NCBI GenBank assembly: GCA_036268875.1
Contig: DATATI010000032.1
Coordinates: forward strand, 1-52,277
Origin: Polyangia bacterium
GTDB taxonomy: Bacteria > Myxococcota_A > Polyangia > Fen-1088
DNA: 52,277 nt
Direction: 5' to 3'
Part shown: positions 1 to 52,277 of the stretch, piece by piece
Numbering within the stretch: position 1 is the stretch's first letter
Layout: each line of letters starts with the position of its first letter
Translations under genes and position numbers: made by a program
Notes under the pieces: generated by a model
What the model was told of the DNA's origin: nothing
The model's input: the letters and a program-made list of their open reading frames with translations, nothing else
Database searches by the model: none

Positions 1-67
1 TCACGCATACGTCGCTCATCTTGTCGCCCAGATCGCATCCAATCGTCTCGGTGGTAGAGTTCTCCAT
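1..67 (-). mobile_element. 5' end of an IS110-family transposase (cut by window edge)
   Basis: Only the first 22 codons are present, read leftward from an ATG at 67-65. The peptide begins MENSTTETIGCDLGDKMSDV. The CDLGDK segment resembles the first acidic position of the DEDD (RuvC-like) catalytic domain at the N terminus of IS110-type transposases. An AAGGAG ribosome-binding site lies at 82-77, nine bases before the start, so the N terminus looks intact. The rest of the gene lies beyond the left edge. The family call rests on a very short stretch and could be another RNase H-fold protein. Confidence 0.5.
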
Positions 68-234
68 GGCCGCCTTCTCCTTTGCACCTCGAGTGCGTTT
101 TCACCCGCAGAATAGTCTGCGGGCCAGGGGGTGGCGGCCGACTCATCTCATCTGAACGCGAGAACCTCGACGAAGCCAAGCGTTCCAAGATGGCCGCGAC
201 TTTGCGCGGCTTCAGAACGGAACGTCACCCACGG

Positions 235-402
235 CTACGCGACCTTGACGGTCTGCGTTCCGACGAACTCCCCTTCAAACTTGGGCTCGCCGTCCTCGAT
301 GAGCATGGTGACGACCTCTTCAAGATTTTACCGCAATTCGTCCACCGTGGCGCCCTGTGAGTGCCCACCCGGCCATCCGGGGACGTCTCTATCGCGAGCG
401 TG
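235..402 (-). pseudogene. HicB-type antitoxin remnant, interrupted by a stop codon
   Basis: On the minus strand, one frame ending at the TAG at 235-237 reads VPGWPGGHSQGATVDELR, then a TAA at 328-330, then NLEEVVTMLIEDGEPKFEGE and a short tail ending TVKVA. The P-G-x-x-G-HSQG-T-VDEL-NLEE pattern is typical of HicB antitoxins, where the P-G-C-H-x-Q-G strand leads into a helix. The TAA replaces one residue between DELR and NLEEV. No clean start is visible upstream and no HicA toxin reading frame is adjacent. It is either a decayed antitoxin or carries a sequencing error. Its position beside an IS110-type end suggests a disrupted toxin-antitoxin locus. Confidence 0.6.
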
Positions 403-430
403 ACCGACACAGTGCGGCCCCATTCTGTGT

Positions 431-2815
431 TCAAGGCGGCGGCGGTCGTTGCGAAATTGGCGCTCGAGCGAATAGTACCAGCCGGCCCCGGCTAACCAGC
501 TTGACGAGTCCCGATTCCGTCGCCGACGTTAGCAGGTTAGGATAGCAACCCGGATCCACCACTGCGAACGCCGCCTTCGTCAAAACGCCGCCGGCCTCTG
601 CGACTGAGAACTTACGGGGAAGGATCTGAAATGGAGCAGGGTAAGCCCGCTTCGGGTCCAAGTCTGCCGCGGTTAGCTCAGAGACGTGATAAAGGCCATT
701 TTGATAGGTATCCGCGCAGCCAAGGAATGCAACAATGTCGTTGGAGACGTCAGTGCGAGGTCGGGCAGCAGGCATGTGCGACAGGACTTGACCGCCGAAG
801 GATTCGCTTCGCTCGCCATAGAACGAACTGAACGAGAAAAATAACAGATCGCCCCCCAGCGTATCGTAGCCCTTGCTACTTGAGGCGTCATATAGAAGGT
901 GAGTTACTCCCATTCCGGATAGCAAATCATATACGCCCCCCGCCGTCCTAGCTCGCACATAGCTGATTCCACCTTGACTGCCTTGCCAATCCGAGACCGA
1001 CATCGCCTGAAGCGCCCAATGCACATGATTCTCATGAATCAAGACCTTGTCATTGTGCTTCAGACGATACCCAATCTTCAAAAAGTCACCAAACGGAGCG
1101 CTAAACCTTTGATTGTAGTTGCCTGAAAATCCGGAGGAAATCAGATCAATTGATTTCTTTAGCGAAGAGCCGGCCATAGCATGGGTCGGAAAGAAATAAA
1201 CGTCGCCCCCCCAAACAAGCTGTAACCCGATGATCACCCCCAGAAATGGTCGCGCCAATCGATTTTGTTGCCAGAGCTGTGAGCACGTCGCCACCAGAGC
1301 CGCGACCATCCAAGGAAGAATTGCCTGAAGGTACCGATCAAAATGATGGATTGTGTACCAAATGAAGATACCCATGTGAATCGCGGCAATCACCACCCAT
1401 ATTCGTCGCGATTTTCGCAAAAAGGGCAGCCACAGCAGAGACAAGGTGGCCAAAGAACCAAATATCGGCACATCCCGATGGAATGTCTTCCAGTCGCGCG
1501 GAACAAAGGAATAGTTAAAAAGCGCACGAACTGTCTCCCAAGCGCCTGCCAGGGTTCGCGGCGGATGAAAGAATGGAGGGTAAAACCAGTACTCCAGCGG
1601 GATCGAAAAGTCAGGCGTAGATGGGTGTATATTGAGATAGTGTCGCAACATCGGATAAACCGGGTCGCCATACCAGATCCAGTTTTTCAACCAATACGGC
1701 GAACTAGCAGCAAGCCCGGCGATTGCCGCGACAATGAGAAGCTTTATCGACGTCATGCGTGAATAGCCCACCCTTGGATAAATGGCGGTCCAAACACACC
1801 AAGACATGAAGGCCAAGGCGGGGAAGGCGACGATTGAAATTGCCGACGTCTTTGTGCCAACGGCGGCGGCCAGCGCCAGCCCTAAGAGGGCAGCAAATAT
1901 TGCGGAGCCGCTCCGAATGGTTCGAAAGAATAGAATCAAGATCACCGGCGCCCAGAACGCGGCGATGTGATCGGCACCAACCGTCAGTGATGAATCATAG
2001 AGAAAAATTTCAGGAAAAAGAAATATCGCGACCCATGCCAAATGAATCCTTCGGCGGTTTGGCAGGAGGTGTGGAACCAACGCCACGATGCCGGCAAGAG
2101 TAGCCAGGAAAATGAGAAATTCTATGTGCGCGCACAATTCAACTTTTTCGAAATATACGGCCTTTGGCAACAGCATAGCCCAGGCATACAAATGACTGGC
2201 CAGATGTGGATACGCTCCCAGGAACCAACCTTCAGGAAATGGGCGGATCGCTCCTTGCGCCACATAGTGTTCGGCGATGGGCAGATGATACCAGCGCGCA
2301 TCGTATGCCACGTTTTCTGGAGTTAGAATTTCAAAGTAAATTAAAGCCAGGCCTCCGCACCCAGCCACAATCAGAGCAATTTCCCACAGAGAACTTGGGC
2401 GTCCTCGAAGGGCGCGCAGGTGGTACCGGATCCGTCGAACAAACCGCGAAGCTGGGCGCATCCCGGCGGCCGCCAAGATGGTCGGAGCGAGGAAAAAGAA
2501 GCCTGGCCGCAGAATACCAAGTAGGCCACCCACAAAAACCGAGATAAAAAAACCAAAAACACCGATCGCAAAGGCAAGAACGATATGTTCAATGATTGGA
2601 AGGGTTCGCTGAAGAAGACGCAATAAGATTGCATGCCCCAGACAGAAACAACTGATGCCGAAAAAGAGAGTCGCGAGCCATATTTTCGCATATATCCAGA
2701 AAAGCCAGTGACTGATCGGATACGACCGATTCATTGCCACGACATCGATCGCGATCGCCGATAGCAGCCCAAGGGCCAGGCCTATTGTTCGGACGTGCGA
2801 TTTCGCGATCTTCAT
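431..2815 (-). CDS. GT-C fold membrane glycosyltransferase-like protein
   Basis: This 794-residue polytopic membrane protein has about a dozen hydrophobic segments in its first 560 residues and a soluble C-terminal part. The first extracytoplasmic loop carries the YDARWYHLPIAEHY motif, which fits the acidic D(x)nYHxP loop of GT-C enzymes that use polyprenyl-phosphate sugars. It probably adds or handles a surface sugar, but substrate and acceptor cannot be read. The ATG at 2815 opens a short lysine-containing segment before the first membrane helix. Base composition is unlike the neighbours: two 60-base stretches counted by hand (1021-1080 and 2101-2160) are about 42% and 38% G+C. With the IS110-type end and toxin-antitoxin debris alongside, horizontal origin is likely. 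It stands alone, not in a polysaccharide cluster. Confidence 0.6.
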   Translation of the reverse strand: MKIAKSHVRTIGLALGLLSAIAIDVVAMNRSYPISHWLFWIYAKIWLATLFFGISCFCLGHAILLRLLQRTLPIIEHIVLAFAIGVFGFFISVFVGGLLGILRPGFFFLAPTILAAAGMRPASRFVRRIRYHLRALRGRPSSLWEIALIVAGCGGLALIYFEILTPENVAYDARWYHLPIAEHYVAQGAIRPFPEGWFLGAYPHLASHLYAWAMLLPKAVYFEKVELCAHIEFLIFLATLAGIVALVPHLLPNRRRIHLAWVAIFLFPEIFLYDSSLTVGADHIAAFWAPVILILFFRTIRSGSAIFAALLGLALAAAVGTKTSAISIVAFPALAFMSWCVWTAIYPRVGYSRMTSIKLLIVAAIAGLAASSPYWLKNWIWYGDPVYPMLRHYLNIHPSTPDFSIPLEYWFYPPFFHPPRTLAGAWETVRALFNYSFVPRDWKTFHRDVPIFGSLATLSLLWLPFLRKSRRIWVVIAAIHMGIFIWYTIHHFDRYLQAILPWMVAALVATCSQLWQQNRLARPFLGVIIGLQLVWGGDVYFFPTHAMAGSSLKKSIDLISSGFSGNYNQRFSAPFGDFLKIGYRLKHNDKVLIHENHVHWALQAMSVSDWQGSQGGISYVRARTAGGVYDLLSGMGVTHLLYDASSSKGYDTLGGDLLFFSFSSFYGERSESFGGQVLSHMPAARPRTDVSNDIVAFLGCADTYQNGLYHVSELTAADLDPKRAYPAPFQILPRKFSVAEAGGVLTKAAFAVVDPGCYPNLLTSATESGLVKLVSRGRLVLFARAPISQRPPPP

Positions 2816-2959
2816 GGACGTTCTCCGAGCCTCCCAACGTCAATATCCGGTGGAAGCACGATAGGAAGGTGAAATAGTGGTATTTGTTATGCCAAAAGTG
2901 CGACTAGCGCAAGACGAAAAGTTGCTGATTGAGTCGTCCGCTTCGCCGACGAGCGGGAA

Positions 2960-3359
2960 GTGACGCTTGGTGTCCGCTGCCGCGCGGGATTGGCGGGAGA
3001 CGGCTTTTGCCTGTCGCTAGCTGGGGGGCACGCGCGGCGCTATTTTTATCTATTCATTTCAGACGATGCTCTGATGACGTTGTGCTGTGCGCAGCGGCTG
3101 GCGACCGGGCGTGGGCTGCCATGGACCGACGGCGATCGCGGTGGAGGGCTGAACCGATTTGCCGTGGGCACTGCTCAACACGCCGAGCGTCCGCTTCGCT
3201 AGCGATGAAACTCGGCGACTCGCCAGTGTGCGGACGCCAGTCGAAGGTCCTGCCAGAGGTCCAAAAGAAATTGCACCTGGACTCTGGCCCGACGCCAAGG
3301 CCATGCCACTAGACGGCAACCCCGTCGGACGGGACTATCTTGGTGGTCCGCTTTTGTGA
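2960..3359 (+). pseudogene. Decayed GT-C glycosyltransferase fragment
   Basis: The only protein-like signal between the glycosyltransferase gene and the efflux operon. From about 3023 one frame reads GGHARRYFYLFISDDALMTL, then CCAQRLATGRGLPWTDGDR. This matches the first periplasmic loop of GT39/arabinofuranosyltransferase-like GT-C proteins (F-I-x-DDA-x-x-x-RYA-x-x-L-x-x-G-G-L-x-x-x-GE-R-VEGY). At about 3136-3140 the homology moves to another frame, reading AVEG, a stop, then TDLPWALLNT. The expected VEGYT/S-x-LW motif is therefore split by a frameshift and a nonsense change. The remainder to 3359 has no recognisable domain. The flanking parts (2816-2959) hold nothing I can support. Confidence 0.5.
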
Positions 3360-3364
3360 GTGAC

Positions 3365-3398
3365 CGTTCGTGGGACGGTCCCGTCCCAAAGACGAACG
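3365..3398. repeat. Two-part inverted repeat upstream of the efflux operon
   Basis: An outer 7-base arm CGTTCGT (3365-3371) pairs with ACGAACG (3392-3398). An inner arm GGGACGG (3372-3378) pairs with CCGTCCC (3381-3387) around a TC loop, with a one-sided AAAG bulge at 3388-3391. It lies 60 bases before the preferred start of the TolC-like gene. It could be a leader RNA hairpin, a regulator site or a terminator for decayed upstream transcription. No T-tract follows on the plus strand. Confidence 0.5.
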
Positions 3399-3457
3399 TA
3401 ACAGGCGTTCACGCGCACCGAATTTCAACAAATCGGCGCCATTCGAGGAACCAAGTT

Positions 3458-4984
3458 TTGGCGCGGCCTTCGCATAGGGCCCCGGCCGTGATAGCGGCCG
3501 TTAGCCTTCTCTTGATTCTGGATGCTGCGCCGGCGGTCGCCGACGATGGTGGCCGATCGCTGGGGATCGGGCAGGCGGTGGCGTTGGCGGTGCAGCACAA
3601 CCCGAAGCTGGCTGCCGCTTCCGTTACCGTGGTCGGCAGCGAGGAAGGCATTGTCGCGGCTTCTGGCGCGGACGATTTTCTCTGGGATGCCAGCGCCGGT
3701 TGGGCGCGAAGCCGCGATGCGATCGTGCCTGGCACGCCGGTTCAGCAAACCCACGCGGATGATGTGCTGCTCTCGACGGCATTGACTCGACCGCTGGCCA
3801 CGGGGGGGGCGCTGGGATTGCGGCTATCCGCGGACCTATCGCAAGCCGACTACTCGAGTGAGCTGGGCGACGGCAGCGGCACGCTGGCGCCGTCGACGGT
3901 CGATACCCGGCTGGCATCGCTGTCTTTGTTCGGGGCGCACCCGCTGCTGCGGGGCGCGGGAACGAACACCGCGCGCGCCCAGCGCCGTCGGGCTCGCGCC
4001 GCCCGCGACATAGCGGGGCTACAGCGCGAAGCGGTGGCGGCCGGTCTGGTGCGCGATGTGGTGGTGGCGTGCTGGAATGCTTTGCTGGCGTCCGAGGAAG
4101 CCGAAATTCGTCGTGCGTTGACCGAGTCAGCTCGTCAGCAGCTGCAAGCCGTACAAGCCGGCATCGGCGTCGGAAAGCAACCGCCCAGCGCCGCCGCCGA
4201 GGTGGTGGTCGCCGTGGCCCTGCGACAGGACGATGCTATCGCCGGTGAGGACGCAGCCCGCGCGGCGTCGGTCGACCTGGCGAAGCTCCTGGGGGCCGAG
4301 GTGGACGAACCGGCGGCCGAAACCAAGATCGTCGAGCCATTGGATCCCGCGATCGACGATCGTCGCTGGTCCTTTGAAAGCGCAGCGACCGCGGCGATGG
4401 AGCGCAACCCCGAGCTAGCGTTGGCGCGGGCCCGTGGGCAGGCGGCGACCATCGACGTCGAGGTGGGTGAAAACGGGCTTCTCCCGCAACTGGATCTGGC
4501 GGCGTCGGGGGGGATTCGCGGCAACGCGGAAAACTTTGGCGGGGCCCTGGGACAGCTGGGCGGGGCGCGATCGTACGATGTCCAGGTTGGCCTGGTTTTT
4601 CAAGAGCCCCTTGGTCGGCGTTCGGCCAAAGGCAACTTGGGCGTGGCCCGCGCCGAGCGGCAGCGGGCCAAGCTGTCGGAAGCGGACATCACCGCGCAGG
4701 TTCGCTCGGCGGTCTTAAGACAGGTCGGATTGATCCAGACGGCCCGTCGTCGCATCGGCGCGCTTTCAGAAACCGTCCAGGCGGCGACGCTGGATCTCGA
4801 CGCCGAGCGCGCCCGTTTCCAGGTCGGGCGGGCGACCAACTTTGATGTGCTCAGGCGACAGGAAGAGCTGGCCCAGGCGCGGGTTCACGTCCTTCACGCC
4901 AAGGTCGACTACTGGTGCGCGACCGCGGGTCTGGAAGCGCTGACCGGCGAGATCCTTGGGCGCTACGGCGTGGTGGTTCGATGA
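3458..4984 (+). CDS. TolC-like outer membrane efflux protein
   Basis: It forms the outer-membrane exit duct for the ABC pump encoded downstream. From a TTG start the 508-residue protein has a signal peptide (n-region ARPSHR, hydrophobic core, likely cleavage after APAVA near residue 28). Two outer-membrane-efflux repeats rich in Ala/Arg/Glu coiled coil follow, including the usual AVALAVQHNPKLA and AAMERNPELALARARG elements. I chose TTG 3458 because GAGGAA at 3445-3450 sits seven bases ahead and this start gives a complete signal peptide. The frame is open from GTG 3356, and GTG 3488 would remove the basic n-region. Its TGA overlaps the ATG of the adaptor gene (ATGA), showing co-translation. 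Confidence 0.85.
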   Translation: MARPSHRAPAVIAAVSLLLILDAAPAVADDGGRSLGIGQAVALAVQHNPKLAAASVTVVGSEEGIVAASGADDFLWDASAGWARSRDAIVPGTPVQQTHADDVLLSTALTRPLATGGALGLRLSADLSQADYSSELGDGSGTLAPSTVDTRLASLSLFGAHPLLRGAGTNTARAQRRRARAARDIAGLQREAVAAGLVRDVVVACWNALLASEEAEIRRALTESARQQLQAVQAGIGVGKQPPSAAAEVVVAVALRQDDAIAGEDAARAASVDLAKLLGAEVDEPAAETKIVEPLDPAIDDRRWSFESAATAAMERNPELALARARGQAATIDVEVGENGLLPQLDLAASGGIRGNAENFGGALGQLGGARSYDVQVGLVFQEPLGRRSAKGNLGVARAERQRAKLSEADITAQVRSAVLRQVGLIQTARRRIGALSETVQAATLDLDAERARFQVGRATNFDVLRRQEELAQARVHVLHAKVDYWCATAGLEALTGEILGRYGVVVR

Positions 4985-6258
4985 CGTCGCCAAGCAAAGG
5001 CGACGCGGCGATGGATGTTCCACGGCTGCGCCCCCAGCGCGGTCGTCGCCGGGTGCTCGGCTACGCAGCAGCCATCTTCGTTCTGGTGGCGCTCACGGTG
5101 ACATTGCGGCAGCTGCGTCCAGCAGCGCCGTCTGTCGACCGGGCCACGGTCTGGATCGACACCGTCAAGCGCGGTCCGCTGGTGCGCGAGGTGCAAAGTC
5201 AGGGTGAATTGGTGCCCGAAGAGATTCGCTGGATCTCGGCGGTGGCCCCGGCGCGGGTCGAGAAGATCTTGGTGCGCCCAGGAACCGCCGTGCGGCAGGA
5301 CACCGTCTTGCTGGTGCTGGCCAACGCCGATCTGGAACTGGGCGCGCTGGAGGCCGAGCGCCAACTGGCCAGCGGTTTGTCCGGCCTGGTAAATCTGCAG
5401 GCCACTTTGGACGGACAACAACTGGCGCAGCAATCGCAACTGGCGTCTTTGCGCTCCGAACTGGGTGAAGCCCGGCGCCGGGCCGCGGCCGACGACGATC
5501 TGGCCAAGAAGGGCTATCTGTCAGAGTTGGAGCGCGGCCAATCCCGCGATCGGGCCAGCGAGCTGGCCGGCCGATTGGCGTTCGAAGAAAGAAGGCTGGC
5601 AGCCTTGGTCCGCGGCGACGGGGCGCAGATCGCGGCCCAACGTGAACAGGTGGAACGGCAGCGTTCCATTGCGCGCGTGCGGCGGCGCGAGGTCGACGAT
5701 CTCACGGTGAAGGCGGGCGTGGACGGCGTCTTGCAACAATTGCCGTTGCAGGTTGGGCAATCGGTGGCGGCGGGTGCCTTGCTGGCGAAAGTGGCGCGAC
5801 CCGACCGACTGAAAGCAGAGATCCGCGTCCCCGAAGTACAGGCCAAGGACGTGCGCCTGGATCTGCCGGTGGCCGTCGACACTCACAGTGCCGTCATCGC
5901 GGGCCGAGTGATCCGCATCGACCCGGCGGTTCTGGGGGGCTACGTGAAAGTGGACGTGGCACTGACTGGACCCTTGCCGGCGGGTGCGCGTCCCGATCTC
6001 AGCGTGACGGCCACCATCGAACTGGACCGCCTGGACAACGTCCTGTTCGTCGGCCGGCCCGCCTTCGGGCAGCCCAACGCCACGGTCGGTCTTTTCAAGT
6101 TGGAAGCCGACGGTGAGACCGCGACCAGGACCGCGGTCTTGCTGGGGCGCGGTTCGGTCAAAGCCATGGAGGTGGTGAGCGGAATCGGCGAAGGCGATCG
6201 GGTGATTCTGTCCGACATGGCCCAGTGGAGCGCGGCTGACCGCGTGCGACTGAAGTAG
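4981..6258 (+). CDS. HlyD/MacA-type periplasmic adaptor of ABC efflux pump
   Basis: This membrane-fusion protein links the inner-membrane ABC permease to the TolC-like channel. The 425-residue protein has one N-terminal membrane anchor (about residues 25-42, after a run of Arg), a first biotinyl-lipoyl half (VQSQGELVPEEIRWISA), a long alpha-helical hairpin rich in Gln/Arg/Glu, and a second lipoyl half (VDGVLQQLPLQVGQSVAAGA). Beta-barrel and membrane-proximal domains follow. The start at 4981 overlaps the previous stop as ATGA. A start 66 bases upstream is possible but would lie inside the TolC-like gene. The ATPase gene begins 14 bases downstream after an AGGAAGAGAG ribosome-binding site. Confidence 0.85.
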   Translation: MTSPSKGDAAMDVPRLRPQRGRRRVLGYAAAIFVLVALTVTLRQLRPAAPSVDRATVWIDTVKRGPLVREVQSQGELVPEEIRWISAVAPARVEKILVRPGTAVRQDTVLLVLANADLELGALEAERQLASGLSGLVNLQATLDGQQLAQQSQLASLRSELGEARRRAAADDDLAKKGYLSELERGQSRDRASELAGRLAFEERRLAALVRGDGAQIAAQREQVERQRSIARVRRREVDDLTVKAGVDGVLQQLPLQVGQSVAAGALLAKVARPDRLKAEIRVPEVQAKDVRLDLPVAVDTHSAVIAGRVIRIDPAVLGGYVKVDVALTGPLPAGARPDLSVTATIELDRLDNVLFVGRPAFGQPNATVGLFKLEADGETATRTAVLLGRGSVKAMEVVSGIGEGDRVILSDMAQWSAADRVRLK

Positions 6259-6272
6259 GAAGAGAGAGTCCC

Positions 6273-7004
6273 ATGGAAAAAAGCACGGAACGGTTGATCA
6301 CCTTGGAAGGCATCAAGAAGGTCTTTCTGACCGAAGACATGGAGACGCACGCGCTGTCCGACGTGCACCTGTCAATCAGCAAGGGCGACTATGTGTCGAT
6401 TGAAGGACCATCGGGCTCGGGTAAATCGACGTTGCTGTCGATCCTGGGTTTGCTGGATGCGCCCAGCGGCGGGACGTACGTGCTCGGCGGTGAGAACGTC
6501 GCCGGCCTGTCGTCAGCGCGGCGAGCAGTGCTGCGCAATCGACACATCGGCTTTGTCTTTCAGAGTTTCAATCTGATCGCCGACCTGACCGTCTCTGAAA
6601 ACGTGGCTTTGCCGCTGACGTACCGTGGGATGCCCAGCGACGAGCGCAAACGCCGCGTCGAGCAGGCGCTGGAACGAGTGGGCATGTCCCATCGGGCCAA
6701 GCACATGCCAGCGCAGTTATCGGGAGGGCAACAGCAGCGGGTGGCCGTGGCGCGCGCGGCCGCCGGCGAGCCGCTGATCTTGCTGGCCGACGAACCGACG
6801 GGGAATCTCGATTCGAAGAACGGCGACGCGGTGATGGCGCTGCTTCGCGAGATGAACCGCGCCGGCGCCACCATCTGCATGGTCACGCACAACCCCGATT
6901 ACGCGCGCCAGGCCAGCCGCAACGTGAACCTCTTCGACGGGCGGGTGGTCGACGACGTGCGGGCCGCCGCCGATGCCGATCGATCTCTGGAAACCGACGC
7001 ATGA
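6273..7004 (+). CDS. ABC transporter ATP-binding protein, MacB/LolD type
   Basis: This 243-residue ATPase powers the efflux permease encoded next. All nucleotide-binding motifs are intact: Walker A GPSGSGKST (residues 45-53), a Q-loop glutamine in FVFQSFN, signature LSGGQQQRVAVARA, Walker B LILLADEP with the D-loop GNLD, and the switch histidine in MVTHN. The organisation matches the MacB/LolD (type VII, mechanotransmission) class, which works with FtsX-like permeases rather than importers. Its stop overlaps the permease start (ATGA at 7001-7004), so the two halves are made in a coupled fashion. Confidence 0.9.
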   Translation: MEKSTERLITLEGIKKVFLTEDMETHALSDVHLSISKGDYVSIEGPSGSGKSTLLSILGLLDAPSGGTYVLGGENVAGLSSARRAVLRNRHIGFVFQSFNLIADLTVSENVALPLTYRGMPSDERKRRVEQALERVGMSHRAKHMPAQLSGGQQQRVAVARAAAGEPLILLADEPTGNLDSKNGDAVMALLREMNRAGATICMVTHNPDYARQASRNVNLFDGRVVDDVRAAADADRSLETDA

Positions 7005-9514
7005 GCGCGCTCTGGCAGGATCTGCGGCTTGGCGCGCGCATGCTGGCCAAGTCGCCGGCGTTCACCGCGGTCGCCGTCACCGCCCTGGCGCTGGGACTGG
7101 GGGTGAACGCCGCCGTGTTCAGCGCCGTCAACACGTTCTTGCTGCGCCCGTTGCCGGTGGAGGATCCGGCGCGTCTGGTGCGGGTGCAAGGCGGGCGGCA
7201 CAACCAACCGCTCGGCTGGGGCGGCCTCTCCTACGGCCAATATCAAGCGATCAGTGTTCTGGACCAGGTTTTCTCGGGCGTCGCCGCTTCGGCCATCGAC
7301 GGTTGCGCCGTCAGCAACGGCGAAAGCCGGCGCTCGCGCGGGGCTGAGCCGTCGGAGGTGATCAACGGCGAAGAAGTCAGCGGCAATTTCCTGTCTGTGC
7401 TGGGCGTCCGTCCGGCGCTGGGGCGCGGGTTTTCCCCCGACGAGGGCATCAACCCAGGAGCCGATCCGGTGGTGCTAATCAGCGACGGTCTATGGCGCCG
7501 GCGATACGGTGCCAATCCGACGGTGGTGGGCCGCAAGATCTATTTCAACCAGACGGCGATGACTATCATCGGCGTCATGCCGGCGGCGTTCAAAGGCGCC
7601 GTGTTTCAGTCACGGATCGATTTCTGGGTGCCGCTGGTGTTGCGAGCGCGGGTGGCTGGCGGCGATAATGGGTTCACAACGGACCGTGAAATTCGCGCAT
7701 TCAGCGCGTTTGGACGCCTGCGGCCGGGCGTCACCCAAGCGCAAGCGGCGGAGCGATTGTCGGTTCTGGCCGGTGAGCTGGCTCGACAGTTTCCAGCCAC
7801 CGACGCTGGGCTGGATCTCTACGCAATGCCGGAGGTTCGCGGCCGGTACGGGCGCTATTACGACTCCGTGCGGCTCAGTTGCGTGCTGGCCCTGGTGATC
7901 AGCTGCCTGGTGCTGGTGATCGGCTGCGCCAACGTAGTCAATTTGCTGCTGGCGCGTGCCACAGCGCGGACCAAAGAGATCGGGATTCGATTGGCGCTGG
8001 GCGCTGGCCGAGGGCGTATCGTCCGCCAATCGCTGACCGAAAGTCTGCTGCTGGCGGTGATCGGTGGCGTCCTGGGTGTCGTGTTGGCGCTGTGGTTCGC
8101 CGATCTGATGCATGCCTTCGTGCCGCCGAAGACCATGCGCTTCGAGCTGACGTTTCAGCCCGATGCCCGCACGATCGCCTGGATCGTGGGCAGTGCGCTG
8201 GCGGCGGGGCTTTTGTGCGGAGTTTTGCCGGCGGCGCGCTCGTCCAGCGCAGATGTCTTGACGGCTCTGAAAACCGACGTGGGGGCTGAAGGCCAGCGCG
8301 TGCGCCGCCTGGGCCTGCGCCAGCTGCTGGTCGTCGGGCAGCTGGCCATCTCGATCGTGGTGGTGGTCTGCGGCGGCCTTTTCGTGCGCAGCCTGCGCAA
8401 TTTGGAGAAGGCGGATCCGGGATTTCGTTACGAAACCCTGGTCTCGGCGACCGTTGATCCGACGTTGGTGTGGGACAGCGAGCTGACGGAACCGAATCTG
8501 GAGCGCCTTTACAATGAATTGAAACAACGACTGGAAGCCCGACCGGGGGTGGTCAGCGTCTCGTCGGCACGGAATATACCTCTGAATTATTGGGACCTCG
8601 ACGGTCCGGTGGTGAAAGACGGGGATCCGCCGCCGCCAGCCAATCAAGGCCTGATGGTTCCCTTCAGCATGGTCGACACAAAGTATTTCGAGACCATGGG
8701 AACGGATCTGCTAGCCGGCCGCGACTTTTTGCCCGGCGAGCATCAGGGCGTCGCCAGCACCGCGGTGATCAATGGCCAGCTGGCGCGGCAATTGTTCGGC
8801 AGCGAACGGGACGCGGTGGGGCGGCGCTTTCGCATGGGCGGTCCACAGTCGCCGCTGCTGGAAGTGGTGGGCGTGGCGAAAGACGGCCACTATCGCAACC
8901 TGTTTGAAGAGCCAACGCCGTGGGTTTTCTTGCCAAATCGTTCAGCGGCCAGTAAGGCCATCGATCTGACGATGCGGACGATTCTGATCAGGGGCGCCAG
9001 CCGGCAGGATCTGCCGTCGATCGTGCAGAGCCTGCGAACCGAGGTGGGAAACCTGGACGCGCGCATCCCGGTCGACGGTCTGACCGTCGGCGACGGACAC
9101 CTGTCCTGGGTGATGTACGCGCCGCGCATCGCGGCCGAGTTGGGGATGATCCTTGGACTGCTGGCGCTGGCGCTGGCCACCATGGGGATTTACAGCTTGA
9201 TGACTTACACGGTCAGCCAGCGCACCAAGGAGATCGGCATCCGCATCGCCTTGGGCGGCCGGATGGGTGACGTTCTGCGGTTGGTGTTGGGGCAAGCGTT
9301 GACGCTGGTCGCGCTGGGCGTGGTCGTCGGCGTGAGTGGGGCGTTGGCGGTGACCCGCCTGCTAAACGACTTTCTTTTCGGTGTGGGCACCACCGATCTG
9401 CCGACGCTGGCCGGCACGGTGGTCCTGCTGACGGTGGTGGCCATGCTGGCCACGCTTTTGCCGGCGCGCCGCGCGGCGAAGGTGGATCCGATGGTCGCTC
9501 TCCGGTACGAATAG
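7001..9514 (+). CDS. FtsX/MacB-like ABC permease of the ADOP type
   Basis: This 837-residue permease has the duplicated ADOP architecture. An N-terminal helix preceded by LWQDLRLGARMLAKSP leads into a MacB-like periplasmic core, then an FtsX domain with three helices (near residues 285-430, containing ATARTKEIGIRLALGAGRGR). A further helix (around 448-468), a second periplasmic core and a second FtsX domain (TVSQRTKEIGIRIALGGRMG) follow, ending VALRYE as is usual for the family. It acts in the inner membrane with the preceding ATPase and the HlyD/TolC-like partners. The substrate is unknown; peptides, lipids or drugs are all possible. Five bases separate it from the response-regulator gene. 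Confidence 0.9.
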   Translation: MSALWQDLRLGARMLAKSPAFTAVAVTALALGLGVNAAVFSAVNTFLLRPLPVEDPARLVRVQGGRHNQPLGWGGLSYGQYQAISVLDQVFSGVAASAIDGCAVSNGESRRSRGAEPSEVINGEEVSGNFLSVLGVRPALGRGFSPDEGINPGADPVVLISDGLWRRRYGANPTVVGRKIYFNQTAMTIIGVMPAAFKGAVFQSRIDFWVPLVLRARVAGGDNGFTTDREIRAFSAFGRLRPGVTQAQAAERLSVLAGELARQFPATDAGLDLYAMPEVRGRYGRYYDSVRLSCVLALVISCLVLVIGCANVVNLLLARATARTKEIGIRLALGAGRGRIVRQSLTESLLLAVIGGVLGVVLALWFADLMHAFVPPKTMRFELTFQPDARTIAWIVGSALAAGLLCGVLPAARSSSADVLTALKTDVGAEGQRVRRLGLRQLLVVGQLAISIVVVVCGGLFVRSLRNLEKADPGFRYETLVSATVDPTLVWDSELTEPNLERLYNELKQRLEARPGVVSVSSARNIPLNYWDLDGPVVKDGDPPPPANQGLMVPFSMVDTKYFETMGTDLLAGRDFLPGEHQGVASTAVINGQLARQLFGSERDAVGRRFRMGGPQSPLLEVVGVAKDGHYRNLFEEPTPWVFLPNRSAASKAIDLTMRTILIRGASRQDLPSIVQSLRTEVGNLDARIPVDGLTVGDGHLSWVMYAPRIAAELGMILGLLALALATMGIYSLMTYTVSQRTKEIGIRIALGGRMGDVLRLVLGQALTLVALGVVVGVSGALAVTRLLNDFLFGVGTTDLPTLAGTVVLLTVVAMLATLLPARRAAKVDPMVALRYE

Positions 9515-9519
9515 TCCTA

Positions 9520-10887
9520 ATGCAGACGCTCGCATCGCGGGTTCTTTGCGCCGACGATCAGGCGGACGTACTGGAGGCGTTGCGCCTGCTCCTGAAGGGC
9601 GAAGGCTTTGAAGTCGTCATCGCCAGCTCGCCGGCCGGGGCCCTGGCGGTAGCGGAGACGCAGGAGCTGGATGTCGTTCTCATCGATCTGAATTACGCCC
9701 GCGACACCACGTCGGGCCGCGAAGGGTTGGATCTTCTGCCCCGGCTACACGCCGTTGATCCGTCGCTGCCGGTGGTGGTAATGACTGCCTGGGCCACCGT
9801 TGACGGCGCGGTGGAAGCGATTCGGCGCGGGGCGCGCGACTATGTGCAAAAGCCCTGGGAAAACCAGCGCCTGATTGCCACCTTGCGAAACCAGGTGACG
9901 CTGGGCAGCGCCTTGCGAAAAAGTCGCGGCCTGGAAGATGCGGCTGCTCGTTCGTCGGGACGCAATTTGCCGCCGCTCTTCGCTCGCTCGCGCGTCATGC
10001 AGCCGGTGCTGCGGCTGATGGAACGGGTGGGGCCATCCGACGCCAACGTGCTGGTCACCGGGCCGCACGGCAGCGGCAAAGAAGTGGTGGCGCGCTGGCT
10101 TCACACGGCATCGCTGCGGGCCACCAAACCATTCGTGGCCGTCAACGGCGGCGGCCTGGCCGACGGTGTCTTTGAAAGCGAATTGTTCGGTCACGTGCGG
10201 GGCGCGTTCACCGACGCCAAGACCGATCGCGCCGGCTGCTTCGAGGTGGCCGAAGGCGGAACCCTGTTCCTGGACGAAGTGGCCAACATGCCGACGGGCC
10301 AGCAAGCCAAGCTGCTGCGAGTCCTGCAGACCGGCGAGTTTCATCCCGTGGGATCCTCACGCCTCCGGCACGCAGACGTTCGCATCGTCACCGCCACCAA
10401 CGTCGATATCGCCGAGGAGGTTCGTGCCCGGCGATTTCGCGAAGACCTGCTTTACCGGCTGAACACGGTCGAGATCCGTCTGCCGCCGCTACGCGATCGG
10501 CGAGAAGACGTTCCCGATCTGGCCGGGCATTTTTTGACCCGACAGGCGGCCCGCTACGGCAAGGCGCTGGCGCGTTTCAGCGCCGGTGCCATGGACGCTC
10601 TGCTGGATCACTCCTGGCCAGGCAATGTCCGCGAACTTGAACATGTCGTCGAACGCGCCGTCCTGATGGGAGAAGGGACGGAGATCAAAGTCGCCGATCT
10701 GTTCTTGAGCGCCCGCCAGGAGGGCGCCGCGTCTTTCGAGACCATGACGCTGGAAGAGGTCGAGCGACATCTGATCCAGCGCGCTCTCGCCCGATGCGCC
10801 AGCGTCAGCGATGCCGCGAAGGCCCTGGGACTGTCTCGAAGCGCGCTTTATCGGCGGCTGCAACACTTCGGGCTGCAAGAGTCATGA
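9520..10887 (+). CDS. NtrC-family sigma54-dependent response regulator
   Basis: The 455-residue regulator has three domains. The receiver (1-120) has acidic pocket D12/D13, phosphoacceptor D56 in VVLIDLN and K111. The AAA+ domain has Walker A GPHGSGKE at 181-188 and Walker B TLFLDE at 248-253. A Fis-type helix-turn-helix ends the protein (SVSDAAKALGLSRSALYRRL). The sigma54-contacting L1 loop reads GAFTDA (228-233) instead of GAFTGA, and the usual INCAAL segment is AVNGGGL. I recall related loops in regulators tied to ADOP pumps, but have not checked this. It probably controls the operon in which it sits. The stop overlaps the kinase start (ATGA). Confidence 0.88.
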   Translation: MQTLASRVLCADDQADVLEALRLLLKGEGFEVVIASSPAGALAVAETQELDVVLIDLNYARDTTSGREGLDLLPRLHAVDPSLPVVVMTAWATVDGAVEAIRRGARDYVQKPWENQRLIATLRNQVTLGSALRKSRGLEDAAARSSGRNLPPLFARSRVMQPVLRLMERVGPSDANVLVTGPHGSGKEVVARWLHTASLRATKPFVAVNGGGLADGVFESELFGHVRGAFTDAKTDRAGCFEVAEGGTLFLDEVANMPTGQQAKLLRVLQTGEFHPVGSSRLRHADVRIVTATNVDIAEEVRARRFREDLLYRLNTVEIRLPPLRDRREDVPDLAGHFLTRQAARYGKALARFSAGAMDALLDHSWPGNVRELEHVVERAVLMGEGTEIKVADLFLSARQEGAASFETMTLEEVERHLIQRALARCASVSDAAKALGLSRSALYRRLQHFGLQES

Positions 10888-12224
10888 CCAATCGTCAGCG
10901 GCGACCGGGCCGGCTGACGGTGGGTCACGATGGGCGGGTGTTGTTGGCCGGCCTGGCGGCCAGCGTGCCCGGTTTGGTCCTGGCGTTGGGTTTGTTATGG
11001 GCCGGCGAACATTCGTTGAAACTGCAAGTGACTCTCACTCTGATCGTCGTTTCACTGTGGGTCGGCTTTCTGAACAGTTTGCATGAACAGGTCGTTCGAC
11101 CCTTACAATCCATCGCCAACCTTTTGGCGGCGGTACGCGAAGGAGATTTTTCCATTCGCGGGCGCCGGCATGACGCCGGCGAGGCGTTGGGTACGGCGCT
11201 GGCCGAGATCAACTTGCTGGGCGATACCCTGCGCGAACAGCGGCTCGGCGCGGTTGAGGCCAGCGCGCTGCTCGGCAAGGTGATGTTCGAGATCGACATG
11301 GCCATCTTCGCCTTCGACGAAGACCGGCGGCTGCGATTGATTAACCGCGCCGGCGAGCAGCTTGTCGGCCGCGGTCCGGGAAGCCTGCTGGGAACGCAGG
11401 CGGCTGAACTGGGAATGACCGGGCTGCTGGAGGGCCATGGACAACGGACTTTGGAACTGACGTTCGCCGGCGCTCGCCAGTCCTGGGATCTGCGCCGCAC
11501 GGAATTTCGTCAGCAGGGACGGCCGCACCAGTTGGTTGTTCTGGCCAATGTGCAGCGAGCGCTCCGCGACGAAGAACGACAGGCCTGGCAGCGCCTGGTG
11601 CGGGTGCTGGGACACGAGATCAACAATTCGCTGGCACCGATCCAATCGATTGCCGATCACCTGCTGCAGTCCTTGCGGCGCCAGGCCCGCCCACCCGATT
11701 GGGAAGACGATGTCACCCGCGGCCTGACGGTCGTCGGGCGGCGCGCCGAAGGGTTGGGTCGATTCATGAAAGCGTATGCGCGGCTGGCGCGATTGCCGCC
11801 GTTGAAAGTCGCACCAATCGATGTCGGTGAATGGCTGGGGCGGGCCTCGGCGTTGGACGCCCGCCTGGTTGTGGTGATCAAACCGGGTCCGCCACTATTC
11901 TTCGCCGGCGACATCGATCAGCTGGATCAGCTTTTGATCAATTTGATTCGCAACGCAGTCGACGCCGCGCTGGAGACGGGTGGCGCCGTCAGCTTGACCT
12001 GGGGGCGTTCCGCAAGCGTTGTTGAGATCTTGATTTCCGATGACGGCCCCGGGATCGCCGACGCCACCAACCTGTTCGTCCCGTTTTTCACGACAAAACC
12101 GAACGGATCGGGCATCGGACTCATTCTCAGTCGCCAGATCGCCGAAGCCCATCGCGGGTCGTTGGATCTGCGAAATCGCCAGGGCCGATCGGGGTGCCTG
12201 GCAGTTGTGCGTCTGCCACTGTGA
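10884..12224 (+). CDS. NtrY-like sensor histidine kinase
   Basis: This 446-residue membrane kinase is the likely partner of the preceding regulator. It has two close transmembrane helices (about 19-40 and 50-65) with almost no periplasmic loop, then a HAMP-like linker, a PAS domain (about 130-230), the phosphoacceptor H-box LGHEINNSLAPI with His near residue 244, and a HATPase domain with N-box LINLIRNAVDAAL, DDGPGI and the G2 segment NGSGIGL. The HEINNSLAPI form is typical of NtrY-like kinases. The small sensory loop suggests sensing in the membrane or cytoplasm. The ATG at 10884 overlaps the regulator stop. It is the last gene of the efflux operon; a converging gene lies 16 bases on. Confidence 0.88.
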   Translation: MTNRQRRPGRLTVGHDGRVLLAGLAASVPGLVLALGLLWAGEHSLKLQVTLTLIVVSLWVGFLNSLHEQVVRPLQSIANLLAAVREGDFSIRGRRHDAGEALGTALAEINLLGDTLREQRLGAVEASALLGKVMFEIDMAIFAFDEDRRLRLINRAGEQLVGRGPGSLLGTQAAELGMTGLLEGHGQRTLELTFAGARQSWDLRRTEFRQQGRPHQLVVLANVQRALRDEERQAWQRLVRVLGHEINNSLAPIQSIADHLLQSLRRQARPPDWEDDVTRGLTVVGRRAEGLGRFMKAYARLARLPPLKVAPIDVGEWLGRASALDARLVVVIKPGPPLFFAGDIDQLDQLLINLIRNAVDAALETGGAVSLTWGRSASVVEILISDDGPGIADATNLFVPFFTTKPNGSGIGLILSRQIAEAHRGSLDLRNRQGRSGCLAVVRLPL

Positions 12225-12240
12225 ACGCCGCTGTGATCGG

Positions 12241-12639
12241 TCAGGTCTGCCGGTGATCGAGGGCGACGATCTGGATCCGATTGCCGCAGGTGTCGTTCAG
12301 CATGGCGATGGTCGAGCCGGTCACCTTGGTCGGCGGCATGGTGAACTCCGCTCCCAGCGGTTTCATGCGGTCGTACTCCCGCTGGACGTCGTCGACGTTG
12401 AACATGGCGGCTGGTTGACTTTGTTCGAACATCGCCTGCTGGTAGGCCCGAGCGGCTGGATTGTCGTTGGGGGCCAGCTGCAGCTCGGTGCCACCCGGCT
12501 CCTCGGCTGAGGCAACGGTGAGCCACCTGAACGGCCCTTGGGTGAAGTCCGCCTTCTTCACGAAACCAAGAACGTCGGTATAGAAGCGCAACGCCTTCTC
12601 CTGGTCGTTCACGTAGAGGCTCGTGACTTTGATCTTCAT
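12241..12639 (-). CDS. VOC-fold (glyoxalase/bleomycin-resistance-like) protein
   Basis: A 132-residue single-module VOC protein. It starts KVTSLYVNDQEKALRFYTDV, the common beta-alpha opening, and shows the paired beta-alpha-beta-beta-beta units expected of the fold (second half begins AAMFNVDDVQREYDRMK). The closing strand GNRIQIVAL is where family members place a metal-binding acidic residue, but no Glu is present there, so metal dependence is uncertain. Substrate is unknown. GGAGGAG lies just before the ATG on the minus strand. It converges with the efflux operon and is not part of it. Confidence 0.8.
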   Translation of the reverse strand: MKIKVTSLYVNDQEKALRFYTDVLGFVKKADFTQGPFRWLTVASAEEPGGTELQLAPNDNPAARAYQQAMFEQSQPAAMFNVDDVQREYDRMKPLGAEFTMPPTKVTGSTIAMLNDTCGNRIQIVALDHRQT

Positions 12640-12757
12640 GTCGATCTCCTCCGGTCATAGGGGGGCGTCGGTTGTCACCCCGAGGTAGGCCGGACAAACG
12701 TAGTCACGGAAGTCGCCGCCGCCAACACGCACGCAGGACAAAGCTGGGCGGCGCCGG

Positions 12758-13858
12758 TTACTTCGGCAGCGTGTTCTGGAAGTCGCTGATCAACATGCCG
12801 CCCACCTTGGGCCAGCCGTGGGTCAACCCGCCGAACGTCATCTGCGACGAGATGCAGTAGCGCACGGGGTTCTTCGTGCAGCCATCCCAGTCCATGCAGC
12901 GGTGGTCTTCCTTGCCCATGTTGAACGCGGCCTTCATGTCGGCCAGATTCTGCATGTACATCGCCGGCGGCGTTGCCGAGCAGCCATTGCGCTTGGCGAA
13001 CATGGTCGGCGTGGTGACGTCGACGCCGCCGGTCTCCGTCGCACCCTGCGTGACCAGCACGGGCGGCGTCCCCTTGCAGTTGGCGTTGACGCTGGCCCCG
13101 TCGATGTACCCCGACACCGCGGTCACCTGCCACAACGTATCGCCGTCCAGGCAGGCGATGTGCTCGATGAACTGCGCGCCCGAGCTGACGCCGGCGATGA
13201 AGATGCGCGCCTCGTCGACGCAGTACTCGGTCTTCATGACGTTGAGGACATCGTGATAGTACTGCAGGTTCTCCCCCAGCGGTTGCGGCTGGCCTTCCCA
13301 GCCCGCGGTGATCGATTTCATGTAGACTGTGATGGCGGGCAGCTGTGGGAAGCCCTGGCACTCGCCGCCTCCCGACACGCCCGGCAGGCACGCCTGATTG
13401 TTGAAGCCGTGAAAACCAAAGCCGAGCGGCATCGGCTTGTTGATGTCGTAGTTGGCCGGCAAGTTGACGTAGTAGGTGCCGGTCATGCCGCCGGTCATGA
13501 TCGTCCGCTTGGGCATGTTCGGGTTGGGCTTGCCGCAACCGGCGCTGGGCATCGGCGTGTGCGCGCCGGTTTCGCCGGCGCTGCCGTCGGTGATCATGGC
13601 GTCGCTGCCGCTGGGCGTGTCCATGCTGGCGTCGGTCGCCGGCGACGCGCCACCGGAACCGCCGCTGACCCCGCCGGTCGCGCTGCCGCCGGTGCCTGCG
13701 CTGCTGCCGCCGCTGCCGCCCGTGGTCCCGCCGCTCCCGCTGCCGCCGCTGCCCATCGCGCCACCGCTGCCGGTTGAGTTGCCCGCGGGCGACGAACTGC
13801 AGGCCGCCACGGCGACCAGGACAAAGCACAAACTGATTCTGTTGCTGGCGTTTCGCAT
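12758..13858 (-). CDS. Secreted CE1-like esterase (LpqC/PHB-depolymerase type) lipoprotein
   Basis: The 366-residue lipoprotein has a signal peptide ending in lipobox VAAC (Cys20), then about 80 residues of Ser/Gly/Thr/Asp-rich linker, then an alpha/beta-hydrolase domain. The domain shows a strand and oxyanion region LGFGFHGFNNQ, nucleophile elbow GVSSG (Ser225) and a late THGWP histidine, as in feruloyl esterases and PHB depolymerases of the CE1/LpqC group. Several Cys pairs suggest disulfides. The start at 13858 has TCAGGAGATGCG before it; an in-frame upstream start would add a non-signal segment. It probably acts outside the cell on ester-linked polymers, exact substrate unknown. The low-complexity linker is typical of myxobacterial exoproteins. 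Confidence 0.8.
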   Translation of the reverse strand: MRNASNRISLCFVLVAVAACSSSPAGNSTGSGGAMGSGGSGSGGTTGGSGGSSAGTGGSATGGVSGGSGGASPATDASMDTPSGSDAMITDGSAGETGAHTPMPSAGCGKPNPNMPKRTIMTGGMTGTYYVNLPANYDINKPMPLGFGFHGFNNQACLPGVSGGGECQGFPQLPAITVYMKSITAGWEGQPQPLGENLQYYHDVLNVMKTEYCVDEARIFIAGVSSGAQFIEHIACLDGDTLWQVTAVSGYIDGASVNANCKGTPPVLVTQGATETGGVDVTTPTMFAKRNGCSATPPAMYMQNLADMKAAFNMGKEDHRCMDWDGCTKNPVRYCISSQMTFGGLTHGWPKVGGMLISDFQNTLPK

Positions 13859-14114
13859 CGCATCTCCTGACGCGCCAGGCGGACAACCGTCCCCCCTGGC
13901 GAACATCTTCGGTGAAGGGGTTTTAGTCCAGTAGCCCCGCGCCGATTCAATCGATCAATGTAGACCCGGACTGGCGCCGCCGGGGATGGCGGTCCTGAGC
14001 AGGTCTCGATCGCCGAAAACCGCAAACTCCAGCTGCTTTTTTAAATGACCGCCTTCTGATCGACGCCGGGATGGACGACCTTTTTCACGGCGCCGGTGCT
14101 AGCGTTCGGGCGCG

Positions 14115-14570
14115 ATGGCATTTGCGTACAAGCAGGTCTCGGTTTCCGATTTGCCGATTCTCAAGCAGCTGCTGGCGGTATTTGGCGAAGCCTTTGCGGA
14201 GCCGGCGACGTACCAGGGCGCGGTGCCAACCGACGGTTACCTGAAGGCGCTGCTGGGAAAATCGCACTTCATCGCCCTGGCGGCGATCGACCGGCAGGAT
14301 GTCGTGGGCGGGCTGGTGGCCTACGAGCTGGAGAAGTTCGAGCAAGCGCGGAGCGAGATCTATATCTACGACCTTGCGGTGCGGGAGGGACATCGCCGCC
14401 AAGGCGCCGCCACCGGCCTCATCCACGAACTGCAGCGCATCGCCAAGGAACGGGGCGCCTATGTCATCTTCGTGCAGGCCGACGTGGGCGATGAGCCGGC
14501 GATCCGTCTTTATGAATCTCTGGGGACGCGGCAGGACGTGTATCACTTCGACATCCCGCCCGAAAAATAG
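14115..14570 (+). CDS. AAC(3)-I-like GNAT acetyltransferase
   Basis: A 151-residue GNAT-fold protein. The features match aminoglycoside 3-N-acetyltransferases of the AAC(3)-I group: an early FGEAF segment, YQGAVP, the central SEIYIYDLAV strand, the acetyl-CoA pyrophosphate loop GHRRQGAA, then GAYVIFVQAD, and a terminal DVYHFDI. Those enzymes transfer acetyl from acetyl-CoA to the 3-amino group of deoxystreptamine drugs. I see no integron or mobile element next to it, so it looks like a resident chromosomal homologue whose natural substrate may differ. A 7-base stem-loop overlaps its stop codon. Confidence 0.82.
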   Translation: MAFAYKQVSVSDLPILKQLLAVFGEAFAEPATYQGAVPTDGYLKALLGKSHFIALAAIDRQDVVGGLVAYELEKFEQARSEIYIYDLAVREGHRRQGAATGLIHELQRIAKERGAYVIFVQADVGDEPAIRLYESLGTRQDVYHFDIPPEK

Positions 14571-14593
14571 CCAGGCTCTGCATTTTCTGGCTA
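14568..14593 (+). terminator. Stem-loop at the end of the AAC(3)-I-like gene
   Basis: TAGCCAG (14568-14574, including the stop codon) pairs with CTGGCTA (14587-14593) around a 12-base loop ending in TTTT. No T-tract follows the stem, so it may be a weak terminator or an mRNA-end stabiliser. Confidence 0.4.
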
Positions 14594-14779
14594 ACAGGTG
14601 TCGTCCGTAACTTGCAGCTCGGCTGCGAGCGCTGGCTGAGATCCGGGCTTTCTTTGCTGGCTCCCCGTTTGCTGCGATTGGAGCTCGGCGTGAGCCTGGG
14701 CGGCGTTGGTGGGAGCCGGATGGCCGAACGCCCCCGCCCAAAGCGTCTTGCCGTTCACCACGCGCCAAGGATACTGCCA

Positions 14780-16411
14780 ATGAGCGCTTGCAGACCGCGT
14801 CGTCTTCGTTCCATCGGTGCGCTGGCCCCCTTGCTTTTGCTGGTCGCCTGCACCGGCGAGGTGGGTCCGGGTCCTGGTTCCACCGGCGGCGGCGCCGGCA
14901 CCAGCGGCAACAACGGATCCGGAGGAGGTGGGCCGGCCAGCAACGGCGGCATCGGCACCGTGGCGATCGAGAACGCCCCGGACAAAGCCATCTCGCGTCT
15001 GACCAACGCGCAGTTCATTCAATCGGCGGCGGTGCTGGTGGGCGACGCCGCGGTGATGGGCGCCGACGCGCTTTTACCCGAGCAGGATCGTCACGGCGCC
15101 TTCACCAACACTGGCTACGCCCAGGATCAGCCGTTCGATCTGATCGAATCCTACGACAGCGCCGCCAGCTACATCGTCGATCACGTCACCGACTGGACGG
15201 CGTTCCAGATGCGCTGGGGCGGGTGCACGCAGGCAACCTGCGTCAGCACCTTCCTGCGCAGCTTTGTCGAGGCGGCCTTTCGTCGCCCGGCCACCGACGC
15301 CGACGTGACGGCGTTCCAACCGATTCTGGATGCCAGCACGGCCGCCATGCTGCCCTACACCGACACCGTCAAGCTGCTGGTGCGCGCCACCCTGCAGGCG
15401 CCGGAGTTTCTCTATCTGTTCGCCGACGACATGCTGAACGACTATCAGCTGGCGGCGCGCCTTTCCTATTTCGTCAGCAACGGACCGCCGGACGATCAGC
15501 TTTACGCGGCGGCGAAGGCGCAGACGCTGCACATCCCCGCCAACCTGGACGCGCAGATTGATCGGCTGCTGGCCAAGACCGTCACCCAGTTCGCCAGCGC
15601 CTTTGCTTACGACTATCTGGATCTGCACCGCGCCACCACGCGCAACGTGACCACCGATCCGGCCACGGTGAAGCTTCTGATCAGCTCGGCGGTGAACTCG
15701 TTCGCCGCGCTGGTTGATGAGGACAAGCCGATCTCGACGATTCTCACCTTGGACACGTTCGTCACCGACCCGGCGACCGCCACCTGGACAAGCGGGCAGC
15801 CGTCGACGGCAGCCACCGTGCAGCCGAGCGCGAGCTTTCCGTTCATGGGCCTTTTGACCCACCCGGCGACGCTGATGGCGATGAGCAACGAGATCATCGG
15901 CTCGACGGTCAACCGCGGCATCTTCATCTCGAACCAGATCATGTGCGTGCCGCCGACGCCCCCGCCGCCGCCGGGCATTCAGCAGACCGACCTCAGCGCC
16001 AAGCTGCCGCCGAACCCGACCGAGCGGGACATCGGCGAGGCGCGCGTGGCCGACCCGCGCTGCCAGGGGTGTCACTCGCAGTTCGAATCGTATTCCTTCC
16101 CTTTCAACAGGTGGGGCGGCGACGGTCTTTTCAAGACCGATCCGACGTTGAAAGACAATGGACCGATCCTCACCGGCCTGGGCATGATCACGTTCAAGGG
16201 ATACGCCGATTTTCTGCCCCAGCTGGCCGGCAGCACGCAGTTCCAGCGTTGCGTCACGGATCAACTGATTCGTTACGGCCTGCAACACACCGAGTACCCG
16301 GCCGATCTGGTGGACACGGTGTTGACCGAAGCAAAGAAGCTGACGCCCGCCGTGACGTTCCGTTCGCTGATCAAGGCGCTGATTCGACAGTCCGTCTTCA
16401 CCACCCGATAG
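14780..16411 (+). CDS. DUF1592-type lipoprotein with CXXCH motif (copy 1)
   Basis: This 543-residue lipoprotein has lipobox LVAC (Cys24), a Gly/Ser/Asn linker and the DUF1587/1592/1588/1585 domain series of planctomycete and myxobacterial exported proteins. The C-terminal half has CQGCH in the RCQGCHSQFESY segment, a c-type-haem-like motif characteristic of the DUF1588 part. It also has FLRSFVEAAFRRPATDADV and QLIRYGLQHTEYPAD. Whether haem is bound is not established. I chose the ATG at 14780 because AAGGA precedes it and the signal peptide follows at once. The DUF1552 gene begins 10 bases downstream, the usual partner, so this is a two-gene operon. Function is unknown; an envelope redox or polymer-handling role is an inference. 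Confidence 0.82.
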   Translation: MSACRPRRLRSIGALAPLLLLVACTGEVGPGPGSTGGGAGTSGNNGSGGGGPASNGGIGTVAIENAPDKAISRLTNAQFIQSAAVLVGDAAVMGADALLPEQDRHGAFTNTGYAQDQPFDLIESYDSAASYIVDHVTDWTAFQMRWGGCTQATCVSTFLRSFVEAAFRRPATDADVTAFQPILDASTAAMLPYTDTVKLLVRATLQAPEFLYLFADDMLNDYQLAARLSYFVSNGPPDDQLYAAAKAQTLHIPANLDAQIDRLLAKTVTQFASAFAYDYLDLHRATTRNVTTDPATVKLLISSAVNSFAALVDEDKPISTILTLDTFVTDPATATWTSGQPSTAATVQPSASFPFMGLLTHPATLMAMSNEIIGSTVNRGIFISNQIMCVPPTPPPPPGIQQTDLSAKLPPNPTERDIGEARVADPRCQGCHSQFESYSFPFNRWGGDGLFKTDPTLKDNGPILTGLGMITFKGYADFLPQLAGSTQFQRCVTDQLIRYGLQHTEYPADLVDTVLTEAKKLTPAVTFRSLIKALIRQSVFTTR

Positions 16412-16421
16412 GAATGCAGCC

Positions 16422-17831
16422 ATGAAATATCGTCACGTTCTCAATCGGCGCACCCTCCTCAAGGCGGGCGGCATCGCCATCGGGCTGCCGTTTCTGGATT
16501 GCATGACCGAGACCAGCGTGTTCGGCGCGGCGCCCGACGCCCCGGCCAGCGTGGTCAGCCTGATGCACGGCCTGGGCACGCCGGACATCCTGCTTGACCG
16601 CGGCATCACCGGCACCATTCGCTATTACAAGCCGCTCATCGACGCCGGCAAGCTGTCCATCTTCACCAACATCGACATGACCGCCGCCGCCGATCAGCCG
16701 GTGGTGGCGCAGCACCACTACGGCCAGCCCTATCTCTTCAGCGGCTTTCGCACCCAGATCACCACCGGGTTCAACGTCATCCCGCAGGGGCCGTCGCTGC
16801 AGTGGGCGATCATGAACCAGCAGTACCCGCAGGGCTCGCCGACGCTGTTCAAGGTGATGGACTGCGGGATCTATTTTCGCCGCGGCATCAATTACCAGTA
16901 TCAACGCATCTACGACAACCAGGGAAAGAACGCCGCCGACTTTGAAGATCTGGCGTCGCCCGTCGACATGTTCGACAAGGTCTTCGGCTCGATGCCGCCG
17001 GCCATCATGCAAGATCCGAAAGCGCGGGCCTCGCGCTCGATCATCGACTATCTGATCCCCGCCTATCAGAAGTACACCCAAGCGGGCTCTCCGCTGCCGG
17101 CGCGGGACATCTCGGTCCTGAAGAATCACCTGGATCGCGTGCGCCAGCTGGAACAGGCGGTCTATGGCGGCCCGGGGATCATGCCGAAGACAATCAACGT
17201 GACCCGGCCGATGCCGCCCGACCTGAAGTACAAGATCGACGGCGCCAGCTGCGGCGATCCGGCCAACGTCTATCGGGTCAGCGCCAGCGACTTTCAGACC
17301 GCCTATCAGATCATGGCGGACCTGTTCGTGGCCGGGTTGGAGGCGGACTATTTTCGCTTCGGGAACCTGTCGTTCGATTCAGGCGGCGGCCACACCTACT
17401 TCACCGGACCGTCGCCCAATCCCGACGACGCCGGCTTCACGTTCAACGGAAATCCCCACGCCAACTATCACGTGTGGGATCCGAAGAATGCCGGCATCGT
17501 CAAGATCGCCACCGGCCACAATTTCTTCCTGCACAACAACCTCGCCCAGGTCCTGACCAAGATGGATTCGAAGGACTTCCTGGGGGCGAACGGCAAGACC
17601 GTCCTGGACAACACGCTGGTGCTGGTGGGCAGCGAGGTCGGCACCAACCACGACGTCACCCGGATGTTTCACGGCGTGGCAGGCGGCGACGGGCGATTCA
17701 AGATGGGTTTGAACAGCAACGATCGCATCAAGGCGATCGAGTTCTACAGCGCCATCGGAAAATCGTACGGCCTGACCAAGGTCGGCGACGGCCGCGGCTA
17801 CGGGTCCGACGCGACGGCAATCCTGGCCTGA
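16422..17831 (+). CDS. DUF1552 Tat-exported protein (copy 1)
   Basis: The 469-residue protein begins MKYRHVLNRRTLLKAGG, a twin-arginine signal (RRTLLK), so it is probably exported folded. The body matches the DUF1552 family: LMHGLGTPD near the start, an internal SGFRTQ region, IIDYLIPAYQKY, LDRVRQLEQAVYG, and the late HNLAQVLTKMDS and LDNTLVLVGSEVG segments. DUF1552 proteins are related to the DUF1501/alkaline-phosphatase-like fold group and almost always sit beside DUF1592 proteins, as here. No catalytic residues can be named with confidence. Confidence 0.82.
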   Translation: MKYRHVLNRRTLLKAGGIAIGLPFLDCMTETSVFGAAPDAPASVVSLMHGLGTPDILLDRGITGTIRYYKPLIDAGKLSIFTNIDMTAAADQPVVAQHHYGQPYLFSGFRTQITTGFNVIPQGPSLQWAIMNQQYPQGSPTLFKVMDCGIYFRRGINYQYQRIYDNQGKNAADFEDLASPVDMFDKVFGSMPPAIMQDPKARASRSIIDYLIPAYQKYTQAGSPLPARDISVLKNHLDRVRQLEQAVYGGPGIMPKTINVTRPMPPDLKYKIDGASCGDPANVYRVSASDFQTAYQIMADLFVAGLEADYFRFGNLSFDSGGGHTYFTGPSPNPDDAGFTFNGNPHANYHVWDPKNAGIVKIATGHNFFLHNNLAQVLTKMDSKDFLGANGKTVLDNTLVLVGSEVGTNHDVTRMFHGVAGGDGRFKMGLNSNDRIKAIEFYSAIGKSYGLTKVGDGRGYGSDATAILA

Positions 17832-17981
17832 CGCTGCTTAGTGGGCGTTGAAGTGTCGGTCCGACGGGCCGCCACCTTCAGCACTCTCGGAGCCGCGGAC
17901 CAAACACATAGACCCGGTCTGCCTTGATAGCGCAGCTCGATCGGAGCGGCGACCGCGCCCGGGGATCGCCATCCGGTCGCG

Positions 17982-18455
17982 CTAGGGAATCGGCGCCTCG
18001 CCGACCACCTGGCCAGGGACCGGCGTCGGCGGTGGCGGCTGATCGGATGGCCCATCGGTGGTCACGTTGGGCGAGAGAAAGACGTCAATCCCGGTGACGG
18101 CGCCTCCTTCCACCAGCGCGATACGATCGCCACGCGCGGTCACGAGGCCGTTCGACAAAGCGACGACGTCGCAAAGGATCTTCTGATCGGCCAGCTCATC
18201 GGGCAAATCGAAGACCTGCTGCGGTTGGCCTGCAGCGAACGGTCCTCGCAGCCGACCCTCCGTATCGGGATCCACGATGGTCGGTGACGGCTGAAATGAG
18301 TCCACCGACGGTGGCCCAAAGACGCCAAACCGCAGTTCGTCGAAGGACGCGCCCACCACGTGCGCTTGCAAAGCGACGCCGGTCGTCGGTGCCTGCGAAC
18401 AGCCCACCAAAGCGGCCAATCCCCCTCCCACTACCAACATCCCAACCAACCGCAT
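17982..18455 (-). CDS. Small lipoprotein of unknown function
   Basis: A 157-residue protein starting MRLVGMLVVGGGLAALVGC with lipobox ALVGC (Cys19). The mature part has no repeat or known motif; it is rich in Pro/Asp/Val and ends in a Pro/Thr-rich tail. A beta-sandwich is possible from the alternating hydrophobic pattern, but this is not a family assignment. The nearest AGGAGG is 15 bases before the ATG, further than usual, so the start is a little uncertain. It diverges from the YCII gene. Confidence 0.6.
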   Translation of the reverse strand: MRLVGMLVVGGGLAALVGCSQAPTTGVALQAHVVGASFDELRFGVFGPPSVDSFQPSPTIVDPDTEGRLRGPFAAGQPQQVFDLPDELADQKILCDVVALSNGLVTARGDRIALVEGGAVTGIDVFLSPNVTTDGPSDQPPPPTPVPGQVVGEAPIP

Positions 18456-18616
18456 GAAAGAAATATAAGGCCTCCTGCTGAGGGCACCAGCCCCGGCCGG
18501 CTCGGGAAAATCTTCTGAGCGATGTCGATCCTGGTCGCGCTCGATCGTCGTGTCAGTAGAAGGTAGAGCCCAATCAGGGGGCACCGCCTCGAACCCTCGA
18601 ACAACTGGAGATCACG

Positions 18617-18967
18617 ATGCGATTCGTCAGCCTGTTCACACATGCAGAGAAGGGCCGGCCCCCGACAGCCGACGAGATGGCCAAGATGGGGAAGCTCATC
18701 AATGATGGGATGAAGGAAGGTTGGCTCATCGCCACCGAAGGGGTCCAAACGGGCTCGATCGGCGTGCGGGTCCAATCGTCCGGCGGGAAGATCACCGTCA
18801 CCGACGGGCCGTTCGCCGAGGCCAAAGAGGTGATCGGCGGCTACGCGCTGCTGCGGGCAAAGTCCAAGGAGGAGGTGGTGGCGCTCGCCCGTCGCTTCCT
18901 CGGAGTGGCCGGCGACGGCTCGTGCGAGATCCACGCCCTGTTCGAGCCACCCGGTTCCGCCGAGTAA
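18617..18967 (+). CDS. YCII/DGPF-family protein
   Basis: A 116-residue cytoplasmic protein with the features of the YCII-related (DGPF) ferredoxin-like fold: an opening MRFVSLFTHAE strand, the TVTDGPFAEAKEVIGGYALL block and the closing CEIHALFEP strand. Family members often sit next to ECF sigma factors; none is next to this gene. The biochemical role of the DGPF group is not established. GGAG ends six bases before the ATG. Confidence 0.85.
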   Translation: MRFVSLFTHAEKGRPPTADEMAKMGKLINDGMKEGWLIATEGVQTGSIGVRVQSSGGKITVTDGPFAEAKEVIGGYALLRAKSKEEVVALARRFLGVAGDGSCEIHALFEPPGSAE

Positions 18968-19134
18968 GACTCGCTTTATGGGACCGGCGGTCCAGGTGGC
19001 CGAGCGTGGCGCGGTTGATAGACGCCAATCTTGCCGCCCGAGTGAGCTGACCCATTGACGCGGCGATAGCCTGGCCGACTGCGGCGTTCTTGGAGCGACA
19101 CCTGGCAGGCGTCCGTTCGTAATGGGTCTTGCCG

Positions 19135-19992
19135 ATGGCTAAGGCAGACTCTGGTGTTGCGGTTTGGTTGCGACCCTCGCGTGGCGAGGGGCCTGGATTT
19201 GCCTTGTGCGGGCCCGATCCGGCGCGGTCGGCGCGGCGATGGTCGTGGATCGTGCTGGTGGTCGTGGCGGTGGCGCCGATCGGCTGCCGTGGGCCGGAGT
19301 CCTTCAGCCCATCGTCGTTGATCGGGCTGACGGACGGCAGCGGCGGCGCGTTCTTCGCGCCCGGATCAGGCACCGGCGGCGTGGAAGACAGCGGCGCGGA
19401 TGGCGGCGGCGTGGACAGCGGCGGGAGCGGTGGCGCGCCCGAAGCCAGCGGCGGCGGCAACGGGAGCAACATGGTGGGCGGTACCGGCGGTTCCGCCGCC
19501 GACGCCATGCCGGCCGCAGATGCGGCCATCGATGGCGCCGATGCGGAAGCCAGAATGGGGCAGTCGGAAGGGCCGCCGATCGACGACTGCAACCGATCGC
19601 ACTGGACCGCCAGCGCGTCGGTCGCGGCCGACCAGCGCGCGCCTCACAACGCCATCGACGGCGACCTGACCACGCGCTGGAACACGGCCCGCAACCAGGA
19701 CGGCACCGACTGGTTCGCGGTCGACTTTGGCGGCGACGTGACCCTTTCTGGAATCACGCTGAACAACACGAATGCTTTCCCCGGCGACTACCCGGGCGGA
19801 TACGCCGTGTACGAATCGCCCGACGGCAAGACCTTCACCGGCCCTTTCGCTACCGGCGCCGGAGCCCTGGGCATGACCGTCATTCGCTTCTCCCCCCGCA
19901 CCGTTCGCGCGGTCCGCATCAACCAGACCGGAAGCACCCGTTCGATGTTCTGGTGGCAGATCGACGAATTCCAGATCGACTGCGCGATGTAA
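19135..19992 (+). CDS. Exported F5/8-type-C (discoidin-like) domain lipoprotein
   Basis: A 285-residue protein with a hydrophobic segment ending APIGC (probable lipobox, near residue 51), a long Gly/Ser/Asp linker (about 60-140) and a C-terminal discoidin-like beta-sandwich. The domain reads NRSHWTASASVAADQRAPHN, then AIDGDLTTRWNT, DWFAVDFGGDVTLSGI and ends DEFQIDC. Those are the A-x-DGDxxTRW and W-x-x-VD(L/F)G signatures of F5/8C domains, which usually bind carbohydrate or lipid head groups. It has no catalytic domain, so it is probably a surface-binding lipoprotein. The start is unsure: a TTG lies two codons upstream and no clear ribosome-binding site is visible. The long n-region before the hydrophobic core is unusual for a lipoprotein signal. 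Confidence 0.72.
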   Translation: MAKADSGVAVWLRPSRGEGPGFALCGPDPARSARRWSWIVLVVVAVAPIGCRGPESFSPSSLIGLTDGSGGAFFAPGSGTGGVEDSGADGGGVDSGGSGGAPEASGGGNGSNMVGGTGGSAADAMPAADAAIDGADAEARMGQSEGPPIDDCNRSHWTASASVAADQRAPHNAIDGDLTTRWNTARNQDGTDWFAVDFGGDVTLSGITLNNTNAFPGDYPGGYAVYESPDGKTFTGPFATGAGALGMTVIRFSPRTVRAVRINQTGSTRSMFWWQIDEFQIDCAM

Positions 19993-20053
19993 AGCCGCCC
20001 GCTGCGCACGACGCTGTCGGGCGGTTCCCCGACGCATGCACTCGTGCTCTCGG

Positions 20054-20287
20054 CTAAGGCAGCACCTTCAAGGCGCACGCCCTGGCCCGCAGCTCGGCGC
20101 GAACTTCGCCCTCGGCGCCGTTCTCTTCGCCGAGCGATCCACCCAGCACCGCCTGCGACCAGCCGCCCAGCACGCCGCTGCCGACCGAGCGCGCCTGGCC
20201 GGACAGGAGGGTCCGATCTTCATCGCTGGTGGCGCGTTCCGGCAGATCATCCGGGGGCGCGTTCGACGGCCGCTGCGGGGTGGACAT
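20054..20287 (-). CDS. Small acidic hypothetical protein
   Basis: An approximately 77-residue reading frame beginning MSTPQRPSNAPPDDLPERAT and containing LLSGQARSVGSGVLGGWSQA followed by VLGGSLGEENGAEGEV. The Gly/Ser/Ala-rich middle and acidic N-terminal half look protein-like, and the frame follows the basic-protein gene on the same strand. No strong ribosome-binding site precedes the ATG at 20287; a start 17 codons upstream is also possible. No family recognised. Confidence 0.45.
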   Translation of the reverse strand: MSTPQRPSNAPPDDLPERATSDEDRTLLSGQARSVGSGVLGGWSQAVLGGSLGEENGAEGEVRAELRARACALKVLP

Positions 20288-20371
20288 GCAGACAACGTGA
20301 TCCTTCGCCGTTCCCTGACCATGCGGGGCGGCCCGCATTTGAAGGTGACACCGCTGGCCGCGGTTTCGCGA

Positions 20372-20731
20372 TCACCGCCCTTTGCCAGCCGGCTTTTTTC
20401 CGCTGGTGGCCCGCTCCTGTGGCGAGGCGATGCGATCGACGGCCTTGATGCGCAGGCTGCTGTCGGTCTTGATGTGGCTCGGGCTCCGGCGGGTGGACTT
20501 GCGCGACGGACGTGCGCCGGCGGTGGCCTCGATCTCGTAGACGCCATCCTTCTCGGCGCGGGGCGCGAGGTTGTGAGGAACCTGCCGGCCGGCGCCATCG
20601 TGTCGAGCCACCAGCGCGGCGCGATCGAGTCCGTCGCTCGTCCGTCCGCCGGCCGGCCGGCGAGGTTTGCGCTTTTTTTGCTGGGCGCGCCGCTGCGCCT
20701 CCGTCTTGTACCGCTCAGCTCGCGTCGCCAT
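20372..20731 (-). CDS. Small basic hypothetical protein
   Basis: A 119-residue highly basic protein, MATRAERYKTEAQRRAQQKK at its start, with Arg/Lys/Ala throughout and the block NGARPSRKST-like ARPSRKSTRR in the middle. Such short basic proteins recur in soil bacteria next to stress and DUF genes; nucleic-acid binding is an inference from charge only. GAGGAG ends nine bases before the ATG, supporting the start. Membrane segments and cysteines are absent. Confidence 0.68.
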   Translation of the reverse strand: MATRAERYKTEAQRRAQQKKRKPRRPAGGRTSDGLDRAALVARHDGAGRQVPHNLAPRAEKDGVYEIEATAGARPSRKSTRRSPSHIKTDSSLRIKAVDRIASPQERATSGKKPAGKGR

Positions 20732-20771
20732 CTTGGTCGCTCCTCTCCACTGCCGGGCGTGTCTTCCACCG

Positions 20772-21281
20772 TCACGACTGCGAACGTGTCACGCATTCCT
20801 TGGCGTAACGGCGCGCCAATTCCGCCGAACTTGGGTCCGCGCTTTCGACGAACGAGGCGTAATGTTCATACGCAACTCGTGCTTGGTTGCAATGACCACC
20901 TTCGGCCAATGCATTTGCCTCACCATAAAGAGCGATCGACTTACTCCAGGCTTCGTCGTTGGAAAAGTGTTCCTCCGATTCGCGATAGGCCGCCACGGCT
21001 TCGGTGGTCCGGCCGAGACTCTGAAGGGCCTCTCCCCGGTCGTAGTACCCCCAGCCATCCTCGGGGTTGGCCTTAACGGCACCGTCCGCCAAGCGCAATG
21101 CTTCGTTGGCATTGCCGGCCATCGCGGCTTTTGCGGCAGCAGTCGTCAAGTTCGCGGCGCGCATGGCCATCGGACTTCGCTCCGGAACATGCCGTGGCGC
21201 CGCAAAGTCCGCGGTCGCAATCCCGGAAGCGCCAATAACAATCATCATTGCCGCCAAAGAGCGGCTCACCCACCCACTCAT
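20772..21281 (-). CDS. Exported TPR-repeat protein
   Basis: A 169-residue protein with a signal peptide (MSGWVSRSLAAMMIVIGASG, likely cleavage near IATA) followed by three tetratricopeptide-like helix pairs. The pairs read ANEALRLADGAVKANPEDGW, then GYYDRGEALQSLGRTTEAVA, then AYRESEEHFSNDE with AWSKSIALYGEANALAEGGH. TPR proteins scaffold protein contacts; a partner cannot be named. GGAGGTGGAAC precedes the ATG at 21281; an upstream in-frame start is possible but lacks this. The C-terminal Cys pair may form a disulfide. Confidence 0.75.
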   Translation of the reverse strand: MSGWVSRSLAAMMIVIGASGIATADFAAPRHVPERSPMAMRAANLTTAAAKAAMAGNANEALRLADGAVKANPEDGWGYYDRGEALQSLGRTTEAVAAYRESEEHFSNDEAWSKSIALYGEANALAEGGHCNQARVAYEHYASFVESADPSSAELARRYAKECVTRSQS

Positions 21282-21548
21282 GTTCCACCTCCACCGGAAA
21301 ATTGTAGTCACGATTAGTGAGGCATCAATGTCGAGCTATCTGAGCGCCGTTTCCGCACCAGGGCCGCGACGAGCGCTTCGTCCAAGTCGAGAGTTCGTGG
21401 ATGTCGCCGCCCAAGGAACCGGACGAATGTTGATTGATTGAATCTCAGTCTTGTCCGTCGGCCTTTGACGACGAATGTTTCAGCTCGGTGAATTTCGTTT
21501 CCGACCGCGAATTCAATCTTGCACCCATATATTCAGGGAGGCTTGGCA

Positions 21549-22085
21549 ATGGAACAGAAGATGGAAGCCAACTGCGTTGCAATATTCGATAACCATCAAA
21601 ACGCCGAGCGGGCGATCCTCGCGCTCCAGCGGGCCGGCTATGACATGAAGAAGCTCTCGATCGTGGGACGCGACTACCACACGGAGGAGCACGCCGTCGG
21701 GTTCTACAACGCCGGCGACCGGGTGAAATATGTGGGTAAGCTCGGCGCCTTCTGGGGGATGGTGTTTGGAATCTTTTTCGCGCCCGCCTTCTTCTTCATC
21801 CCGGGGATTGGCCCGATTTTGACCGGTGGTCTCATCGGATCGATCTTGCTCGGGACCCTGGAGGGCGCCGCCGTGGGCGCGGCGGTCGGCGGCGGCGCCG
21901 GCGTCGTGGCCGCTTCGTTGACCAGCCTCGGAATCCCGAAGGACAAGACCATTCGATACGAGGCCGAGCTCAAGGCGAACAAGTATCTCCTCATCGCCAG
22001 CGGTAGCGTCGACGATGCCAATCGGGCGCGGTCGATCCTGGCCGAGCAGGGCGGCCAAGCGGTGGTTCACGCCGAGCGACCATGA
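21549..22085 (+). CDS. General stress protein 17M-like membrane protein
   Basis: A 178-residue protein. The N-terminal part (CVAIFDNHQNAERAILALQRAG and the following SIVGRDYH) matches the alpha/beta segment of general-stress-protein-17M-like (YflT) proteins. The middle has two hydrophobic, glycine-zipper segments (FWGMVFGIFFAPAFFFIPG and the Gly/Ala-rich GAAVGAAVGGGAGVVAA), which probably insert in the membrane. It ends with a second soluble alpha/beta unit. GGAGG lies seven bases before the ATG. The stop overlaps the next gene's start (ATGA at 22082-22085), so it is co-expressed with the site-2 protease. Confidence 0.75.
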   Translation: MEQKMEANCVAIFDNHQNAERAILALQRAGYDMKKLSIVGRDYHTEEHAVGFYNAGDRVKYVGKLGAFWGMVFGIFFAPAFFFIPGIGPILTGGLIGSILLGTLEGAAVGAAVGGGAGVVAASLTSLGIPKDKTIRYEAELKANKYLLIASGSVDDANRARSILAEQGGQAVVHAERP

Positions 22086-22765
22086 ATCCAGTGACGGTGA
22101 TCGGAGTGGCGCTTGTGGCGGTTGTCTCCATCACCAGTCATGAAGCAGCCCACGGCTTCGTCGCTGACCGACTGGGTGATTCCACGGCGCGCGATCGGGG
22201 CCGGCTCACTTTGAATCCGATCCGGCACATCGATCTGTTTTTCACGATCCTGCTGCCGCTCGTTCTCCTCTTGTCTCACTCGGGCTTCATCTTCGGTGGG
22301 GCGAAGCCGGTCCCGGTGGATGTCAGGCGGCTGAGACGCCCGCGGCGAGACTGGGCGCTGGTCGGAGCGGCGGGGCCCGCCATGAACGTGGCCATCGCCA
22401 TCGTGCTGACCGCCATTTTGTGGTTGGCGACGCTGACGGGTCTTGCCGACCCTTCATCCAGATTGACGGAGATCCTGGCGATCGGGATCTATATAAATGC
22501 ATTGCTCGCCGTCTTCAATCTGGTACCGATCCCGCCGCTGGACGGATCGCGGGTCCTGCAGTTCTTCCTCAGCGGTGAAACGCTGGTGCTGTATCGCCGG
22601 ATTGAACAGTACGGCCTCCTCATCATCATGGGGCTGATCTTCCTCGTTCCCGGACTGCAGATTCTTCTCAGCGCGGCGATCTTTGGTCTGGTCAGGCTCA
22701 TCACGGCGCCCTTTGGTATGGCGTCCGAAGTGGAAACTCTGCTACGAGGGCTGCTTTTTCACTGA
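22082..22765 (+). CDS. Site-2-protease-family (M50) intramembrane metallopeptidase
   Basis: A 227-residue polytopic membrane protein with both M50 metal-binding motifs: HEAAH (residues 20-24) in the first helix and NLVPIPPLDG near residues 147-156, which supplies the third zinc ligand, Asp. The length and the absence of PDZ or CBS domains match the minimal bacterial M50 group. Site-2 proteases cut membrane-embedded regulators; the substrate here is unknown. Co-translated with the general-stress protein upstream; the FAD monooxygenase gene follows 19 bases downstream. Confidence 0.85.
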   Translation: MNPVTVIGVALVAVVSITSHEAAHGFVADRLGDSTARDRGRLTLNPIRHIDLFFTILLPLVLLLSHSGFIFGGAKPVPVDVRRLRRPRRDWALVGAAGPAMNVAIAIVLTAILWLATLTGLADPSSRLTEILAIGIYINALLAVFNLVPIPPLDGSRVLQFFLSGETLVLYRRIEQYGLLIIMGLIFLVPGLQILLSAAIFGLVRLITAPFGMASEVETLLRGLLFH

Positions 22766-22784
22766 TAGCGCCAAGGAGGAACTG

Positions 22785-24014
22785 GTGTCAGCCGGTAATG
22801 GGGCGGGCAAGTCCATCTTGATCTCCGGCGCCGGCATCGCCGGTCCGGCATTGGCGTATTGGCTTTTGCGCTATGGATTGCAACCGACGCTGATCGAACG
22901 GGCTCCCCGGCGGCGCACCGGCGGATATGTCATCGATTTTTGGGGCGCGGGCTACGATTTGACCGAGCGCATGGGGTTGTTGCCGGCCGTCCTGCAGGCG
23001 GGCTATCAGGTCAAGGAGGTCCGTCTGGTGGGCGCCACCGGGCGCCGGATCGGCGGATTCGACGTCCAGCTGTTCCGCGAGGCCACCCAAGGCCGCTTCA
23101 CCAGCCTGCCGCGCGGCGACCTGGCGGCGATCCTGCACCGCGCGATCGAGGGCCGCGCCCCGACCACCTTCGACGACTCGGTCACGAGGATCGAAGACGG
23201 TGAGACGAATGCCCTGGTACACTTCGCGCGCGGACCGTCGCGGCGCTTCGATATCGTGATCGGGGCCGACGGGCTGCACTCGGTGGTGCGGGCCCTGAGT
23301 TTCGGCGCGGAATCTCGTTTCGAGCGATCTCTCGGATACACCGTGGCGGCGTTCGAGGTGGGTGGCTATCGGCCGCGGGATGAAGATGTCTATCTCGGCT
23401 ACAGCGTCCCGGGGCGACAGATCTCCCGGTTTTCCATGCGCGGCGATCGCACCATGTTTCTGTTCGTGGCGGCGGACCAAGCCGGGCTCAGCGTGGGAGG
23501 CGATCAAGATCTGACGGCGCAGAAGGCTTACTTGCGATCGCGGTTCGATAGTCCGGATTGGGAGTGCCGACAGATATTGGCCGCCCTTGAGCACAGCGAC
23601 GATCTTTACTTCGATCGCGTGAGCCAGATCCGAATGGAGCACTGGTGGAAAGACCATGTCGCGTTGGTGGGCGATGCCGCGTTCGCGCCTTCTCTGCTGG
23701 CGGGACAGGGCTCGGCGCTGGCGATCATCGGCGGGTATGTCCTGGCGGGCGAGATCGCCCGGGCCGTCCGCCGTTCCCAGCCAATTGACACGGCCTTTGC
23801 CGCCTACGAGCGGGCGTTGCGCCCATTCATGCTGCACAAACAGGACGCTGCAGCGGGGTTCGCGGTCGCATTCGCTCCCAGGACTCGCCTGGGGATCTTT
23901 CTGCGCAACCAGGTGACGAAATTAATGGCGCTTCCTTACGTCGCAAAGCTGGCTTTCGGATCAAGCCTCCTCGACAAGATCGACCTGCCCGACGATTCCG
24001 ACCTCGAGCCATGA
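22785..24014 (+). CDS. FAD-dependent monooxygenase (PHBH fold, TetX-like group)
   Basis: The 409-residue protein has an N-terminal Rossmann motif GAGIAGPALA, a GADGLHS motif (NADPH/FAD DG box) and the GDAAFAPSLLAGQGSALAI box that binds the FAD ribityl chain. This gives a class A flavoprotein hydroxylase or tetracycline-inactivating type of enzyme. The GTG start at 22785 is chosen because AAGGAGG sits five bases ahead; the longer frame upstream runs inside the M50 gene. It probably belongs to the same transcription unit as the two genes before it. Substrate is unknown; sequence alone does not show tetracycline activity. Confidence 0.8.
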   Translation: MSAGNGAGKSILISGAGIAGPALAYWLLRYGLQPTLIERAPRRRTGGYVIDFWGAGYDLTERMGLLPAVLQAGYQVKEVRLVGATGRRIGGFDVQLFREATQGRFTSLPRGDLAAILHRAIEGRAPTTFDDSVTRIEDGETNALVHFARGPSRRFDIVIGADGLHSVVRALSFGAESRFERSLGYTVAAFEVGGYRPRDEDVYLGYSVPGRQISRFSMRGDRTMFLFVAADQAGLSVGGDQDLTAQKAYLRSRFDSPDWECRQILAALEHSDDLYFDRVSQIRMEHWWKDHVALVGDAAFAPSLLAGQGSALAIIGGYVLAGEIARAVRRSQPIDTAFAAYERALRPFMLHKQDAAAGFAVAFAPRTRLGIFLRNQVTKLMALPYVAKLAFGSSLLDKIDLPDDSDLEP

Positions 24015-24183
24015 GCCGGCGCGGTCGGCGGCGGCGCCGGAGCGGCGACGAATCGGTCCTTCACTTATCCTGCCTTGTTTAGCCCGTGGAGCGACCCAAT
24101 GTTCTCCGCTCTGAGCAGTCGACGAGCCGCAGGCGCTCCCTTCGGTGGAGCAGAAAAGAGCAGTGGCCTCCGGGCGGTACATC

Positions 24184-26304
24184 ATGCAGACAGGACGAAG
24201 TTGCAGTGCTTTCGGTCGAGGAGGCGCCGCGCTGGCGGCCCTGCTGGCGCTCGGTACCGAGGTGAGCAGCTGCGCCACCCCACGCGCACCAGCACCCCTG
24301 GCGCAGCGACCGGCGCGTGCGCCAGAGCAGGCGGCGCCGCCGGCCATCGACCTGTCGATCATCGACAGGAAGGTGGATCCCTGCCAGGACTTGTACCAAT
24401 TTTCGTGCGGCGGCTGGCTGGACGCGACGACGATCCCCGCCGACCGGCCGGCCTGGAGCCGAACCCTCTCGGAGATCAACGAAAGGAACCTGGACACGCT
24501 GCGCGGGATCTTGGAGCACGACGCGGTGAGCGCCGGCGCCGATCCGGAGGGGCGAAAGCTCGGCGATCTTTACGCGGCCTGTATGGATCCGAATCAGGCA
24601 GAGGCGGCGTCGCGCGCGACGCTGGCGGGGGAGATGGCCCTCATCGCGGACTTCTCTCCCCGCGGCGCCACACCGACAGGACCGGGCTTCGCCGCACTCG
24701 TCGCCAGGCTGCACCGGGACGGCGCGGACGAGCTGTTCGACTTTGGATCCCAGCAGGACTTCAAGGACGCGCGCCGCATGATCGCCGCCGCGGACCAGGC
24801 GGGCCTGGGATTGCCCGACCGTGACTATTACCTGGCCGATGACGCGCGAGCGGCCGAGATCCGCCTGCGGTACCAAGCATACGTGGCCAGCGTCTTCCGG
24901 TTGGCTGGGTCTTCCGATGCGCTGGCGCGCGAGAACGCCGGCGCGGTGTTCACGATCGAGACGGCCCTGGCGCGCGCGTCGATGCCGCGCGATCAACGCC
25001 GCGATCCGGAGAACATCTACCACCTGGTCAATCGTGATCAGCTGGTACACCTGGTGCCGCGCTTTGATTGGAACGAGTACTTCCTGGCCTTGGGGCGTCC
25101 CGAGATCGATTCGATCAACATGGTGTCGCCGCCCTTCTTTCAGGGGCTGAACGACGTCCTGACGCGGATGCCCTCGTCGGCACTGCGCGCCTATCTGGCC
25201 TGGCACGTCATTGAAAGATCGATCCCCGCCTTGGGCAGCGCATTCGTCGAGGCCGAGTTCGCCTTCCAGGCGCACACCTTCGGGGGACAGCAGGCGATCC
25301 TGCCTCGCTGGAAACGCTGCGTGGCGATGGTCGACGGATCGATGGGCCAGGCCCTGGGTAAGGGTTTCGTCGCCGCTCGGTTCGGCGCCGCCGGCAAGAG
25401 CCGCGCCCAGGGCCTGGTCGCGGCGCTGGAGGCGGCGATGCGCGACGACCTGGAGGAGGTTGCCTGGATGGACGTCCCGACCCGCGCCGCGGCGCTGGGA
25501 AAGCTGGCGGCGCTGCAGAATCAGACCGGCTATCCAGCGCGGTGGCGCGACTACAGCGCCCTGGTCGTCGATCGATCAAGCGATCTGGCCAACCGAATGC
25601 GGGCCTCGGCTTTCGAAATGGATCGACAGCTTGCAAAAATCGGGCGCTCCGTCGATCGCGACGACTGGGTGATGTCGCCGCAGACGGTGAACGCCTACTA
25701 CGATCCGTCTTTGAACGAGATGGTCCTTCCGGCCGGCATTCTGCAGCCGCCGTTGTTCTGGCCGGCCCGCGACAGCAGGCTGGCCTTCGGCGCTATCGGC
25801 GTCATTGCCGGCCACGAGCTGACGCACGGTTTCGACGACCAGGGCCGGAAGTTCGACGGGCAGGGCAACCTGCGCGAGTGGTGGACGCCGGCCGTCGAGC
25901 GCGCCTTCAACGACAGTGTCCAGTGCGTGGTCTCGCAGTACGACGGCTACACCGTGTTGCCCGGCGTGCACGTGCAGGGCAAGCTGACCGCGGGAGAGAA
26001 CATCGCCGACATGGGTGGCCTGCGCCTCGGGTATCGGGCGTTCCGGGAAGCGACGCGGGCATCTCCGATCGGGGCCGGGGCGGAGAATTTCACACCCGAA
26101 CAGCAGTTCTTCGTGACCTTCGCGCAATCGTGGTGCACGAAACGACGAGACGAGTACGCGCGCCTGATGGCGACCGTCGACGTGCACGCGCCGCCCCGCT
26201 ACCGCGTCAACGGCGCAGCCGCCGACCTCGAGGGTTTTCGGGAGGCGTTTGCCTGCCACGCCGGCGCGGCCCTGGCGCCTGCGCGCGGGTGCCGCGTGTG
26301 GTGA
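24184..26304 (+). CDS. M13-family (neprilysin/PepO-like) metallopeptidase lipoprotein
   Basis: A 706-residue zinc peptidase with a lipobox-type signal (EVSSC, Cys31). The N-terminal part has DPCQDLYQFSCGGW, typical of M13. The catalytic site HELTH (residues 544-548) is followed by GFDDQGRKFD, and the third ligand lies in ENIADMGG (Glu605, Asp609). The protein ends GCRVW, the C-terminal Cys-x-x-Trp of the family. It degrades oligopeptides outside the cytoplasm. ATG 24184 starts the signal peptide; a GTG 39 bases upstream is in frame but less likely. Confidence 0.88.
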   Translation: MQTGRSCSAFGRGGAALAALLALGTEVSSCATPRAPAPLAQRPARAPEQAAPPAIDLSIIDRKVDPCQDLYQFSCGGWLDATTIPADRPAWSRTLSEINERNLDTLRGILEHDAVSAGADPEGRKLGDLYAACMDPNQAEAASRATLAGEMALIADFSPRGATPTGPGFAALVARLHRDGADELFDFGSQQDFKDARRMIAAADQAGLGLPDRDYYLADDARAAEIRLRYQAYVASVFRLAGSSDALARENAGAVFTIETALARASMPRDQRRDPENIYHLVNRDQLVHLVPRFDWNEYFLALGRPEIDSINMVSPPFFQGLNDVLTRMPSSALRAYLAWHVIERSIPALGSAFVEAEFAFQAHTFGGQQAILPRWKRCVAMVDGSMGQALGKGFVAARFGAAGKSRAQGLVAALEAAMRDDLEEVAWMDVPTRAAALGKLAALQNQTGYPARWRDYSALVVDRSSDLANRMRASAFEMDRQLAKIGRSVDRDDWVMSPQTVNAYYDPSLNEMVLPAGILQPPLFWPARDSRLAFGAIGVIAGHELTHGFDDQGRKFDGQGNLREWWTPAVERAFNDSVQCVVSQYDGYTVLPGVHVQGKLTAGENIADMGGLRLGYRAFREATRASPIGAGAENFTPEQQFFVTFAQSWCTKRRDEYARLMATVDVHAPPRYRVNGAAADLEGFREAFACHAGAALAPARGCRVW

Positions 26305-26346
26305 ACAGCAGCAACACGGCCGAAGCTCATCACACGCTGTCAGCGC

Positions 26347-26685
26347 TCACCCTTTCTTGTGGGATGACGCTTGCGCGGCCTTGTTGCCCGGCTTGGCGCT
26401 GTCTTTCTTCGCCGGTGTCAACTGGGCGTGCTCGGCTCCCTTCGCCGCTGCGGCTTTCCCGGGTTGCGCGGTCGCTAGCTTGGCCGTCAGGTCGGCGACC
26501 TGAGAGGTCAGCTCTTTCTCATGGGTGTGGGCGGTATCGAGCTGGGTCTTCAGGCCGTCGCGCTCAGTGGTGACGCTCGTGAGGTCGGCCTTTGTCTTTT
26601 CCAGATCGGCCTTCGACGAATCGCAGCCTGCCATCGCGACAGCCGCGACGAGAGCGCTCCCGAGAAATATGGTGTGAACCTTCAT
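26347..26685 (-). CDS. Small coiled-coil lipoprotein
   Basis: A 112-residue lipoprotein with signal peptide and lipobox MAGC (Cys21), followed by a heptad-rich coiled coil (DLEKTKADLTSVTTERDGLK and ELTSQVADLTAKL). The tail is Lys/Ala-rich. It resembles Lpp-like or envelope-spacer lipoproteins in design, but is not a close Lpp relative, so the role is inferred. It converges with the M13 gene, leaving 42 bases between the stops with no clear terminator. Confidence 0.7.
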   Translation of the reverse strand: MKVHTIFLGSALVAAVAMAGCDSSKADLEKTKADLTSVTTERDGLKTQLDTAHTHEKELTSQVADLTAKLATAQPGKAAAAKGAEHAQLTPAKKDSAKPGNKAAQASSHKKG

Positions 26686-26826
26686 CTCATGATCCTCCGT
26701 GGGTTTGTCCTGCGTCGACGGGCGATTCGGTCGACAGGGTCGACCTCGCTCTCAGCATCTTTCATTCCAAAGCCACCAGGCCGGCAATGCCGACCAGCAC
26801 GTTTCGCGACGTTTGTTTTTGGGACG

Positions 26827-28665
26827 CTACGCGCGCGATCGGTAGTTTTCCGAACGAGCTGCGGGCGGCGTCACCCGGTCGGCGGACCCGCCGGCGCCTC
26901 CATCGAGGCGCGCGCGATAGGCCCGCAGGATGCTCCGGTGCGTGAGCCAGCCGATCGCCGCCCGCTCCTGATTCAGAACTGCCAGCCCGGGCAAGTCATC
27001 GCCCACCAGGGCGTGCAACGCCCCGTCCAGTTTGTCGTCGGGCTTCACCGTCGGCGCTCCCTTGGCCAGATCGCCGATCGCCACGTCTGATCGGCTGGTG
27101 CGTATCGCGGTCTCCACCTCGCGCGCAGTGATGAGCCCGCGGTACCGTCCGTCGTCGTCGACGACGGGCAGCACGTCGCGGTGCTCGTCGGACAGCCGCT
27201 TGATCGCCGTGGCCAGCGCTTCGCTTTGGTGCAGCGGGCGGGGAATCGGTTCCATGGCGTCCTTGACGGCCATGCCCTCGATGGGATTGGCGGCGGGCTG
27301 GCGGGACAGATCGATTCCGCGCCGGCGCAGCTTCAACGTGTAGATCGTGTCGCGGGTAATCAGGTTGGCGATCCAGGTCGCCACCGCCACGGCGGAGAGC
27401 AGCGGCAGGATGATCCGGTACTCGCCCGTCAATTCGAAGATGATGATCACCGCGGTCAGCGGGGCGCGCGCCGCCGCCGCGAACAGCGCGCCCATCCCGA
27501 TCAGTCCATACGCGCCCGCGGGTCCGGTGATGGTCGGCGCCAGCCGGTGCAGGAGATCTCCGTAGCCCGAGCCCAGCATCGCCCCGATGAACATCGACGG
27601 CGCAAAGACTCCGCCCGAGCCTCCCATCCCGATGGTCACACTGGTGGCGACGATCTTGCCGGCGAGCAGGAGCATCAATAGCGAGAAGGTGTATCGGCTG
27701 GCGATCGCCTGCTCCATCACCGGATATCCGACGCCGTACATCTGCGGCAGCGCCAGCAAGATCAGCCCCAGCAACACGCCGCCCACCGCGGGTCGCAATC
27801 CCTCCGGCCCACGCCAGAGGCGTTCGACGAGATCCTCGATGGCGTAAAGGACGCGGACGAACCCGATGCCGGCCAGCGCCGCCAGCAAGCCGAGGCCGGC
27901 ATAAAGCCCGTACTCCCAGTTGGACGCCACTTCGAAGGCGGGCAGGGCCAAAAACGCCTTTGCGCCGAACGCCGCCCGGCCAATGATGTTCGCCGCCACC
28001 GACGACAGCACCACCACGCCGAAGGGCTCGGCCTCGAAATCGCGCAGGATCAGCTCCAGCGCGAAGACCACGCCGGCGATGGGCGCGTTGAAGGTGGCGG
28101 AGATCCCGCCCGCCGCGCCGCAGGCCACCAGCAGGCGCAGACGCGACTCCGGCACGCGCAGCAGTTGCCCCAGCGCCGATCCCAGCGCCGAGCCGATCTG
28201 GACGATCGGACCCTCGCGCCCGACGGAGCCGCCCGAGCCGATACAGAGAGCCGAGGCCAGCGACTTGACGATCGCCACCCGCGGGCGGATGCGCGCGCCG
28301 CCCTCCGCCACCGCCAACATCACCTCGGGAACGCCGTGGCCGCGCGCCTCGGGGGCGAACCGGGCGATCAAGGGGCCGTACAGAAGCCCGCCCACCACCG
28401 GCGCCAGCGGCAAGAACCAGACGCCCAGCGCCGCCACGAAGGGGTTGGCGGCATGGTCGGCGGCGCTGTAGTCGGGGTGGCCGGTGAAGACGATCGTCAG
28501 CCACATGATGAGATAACGGAACAGGACCGCGCCCAGCCCGGCGCCGATCCCGACCGCCAGCGCCAAGATGGCCAGGCCGCGGGTGCGGCCATGCACCCAG
28601 TCGAAAAGCCTTTTGCCTGTCGCGGGCGCGGGCAAGGTTCGTTGACGTGACTTGGCTTCAGTCAT
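26827..28665 (-). CDS. ClC-family chloride channel/antiporter with C-terminal CBS pair
   Basis: The 612-residue protein has a ClC domain of about 440 residues with the selectivity-filter motifs GSGGSVGREGPIVQ (gating Glu in GREGP) and GMGGSGGVFAPSMFIGA, and a C-terminal CBS pair (PIPRPLHQSEALATAI to LITAREVE, then APTVKPDDKLDGAL to IGWLTHRSILRAY). The gating glutamate is present. The proton-glutamate position cannot be read with confidence, so channel versus H+/Cl- antiporter is open. CBS pairs commonly bind adenosine nucleotides and regulate transport. Ten bases separate it from the upstream STAS gene on the same strand. Confidence 0.88.
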   Translation of the reverse strand: MTEAKSRQRTLPAPATGKRLFDWVHGRTRGLAILALAVGIGAGLGAVLFRYLIMWLTIVFTGHPDYSAADHAANPFVAALGVWFLPLAPVVGGLLYGPLIARFAPEARGHGVPEVMLAVAEGGARIRPRVAIVKSLASALCIGSGGSVGREGPIVQIGSALGSALGQLLRVPESRLRLLVACGAAGGISATFNAPIAGVVFALELILRDFEAEPFGVVVLSSVAANIIGRAAFGAKAFLALPAFEVASNWEYGLYAGLGLLAALAGIGFVRVLYAIEDLVERLWRGPEGLRPAVGGVLLGLILLALPQMYGVGYPVMEQAIASRYTFSLLMLLLAGKIVATSVTIGMGGSGGVFAPSMFIGAMLGSGYGDLLHRLAPTITGPAGAYGLIGMGALFAAAARAPLTAVIIIFELTGEYRIILPLLSAVAVATWIANLITRDTIYTLKLRRRGIDLSRQPAANPIEGMAVKDAMEPIPRPLHQSEALATAIKRLSDEHRDVLPVVDDDGRYRGLITAREVETAIRTSRSDVAIGDLAKGAPTVKPDDKLDGALHALVGDDLPGLAVLNQERAAIGWLTHRSILRAYRARLDGGAGGSADRVTPPAARSENYRSRA

Positions 28666-28675
28666 CGCACCGGAC

Positions 28676-29089
28676 TTAGGTCGTCCGAGGCTTGTCGAAC
28701 AGGTCCGATCGCGCCCTCCTGGGTGAGTCGTCGCCGGTCTCCAAGATCGTCCCCGGCGCAGTTACAGCCGCACCGCTCATCGGTTGTGCGTCGTCCAGCA
28801 GCAGCCGATCGAGGCGGAGGAGTTTCAGGATCGCCAGCGGTTGACCTTGCGGCTCGCGGAGCACGACGTCGCAGTCCCGTCGCCGCATCCGCTTGTAGAA
28901 CTGGAATAGAAGGCGAACGCCAACACCGTCGATAAGGCGTAGCTGCTTCAAATTGATTTCCACCAGCGGTCGCTGCTGGGCAGCGCTCTCGTCGAGCGCT
29001 TGGCAAAACTTGCCCGCCGTGTTGGCGTCCAGTTCGCCGGCGATCGCGATGTTCGTGCTCTCGGAACTCGTCACGATTGAAAAACGCAT
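28676..29089 (-). CDS. STAS-domain protein lacking the conserved phosphoserine
   Basis: A 137-residue protein whose first 90 residues match the STAS (anti-sigma-factor antagonist-like) fold: VTSSESTNIAIAGELDANTA, then LVEINLKQLRLIDGVGVRLL. At the turn where SpoIIAA-type antagonists have the phosphorylated serine (D-S-S-G), this protein reads IDGVG, so the key Ser is missing. The C-terminal 45 residues are a low-complexity tail. The ATG at 29089 follows GAGGGGAGCT. The ClC channel gene begins ten bases after the stop, so the two are probably one operon and the STAS protein may act on the channel. That pairing is an inference. Confidence 0.75.
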   Translation of the reverse strand: MRFSIVTSSESTNIAIAGELDANTAGKFCQALDESAAQQRPLVEINLKQLRLIDGVGVRLLFQFYKRMRRRDCDVVLREPQGQPLAILKLLRLDRLLLDDAQPMSGAAVTAPGTILETGDDSPRRARSDLFDKPRTT

Positions 29090-29283
29090 AGCTCCCCTCG
29101 GCCCAACCATTCCCATTCAAAACGAAAAGCAAGTTCCGTTCCGGCCTGGATCTTCGGCGCAAACCCGGAATCGTCGGCATCACCGCTGACCTGACGGAAC
29201 GCCGATCGGCTAAAGATCGCCCATTTCAAATGGCGTCGGGTAAGGGAATGAACGCCTCGCGCCGCCCGGCTTTGCGGTTGCCT

Positions 29284-29826
29284 TCAGATCGCCTGTTTCC
29301 CGGCGTCGATCTCGGTGCTGGGTCGCGGCGCGGCGTATCTTCCTTGCGACAGATCAATGATGTGCTGAACCACCCGCGCGATCGAATAGGCCGCCATGAT
29401 GACGCCGGAGATTGGCATCACCACGTACCAGTACGCCTTCGAGATGGAAAAGACTGGCGACGTGTCACTGGCGCCATCGATCAGCACGTAGGACTCGTAG
29501 ACGAACAGGATGAGGAAAGGCAGACAAAGAAACTCGGTGATCAAGGCCAGGATCTTGCGCTGGCGATCGGTCTTGAGGACCAGGTCCGCCACCATGGTTA
29601 TCGCGAAGTGCCCTTTTTCTCGCCACAGCGCCGCTGCGCCCAGGAAAACCAACCACCCGAAAAAGAACTCGACCACCTCGTCGGTCCAGGCCGCCGAGCC
29701 GATGCTGAACAGGCGAATGACCACGATGAAGGTCACCAGGAGCATCAGCGACGCAGTGGTGGCGATCATCAGCGCCGACAAGATACGTCCGACGAGGGTG
29801 TCCACTTTCTTCAGCAGCGCGATCAT
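29284..29826 (-). CDS. dctQ: TRAP transporter small membrane subunit, DctQ family
   Basis: A 180-residue membrane protein with four hydrophobic segments, matching the small (Q) subunit of TRAP importers (LIVVIRLFSIGSAAWTDEV-like segment, then WLVFLGAAALWREKGHF). The start ATG at 29826-29824 overlaps the stop of dctM (ATGA). The gene order on this strand is dctP, dctM, dctQ, an unusual permutation of the normal P-Q-M. Substrate cannot be predicted from the membrane subunits. Confidence 0.85.
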   Translation of the reverse strand: MIALLKKVDTLVGRILSALMIATTASLMLLVTFIVVIRLFSIGSAAWTDEVVEFFFGWLVFLGAAALWREKGHFAITMVADLVLKTDRQRKILALITEFLCLPFLILFVYESYVLIDGASDTSPVFSISKAYWYVVMPISGVIMAAYSIARVVQHIIDLSQGRYAAPRPSTEIDAGKQAI

Positions 29827-31115
29827 GTGGGGCCTCCCATCACCAGATGCGGAAGCCAGGTGACGACGCCAGGAACAAAGGTCGTCAGAATCAGGACCAC
29901 CCCGATCGCCACCATGAACGGGATCAGTTCCTTGGTCAGCTCGATGATCGACACCTTGGCGATCGACGACATCGCGTACAGCACCATGCCCACCGGCGGG
30001 GTGAGCAATCCGATCATCAGATTGAGGGTCATCATGACGCCGAAGTGCACCGGATCAATTCCCAGCCGGGTGACCACTGGATAAAAGACCGGGATGGTCA
30101 TCAACATCACCGCGATGCCTTCCATGAAGCAACCCATGGCCAGCAGGATCATGTTGATGATCACCAGAACCACCCACCTGTTGTTTGAAAGAGACGTCAG
30201 GGCGTTGATCAGGGCATCCGGCACGTGCAAGAAGATCAGCAGCCAACCGAACAGCCCGGCCGCGGCGACGATCCACATCACCTGAGCGGTGGCGGCGGCG
30301 GTCTCGAGAAGGACCTTCGGCAGATCGGAAAATTTGAACTCGCGATAGACGAACTTGCCCAGAAGCAGGGCGTAAAGGCAGGCGACCACCGACGCTTCGG
30401 TCGGGGTGAAGAACCCACCCAGAATGCCGCCCATGATGATCGCCGGGGTCACCACGGCAGCGATGCCATCGGCCAGCGCGCGCACGATCTCCTTGAACGT
30501 GGCTCGTTTCTCCGATGGGTAGCCGCGGCGGCGCGCGGTGATGGCCACCACCACCATCATCGAAATTCCCATCAGAATGCCGGGCAACGCGCCGCCCAGG
30601 AACAGCGAGCCGATCGATACGCCGGTCATCGATCCGAAGATCACCAGCGGAACCGAGGGAGGAATGACCGGTCCCATGGTCGCCGCCGCGCCGGATACCG
30701 CCGCCGCGAAGGCCCTGCCGTATCCGCGTTCGTTCATCGCCTTGACCTGGATGGCGCCCAACCCCATCGCGTCGGCCAAGGCCGAACCCGACATGCCGGC
30801 GAAGATCATCGCCCCCACCACACAGACGTGGCCGAGGCCCCCCCGGATGTGACCGACCAGGGCCAGCGCGACCTTGAAGATCCGCTTGGTCATGCCGCCG
30901 GTGTTCATCAGATTTCCGGCCAAGATGAAGAACGGAATTGCCAGCAAGGGGAACGACGTTGTGCTGGCGTAGATTCGCTGCGCCATGATGTTCAACGTGG
31001 ACGCATCGGCCAAGGTCACGAAGCCGATGACGGCCGTCAGTCCCATGGCAACGGCGATCGGCATTCCGATCGCCATCAAGGCGATCAGCAAAGCGAAGAC
31101 AAGAATGGCGTTCAT
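29823..31115 (-). CDS. dctM: TRAP transporter large membrane subunit, DctM family
   Basis: The 430-residue protein has about twelve transmembrane segments and typical DctM signatures (LLAIPFFILAGNLMNTGGMT and VIPPSVPLVIFGS). It forms the transport pathway that moves the solute with sodium. It sits between dctP and dctQ. The 74-base gap before dctM contains a strong hairpin, and the stop overlaps the dctQ start. Confidence 0.9.
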   Translation of the reverse strand: MNAILVFALLIALMAIGMPIAVAMGLTAVIGFVTLADASTLNIMAQRIYASTTSFPLLAIPFFILAGNLMNTGGMTKRIFKVALALVGHIRGGLGHVCVVGAMIFAGMSGSALADAMGLGAIQVKAMNERGYGRAFAAAVSGAAATMGPVIPPSVPLVIFGSMTGVSIGSLFLGGALPGILMGISMMVVVAITARRRGYPSEKRATFKEIVRALADGIAAVVTPAIIMGGILGGFFTPTEASVVACLYALLLGKFVYREFKFSDLPKVLLETAAATAQVMWIVAAAGLFGWLLIFLHVPDALINALTSLSNNRWVVLVIINMILLAMGCFMEGIAVMLMTIPVFYPVVTRLGIDPVHFGVMMTLNLMIGLLTPPVGMVLYAMSSIAKVSIIELTKELIPFMVAIGVVLILTTFVPGVVTWLPHLVMGGPT

Positions 31116-31138
31116 GCGCGATGGTTCCGTTTTGCAAA

Positions 31139-31168
31139 GAAGCCGGCGGATTTCGGGCCGCCGGCTTC
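31139..31168 (-). terminator. Intercistronic hairpin between dctP and dctM
   Basis: GAAGCCGGCGG (31139-31149) and CCGCCGGCTTC (31158-31168) form an 11-base perfect stem around an 8-base loop. Read in the direction of transcription the hairpin is followed by TTTGCAAAA, a partial T-tract. It lies in the gap after dctP and probably terminates part of the transcripts or protects dctP mRNA, so that the binding protein is made in excess over the membrane subunits. Confidence 0.7.
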
Positions 31169-31189
31169 AAGAAAGAAGGGTTGCCTGAA

Positions 31190-32176
31190 CTATTTCTTTC
31201 GCTCTTTGTTCACCATGTCGAGGAACGTCTTCACGTTCTGCGCGCCCGCGTAGGCTTCAATCTTCTTGTAGGCCGGCCCCATCTTGGCGCGAAAGGCGGC
31301 CGGGTTGGGCGTGGTGATCTGCATCTTTGCCGCTTTCAGCTGTTCAATCTGGGCCGCTTCCTGCGACGCCATCGTCTTGCGCATCAACTCGCCGGCGGAC
31401 TGGCTTTCCTCGCGGATGATCTTCTGCTGCTCGGGGGTCAGCGTCGCCCATTTCTTGGCGTTGAAGACGTGAATCATCGAGTTGTAAGCGTGGCGGTCGA
31501 GGGCCAGGTACTTTTGCACCTCGTAAAGCTTGTTCGAGGCGATGACCGAGATCGGGTTCTCTTCGCCGTCGACGACGCCCTGGGACAGCGACATGTAAAG
31601 CTCGGGGAAGGCGATCTTGGTGGCTTGCGCGCCCAACGCTTCCATCGCCGCCTCCAGCTGCATCTCGGGCGGGACGCGGATCTTGAGGCCCTTGACGTCA
31701 TCCGGCACGTTGATCGGGTGCTTGCTGTTGGTGATGTTGCGGAAGCCCCATTCCCAGTTCGACAGCAGAATGAAGCCTTGCTTCTCGGCCAGCGGCGCCA
31801 GCCATTTGGCCGCCGGTCCGTCCAGGGTCCGGTGCGCGTGGGCGAGATCGTCGAACACGAAGGGCAGGACGACCGCGGCGAAGGCCTTCTCGTACTTGTC
31901 CATCTGGCCGTGGGTCGGCAGGGCCATGTCGATGGTCCCCAGCTTCACCTGCTGCAGCTGCTCGGGCGGCGAGCCCAGCTGGTTGGCGGGATAGACCTCG
32001 ACCTTGATCTCGCCTTTCGTCCGCTCCTCGACCCTTTTGGCGAACTGCAGAGCGGCCGCCTGAGCGGGATGATTGGTCTCGGCATAGTGAGCCAGCTTGA
32101 GGACAATCCTGGCTTCGGCAGGTCTTGCGGCGAAAACAACGGCGAGGGCGAGGGCAAGAAGTAGTCGTTTACTCAT
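31190..32176 (-). CDS. dctP: TRAP transporter substrate-binding protein, DctP family
   Basis: A 328-residue exported protein with a clean Sec signal (MSKRLLLALALAVVFAA, cleavage near AEA), then the DctP fold: KLAHYAETNHPAQAAALQFA at the start and GLKIRVPPEMQLEAAMEALG in the middle, which supplies the conserved Arg that grips the carboxylate of the ligand. The ligand is therefore probably a carboxylate, but which one cannot be read. Start at 32176 with GGAGG six bases upstream; the longer in-frame extension has no signal features. A divergent gene starts about 190 bases away, with a perfect palindrome between. Confidence 0.9.
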   Translation of the reverse strand: MSKRLLLALALAVVFAARPAEARIVLKLAHYAETNHPAQAAALQFAKRVEERTKGEIKVEVYPANQLGSPPEQLQQVKLGTIDMALPTHGQMDKYEKAFAAVVLPFVFDDLAHAHRTLDGPAAKWLAPLAEKQGFILLSNWEWGFRNITNSKHPINVPDDVKGLKIRVPPEMQLEAAMEALGAQATKIAFPELYMSLSQGVVDGEENPISVIASNKLYEVQKYLALDRHAYNSMIHVFNAKKWATLTPEQQKIIREESQSAGELMRKTMASQEAAQIEQLKAAKMQITTPNPAAFRAKMGPAYKKIEAYAGAQNVKTFLDMVNKERKK

Positions 32177-32267
32177 GAACGAGCCTCCAATGGTGACGTT
32201 TGACGCGCGGTGTGTGCGAGACGTGTGTGGGGACGCGCTGCTGGGCCACGCCGCTCGTCGCGCACGA

Positions 32268-32286
32268 TAAAGACGCGTCGTCTTTA
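32268..32286. promoter_or_regulatory. Palindrome in the dctP/DUF6600 divergent region
   Basis: TAAAGACG (32268-32275) and CGTCTTTA (32279-32286) form perfect 8-base arms around CGT. It lies between the divergent dctP (start 32176) and DUF6600 (start 32367) genes, a position typical of an operator for a dimeric regulator. No regulator gene is adjacent, so the binding protein is unknown. Confidence 0.5.
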
Positions 32287-32366
32287 ACACAAGCCGCATT
32301 CGCTGGCGGGTTACCGACGCTTCCAGGCGCGTCACTGGCATCAATCGTGCTGCGACCGATCAGCCG

Positions 32367-33347
32367 ATGCCTTTTGCGGCGTTTTGGGCGATTCGACTGT
32401 CAAGAAAAGGCTCGCTGACGAGGCGAGATGTGCCATTTATATCCGCAAGGTGGTTGGTTGTCTTGGCGACAACGATGCTCGGCCCGGCCGCCGCAGGACA
32501 TTCAGGATCGCTGACGGTCTCGCCTGCACCGACCAACGCCGAATTCACCACCGATCCGTCTTTCTATCGGTCCGCGGCGGATTGCGAGGTCATCTACGAC
32601 AGCGGCATCGCCAGTCGCTACGACGACGGCTACTCTACGGACGCCTATCGGGGCTTCGAGAAAATTCTGCAGCCGTATGGACGATGGATCGACGAGGAGA
32701 AACTGGGTCGCGTCTGGGTGCCCAGCCGCGAAATCGCCGGGAGTGACTTTGCGCCATACGCCAGCGCCGGCCGATGGTCGTTGACCGAGTATGGGTGGAC
32801 TTGGATCTCGGACTGGGAGTGGGGGCGCGTGGTATTTCACTATGGACGTTGGGTCTTCCTTTCCGACGCCGGCTGGTCGTGGGTTCCCGGCACGTTATGG
32901 GGGCCGGCCTGGGTGGCCTGGCGGCGCGGACGCAATCATGTCGCCTGGGCGCCGCTTCCTCCGAGAGGGATCGATGTGCCGCGATTGTTCAGCGACGGGT
33001 TTCCTTGGCATTTTGCTAGTATCAATAGCGTCGACTTTCCCGTCTTGAAGCTGACGCCGCACCAGGCATTCACGATTTTCGGGCACCTGGTCGCGCGCAC
33101 GCAGGATCGGCTGGTGGGGCTGGACGGGGTCTCCATTCTGACCAATGCCGGACCGGTCGGCGCACGACTGGCGAAGGGCGTCGTGCGAATCCCGGTCGAT
33201 CTCGACGCGGTCTCTGCCCAGTCACTTCCGTCGGGGAGCATCAGGCCGCAGATCGGTCTTCCGGTCGAAAAACGCCCGTGGTGGCATCAGGCGTGGGAAA
33301 AAGTGCCGCTCACCGAGCGCGAGAGCGCTCACCGCCAGTACCGATAG
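32367..33347 (+). CDS. DUF6600-type Trp/Tyr-repeat exported protein
   Basis: A 326-residue protein with an N-terminal hydrophobic segment (FISARWLVVLATTMLGPAAA) as a probable signal. It then has the aromatic repeats of DUF6600: YGRWIDEEKLGRVWVPS, GWTWISDWEWGRVVFHYGRW and GWSWVPGTLWGPAWVAWRRG, followed by a VAWAPLPP segment and HASINSVDF-like FASINSVDF. The repeats suggest a beta-rich surface protein. Function is unknown. The ATG chosen opens a long n-region, and a shorter start cannot be excluded. Divergent from dctP. Confidence 0.7.
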   Translation: MPFAAFWAIRLSRKGSLTRRDVPFISARWLVVLATTMLGPAAAGHSGSLTVSPAPTNAEFTTDPSFYRSAADCEVIYDSGIASRYDDGYSTDAYRGFEKILQPYGRWIDEEKLGRVWVPSREIAGSDFAPYASAGRWSLTEYGWTWISDWEWGRVVFHYGRWVFLSDAGWSWVPGTLWGPAWVAWRRGRNHVAWAPLPPRGIDVPRLFSDGFPWHFASINSVDFPVLKLTPHQAFTIFGHLVARTQDRLVGLDGVSILTNAGPVGARLAKGVVRIPVDLDAVSAQSLPSGSIRPQIGLPVEKRPWWHQAWEKVPLTERESAHRQYR

Positions 33348-33443
33348 AGGCACCCGACCGCTGTGACAAATTTCTGCTGAACGCCGGATGGAGTTCTTGG
33401 CGATGGCGTTTGTCGCGACTGGGTCATTCGCACTCTTCCGTTT

Positions 33444-33746
33444 TCATCCTGTTCTTCCTGCCGGTGATCCGTTCGTTCCGTTCTCGGCTGAGGAGACCTC
33501 GACGAAGGACCAGAAGTGGCTTTTGAAGCCGAGGAGTCGCTCGAATGACTCCGGCGCGGTGGCGGCCACCAAGTATTGCAATTTGGCCAACATGGTGGCT
33601 GGCGCAAAACTGGCCGTCAATGATTGAGACGGCTGAACGGACGGGCGACCCATCGGGACGTCCCCGTCCCACACGACATACCCCACCACCACAAAGTCGG
33701 GCTTGGTGACCTGCCTTGGATGAAAACGAGCCTCGAGAATCCGCAT
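33444..33746 (-). CDS. Hypothetical protein
   Basis: A reading frame of 100 residues from ATG 33746 (118 from TTG 33800) with a protein-like composition: MRILEARFHPRQ, VVGYVVWDGDVPMGR, VQPSQSLTASFAP, KSHFWSFVEVSSAENG. Hydrophobic and charged residues alternate as in a compact alpha/beta domain. Neither start has a clear ribosome-binding site. No family recognised and no operon partner. Confidence 0.45.
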   Translation of the reverse strand: MRILEARFHPRQVTKPDFVVVGYVVWDGDVPMGRPSVQPSQSLTASFAPATMLAKLQYLVAATAPESFERLLGFKSHFWSFVEVSSAENGTNGSPAGRTG

Positions 33747-33871
33747 GCAGACCGCCGGAGGGCAAAGAACATGCCGATCAGTGACCTTCGTCGTGTTCAA
33801 AATGTCGGCGTTGATCGATGAAGGCCGCAGCGATACACGGTGTCCTGTCGCGAAAGAGGTAGAAACCTTTC

Positions 33872-35071
33872 ATGGATGCCGTCAGCAACTCAGGCCCGAC
33901 GCTATTGGGGACTCCGGTCGCTTTCTTGTTGTTCGGCTTGATCCTTGTCGGGATCCTTCTGTTGCAGCGCCGATCTCTGGAGGTGTCGCTGGTCGGGCTG
34001 TTGTTGATCGTGACCTTCCGGCTCGGATTGTCCCGGTTCGATCTCGGGCAACACCTCGACCACGAGTGGGTCAAGCTCGCAAACCTGTTCGGCCTGCTGG
34101 TCGGCTTTACGCTTATGGCGGATCACTTTGAAGGATCCCGCGTGACCGCGCGGCTTCCGCGTCTGCTACCGAGCGGCCGGGTGGGCTGTTTCTCACTGCT
34201 CGTCTGCGTGTGGATTCTGTCTGGTCTTCTCGACAACATAGCGGCTGCGCTCATCGGCGCGACAGCGGCGATGGCCCTGTTCAAACGTCAAGTCCATCTT
34301 GGATACCTGGCGGCGATAGTCGCCGCGGCCAACGCTGGCGGCGCCGGCAGCGTTCTTGGCGACACGACGACAACGATGCTCTGGATCGACGGTGTAAGTC
34401 CCCTGTCGGTGTTGCCGGCGTATATAGGGACCACCAGCGCTCTGGTTGTTTTTGGCGCCTTCGCTTCGGCTCAACAGCACAGGCACGCGCCCATCGATTC
34501 GAACACTGCCGAAAACATCCGCATCGATTCAGTTCGGCTGGGCATCGTCTTGGGGGCGCTTGCCCTGATGATCGGCACGAACCTCGTGGTCAACAACATG
34601 GTTCGATCCAGTCGCGACCACTTTCCCTTTCTTGCCACGGCGCTGTGGGTGGCCCTTGTTGTTGGTGGGCTTGCGCGGCCACTTAACTGGAGACTGTTGC
34701 CGGGGGCGATCAGAAGCAGCGTCTTCTTACTGGCGCTGGTCCTCTCAGCCTCGCTGATGCCGGTCGAGGCGCTTCCAAGACCGAGCTGGCTGTCAACGTT
34801 GGCGATGGGCTTCGTATCCGCCGTCTTCGACAACATCCCTCTCACCAAGCTGGCCCTGGATCAGGGTGGCTACGACTGGGCCTTGCTCGCGTATGCCGTC
34901 GGATTCGGTGGTTCGATGGTGTGGTTCGGATCGTCGGCCGGCGTGGCAATCACCGGGTTGTTCCCGGAGGCAAAGTCGGTCGTGCGGTGGTTGCGAGCGG
35001 CCTGGCATGTGCCTGTCGGGTTCCTCGTGGGCTTCTTCGCGCTTTACCTGTTGCGTGGCTGGAATCCCTGA
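33872..35071 (+). CDS. Ion-transporter-superfamily antiporter (NhaD/ArsB-like)
   Basis: The 399-residue protein has about eleven hydrophobic segments and the signatures of the ion transporter superfamily: GLLDNIAAALIGATAAMALF and, in the second half, GFVSAVFDNIPLTKLAL. These are the two FxDNxP/A-type half-helix segments that line the ion path in NhaD and ArsB relatives. Na+/H+ exchange is likely but other anions are possible; no arsenic genes are adjacent. The ATG is preceded by a weak AGAGGTAG. Confidence 0.75.
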   Translation: MDAVSNSGPTLLGTPVAFLLFGLILVGILLLQRRSLEVSLVGLLLIVTFRLGLSRFDLGQHLDHEWVKLANLFGLLVGFTLMADHFEGSRVTARLPRLLPSGRVGCFSLLVCVWILSGLLDNIAAALIGATAAMALFKRQVHLGYLAAIVAAANAGGAGSVLGDTTTTMLWIDGVSPLSVLPAYIGTTSALVVFGAFASAQQHRHAPIDSNTAENIRIDSVRLGIVLGALALMIGTNLVVNNMVRSSRDHFPFLATALWVALVVGGLARPLNWRLLPGAIRSSVFLLALVLSASLMPVEALPRPSWLSTLAMGFVSAVFDNIPLTKLALDQGGYDWALLAYAVGFGGSMVWFGSSAGVAITGLFPEAKSVVRWLRAAWHVPVGFLVGFFALYLLRGWNP

Positions 35072-35140
35072 CTGACGCCACGCGCTCCGCCGGTGCGCGT
35101 ACGAAGTTTTGACGGTCGGTAAGAGATCGGTCGTTTTTGA

Positions 35141-35158
35141 AACGATCGTCGGATCGTT
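35141..35158. repeat. Inverted repeat upstream of the 35263 gene
   Basis: AACGATC (35141-35147) and GATCGTT (35152-35158) are perfect 7-base arms around GTCG, 105 bases before the Cys-rich exported protein gene. It may be an operator or the terminator of the preceding gene; no T-tract follows. Confidence 0.35.
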
Positions 35159-35262
35159 CGGCGCCCAAGGAGGCTTCGCGGGAAGATTTTCTTCGTGTCG
35201 GGCGTTCTGTCGGCGTAAAGCAAGTCGCCGAAAGATCCGAATCAAAACCACAGGAGAAAATA

Positions 35263-35583
35263 ATGAAACGCCTGACGATGGTCTTGCTCGCCGCTGTTGC
35301 CTTCACCTTTGGCACAGCTGCCTTCGCGGCCGACGCACCGACCAAACCAGACTGCACCGAGAAGCAGAAAGCCCTGGACGATGCCAATGCCGCCGTGAAA
35401 GGCATGGCAAAGGCCGATCTGTCGAGCTGCAAAGACAAGAAGGGTAAGGAAAAGACAGAGTGCGAAGCGCCCTTGAAGGACAAGGCCAAAGCGGACGCAA
35501 CCGCCGCGAAGGAGAAAGCGAAAGCATCCAAGGCTGCGCTGGCCTGCTGCAAGAATCCGACGAAGAAGGGATGCACAACGTAG
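35263..35583 (+). CDS. Small Lys/Ala/Cys-rich exported protein
   Basis: A 106-residue protein with a Sec signal (MKRLTMVLLAAVAFTFGTAA, cleavage near FAADA), then a lysine- and alanine-rich helical body with five to six cysteines (CTEKQKAL, SSCKDKKG, TECEAP, ALACCKN and the terminal GCTT). Cys pairs could form disulfides in the periplasm. No family recognised. AGGAG lies just before the ATG at 35263; a longer in-frame extension has no signal-like start. Confidence 0.7.
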   Translation: MKRLTMVLLAAVAFTFGTAAFAADAPTKPDCTEKQKALDDANAAVKGMAKADLSSCKDKKGKEKTECEAPLKDKAKADATAAKEKAKASKAALACCKNPTKKGCTT

Positions 35584-35626
35584 CCGTCGCATCGACCGGC
35601 CGCTCGGCGCCCCTCGAACACAACCC

Positions 35627-35974
35627 ATGACTGTTCGCCTCACGAAGCCTTTTCATCTGACCCCCAGCATCGTCGTCGCGATCCTTGGCGGGTGGCTGTC
35701 AGTCTCGGCCATCGCCTGGCAACATTCGTTCAAACAGCGGCTGAGCTGCGTGTTCGCCGGGTTGACGTGCATCGTGCTGTCCGGCATCGGTCGTCGTCAC
35801 GAAGGCGCCCACCGCGTTTCGCTCGCGGTGGGTGCCTGGATCCTGATGTCATTGTTCGTCATCTGGCCGGGGCAGTCGTTGACTGCCTGGAACAATCTTT
35901 TGATTGGAATGGGAATCTCGGCGCTGGCGACGATGGAGCCGGACCGGCCGCTGTTGCGCCGCCGCCGTACGTGA
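35627..35974 (+). CDS. Small SPW-repeat-like membrane protein
   Basis: A 115-residue protein with four hydrophobic segments and the motifs of SPW-repeat proteins: VVAILGGWLSVSAIAW at the first helix and the closing AWNNLLIGMGISALA segment, where the family has a W-N-N-x-x-x-G motif. Its function is not known. It converges with the trypsin-like protease gene, leaving only 20 bases between the stops. Confidence 0.5.
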   Translation: MTVRLTKPFHLTPSIVVAILGGWLSVSAIAWQHSFKQRLSCVFAGLTCIVLSGIGRRHEGAHRVSLAVGAWILMSLFVIWPGQSLTAWNNLLIGMGISALATMEPDRPLLRRRRT

Positions 35975-35994
35975 GAGTCACATTTCCTGTTCGG

Positions 35995-37509
35995 TCACAT
36001 CGCGGGCGGCGGCGTTTCTGTGACGCCCCGGGGCGCCGGCGGGGCAACGGCGTTCGCGCTCACTTCTTCATCGCCTCTGTTCGCGGCGACGGGGGCGACC
36101 ACCGCCGCCAGCGTGGCTCCGCGTTCTCCCAGCTGGGGTGCCAGGCGTTCCGCCAGATCGCCAAGGCTCTGGAGCAGCTCGGTCCGGGTACTCGCTCTGC
36201 GACCGAGGAGCTTGCGCAACCGACGAAGGTCGTCGGCCGACTGGCGCGAGTCACCGCCGGCGCGGTGAGCCTCGCGATAGTGCGCGTAAGCCAGCGAGTC
36301 GGCACGCAGCGCCGCCAGAATGTGCGCCGACTGGATCTGACCGTCGGCATCCAGCGCGTTTGCTTGATAGCTCTTCAGTCCCTGCGCCGATCCGAGCCAA
36401 ACCCGGCCCGACGCGCCCGCTGGGAGGTTGGGATCGGACTGCCCATCCTCCAGGACCGCCACCGGATCGCTGGACGTAGGAAAATCTTTCCCGAAGACGA
36501 CGTACAAAAGCGCGTCGTCGTTTCCGCGGCGGGCCAGCGCGACCTGCGCGCCGAAGGGAAAGAAGAATTCGGTCTCGGCGTCGACCTCGTCCTTGATCAA
36601 ACCTCGCGAAACGCCATCGAGGACCAGCGGATCGTCGGAGTGATCGCGCGATGTCCGCTTGAGGGTGGTCATGAGATCGCGCACCTGGTCGATTGCGACG
36701 ACGACGTTCAGCGCGCTGCCCTCCGTGTAGCCGGCGTGGTAGATGCCGACCAGCTCGTACTCGCCCGTCGCGCAGGATACGGCCAGAACGGGCGAACCGG
36801 AGTTTCCCGACGAAAGGAGAGCGTCAATGACGAAGTCGTCGTGATCCCACTCGCCGTACTCGTCGTGATCGTGCGCAGAAATGACGGTGCCGGCGTTGGT
36901 CGCCCGAAACGCACCGAGCGGAAATCCCCGTACCTCGACCACGTTGCGCTCTCGCAGGTGGGCGCTGTGGCCGATTTTCCAGGGCATGACCTGCAACTTG
37001 GCCGGCGTCTTCAAGATGGCCACGTCCAGCTGCGGATCGCTGACTATCCGGGTCAGGGGAATGTCATCGCGTGCGTAGCTGTCGTGCTCGTCGTCGACCA
37101 GCGCCAGGGCCTCGCTCACCTTCTTGCATCCGGCGGGAATGCCGTCGACCGCGTGCTGTTGGTCGGTCACTGTCGGCCAGGATGCCACGTGATCGTTTGT
37201 CAACAGGAGCGTGTCGTCGCCGCGTCGGGTAAACGCGAAGGCGGTTCCGTGCAGTACCGCCTTGTGGCGCTCCCGATGGACCGATCCGTCGTTGGCGTAC
37301 GACAGGCACTCGTAGGTCGCGGTGTTTCGCGCACAATACGAAAAGACGGCCTGCGGCTGCCGGTCAAACTCCCGTGCCTGGGTGGACAGCGCGGTGAAAT
37401 CATCGGCGTAGGCGCTGGGGCAGAATTGAGGTCCGGCCGGCTGATCGGCCCGTGCTTCGCCGACCGCCAGGACGGCCCAACACACCAGGACGCCAAGCGC
37501 ATTTCTCAT
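35995..37509 (-). CDS. Exported trypsin-like (S1-fold) serine peptidase with long C-terminal extension
   Basis: A 504-residue protein with a signal peptide (MRNALGVLVCWAVLAVGEARA) and a chymotrypsin-fold domain: His107 in TNDHVAS, Asp162 in QLDVAIL and nucleophile Ser237 in GNSGSP form the triad. The region after about residue 300 is a 200-residue extension without a recognised domain, including LLGRRASTRTELLQSLGDLA. Its tail is Ala/Pro-rich. No PDZ domain is apparent, so it is not a typical HtrA protein. The start ATG at 37509 lacks a visible ribosome-binding site but gives a good signal peptide. Confidence 0.8.
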   Translation of the reverse strand: MRNALGVLVCWAVLAVGEARADQPAGPQFCPSAYADDFTALSTQAREFDRQPQAVFSYCARNTATYECLSYANDGSVHRERHKAVLHGTAFAFTRRGDDTLLLTNDHVASWPTVTDQQHAVDGIPAGCKKVSEALALVDDEHDSYARDDIPLTRIVSDPQLDVAILKTPAKLQVMPWKIGHSAHLRERNVVEVRGFPLGAFRATNAGTVISAHDHDEYGEWDHDDFVIDALLSSGNSGSPVLAVSCATGEYELVGIYHAGYTEGSALNVVVAIDQVRDLMTTLKRTSRDHSDDPLVLDGVSRGLIKDEVDAETEFFFPFGAQVALARRGNDDALLYVVFGKDFPTSSDPVAVLEDGQSDPNLPAGASGRVWLGSAQGLKSYQANALDADGQIQSAHILAALRADSLAYAHYREAHRAGGDSRQSADDLRRLRKLLGRRASTRTELLQSLGDLAERLAPQLGERGATLAAVVAPVAANRGDEEVSANAVAPPAPRGVTETPPPAM

Positions 37510-37781
37510 TGGTCGACAATCAATCGAGTAGGCGAACGCCAAGACTGTCCTCCTTGCTCGTCGAGACGAAGAGCCAGCTAATTGCAACGCAAGAGCCGTG
37601 CCTGCTGGATCCGGCTGCCTTGCTCGAAGATCGGGTCAAAAGATCGAACAATGGCAGCCAGTGCGGATGATTTATCACTGTCTACGATCGGCGAAGGATC
37701 GATCAGCCTGGCCCAGGAAAGCCGCTTCGTCGTATGCAGTCCCGGCGGGAAGAGCCATGCGCCCGCGTCAGGGGCGTCCGT

Positions 37782-39182
37782 TCATCGTCCTTGTGCTGCC
37801 AGGCAGGTCTTCGTGTAGAGATCGCGGAAGATGTTTTGAGGGTCGCTCATCGATTTCACTTGATCGTAGTTGGCTTTGTTCCAGATGGCCCAGAACTCCC
37901 GTTCGGAATAGTAATTGTGTGATATCAGGGTTTTGAGCCCGCCCAGGGCGAAGAGCTTGTCTTCAATGACCTTGTAGTAGTTGATGCCGTCCGGCGGCTG
38001 TTCCATGCCGTAGATCGCCAGGTCCAGGAATAGCTGGTCGTCAAGGCCCTGATAGAACGAGGCCGCCAGCCAGGGATAATCGTTCACACGACGGTAGGGG
38101 ACGCACCAAAGCGGGAAATGACCGAGCTCCCGCTCGTACCAGGTCAGGAACGATGCTACCCGCGAAAAGGGAATAAAGACGTCCAAGGTGATCGCCGGCC
38201 TCCGGCTGGGCAGGAAGGCGTGCAGCTTCTCTGCCAGCCGCAACAGTTGCGACGAACCGAGAAACTTCCCCAGGAGCAGCCGCCCGGGCCATGACTTCGG
38301 GTGCACGTTGGTGACGCCGCGGTCATACCGGAACAGATAATCCTCGATGCGCAGATAGTCTTCGGCGCGGGTCCGCGTGCTCTGATAGTAGACCTTCAGC
38401 CAATCGTAACGGTTAAGGTAAGGCGCCTCATCCACGAAGCGGCCCAGGTTCAAGACGAACCACCGGGGTCCATGGATGAAGCCGTCAATGAAATCGACCG
38501 CGCGCGCGCCCGCATGGCGCGCGATGGCCGCCTGGTAATCGGCAAGAGAGCCGTAGCGTTCATAGACCACCTTGACGAATGGCTTGGCCGGGACGAGGCG
38601 AAAGGTCAGTCGAGCCAAAATGCCCAGCGTTCCGAAGGTGCCGTGCATCATATGGAACGTCAGACGGTGTTCGTTATCCGGCGTGCACAACAGGACGTCG
38701 CCGAGGGCCGTGATGATCTCGTACTCGGTGCAGGTGTCGTGAAAACCGCCGTTCACGAAGGACATCGATTCAATTGAACAGCCGGCCACCGCCCCGCCGA
38801 CCGTGATGGTCTTGAGCTCGGGCACCACCATCGGGACCAGCCTGTATCGCAGCGTCGCCGCCACGAGATCCGCGAAGGTCACGCCGGCCTCCGCCACGCA
38901 GGTGCGCGCGACCGGATCGATATTGATGATGGCCGTCAGATCGCTGATGTCGATCAGCTCGTCAGAATACTTGGCGTCGCCGGCTTTGGGCACCTGATGC
39001 GACGTCGTCGACTTGCGCAGCGAAACGGGACGCTTCGAATCGCGCTCGGCGAGCTGGCGACGGATGCGCGCGACCTTCTGGGCATGCGCCGCCGTGGACC
39101 GCAAGACGGTCTCCGGTTGAACCGGCCCGGGTGTTGGCGGCGTGACGGGTACGCTTCTTTCGTTTTCGGATGACGTCAGCAT
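37782..39182 (-). CDS. FAD-linked oxidoreductase of the DHCR24/DWF1 type
   Basis: The 466-residue protein has a PCMH-type FAD domain with the diagnostic VVPELKTITVGGAVAG (FAD pyrophosphate loop), IESMSFVNGGFHDTCTEYEI and a following GTFGTLGILARLTFRLVPAK block. The C-terminal half has FPLWCVPYR and an NYYSEREFW element. The VVPEL-TVGG-IES combination and the LWCVPY segment resemble 24-dehydrocholesterol reductase (DHCR24/DWF1) more than lactate-oxidase-type FAD enzymes. It could reduce a sterol or terpenoid double bond, but no sterol genes are adjacent. ATG 39182 is preceded by AAGG; a longer frame upstream is not signal-like. Confidence 0.75.
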   Translation of the reverse strand: MLTSSENERSVPVTPPTPGPVQPETVLRSTAAHAQKVARIRRQLAERDSKRPVSLRKSTTSHQVPKAGDAKYSDELIDISDLTAIINIDPVARTCVAEAGVTFADLVAATLRYRLVPMVVPELKTITVGGAVAGCSIESMSFVNGGFHDTCTEYEIITALGDVLLCTPDNEHRLTFHMMHGTFGTLGILARLTFRLVPAKPFVKVVYERYGSLADYQAAIARHAGARAVDFIDGFIHGPRWFVLNLGRFVDEAPYLNRYDWLKVYYQSTRTRAEDYLRIEDYLFRYDRGVTNVHPKSWPGRLLLGKFLGSSQLLRLAEKLHAFLPSRRPAITLDVFIPFSRVASFLTWYERELGHFPLWCVPYRRVNDYPWLAASFYQGLDDQLFLDLAIYGMEQPPDGINYYKVIEDKLFALGGLKTLISHNYYSEREFWAIWNKANYDQVKSMSDPQNIFRDLYTKTCLAAQGR

Positions 39183-39316
39183 CGACCTTGAACGTAGGTC
39201 TGGCTCGGCGGCGGTACGAGACCTGCAATGAATCCCCCGGGCCCGTGATTCTCTGTAAAAAGTCCATCGTCGGGGAGGCCCCTTGACTGAGCGTTTGGGC
39301 TTCGCAGTGTTCACCC

Positions 39317-39595
39317 ATGAACACCCGAACCATCAGCGAACAAGAGATCGCCGCGCGCGCCTACAATATCCATCTGCGCAACGGCCGGCAGGATGGTCGT
39401 GCCGCGGAGGACTGGGCGCAGGCGCTGGCCGAACTGGAAAGCGAAGGGGACGAAGATCGCCAGCTCAACGCCGCCCAGGATCTGTCAACGCCAGCCAGTC
39501 AGCGACAAAACGCCGACCGAGCCTCGTCGGTGCCCGCGTCTGCACGGCGAGCTCCGGCGCGGCGCGGAGCTCGCCGACTTTCCGACGGCACCTGA
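39317..39595 (+). CDS. DUF2934-family small protein
   Basis: A 92-residue protein with the DUF2934 core near its N terminus: EQEIAARAYNIHLRNGRQDG followed by RAAEDWAQALAEL, corresponding to the I-x-x-RAY-x-x-(Y/F)-x-x-G-x-x-G-x-x-x-x-DW-x-x-A pattern. The C-terminal half is low-complexity and basic. Role unknown; such proteins are often found in stress-related gene neighbourhoods. It diverges from the FAD oxidase gene. Confidence 0.75.
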   Translation: MNTRTISEQEIAARAYNIHLRNGRQDGRAAEDWAQALAELESEGDEDRQLNAAQDLSTPASQRQNADRASSVPASARRAPARRGARRLSDGT

Positions 39596-39626
39596 CCTGC
39601 GTTGCCTCCTCGTGCTTGGCCGCATC

Positions 39627-39773
39627 TCAGGCGGCGGCCATTTTCCGCTCCAGGCGCCGGATGCGCACCAAGGCGCTGACCGCGGTTGCCAGGCTGCCCA
39701 ATATTATCGCCACTGGCACAATCGGTATGACCGGAAAAAACGGGACATTGGTGATGCTTTTGATCCGACTCAT
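39627..39773 (-). CDS. 48-residue single-span membrane peptide
   Basis: A very short gene with an ATG at 39773 and an AAGGAAGGA ribosome-binding site just upstream. The peptide begins MSRIKSITNV, then a hydrophobic stretch (PFFPVIPIVPVAIILGSLA) and a basic tail (RIRRLERK). It is the type of small membrane protein that annotation pipelines miss. Function unknown. It lies between the DUF2934 gene and the CBS-pair gene, on the opposite strand to both. Confidence 0.6.
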   Translation of the reverse strand: MSRIKSITNVPFFPVIPIVPVAIILGSLATAVSALVRIRRLERKMAAA

Positions 39774-39945
39774 GATCTTATCCTTCCTTTCGATTCGAGC
39801 TGAATTTGGAAGCGCGGAGGGAGGAGCGCAACCCCGATTTGGGCGTCGAGAATCAAAACCGCCGATTTGAAGGTGCCAAGCTCGCGAACGACCGCTTCGG
39901 ACACATATTGAAGACAGTGGATTTGGACGGTGTTGGAGGTGTCTC

Positions 39946-40374
39946 ATGCAATGTAGCGAGATCATGAAGAAGGACGTTGTTTGCCTCAATCTCCGGGATA
40001 CGGTGCAGGTGGCCGCCATTCGCATGCGCGACGCCAACATCGGTTTTCTGCCTGTGATCGAGGCGAGCGGAAAAGTCCTGGGCACCCTGACCGATCGGGA
40101 CATCGCGATTCGCCTGGTCGCCGAAGATCGCTCCGCTTCATCTTGCGCCGTCGAGGAGGTCATGAGCCGCGAAGTTGTTGCCTGCCGCCCGACCGATGAA
40201 CTCGGCCACGCCGAGGTGTTGATGGCCGAGCACAAGAAGTCGCGCATGTTGATAACGAACGAGGACGGCTATCTGGAAGGCGTCCTCAGCCTTTCAGACG
40301 TCGCGCGGATGGAGGGTGCCCGGCGGACTGCCAGCACGATGCGCCAGGTGACCTCGCGAGAAGGGCGGCTATAG
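39946..40374 (+). CDS. CBS-domain pair protein
   Basis: A 142-residue stand-alone Bateman module: CBS 1 (VQVAAIRMRDANIGFLPVIE to LTDRDIAIRLV) and CBS 2 (ACRPTDELGHAEVLMAEHKK to VLSLSDVARM). TDRDIAIR is a typical CBS beta-alpha closing. Free CBS pairs bind adenosine nucleotides or other ligands and regulate other proteins. GGAGG precedes the ATG. Its end overlaps the converging DUF3175 gene by six bases. Confidence 0.85.
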   Translation: MQCSEIMKKDVVCLNLRDTVQVAAIRMRDANIGFLPVIEASGKVLGTLTDRDIAIRLVAEDRSASSCAVEEVMSREVVACRPTDELGHAEVLMAEHKKSRMLITNEDGYLEGVLSLSDVARMEGARRTASTMRQVTSREGRL

Positions 40375-40671
40375 CGCTGGCGCTCGTCCGTAAAGTCTGC
40401 GCAGCTCGTCCTTGGCCCGTCGGAGGCGCGACTGGTCGGCAGCCGACAGCCCCTTGCCGGCTCGGTTCATGAAAAAAGTGAGCATCGACATGGCCGACCG
40501 AAATGAGCTGGTTTTTCGGCGGCGGCTGCCTTCGGCCGAGCGCTTGAGAGAGGCGGCGATTGCGTGGGCGCTTTTCTTCTTGAACACGCCCGCCTCGAGA
40601 TCCAACGCATTGCTGGTTCGGGTGACCCGTTGCGACCAGCGGCGATTCGTCGGTTTTCTGGTCGTGCTCAT
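40369..40671 (-). CDS. DUF3175-family basic protein
   Basis: A 100-residue basic protein with the DUF3175 signature: RRWSQRVTRTSNALDLEAGV and then IAASLKRSAEGSRRRK, FRSAMSMLTFFMNRAGKGLS. GGAGG sits before the ATG at 40671. It probably binds nucleic acid or a partner protein, which is an inference from charge and neighbours. Twenty bases lie between it and the upstream PRT-esterase gene on the same strand. Confidence 0.82.
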   Translation of the reverse strand: MSTTRKPTNRRWSQRVTRTSNALDLEAGVFKKKSAHAIAASLKRSAEGSRRRKTSSFRSAMSMLTFFMNRAGKGLSAADQSRLRRAKDELRRLYGRAPAL

Positions 40672-40691
40672 CGCATTGTCCTCCTTGCCGG

Positions 40692-42719
40692 TTAGACCGC
40701 GGACGGAAACGTCTCGGGAACGTCGCCGGATTGCCAGGTTCCGGTTCGTTCCAGCGGCTCGACGGCACTGGTATGGTCGATGTGAATGACCGCATCGAAC
40801 TGCCGGGGCAGAGACGCCTCGAAATAGTGGCTGACCCGTTCCGTCTCCGGGCGATAGATGACCCCGATGGCTCGCTCAAGACGCCGTGGTTGCAGCTGCG
40901 TGACGGCTTCGTTGTTGTCGTTGAGCATGAGCAGGAAACGATCCAGCCCCGTCGCGTGCAGGACTGCTTCATAGCTGTGCGGCAAAGCGGGCCGCACTCT
41001 CTTTCTCTCTGCCGGCTGGTCCCAGTCCGCCGCCGCCGTCACTGTCCCTTCGTGGGTAGTAAATCCAATCGAGAACCCTTCCGAGCCGTATTCCTGACGG
41101 GCCAGCTGTCCCAGGTTGAACTCGCCTGCGCGGCCCATGTCGGTGGCTCGGGCGTCGCCAAGATGAGAGTTGTGCGCCCAGATCACCGCCTTCGGAGGCC
41201 TATCGGTCCGCCCGAAGTGACCCAGCAACGCTTGCAAGGTCTCCATCATGTGCCTGTCGCGCAAGTTCCAGGATGAGACGCGTCCGCGGAACATCGCCCG
41301 GTAGTACGCCTCGGCGTTGAAGACCACGCGCGCGTTTTGTTCTGCGAAGAAACGCTCGTCTTCGTCCATTGGCGCCGCGCCGGGGAGCTCGACTGCCTGG
41401 CGCCGCAGGTCGGCCAGCTGCGCCAGCACCTGGTCCTCGCAGGTCGGGGTGATTCCGAGGCCGACCTGGAAGCCATATTGCTGGCTGTCCGCGCCGAAGT
41501 GATCGAAGCAGGCGTACCGACCGCGCGCGCGCGCCGCTGCCGGGGGATCGACTTTCTCCAGATAGCCCAGCACCGCCTGGATCGAGCCGAACAAACTATA
41601 CAGATCCAGTCCGTAGAAGCCGGCGCGATCCTGCTGGTTGGCGAGCTGGTCATTGTGATCGCGCAACCAACCGATGAAATCGAGCACGTCGGCGTTGCGC
41701 CACATCCAGGCGGGAAAACGGACGAACCCGCCCAACGCCTGCGTGCCGTCGGCGTCGTCTGACTGGCCGCGCAGGTAACGATTCACGCGATAGGCATCAG
41801 GCCAGTCGGCTTCGGCGGCCACCAGACGGAAGCCTTTCTCGGTGATCAGGCGCTGGGTCAGCTCGGCGCGCGCACGGTAGAACTCGTGCGTGCCGTGGGA
41901 GGCCTCGCCGATCAGCACCACGCGCGCGCCGGAGAGACGCTGCAGAATTTCATCGTAATCGGAGGCCTCACCGCGCAGGCGAATGGCGTATTTTCTGACG
42001 GCGTCGGCGCACGCGGCCTCGCGCTCGACAGAGGTTCCCGGGGTCGGCGGGTTTCGGCTTCTGGTCGTCGGCCGGGTGGGATCGTTTCCTGACCCCAGTG
42101 CGGCACGGACCTCGTCATCGGTGGTGGGCGTGAAGTCCTCGTACCACTGTCCAACCCCCAGGAAGAACGCCGGCGTTTCCAGGCAAACCATCTGATCCGC
42201 CTGCGCGCCGAGATCATGACAGGCTTCGGCTGATGCCACCGGCGCCGCCGCGACGATGCGAGCCGGTTTGCGCGAGCGCAGGGCGGTTATCGCCGCCAAC
42301 ATGCTGGCGCCGGTTGCCAGCCCATCGTCGACCAGGATGACGATCTTTCCGGCCAACTCGGGCAGCGGCCGACCATTCCGGTAGGCGCGCTCTCGTCGCT
42401 CCAGCTCGCGGTTCTCGCGCGCGGTGATCTCCGCCAGGGCGCTTGACGAGACTCTCTGTTGACGAACCATCCTCTGGTTGACGATCTTCACGCCGCCGCT
42501 GGCGATGGCCCCCATCGCCAGCTCTTCGTGGCCGGGGACGCCCAGCTTGCGAACGACGAAAACATCCAGCGTCGCGCCCAGCGCCCTGGCGACCTCGGCC
42601 GCCACCGGAATGCCACCGCGGGGCAGGCCCAGGACGATCACGTCCGAACGACCGGCGTACTCCGTCAGCTTGGCAGCCAGTTGCTGCCCGGCTTCCCGCC
42701 GATTTGCAAAAGGCCGCAT
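40692..42719 (-). CDS. Phosphoribosyltransferase - erythromycin-esterase-type fusion protein
   Basis: A 675-residue two-domain protein. Residues 1-210 are a type I phosphoribosyltransferase fold with an intact PRPP loop, VDDGLATGAS (about 130-139), and GLPRGGIPVAAEVA. Residues 240-660 match the erythromycin-esterase family: GEASHGTHEFY (271-281, with the Glu/His pair of the active site), then AEADWPDAYRVNRYL and AVIWAHNSHLGDAR. The second domain is the fold of the Ere hydrolases, which open macrolide lactones, but many family members act on unknown substrates. The linker is Pro/Thr/Arg-rich. The start ATG at 42719 has only a weak upstream site. Confidence 0.85.
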   Translation of the reverse strand: MRPFANRREAGQQLAAKLTEYAGRSDVIVLGLPRGGIPVAAEVARALGATLDVFVVRKLGVPGHEELAMGAIASGGVKIVNQRMVRQQRVSSSALAEITARENRELERRERAYRNGRPLPELAGKIVILVDDGLATGASMLAAITALRSRKPARIVAAAPVASAEACHDLGAQADQMVCLETPAFFLGVGQWYEDFTPTTDDEVRAALGSGNDPTRPTTRSRNPPTPGTSVEREAACADAVRKYAIRLRGEASDYDEILQRLSGARVVLIGEASHGTHEFYRARAELTQRLITEKGFRLVAAEADWPDAYRVNRYLRGQSDDADGTQALGGFVRFPAWMWRNADVLDFIGWLRDHNDQLANQQDRAGFYGLDLYSLFGSIQAVLGYLEKVDPPAAARARGRYACFDHFGADSQQYGFQVGLGITPTCEDQVLAQLADLRRQAVELPGAAPMDEDERFFAEQNARVVFNAEAYYRAMFRGRVSSWNLRDRHMMETLQALLGHFGRTDRPPKAVIWAHNSHLGDARATDMGRAGEFNLGQLARQEYGSEGFSIGFTTHEGTVTAAADWDQPAERKRVRPALPHSYEAVLHATGLDRFLLMLNDNNEAVTQLQPRRLERAIGVIYRPETERVSHYFEASLPRQFDAVIHIDHTSAVEPLERTGTWQSGDVPETFPSAV

Positions 42720-42726
42720 CGCCTGG

Positions 42727-43236
42727 CTACCCGGCGAGGTGGCGTCGGCGGGTGGCGGCGGCCCGCTTGGCCGCCTGCGAGCGCGCCACCGGTCCCTTGG
42801 TGGTGGACGCTTTCTTGGCGGCGCCCGACCGTTCGGTGGCACTGCGCCCGGCGGCGGCCCGGCGCGCTTGCCTGGTCAGCGCCTGCGGGGACGCCGCGGC
42901 TCGGCCTTCCCGTCGGAGAGCGGTCAAAGTCGCCTGTCCCCGCCGGGCGGACGAGGCCCGCGGTTTACGGCGTCCTTGGCCGGTTTCAAACGCCTGGGTG
43001 GCCGATCGACGCGTGCGTGGATTCGCCTGCCCCGGCCCGGGCGGCTTGAGCGGCACGCCGGCGCGCCGGGCTTTTGAAAGCCCGATCGCGATCGCTTGCT
43101 TCGACGATCGTGCCCCGTGTCGCCCCTCGCGGATGTGTTCCATCTCTTCGCGTACGAACTCGCCAGCGGCGGTCGAAGGCTGCTTGCCCTCCGCCAGATC
43201 GCGCTTGGCCTTATCAACTGTGCTCTTGGTCGGCAT
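42727..43236 (-). CDS. DUF6496-family basic protein
   Basis: A 169-residue protein with an N-terminal DUF6496-like core (FVREEMEHIREGRHGARSSK followed by QAIAIGLSKARRAGV) and a very basic, Ala/Arg/Gln-rich tail of about 100 residues, a disordered nucleic-acid-binding type tail. It lies just upstream of the PRT-esterase fusion on the same strand, so a common transcript is likely. No clear ribosome-binding site. Confidence 0.75.
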   Translation of the reverse strand: MPTKSTVDKAKRDLAEGKQPSTAAGEFVREEMEHIREGRHGARSSKQAIAIGLSKARRAGVPLKPPGPGQANPRTRRSATQAFETGQGRRKPRASSARRGQATLTALRREGRAAASPQALTRQARRAAAGRSATERSGAAKKASTTKGPVARSQAAKRAAATRRRHLAG

Positions 43237-43440
43237 GCGAAAAATGTGGGGACGTCACCAGCGCGCGCAAGAGACCGATCTTCCGACGAACAGGTGGACC
43301 AGAACGCAGCCAGCCATCGCCAGGAGGGTTTCCCCCTGGTTTGCTCTTCTTCGGCCGAGCCGCCATCGGCAGCGCCGGTGTGTGGCTGCGCAAAGTGATT
43401 ACTTTCGATCAATGAATTTTATCTGCCTGACGGACGGCGT

Positions 43441-44448
43441 ATGGCTGCGCCACGGCTGATCGTCGTCGGCGCGTCAGCCGGCGGGGTCGAAGCCCTGACG
43501 CGTTTGGTACACGGCATCCAGCCGGACATCCGCGCTCCGATCCTGGTCGTCCTGCACATCAGCGAGCAAAGCATCCTGCCCGCCATTTTGGATCGTGCCG
43601 GTCCCTTGCCGGCCGCCCACGTTCTCAACGGAGAAACGCTGCAGCCGGGCCGCATCTATGTGGCCCCACCCGGCCAACACCTCCTGGTGGACTCGTCACA
43701 CCTGTGGTTGACGCGCGGCCCGCGGGAAAACGGGCACCGGCCCGCCATTGATCCGCTGTTTCGCAGCGCCGCGCGCACCTGGCGTGATCGAGTGGTCGGG
43801 GTGCTTTTGAGCGGACAGATGGACGACGGCGTGGCAGGGCTGTACGCCATCCGCGCGCGAGGCGGCATCACGGTGGTTCAGGATCCGAAGGACGCCATCG
43901 CGTCCAGCATGCCGCAGAACGCTCTGCGGTTGGTGGACGTCAATTACTGCCTGCCGGCGGCCGAGCTCGGTCCGCTGCTGATGGAGCTGGTCAACGGAGG
44001 GACAATGGCCACCAGGCGGAAGAGACACACCAGCGCCGCGAAGACCGTGAAGAGCGGCGCGGCGCGCGTGCCGCGCATGCGCGGCTTCGGCGCCAACAAG
44101 ATCGGTGAACGCCCACGCGCATCGCCTCCGCCCGACCCAGAACAGGATCCGTTGCGCTGCCCCGATTGCAGCGGACCGCTTTATCAAGTGCCAGGCGGCG
44201 GGCCGGGGCAATGGGGCTGTCGCGAGGGCCACGTATTTTCACCCGAAAGCCTCAGCGGCGCGCAGACCGAGGCCCTGGAACGCGCATTGTGGCTGGCGGT
44301 GCGGACGATGAAAGAGCGCGCCCTCATCGATCGCTCGCTGGGCGCCGTCCCCTCCAAACCGGAGAAATTACGCACGCGCGTAATCGAGCGCGCCCAGTCC
44401 GTCGAGCACGACATCGAGCTATTACGGCAGATTCTGCAGCGGATCTGA
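43441..44448 (+). CDS. CheB-type methylesterase with C-terminal zinc-ribbon-like domain
   Basis: The 335-residue protein has a CheB catalytic domain without a receiver: nucleophile Ser12 in GASAGG, His39 in VVLHIS and Asp in SGQMDDG (128-129). After about residue 190 a basic linker leads to CPDCSGPLYQV and a GCREGHVFSPES element, a probable four-ligand metal site of CxxC and CxxxH type, and then a helix of about 60 residues. No CheR, receptor or CheA gene is nearby, so it is probably not part of a chemotaxis cluster. It starts a plus-strand unit divergent from DUF6496. Confidence 0.82.
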   Translation: MAAPRLIVVGASAGGVEALTRLVHGIQPDIRAPILVVLHISEQSILPAILDRAGPLPAAHVLNGETLQPGRIYVAPPGQHLLVDSSHLWLTRGPRENGHRPAIDPLFRSAARTWRDRVVGVLLSGQMDDGVAGLYAIRARGGITVVQDPKDAIASSMPQNALRLVDVNYCLPAAELGPLLMELVNGGTMATRRKRHTSAAKTVKSGAARVPRMRGFGANKIGERPRASPPPDPEQDPLRCPDCSGPLYQVPGGGPGQWGCREGHVFSPESLSGAQTEALERALWLAVRTMKERALIDRSLGAVPSKPEKLRTRVIERAQSVEHDIELLRQILQRI

Positions 44449-44619
44449 GCCAAGGCATTGGGGCTAGGCCATAGAGCTTCTCGCCGACTGTCACCAGCAA
44501 GGATCGTCCGTCACCCGCGCGGTACGTCGCGCTCTAGAATGTTAGCGCCCTCGCCAGTTGATCATTGTGTTCTCGCTGCTGGCATTGTCCTTGCGATTGA
44601 CTGCCGCAGGAGGGGACGA

Positions 44620-44865
44620 ATGATGACCATGACCAAGCGCAATCTTATGTTGTCGGGGGTGTTTCTGATCTCGGCGGTGGGGTTTCATAGTGCCTGCGGA
44701 GACACTGTTACTGGCACGGACTGTAAGGTGAATTGTCAGGACATCGACAACACGTGCGTGCAGAAATGCAACGACGATCAGTGCAAGACAGCTTGCTCGA
44801 CTGACCTGGACAATTGCAGCGCTTCTTGTGGGACCGTCACGGTGTCGCCGAAAGACGGCGGCTGA
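44620..44865 (+). CDS. Cys-rich lipoprotein with four CX3C motifs
   Basis: A short lipoprotein of about 80 residues. After the signal peptide the lipobox is HSAC. The mature part contains four evenly spaced CX3C units: CKVNC, CVQKC, CKTAC and CSASC, separated by six, four and six residues, with mainly Asp/Thr/Asn between. AGGAGGGG precedes the start; ATG 44620 and ATG 44623 are both possible. The regular pattern suggests either disulfide-bonded helical hairpins (as in twin-CX3C proteins) or a metal site. No homologue is recognised. Confidence 0.6.
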   Translation: MMTMTKRNLMLSGVFLISAVGFHSACGDTVTGTDCKVNCQDIDNTCVQKCNDDQCKTACSTDLDNCSASCGTVTVSPKDGG

Positions 44866-44913
44866 TTGAATTAGGTCGTCCGCCAACGCTCCGTCATCAA
44901 CGCCAGACCGGGC

Positions 44914-46509
44914 TCAACCGATGATGCCCGGCAAGGGGCCGGTGGACTGAGGTACTCCCGACTGGGAAGATGAGTGACCACTGTTCTGGCTGCCAAGGGT
45001 GGTCATGTTGACGCCGAAGACAGACGCCAGCGCCAACCAGACGTCGTTCATGGGCCGGTTTCCCGTTCCGCCCGATTGCGTTCCCAGCGACCCTCCGGTG
45101 ACTTTGACGACCGTGCCGCCATTGATGCCGGTGTTCTTGCCGCCGAATATTATGACAGGCAAGTTCCGTTGATCGTGGTCATAGGCCCGGGCGACCTCGG
45201 TGACGTATACGATGACCGTGTTATCGATCAGCATGTTGCCGTCGATGTCAGGCGTGGTGGCGAATTCCTGCAACACCTGCGAGGTCGCCGTGGAATAGAA
45301 CTGGTTCACTTGGCTCAGCCATCCTTGCGTGTTCGCATCGGTCGAGTGGCTGGGCGGATGGTGCGGGATCGCCGCCACGTTGCCGGGCAGCGACGCGCCC
45401 TGGAATGTCCCTGGGAAGACGACCCAGTCGGTGCCGGACGCCCAAAGGAACGTCGCGACCCGAACCAGGTCACACTGGAACGCGGCCTTGATCAGGCGAA
45501 GCTGCGTTTGACCGAGGTCCAGAAATGGATGGCTGCTGGGATCGTTCGGAAGGTAATAGTCAACGCCGCCCACCTTGCTGTAGTCGCCGCCATTCGTGCA
45601 ATCCTTGTCGACAGTCGTTCTACCAGTGGTCGTGTTGGCGAACGTGGGCGGCATGGCCGGCTTGACGCAGCCGCTGGTCCCTGCACCCATCCCATAGGAC
45701 TGCTTGATGCTGGCTTCGAGCTGAGAGATCGCGTTCGCGTGAGCGCCGAGGCGATCTTTCTCGCTGGCCGGGACCAGGGACTGCATGCGCTTCAAGTCCT
45801 TGTTCAGATAGCTGACGATGCTCTCCTCTCCCGCCAGCCGCTGCGCACCGGTCATGCCCGTCGGCAGGGCGCCGCCGAAAATTCGGTTGTACGTGTCCAG
45901 CGGCTGCACGGTCGGAAAAAGCGGGCTCCGCGCCTGGTCGGGCTGGCTCACCCCCTGCTTCGTGGCCAGGTAGGACAGCACGCGCGGAGCGACGTCGTCG
46001 CGATCCGAACGAATGTCGCCGCCGAGCTGCAGGGATCCGAACGGTGTCGGGTTCGCGAACTTGGGCCCGCCCAGGACCGCCGACTTATCCAGCAGAATTT
46101 GATCGATCGAAGGTCCGCCGGCGCAATGGTCTCCCGGGCCGACGATTCCGATGGTCGGAACGCCGGTCATCACGGCCACGGTCCCACCCTCGTGCGTGCC
46201 GGAACCGCCGCTCGAATCGTTGCCGCCGCCCGCGGTGACGATGTTCACCCCGTCGACCATGCACATGTACTTCTGCAGGGGCGCAAAAGGCGCGGTCTCG
46301 AACGGGAGCGTGAAGTTCTTGGTCGCGGTCGGTACCCATTTGGTCTGGTCAGGATTCGCGCCCAGCGGGTGTGAAATCACCAGCAGCCGCAGGGGCGCCG
46401 CGCCGCCGGCCGCGCGCGCCTCGATGGAGCGGAGGAGCGGGACGATGAGCGACGCAGAGGCACCGACCCCGCGTAGAAATGACCGGCGAGCGAACTTGTA
46501 AGAGATCAC
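44914..46509 (-). CDS. DUF1552 Tat-exported protein (copy 2)
   Basis: The 531-residue protein starts at GTG 46509 with MISYKFARRSFLRGVG, a twin-arginine signal (RRSFLRG). The body matches DUF1552: LRLLVISHPLGANPD at the start, then FETAPFAPLQKYMCMVDGVN, NTYNRIFGG-type and LIDNTVIVYVTEVARA elements. GGAGG stands six bases before the GTG, and the GTG overlaps the TGA of the upstream DUF1592 gene (GTGA), so translation is coupled. The longer frame to 47028 lies inside that gene and is not the real start. Partner of the DUF1592 protein, as in copy 1. Confidence 0.82.
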   Translation of the reverse strand: MISYKFARRSFLRGVGASASLIVPLLRSIEARAAGGAAPLRLLVISHPLGANPDQTKWVPTATKNFTLPFETAPFAPLQKYMCMVDGVNIVTAGGGNDSSGGSGTHEGGTVAVMTGVPTIGIVGPGDHCAGGPSIDQILLDKSAVLGGPKFANPTPFGSLQLGGDIRSDRDDVAPRVLSYLATKQGVSQPDQARSPLFPTVQPLDTYNRIFGGALPTGMTGAQRLAGEESIVSYLNKDLKRMQSLVPASEKDRLGAHANAISQLEASIKQSYGMGAGTSGCVKPAMPPTFANTTTGRTTVDKDCTNGGDYSKVGGVDYYLPNDPSSHPFLDLGQTQLRLIKAAFQCDLVRVATFLWASGTDWVVFPGTFQGASLPGNVAAIPHHPPSHSTDANTQGWLSQVNQFYSTATSQVLQEFATTPDIDGNMLIDNTVIVYVTEVARAYDHDQRNLPVIIFGGKNTGINGGTVVKVTGGSLGTQSGGTGNRPMNDVWLALASVFGVNMTTLGSQNSGHSSSQSGVPQSTGPLPGIIG

Positions 46510-48302
46510 TGGGTGCCTCCGGCGCGGGCCCGTACGAAGTTGGCCTTGAGCAAGTTCGTGAGCAGGCTCTGGATCGAGCCGTCCGTCGCCGCCCGGACGG
46601 GATTGATCTCGCAGGTGTTGTAGGTCGTGATCTGCGACCCGATGGCATAGCTCGCGAGTTGCTGGATCGAGCAACCATCGAAGTGGCCGCTGGTGATGAG
46701 GGCCTGCGCGAAAGCCTGAGCGCCCGTGACCGTCTTCGATGCCAAGGGCGCGGTGGCCGGGAACGTGGCCGTCGGGTCCACGGCGTTCCCGGCCCCGTCG
46801 CTGGTTTGAAAGTCTCCGATCGGACCGAAGTTGTCCAGGACCGACGCGTACGGATCGATCTGGCTGTGACAGGTCTGGCAGGGATCGAACTTCATGCGCG
46901 CCTGCGACTTCTGCTGTTCCGTCGTGCAGTCGGACAGCGTCTGCGTGCCGTCGGGCGATTTGCAGGCGATCACGTTCTTCGCCGAGGGCGTCGTGAGATC
47001 GATCGGCGGCGGGATCGGGTCCGCGCACACGATGTTGTCGTGGATGGCCTTGCCGCGTTTCACGATCGACATGGCTGCTGGATCTGACTGCGCCCAGAGC
47101 CAGCTCGGCTGGGTCAGCAGGCCAGCGCGACCCTGGGACGCCGGCCAGGTCGCCGCGACGAACGTCGCATCGCTCGCTGGCGCCGTGCCATTCGCGAAGG
47201 TCAGCCCCGGATACAGCGTGGCCAGACGCTGGTTGACGTAGACGGTCTGTGATGTGAGGAGGTCGTCGATCTTGCCGGAGCCCTTCCAGAGAATGTCGCT
47301 GACGAAACTCTGGGTGGAGGTCGCGAGATCGTTCTCGATCGCCATCTGGTCCTGCTCCGACATTGGCAGCGACGCAAGCAACGCCGGATCGTGCACTTTC
47401 GAGTACATCTGGCTGATGTTGAACCAGCCGAGGACGATGTTCGTGATGTTGGCCTGGACCGCCGGCAGCGCCAGCAAACGCTTGATCTGCGCCTCGATAC
47501 CCGTCGTCGTGCCCAGGCTGCCGTTGGCGGCTGCCGCCGTGAGGTCCGGGTCGGGCAGCGTGCCGAGAAGCGTGAAGCTGAGTTGACTGGCGACTTCGTA
47601 CGGCGTGAGCGTCGTAGCGGGATAGCTTCCGCTGGCGTTCGCTGTCGCCGGAGATCCAAGCTCGGTTCGGTAAACGAACGAAGGGGCCACCAGCACCGCT
47701 CGCATCACGAGCTCGATGCCCGCCTTGTATCCCTGTCCCTGCGTGGCGCCCTGGGAGTAAAGGTCGATGAGGTCGGACACCTCGGTGCTGTCGACCGGAC
47801 GCCGGTACGCCTTGGCGGCGAAGCTCTGGATGAAGCTGGTGGCGCAGGCCGTCTGGGCCGCCGCGGTCGTCCCGGCGCAGGGAGCGATGGTCGTCCCGAC
47901 CTGTCCATCGACCGATGGCGAGCCGACCGCCGTCTGCGCCACCTGGTACATGTTGTACATCATGGCGTTATCGACGCCCTTGGAGACGTCGCTGAAGAAT
48001 GCGAACGTGGCTTCACCACCGCGGGCGGTCAGCACGGGGGCCGCCGGCAGGCTCAGCAGGTCCTTGACCGCGGCGCCCCACTGCTCCGCCGAAAGCCGCC
48101 ACAGGCGCTGAGCCGGCGCCGGTAGTACCGTGCATCCGTCCGGGCCCTTCGCCGCCTGGCCGGAGCCACCTGCCCCGGCCCGAGGATCGCCAGCCGGCCC
48201 GCCGCCCGGCGTGGAACCGCCGTCGCCGATGACGCCTTGGCAGGCGGCGAGCCCGACGCAGGCAGCAAGCACCATCCCGGCCCTGGCGAAGCTGGTGCGC
48301 AC
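46506..48302 (-). CDS. DUF1592-type lipoprotein with CXXCH motif (copy 2)
   Basis: The 598-residue lipoprotein starts at GTG 48302, five bases after GAGG, with a signal ending in lipobox LAAC (Cys near 20), then a Gly/Ser/Pro linker. The DUF1592/DUF1588 domains follow: AKAYRRPVDSTEVSDLIDLY, VLVAPSFVYRTELG, and the C-terminal FDPCQTCHSQIDPY with a CQTCH haem-like motif. Its TGA overlaps the start of the DUF1552 partner. A longer frame to 48611 has no signal features. Function unknown. Confidence 0.82.
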   Translation of the reverse strand: MRTSFARAGMVLAACVGLAACQGVIGDGGSTPGGGPAGDPRAGAGGSGQAAKGPDGCTVLPAPAQRLWRLSAEQWGAAVKDLLSLPAAPVLTARGGEATFAFFSDVSKGVDNAMMYNMYQVAQTAVGSPSVDGQVGTTIAPCAGTTAAAQTACATSFIQSFAAKAYRRPVDSTEVSDLIDLYSQGATQGQGYKAGIELVMRAVLVAPSFVYRTELGSPATANASGSYPATTLTPYEVASQLSFTLLGTLPDPDLTAAAANGSLGTTTGIEAQIKRLLALPAVQANITNIVLGWFNISQMYSKVHDPALLASLPMSEQDQMAIENDLATSTQSFVSDILWKGSGKIDDLLTSQTVYVNQRLATLYPGLTFANGTAPASDATFVAATWPASQGRAGLLTQPSWLWAQSDPAAMSIVKRGKAIHDNIVCADPIPPPIDLTTPSAKNVIACKSPDGTQTLSDCTTEQQKSQARMKFDPCQTCHSQIDPYASVLDNFGPIGDFQTSDGAGNAVDPTATFPATAPLASKTVTGAQAFAQALITSGHFDGCSIQQLASYAIGSQITTYNTCEINPVRAATDGSIQSLLTNLLKANFVRARAGGTQ

Positions 48303-48561
48303 CCATACCTCGGCTGGCGGTGTCCAGGGCGCAATTGGGAGCACGGGTATGATACGTGGGGAGGCCGTTAAAAACTTTCCCGGCTCACCAGGCCCGGCCC
48401 CGAATTTCCAGAAGAACCCGCCGGGCAGCACGGGCTGGGCTCGCTGCTGCTGAAGAACGCCTGCGAGGCGCCCGCGCCGCACGATGGACATCGCCAACCT
48501 GAAACCGGGCCTGTCTAAATAGCCGGTGCCGGACATTCGCGAGTAGCCCTGATGAGTCGTT

Positions 48562-48877
48562 TTGGGTTCCCGGTTTTGTAGAGCGGACGCCGATAGCGGA
48601 ACCCTCACCATCGCCCAGGCGCGCGGCCAGTATCTGACCGGCCTGCTCGGCTGCGTCGACTGTCACTCGCCCAAATTGGCCAGCGGGGCGATCGACACCA
48701 CGAAGATGTTCTCCGGAAATGAGATCATGGACGCCTTCCGCCACGGCAAGGATCCGGAATCGGGTGCCGACGGCGGTGCGCCGACGTATCACTGACGACG
48801 CCACGGCAATCGCCGACTATCTGCTGTCGTTGCCGGCGGCGGCGAACACCATCAACGCCTGCATGGTCCGCATGTAA
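48562..48877 (+). pseudogene. Broken c-type cytochrome
   Basis: Reading from 48562, the frame is ARGQYLTGLLGCVDCHSPKL with an intact CVDCH haem motif, then GNEIMDAFRHGKDPESG. It ends at a TGA at about 48793. The expected C-terminal end of a class I cytochrome c, TDDATAIADYLLSLPAAANT, is found just downstream in another frame and ends with TAA at 48875-48877. A central piece (around the axial Met) is missing. It lies opposite the DUF1592 gene, which carries a CXXCH motif of its own. Confidence 0.6.
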
Positions 48878-48995
48878 CGCCGGCGCTGTTCCGGGTATCG
48901 CAGTGGGGGCGGTGACTGTCCGGATCGGCAGCGCTACCGTCGACACGAGCACCGAATAATCGCCGCGTGGTCCGTTGCAGCATGGGAGGCCTTAT

Positions 48996-50228
48996 ATGCT
49001 GTCATCGTCGCCACGACACCTGTCCGTTCTGACTGTTCTGATAGGCATATTCTGGTGTGCGGGAGAGGCGCGCGCGCAGGGAGCTGGCTTTGCATCGCTT
49101 GCAGAGCTCCAGCCCGGTCAGCTCGTCCGGCTTGACGCGCGGACGCTGGATCAACTGGGGGCAAAAGCGAAGTTCACGCGTCAGAACCGGGTGGCTCCCG
49201 ATGCCCACGCCTCCCTCCGCAGCGAAAACACGTCTATCAAATCGGTGCCGCACTTCATGGGGAAGTTCGATTCAGGCGGACAGACCTTCCAGTACTCGAT
49301 GGTGGGTCGCCGGCCCAGCAGTGGACAGCCGGTGACGGTGCGCAACAGCATCCTCCCCATCCGGCTGCTGTTGCCGTTCCCGGACGCCAGCGGCAACCAG
49401 ATCGTGCTGGACGCCAGCACCAAGGTGGCGAACACCGTGGCCTCGCCGGTCTACCAGCGTGCGCCCTTCGCCTCGGGCAACACCCAGTTCGGCGATGCCA
49501 TGCAGCGGGCAACGTTCTGGAATCAACTCTCACCGCGAAGGGATTGGCACGTCTGGCTCGACCAACCTGAGGTGCGTCCGACCCTCGATGTCTTCGTCCC
49601 GCCCGAATCGGTCCTGGCCTTCGCGCGGCCGGACGGAAGCGCAGTGGCGCTGGTAAGCACCGCCTTTTTCGACGCAGTGTTGACCTTGGTCTTTCAGCTC
49701 GGTGACTTCGACGCCCGCGAGCTTCCCATCATCCTCACTTACAATACCTTGCTCTTCGACGGTGACCCCAGTCTTTGCTGCGCGCTGGGATTTCACAGCG
49801 CGTTTTCCAAGGGTGCGCGCGGCCGCGCCGATGCGGTCCAGACCTTCATGTTCGCCAGCTGGATAGACAGCGGCGTTTTCACCAGCCCGGCGGTGGCCGA
49901 TGTCCACTCGCTCAGCCACGAGATCGCCGAATGGCTGAACGATCCCTTCGTGGACAACTTGGTCCCCTCTTATGTCAATGGGGAGACCGGCTGCGCGCCG
50001 GTTCTGGAGACGGGTGACCAACTGGTGGGCTTCTCCCTTCCGGTCACCCTCAACGGATTTCTGTACCATCCGCAGACGCAGTCGGTGCTGCCGTACTTCA
50101 CCCGCGAGTCGCCGTCGACAGCACAGAACGGAACCTATCGCTTTCCGGAGGATCCGGCGGTGCCGAACGTCTTCTCCACCGCCTGCTCGTTGCCAACGTC
50201 GCCAGCCCCGCCCGGCGTGGTGCCCTGA
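48996..50228 (+). CDS. Exported protein with HExxE motif, possible metallopeptidase
   Basis: A 410-residue protein with a signal peptide (LSVLTVLIGIFWCAGEARA) and no recognised catalytic domain name. A histidine-rich site reads SLSHEIAEWLNDPFVDN, that is HEIAE followed by W-x-NDP. This resembles a metal-binding HExxE site, but the family is not known to me. Cys pairs near CCALG and CAPVL suggest disulfides. The start at 48996 is preceded by GGAGG six bases away. Function is unknown; a metal-dependent hydrolase is a hypothesis. Confidence 0.65.
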   Translation: MLSSSPRHLSVLTVLIGIFWCAGEARAQGAGFASLAELQPGQLVRLDARTLDQLGAKAKFTRQNRVAPDAHASLRSENTSIKSVPHFMGKFDSGGQTFQYSMVGRRPSSGQPVTVRNSILPIRLLLPFPDASGNQIVLDASTKVANTVASPVYQRAPFASGNTQFGDAMQRATFWNQLSPRRDWHVWLDQPEVRPTLDVFVPPESVLAFARPDGSAVALVSTAFFDAVLTLVFQLGDFDARELPIILTYNTLLFDGDPSLCCALGFHSAFSKGARGRADAVQTFMFASWIDSGVFTSPAVADVHSLSHEIAEWLNDPFVDNLVPSYVNGETGCAPVLETGDQLVGFSLPVTLNGFLYHPQTQSVLPYFTRESPSTAQNGTYRFPEDPAVPNVFSTACSLPTSPAPPGVVP

Positions 50229-50434
50229 ATCAACGATCCGTCCTGCCTACCGTGCGCCTGGAGGTCGAAGACAATCCCAGACGCCATCCTCGCCGCCGGC
50301 CGTGCGGTGCCGAGTTCCAACCAGCGCGTGATCGCCATGCTGGCCGCGCGCTCAGGAGGGCGGCATTCCGGATCGTCCGTGGCAACGGAACGTCGTTCGC
50401 TGACCGACACCTAACGAAATCCGTAACTAACCAG

Positions 50435-50506
50435 TAGGCGGGACAGGGATTGAACCTGCGACCCGAGCCGTGTAAAGACCCTGCTCTACCACTGAGCTAC
50501 CCGCCT
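50435..50506 (-). tRNA. tRNA-Val (anticodon UAC)
   Basis: A 72-base cloverleaf on the minus strand. The acceptor stem AGGCGGG/CCCGCCT is perfect, the D arm is GCTC-AGTGGTA-GAGC, the anticodon arm is GGGTC-TTTACAC-GGCTC with two wobble pairs, the variable loop has five bases and the T arm is GCAGG-TTCAATC-CCTGT with one wobble pair. The anticodon at positions 34-36 is TAC, which reads GUA valine codons. The 3' CCA is not encoded. Confidence 0.93.
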
Positions 50507-50839
50507 AGGGCGGCACAGGATAGCGCAGGCAAAAACTTGGGGAAGAAAACCAGCGACAGCCGAACCGCTTTTCGCGCCGAGGGTCAGCGACGTGCACAGA
50601 CCGGCGGCATCTCGGCCAGCCAGGCCCCACTTCCGCCCTGCGCGGGCCGTTCGCTCCGGCCGCTGCGCCCATCCCGGGAACCACACCCGGGGCGCGGCCG
50701 GTGTGAGAGGTCGGCCCCCCCGAACTCTCACACCGTCGCGAGCCCCATCCCGCCCATCCCCACCGAACACCACCACTGTAGCAAACGCATGTTTCGTTCT
50801 CGCTTCACCACTGCGGATGTTCTGTAAATTCGAAATGAC
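50507..50839. other. Non-coding interval with two overlapping inverted repeats
   Basis: No gene is supported here. The interval between tRNA-Val and the M16 gene contains two structures. The first, 50656-50701, has arms CCGGCC, GCGC and CCCGGG pairing with CCCGGG, GCGC and GGCCGG, with 3- and 4-base bulges on the 5' side. The second, 50699-50735, has perfect 11-base arms CGGTGTGAGAG and CTCTCACACCG around a 15-base loop. The two share three bases, so only one can form fully at a time. Promoter and leader of the M16 gene are expected here. Confidence 0.5.
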
Positions 50840-52159
50840 ATGAGCCTGTCCAACAACACCATCGCATTCGGTAAGCCACCGTACCGGGTGGGCCGCACCC
50901 TGTTGCCGAACGGGCTGCGCGTGGTCGCCGTCGAGACGCCGCACCTGCATAGCGCCACCGTCTGTCTCTACGTGCGCGCCGGCTCTCGCTACGAAGAGCG
51001 CGCGACCAACGGCCTGTCGCACTTCCTGGAGCACATGCTGTTTCGCGGCTCGGCGCTCTACCCGTCGTCGATGGCGCTCAACCGCGCGATCGAGGAGCTG
51101 GGCGGCACCCTCTACGCCGAGACCGGGCGCGACTATTCGCTGTACCAGATCGCGCTGCACCCGCGGTACATCCAGAGCGGGATGGAGATCCTGGGCGATC
51201 TCTTCGGCGCGCCCGAGTTTCGCGACATCGAGCTCGAACGCAAGATCGTCGTCGAAGAGATCCTAGAGGACCTCGACGACCGCGGGCGCAACGTCAACGT
51301 CGACGATCAGTCGCGCAAGCTGGCCTGGGGCGATCATCCGCTCGGCTATCCGATCACCGGGCCGCTCGGCAACGTGCGGCGGTTCTCGGTGGCCGACGTG
51401 CGCAAACATTTTCGGCGCTTCTACGGCGCCGCCAACATGGTGCTGACCGTGGCCGGGCCGGTGGCGGCCAAGACGGTTTACCAGCAGAGCCGCCACGCCT
51501 TCGCGCGCGTGCCGCGGGGCGCGCGGCGCAAGCCACCGCTGCCCAAGGCCGCCGGGCCGGGGCCGCGCTTCCGCACCGTGCACAACGAGTCGGCGCAGAC
51601 GCAGGTGCACGTCCTGTTTCACGCGCTGCCCGAGACCGATCCCGACTACCTGGCGATGCGGGCGCTCGTGCGCGTGCTCGACGACGGGATGTCGACCCGG
51701 CTGCACTACCAGATCTGCGATCAGAAGGGGCTGGCCTATTCGGTGGCGGGGACGCTGCACTCGTACCACGACGCCGCGCTGCTGGAGATCGACGCCGCCT
51801 GCGCGCACCCCAAGCTGGCGGCGCTGGTGACCGAGGCGCTGGGGATGCTGGGCAAGTTCCGCGACGAGCCGGTGGCGGAGGACGAGCTCGACAAGGCCAA
51901 GCGGCGCTTCGTGGCCGACATCGAGGCTTGCTACGACGATCTGGACGGCCTGTCGAGCTGGTTCGGCGGCACCGAGCTGTTCGGGCGGGCCGACACGCAG
52001 GAGAACCGGGCGCGCGCGCTGGCCCGCGTGCGGCCGAGCGACATCCAGGCCGTCGCCCGCCGGGTGTTTCGCCCCGAGAACCTATCGGTCACCGTGGTCG
52101 GCGCGCTCAGCCCGACGCAGGCCCGCAAGGTCGAGAAGATCGTCCGCGGGTTTAGGTAG
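50840..52159 (+). CDS. M16-family zinc peptidase (processing-peptidase-like)
   Basis: A 439-residue peptidase with the inverted zinc motif HFLEH (residues 61-65) followed about 74 residues later by the third ligand in IVVEEI (139-140). Both halves of the M16 alpha/beta fold are recognisable, with RFVADIEACYDDLDGLSSWF near the end. Single-chain M16B proteins with the active HxxEH motif usually pair with an inactive subunit; none is present in the window. It has no signal peptide, so the location is probably cytoplasmic. A terminator-like hairpin overlaps the stop. Confidence 0.9.
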   Translation: MSLSNNTIAFGKPPYRVGRTLLPNGLRVVAVETPHLHSATVCLYVRAGSRYEERATNGLSHFLEHMLFRGSALYPSSMALNRAIEELGGTLYAETGRDYSLYQIALHPRYIQSGMEILGDLFGAPEFRDIELERKIVVEEILEDLDDRGRNVNVDDQSRKLAWGDHPLGYPITGPLGNVRRFSVADVRKHFRRFYGAANMVLTVAGPVAAKTVYQQSRHAFARVPRGARRKPPLPKAAGPGPRFRTVHNESAQTQVHVLFHALPETDPDYLAMRALVRVLDDGMSTRLHYQICDQKGLAYSVAGTLHSYHDAALLEIDAACAHPKLAALVTEALGMLGKFRDEPVAEDELDKAKRRFVADIEACYDDLDGLSSWFGGTELFGRADTQENRARALARVRPSDIQAVARRVFRPENLSVTVVGALSPTQARKVEKIVRGFR

Positions 52160-52184
52160 CTCGCCGGGCAAAGCCCGTCGAGCT
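52158..52184 (+). terminator. Hairpin at the end of the M16 gene
   Basis: AGCTCG (52158-52163) pairs with CGAGCT (52179-52184) and CGGGC (52165-52169) pairs with GCCCG (52173-52177) around AAA, with one C-T mismatch. The stem begins inside the TAG stop codon. It is followed by TCCACT, so a T-tract is absent. Probable transcript end or terminator without a U run. Confidence 0.5.
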
Positions 52185-52277
52185 TCCACTAAAACGATTT
52201 CAAGTCGGTCGGTACAGGCGGCGCGCCGTATTCGCGCGTCCGGCGAGCGCATCGTGCGGGACGCAGCGGTGACTCAA

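Follow-up and report, generated by a model that had tools for sequence, protein, structure and literature searches.

The exported DUF1592-DUF1552 gene pair described here belongs to a set of about 33 such pairs in one Polyangia genome, whose members duplicate and diverge as two-gene units. We tentatively favor, at somewhat less than an even chance, the reading that the pair is a haem-linked, sulfatase-fold system, duplicating as a unit and acting on surface or environmental polymers or oligomers. There is almost no literature on DUF1592 and DUF1552, yet some Myxococcota carry about 70 genes of these families while close relatives carry none.

In the window, i.e. the whole stretch of 52,277 nucleotides that was analysed, the pair lies on the minus strand. 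Its DUF1592 gene (46506-48302), read from the sequence and assigned with Pfam, encodes a lipoprotein of 598 amino acids with the domains PSD5-PSD4-PSCyt3-PSD2. The lipobox LAAC (48240-48251) contains Cys21, which is invariant in the DUF1592 alignment, and the sequence CQTCH (residues 475-479; 46866-46880) represents a candidate c-haem site. The DUF1552 (HXXSHH) gene (44914-46509), assigned in the same way, encodes a Tat-exported protein of 531 amino acids with the twin-arginine motif RRSFLR (46471-46488), whose RR is invariant in the DUF1552 alignment. Lipobox and RRSFLR motif bear out the exported two-gene unit of the original prediction, and direct sequence reading likewise agrees with its coordinates and gene starts. 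Hereby, both genes start with GTG, and the DUF1552 start (GTG, 46509-46507) overlaps the DUF1592 stop (TGA, 46508-46506) in a GTGA at 46506-46509, with the ribosome-binding site GGAGG at 46520-46516, six bases 5' of the GTG. In the DUF1592 protein, PSD4 (95 bits), PSD5 (75.5 bits) and PSCyt3 (66 bits) all score above the curated Pfam cut-offs (DUF1592 and PSD4-PSCyt3 families: PF07631, PF07627, PF07637, PF07624) and PSD2 just below (24.4 bits, 2.3e-5; cut-off 25.8), while the HXXSHH/DUF1552 family (PF07586) matches the partner with 125.9 bits against a cut-off of 30 (E 3.2e-36). The other pair in the window, also real by sequence and Pfam, is located on the plus strand and consists of a DUF1592 gene (14780-16411) and a divergent DUF1552 gene (16422-17831) with the motif HANYH and a weaker HXXSHH match (8.2e-13). 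None of the four proteins of the two pairs is covered by an NCBIfam family, and a sequence search of the PDB gave no meaningful matches, mostly signal-peptide regions being matched.

Scanning all 6.15 Mb of the assembly, which is 97% complete, with the Pfam profiles gave 36 matches to PSD4, spread over about 34 loci, and 34 matches to HXXSHH. The notion of a second copy, or of a system present in duplicate, thus holds inside the window but not genome-wide, and the reading as a duplicate pair was discarded. By adjacency, 28 pairs are tandem with DUF1592 preceding DUF1552, three have the reversed order and one is divergent; in addition, a fragment with PSD5 lies upstream of one DUF1552 gene (on C83), and another DUF1552 gene (on C9) is located at a contig end. 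Since 15 of the 28 tandem pairs show an ATGA or GTGA overlap, the four-nucleotide overlap is a habit of the family and no peculiarity of the window copy. In line with this, the overlap is kept in all four closest orthologues, which stem from other Myxococcota-type metagenome-assembled genomes and share 56-70% identity over the DUF1552 protein; the search for related loci used a five-member alignment. Broken DUF1592 copies, by frameshift or as a fragment, occur at C43:43856-44232 (C43:43856/43969) and C23:19521 beside otherwise intact copies.

Pairing extends beyond this genome. Among 59 relatives, DUF1552 is present in 27 and DUF1592 in 28, both are absent from nearly all others (about 30), and the copy numbers of the two families are near-equal, e.g. 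9/9, 24/25, 12/13 and 3/3. In 16 low-copy relatives, PSD4 adjoins 34 of the 42 HXXSHH matches listed, 30 in the same order, the remaining eight being without a partner among the matches listed. Homologues are thus usually paired, which was the check that the original prediction had named. For 31 pairs of this genome, the protein distances of DUF1592 and DUF1552 are closely correlated (Mantel r 0.88, null standard deviation 0.05, r reached by 0 of 5000 permutations), and 25 of the 31 pairs have the same nearest neighbor in both distance matrices. Therefore, the cassettes duplicate and diverge as units which rarely swap partners. At the level of the sequences compared, the matching distances are a sign of shared duplication and not, by themselves, proof of physical contact. 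Within one taxonomic family (this genome and relatives G001-G017), genera hold either no copies, as is the case for two, or about 9-40. Such jumps from 0 to 30-40 copies, along with a few broken copies (C43:43856/43969, C23:19521), would fit a neutral amplification, in which the expansion reflects drift by duplication without diversified function. We consider this quite improbable, as nearly all copies are intact although deeply diverged (median identity 25-31%), and as pairing, export signals and pocket residues are retained.

The AlphaFold model of the DUF1552 protein (pLDDT 64, i.e. of middling confidence; pTM 0.75) resembles one superfamily of known structures. Using Foldseek, all 50 of the 50 matches listed belong to the sulfatase/phosphatase superfamily, all of them being sulfatases, phosphonate hydrolases or lipoteichoic-acid synthases. 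Structural alignment with VIA-align matches the model to the phosphonate monoester hydrolase 4uph (Z 16.9, 290 residues, rmsd 4.5), with 459 chains at a Z of at least 8. At the profile level, and thus independently of the model, DUF1552 matches DUF1501 in hhalign with 96.3% (E 1.7e-9) across 297 columns once the signal peptides are trimmed, compared to 0.1% for a reversed control, and the HXXSHH model and the DUF1501 model each match one open reading frame of a relative (G003:C414). Against the sulfatase profile, DUF1501 reaches 85% and DUF1552 59%. These sulfatase matches lie on the C-terminal segment, in which IDNTVIVYVTE438 (residues 428-438; 45196-45228) aligns with the sulfatase metal-site motif DNTxIVVxxDHG. 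Model and profiles together point to a predicted alkaline-phosphatase/sulfatase superfamily fold for DUF1552, related to DUF1501 and tied weakly to sulfatases by profile. Of the earlier statement that the family function is unknown, the part concerning enzymatic function stands, whereas DUF1552 now has a superfamily fold assignment.

Sulfatases employ a Cys or Ser (or Thr) nucleophile within the motif CxPSRxxLxTG as well as an Asp-Asp metal motif. Based on spacing and established sulfatase knowledge, we take this nucleophile motif to correspond to H106-EGGTVAVMTG of DUF1552, so that His106 (46192-46194), which is common to DUF1501, would occupy the place of the nucleophile. His is found at this position in 27 of 31 paralogues, and strand 1 is not followed by the usual Asp pair but ends HPxG-like and not with DD. 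Hence, DUF1552 has the predicted superfamily fold without its catalytic set. Compared to superfamily members (PDB 4uph, 5fql, 6hhm), DUF1552 shares the fold (Z about 17) and the C-terminal DNTxIVxxSD/E motif but lacks the nucleophile and the strand-1 Asp pair, and instead shows an HXXSH pocket. The HHPPSH motif of the window copy (residues 383-388; 45346-45363) contains this HXXSH signature as HPPSH followed by Ser, as compared to H-x-x-S-H-H in the family, and HxxSH occurs in 18 of the 31 paralogues. Ser134 is kept in 27, Asp136 in 28 and each of His384, His388 and His445 in 30 of the 31, with an acidic residue at position 438 in 22. A conserved His-rich pocket formed by H106, S134, D136, H384, H388, acidic residue 438 and H445 may thus replace the usual sulfatase site. 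In some close orthologues the pocket erodes, with A or S at position 106 and HYPPLSS in place of the motif.

Such a rebuilt site could still cleave sulfate or phosphate esters, with DUF1592 acting as anchor only. The superfamily fold and the register of the metal motif would be in keeping with an active sulfatase- or phosphatase-like hydrolase, as would the sulfatase genes that adjoin PSCyt genes in Verrucomicrobia (PMC5615132), but His in place of the Cys/Ser/Thr nucleophile in most copies and the missing strand-1 Asp pair render this improbable. The missing nucleophile and Asp-Asp metal motif, like the loss of pocket residues in some orthologues, would rather suit a DUF1552 pseudo-enzyme which binds a sugar or anion next to a haem-free, disulfide-bonded DUF1592 anchor, i.e. 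a SusD-like capture device, whose specificity would also match the very high copy number. This alternative is possible though somewhat unlikely, since 30 of the 31 paralogues retain H384, H388 and H445 at a median identity of about 25%, seemingly beyond the needs of binding, and since Tat export is compatible with cofactor loading.

A single C-x2-C-H is present in 28 of 31 DUF1592 paralogues, while the other three, which fall into one clade of this genome (L075, L076 and L079; C36:37345, C72:49502 and C79:38186), carry C-x3-C-H (CSTACH, CAIACH, CAKACH). The latter spacing arose independently in one orthologue (L096, CADNCH). In the DUF1592 alignment, four Cys are conserved along with the His of the motif, one Cys being shifted in the CX3CH copies, and the motif's CH does not vary. 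Given that all 31 paralogues carry C-x2/3-C-H and that the genome encodes three cytochrome c assembly proteins, haem is likely, and the motif suggests DUF1592 as a candidate carrier of c-type haem. The alignment contains no invariant distal Met or His as sixth ligand, so that, together with the variable CX3CH spacing, the Cys pair could be structural. Four conserved Cys and the CX3CH variants are indeed compatible with the disulfides of a haem-free anchor, but a disulfide needs no His, and the CH is invariant. The AlphaFold model of DUF1592 is all-alpha (pLDDT 78, pTM 0.79); compared with PDB folds, the cytochrome c fold included, nothing exceeds a Z of 5.4, and phycobilisome linkers, which reach just this level, were not accepted as relatives.

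In a profile comparison, the C-terminal part of DUF1592 matches CxxCH proteins that adjoin DUF1501 genes in relatives (97.4%, E 1.4e-11). The two kinds of pair, DUF1592-DUF1552 and CxxCH-DUF1501, thus seem to share homology as whole pairs. Profiles of canonical DUF1800 do not match those of DUF1592, and the relationship is therefore claimed only for the CxxCH proteins sitting beside DUF1501.

For the preferred haem-linked, sulfatase-fold pair we envisage the following mechanism. Translational coupling would yield equal amounts of DUF1592 and DUF1552; the DUF1592 lipoprotein would bind c-type haem and anchor its folded partner at an envelope membrane; the former sulfatase site of DUF1552 would accommodate a metal, an anionic or sugar substrate, or both, and electrons would travel via the DUF1592 haem. 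Cell-surface or environmental polysaccharides and oligosaccharides would be the likely substrates, and the copy number might mirror different substrates, comparable to SusC/D expansions. Less in keeping with this, no carbohydrate-binding domain was detected in the paralogues scanned with Pfam, and a genome neighborhood comparison did not find a conserved CAZyme neighborhood around the pairs. A farther-reaching version, which we regard as unlikely, sees in the c-haem lipoprotein and its alkaline-phosphatase-fold partner a new enzyme system, in which the sulfatase site has been rebuilt as a His-rich, possibly metal-binding redox site, with dozens of substrate-specific versions per genome and with DUF1501 partners as part of one exported-pair superfamily.

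Related arrangements have been described, so that the pair is not undescribed in the full sense of the original prediction: both the PSCyt3 pairing of Verrucomicrobia (PMC5615132) and the DUF1800-DUF1501 operon (PMC5122149) were already reported. PSCyt3-encoding genes of freshwater Verrucomicrobia usually have unknown genes of one family as neighbors (He et al. 2017, PMC5615132) and, like the present loci, place a PSD/PSCyt3 protein beside an uncharacterised family, with each genome holding many copies. In contrast, the pairs described here occur in Myxococcota, are mostly tandem and often overlap by four nucleotides. Moreover, PSCyt proteins of Verrucomicrobia bear carbohydrate-binding modules as fusions (PMC5615132), whereas the present lipoproteins lack such domains in those scanned; DUF1552 is unnamed in the main text of that study. 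DUF1800-DUF1501, an operon pair found in chitin-synthase operons (PMC5122149), is alike in its two-gene layout and export, DUF1501 being Tat-exported and homologous to DUF1552, but differs in its chitin synthase association and in that canonical DUF1800 (L113, L117) shows neither CXXCH nor a DUF1592 profile match.

A third parallel, which also gives the best outside hint at a function, is provided by Cbp2D of Cellvibrio japonicus, in which DUF1587 adjoins an X132 region containing a single CXXCH (PMC8981238, figure 1). Growth on insoluble cellulose requires Cbp2D (PMC12542752). For X132 there is no characterised homologue (PMC10916295), and a CBM2-linked DUF1592 protein of Cellvibrio appears in a meta-omics survey of a lignocellulose community (PMC6004670). 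As DUF1587 is the first domain in many DUF1592 proteins of this genome according to Pfam, X132 probably equals the DUF1592 region. The X132 module of Cbp2D and TERTU_3803 (PMC8981238, PMC10916295) resembles the present lipoproteins in combining DUF1587 with a one-CXXCH region and in being secreted, but it is part of large multi-domain proteins for which a DUF1552 partner is not reported. The X183 haem domain of Cbp2D, a protein with the related X132/DUF1587 region, acts as a reductant of lytic polysaccharide monooxygenases (LPMOs; PMC8981238), so that the pair might serve as electron donor for LPMOs, as proposed for Cbp2D. We give this only a very slim chance: LPMO_10 is absent from this genome, where LPMO feeding is thus unlikely, and occurs in only two of 18 relatives despite high pair numbers, and DUF1552 would be left without a role. 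The DUF1592/DUF1552 families and the pairing of PSCyt3 had been known before; the literature searched contains no description of how numerous the pairs are in Myxococcota, of their co-duplication or of the superfamily placement. With DUF1552 placed beside DUF1501 in the sulfatase superfamily, duplication as a unit and the link to Cbp2D, these "planctomycete-specific" domains become testable by ordinary biochemistry.

Regarding the surroundings of the pairs, a generally conserved third gene was ruled out by neighborhood comparison, a Vgb-like propeller being confined to one clade. Hereby, a Vgb_lyase-type beta-propeller gene is located directly downstream of four DUF1552 genes (C68:22239, C11:9153, C80:49163 and C9:2190), which form one clade and three of which are in complete pairs; the genome contains five strong Vgb-like beta-propeller genes, four of which adjoin this clade. 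In the window, a frameshift-broken remnant of a gene for a monohaem cytochrome c (ARGQYLTGLLGCVDCHSPKLASGAIDTT...) is found just upstream of the pair at 48577-48870 on the plus strand. On the other side, the pair and a CheB-like gene (43441-44448) flank a small Cys-rich open frame (DCKVNCQDIDNTCVQKCNDDQCKTACS; 44458-44865, plus strand), which resembles a short secreted Cys-rich lipoprotein.
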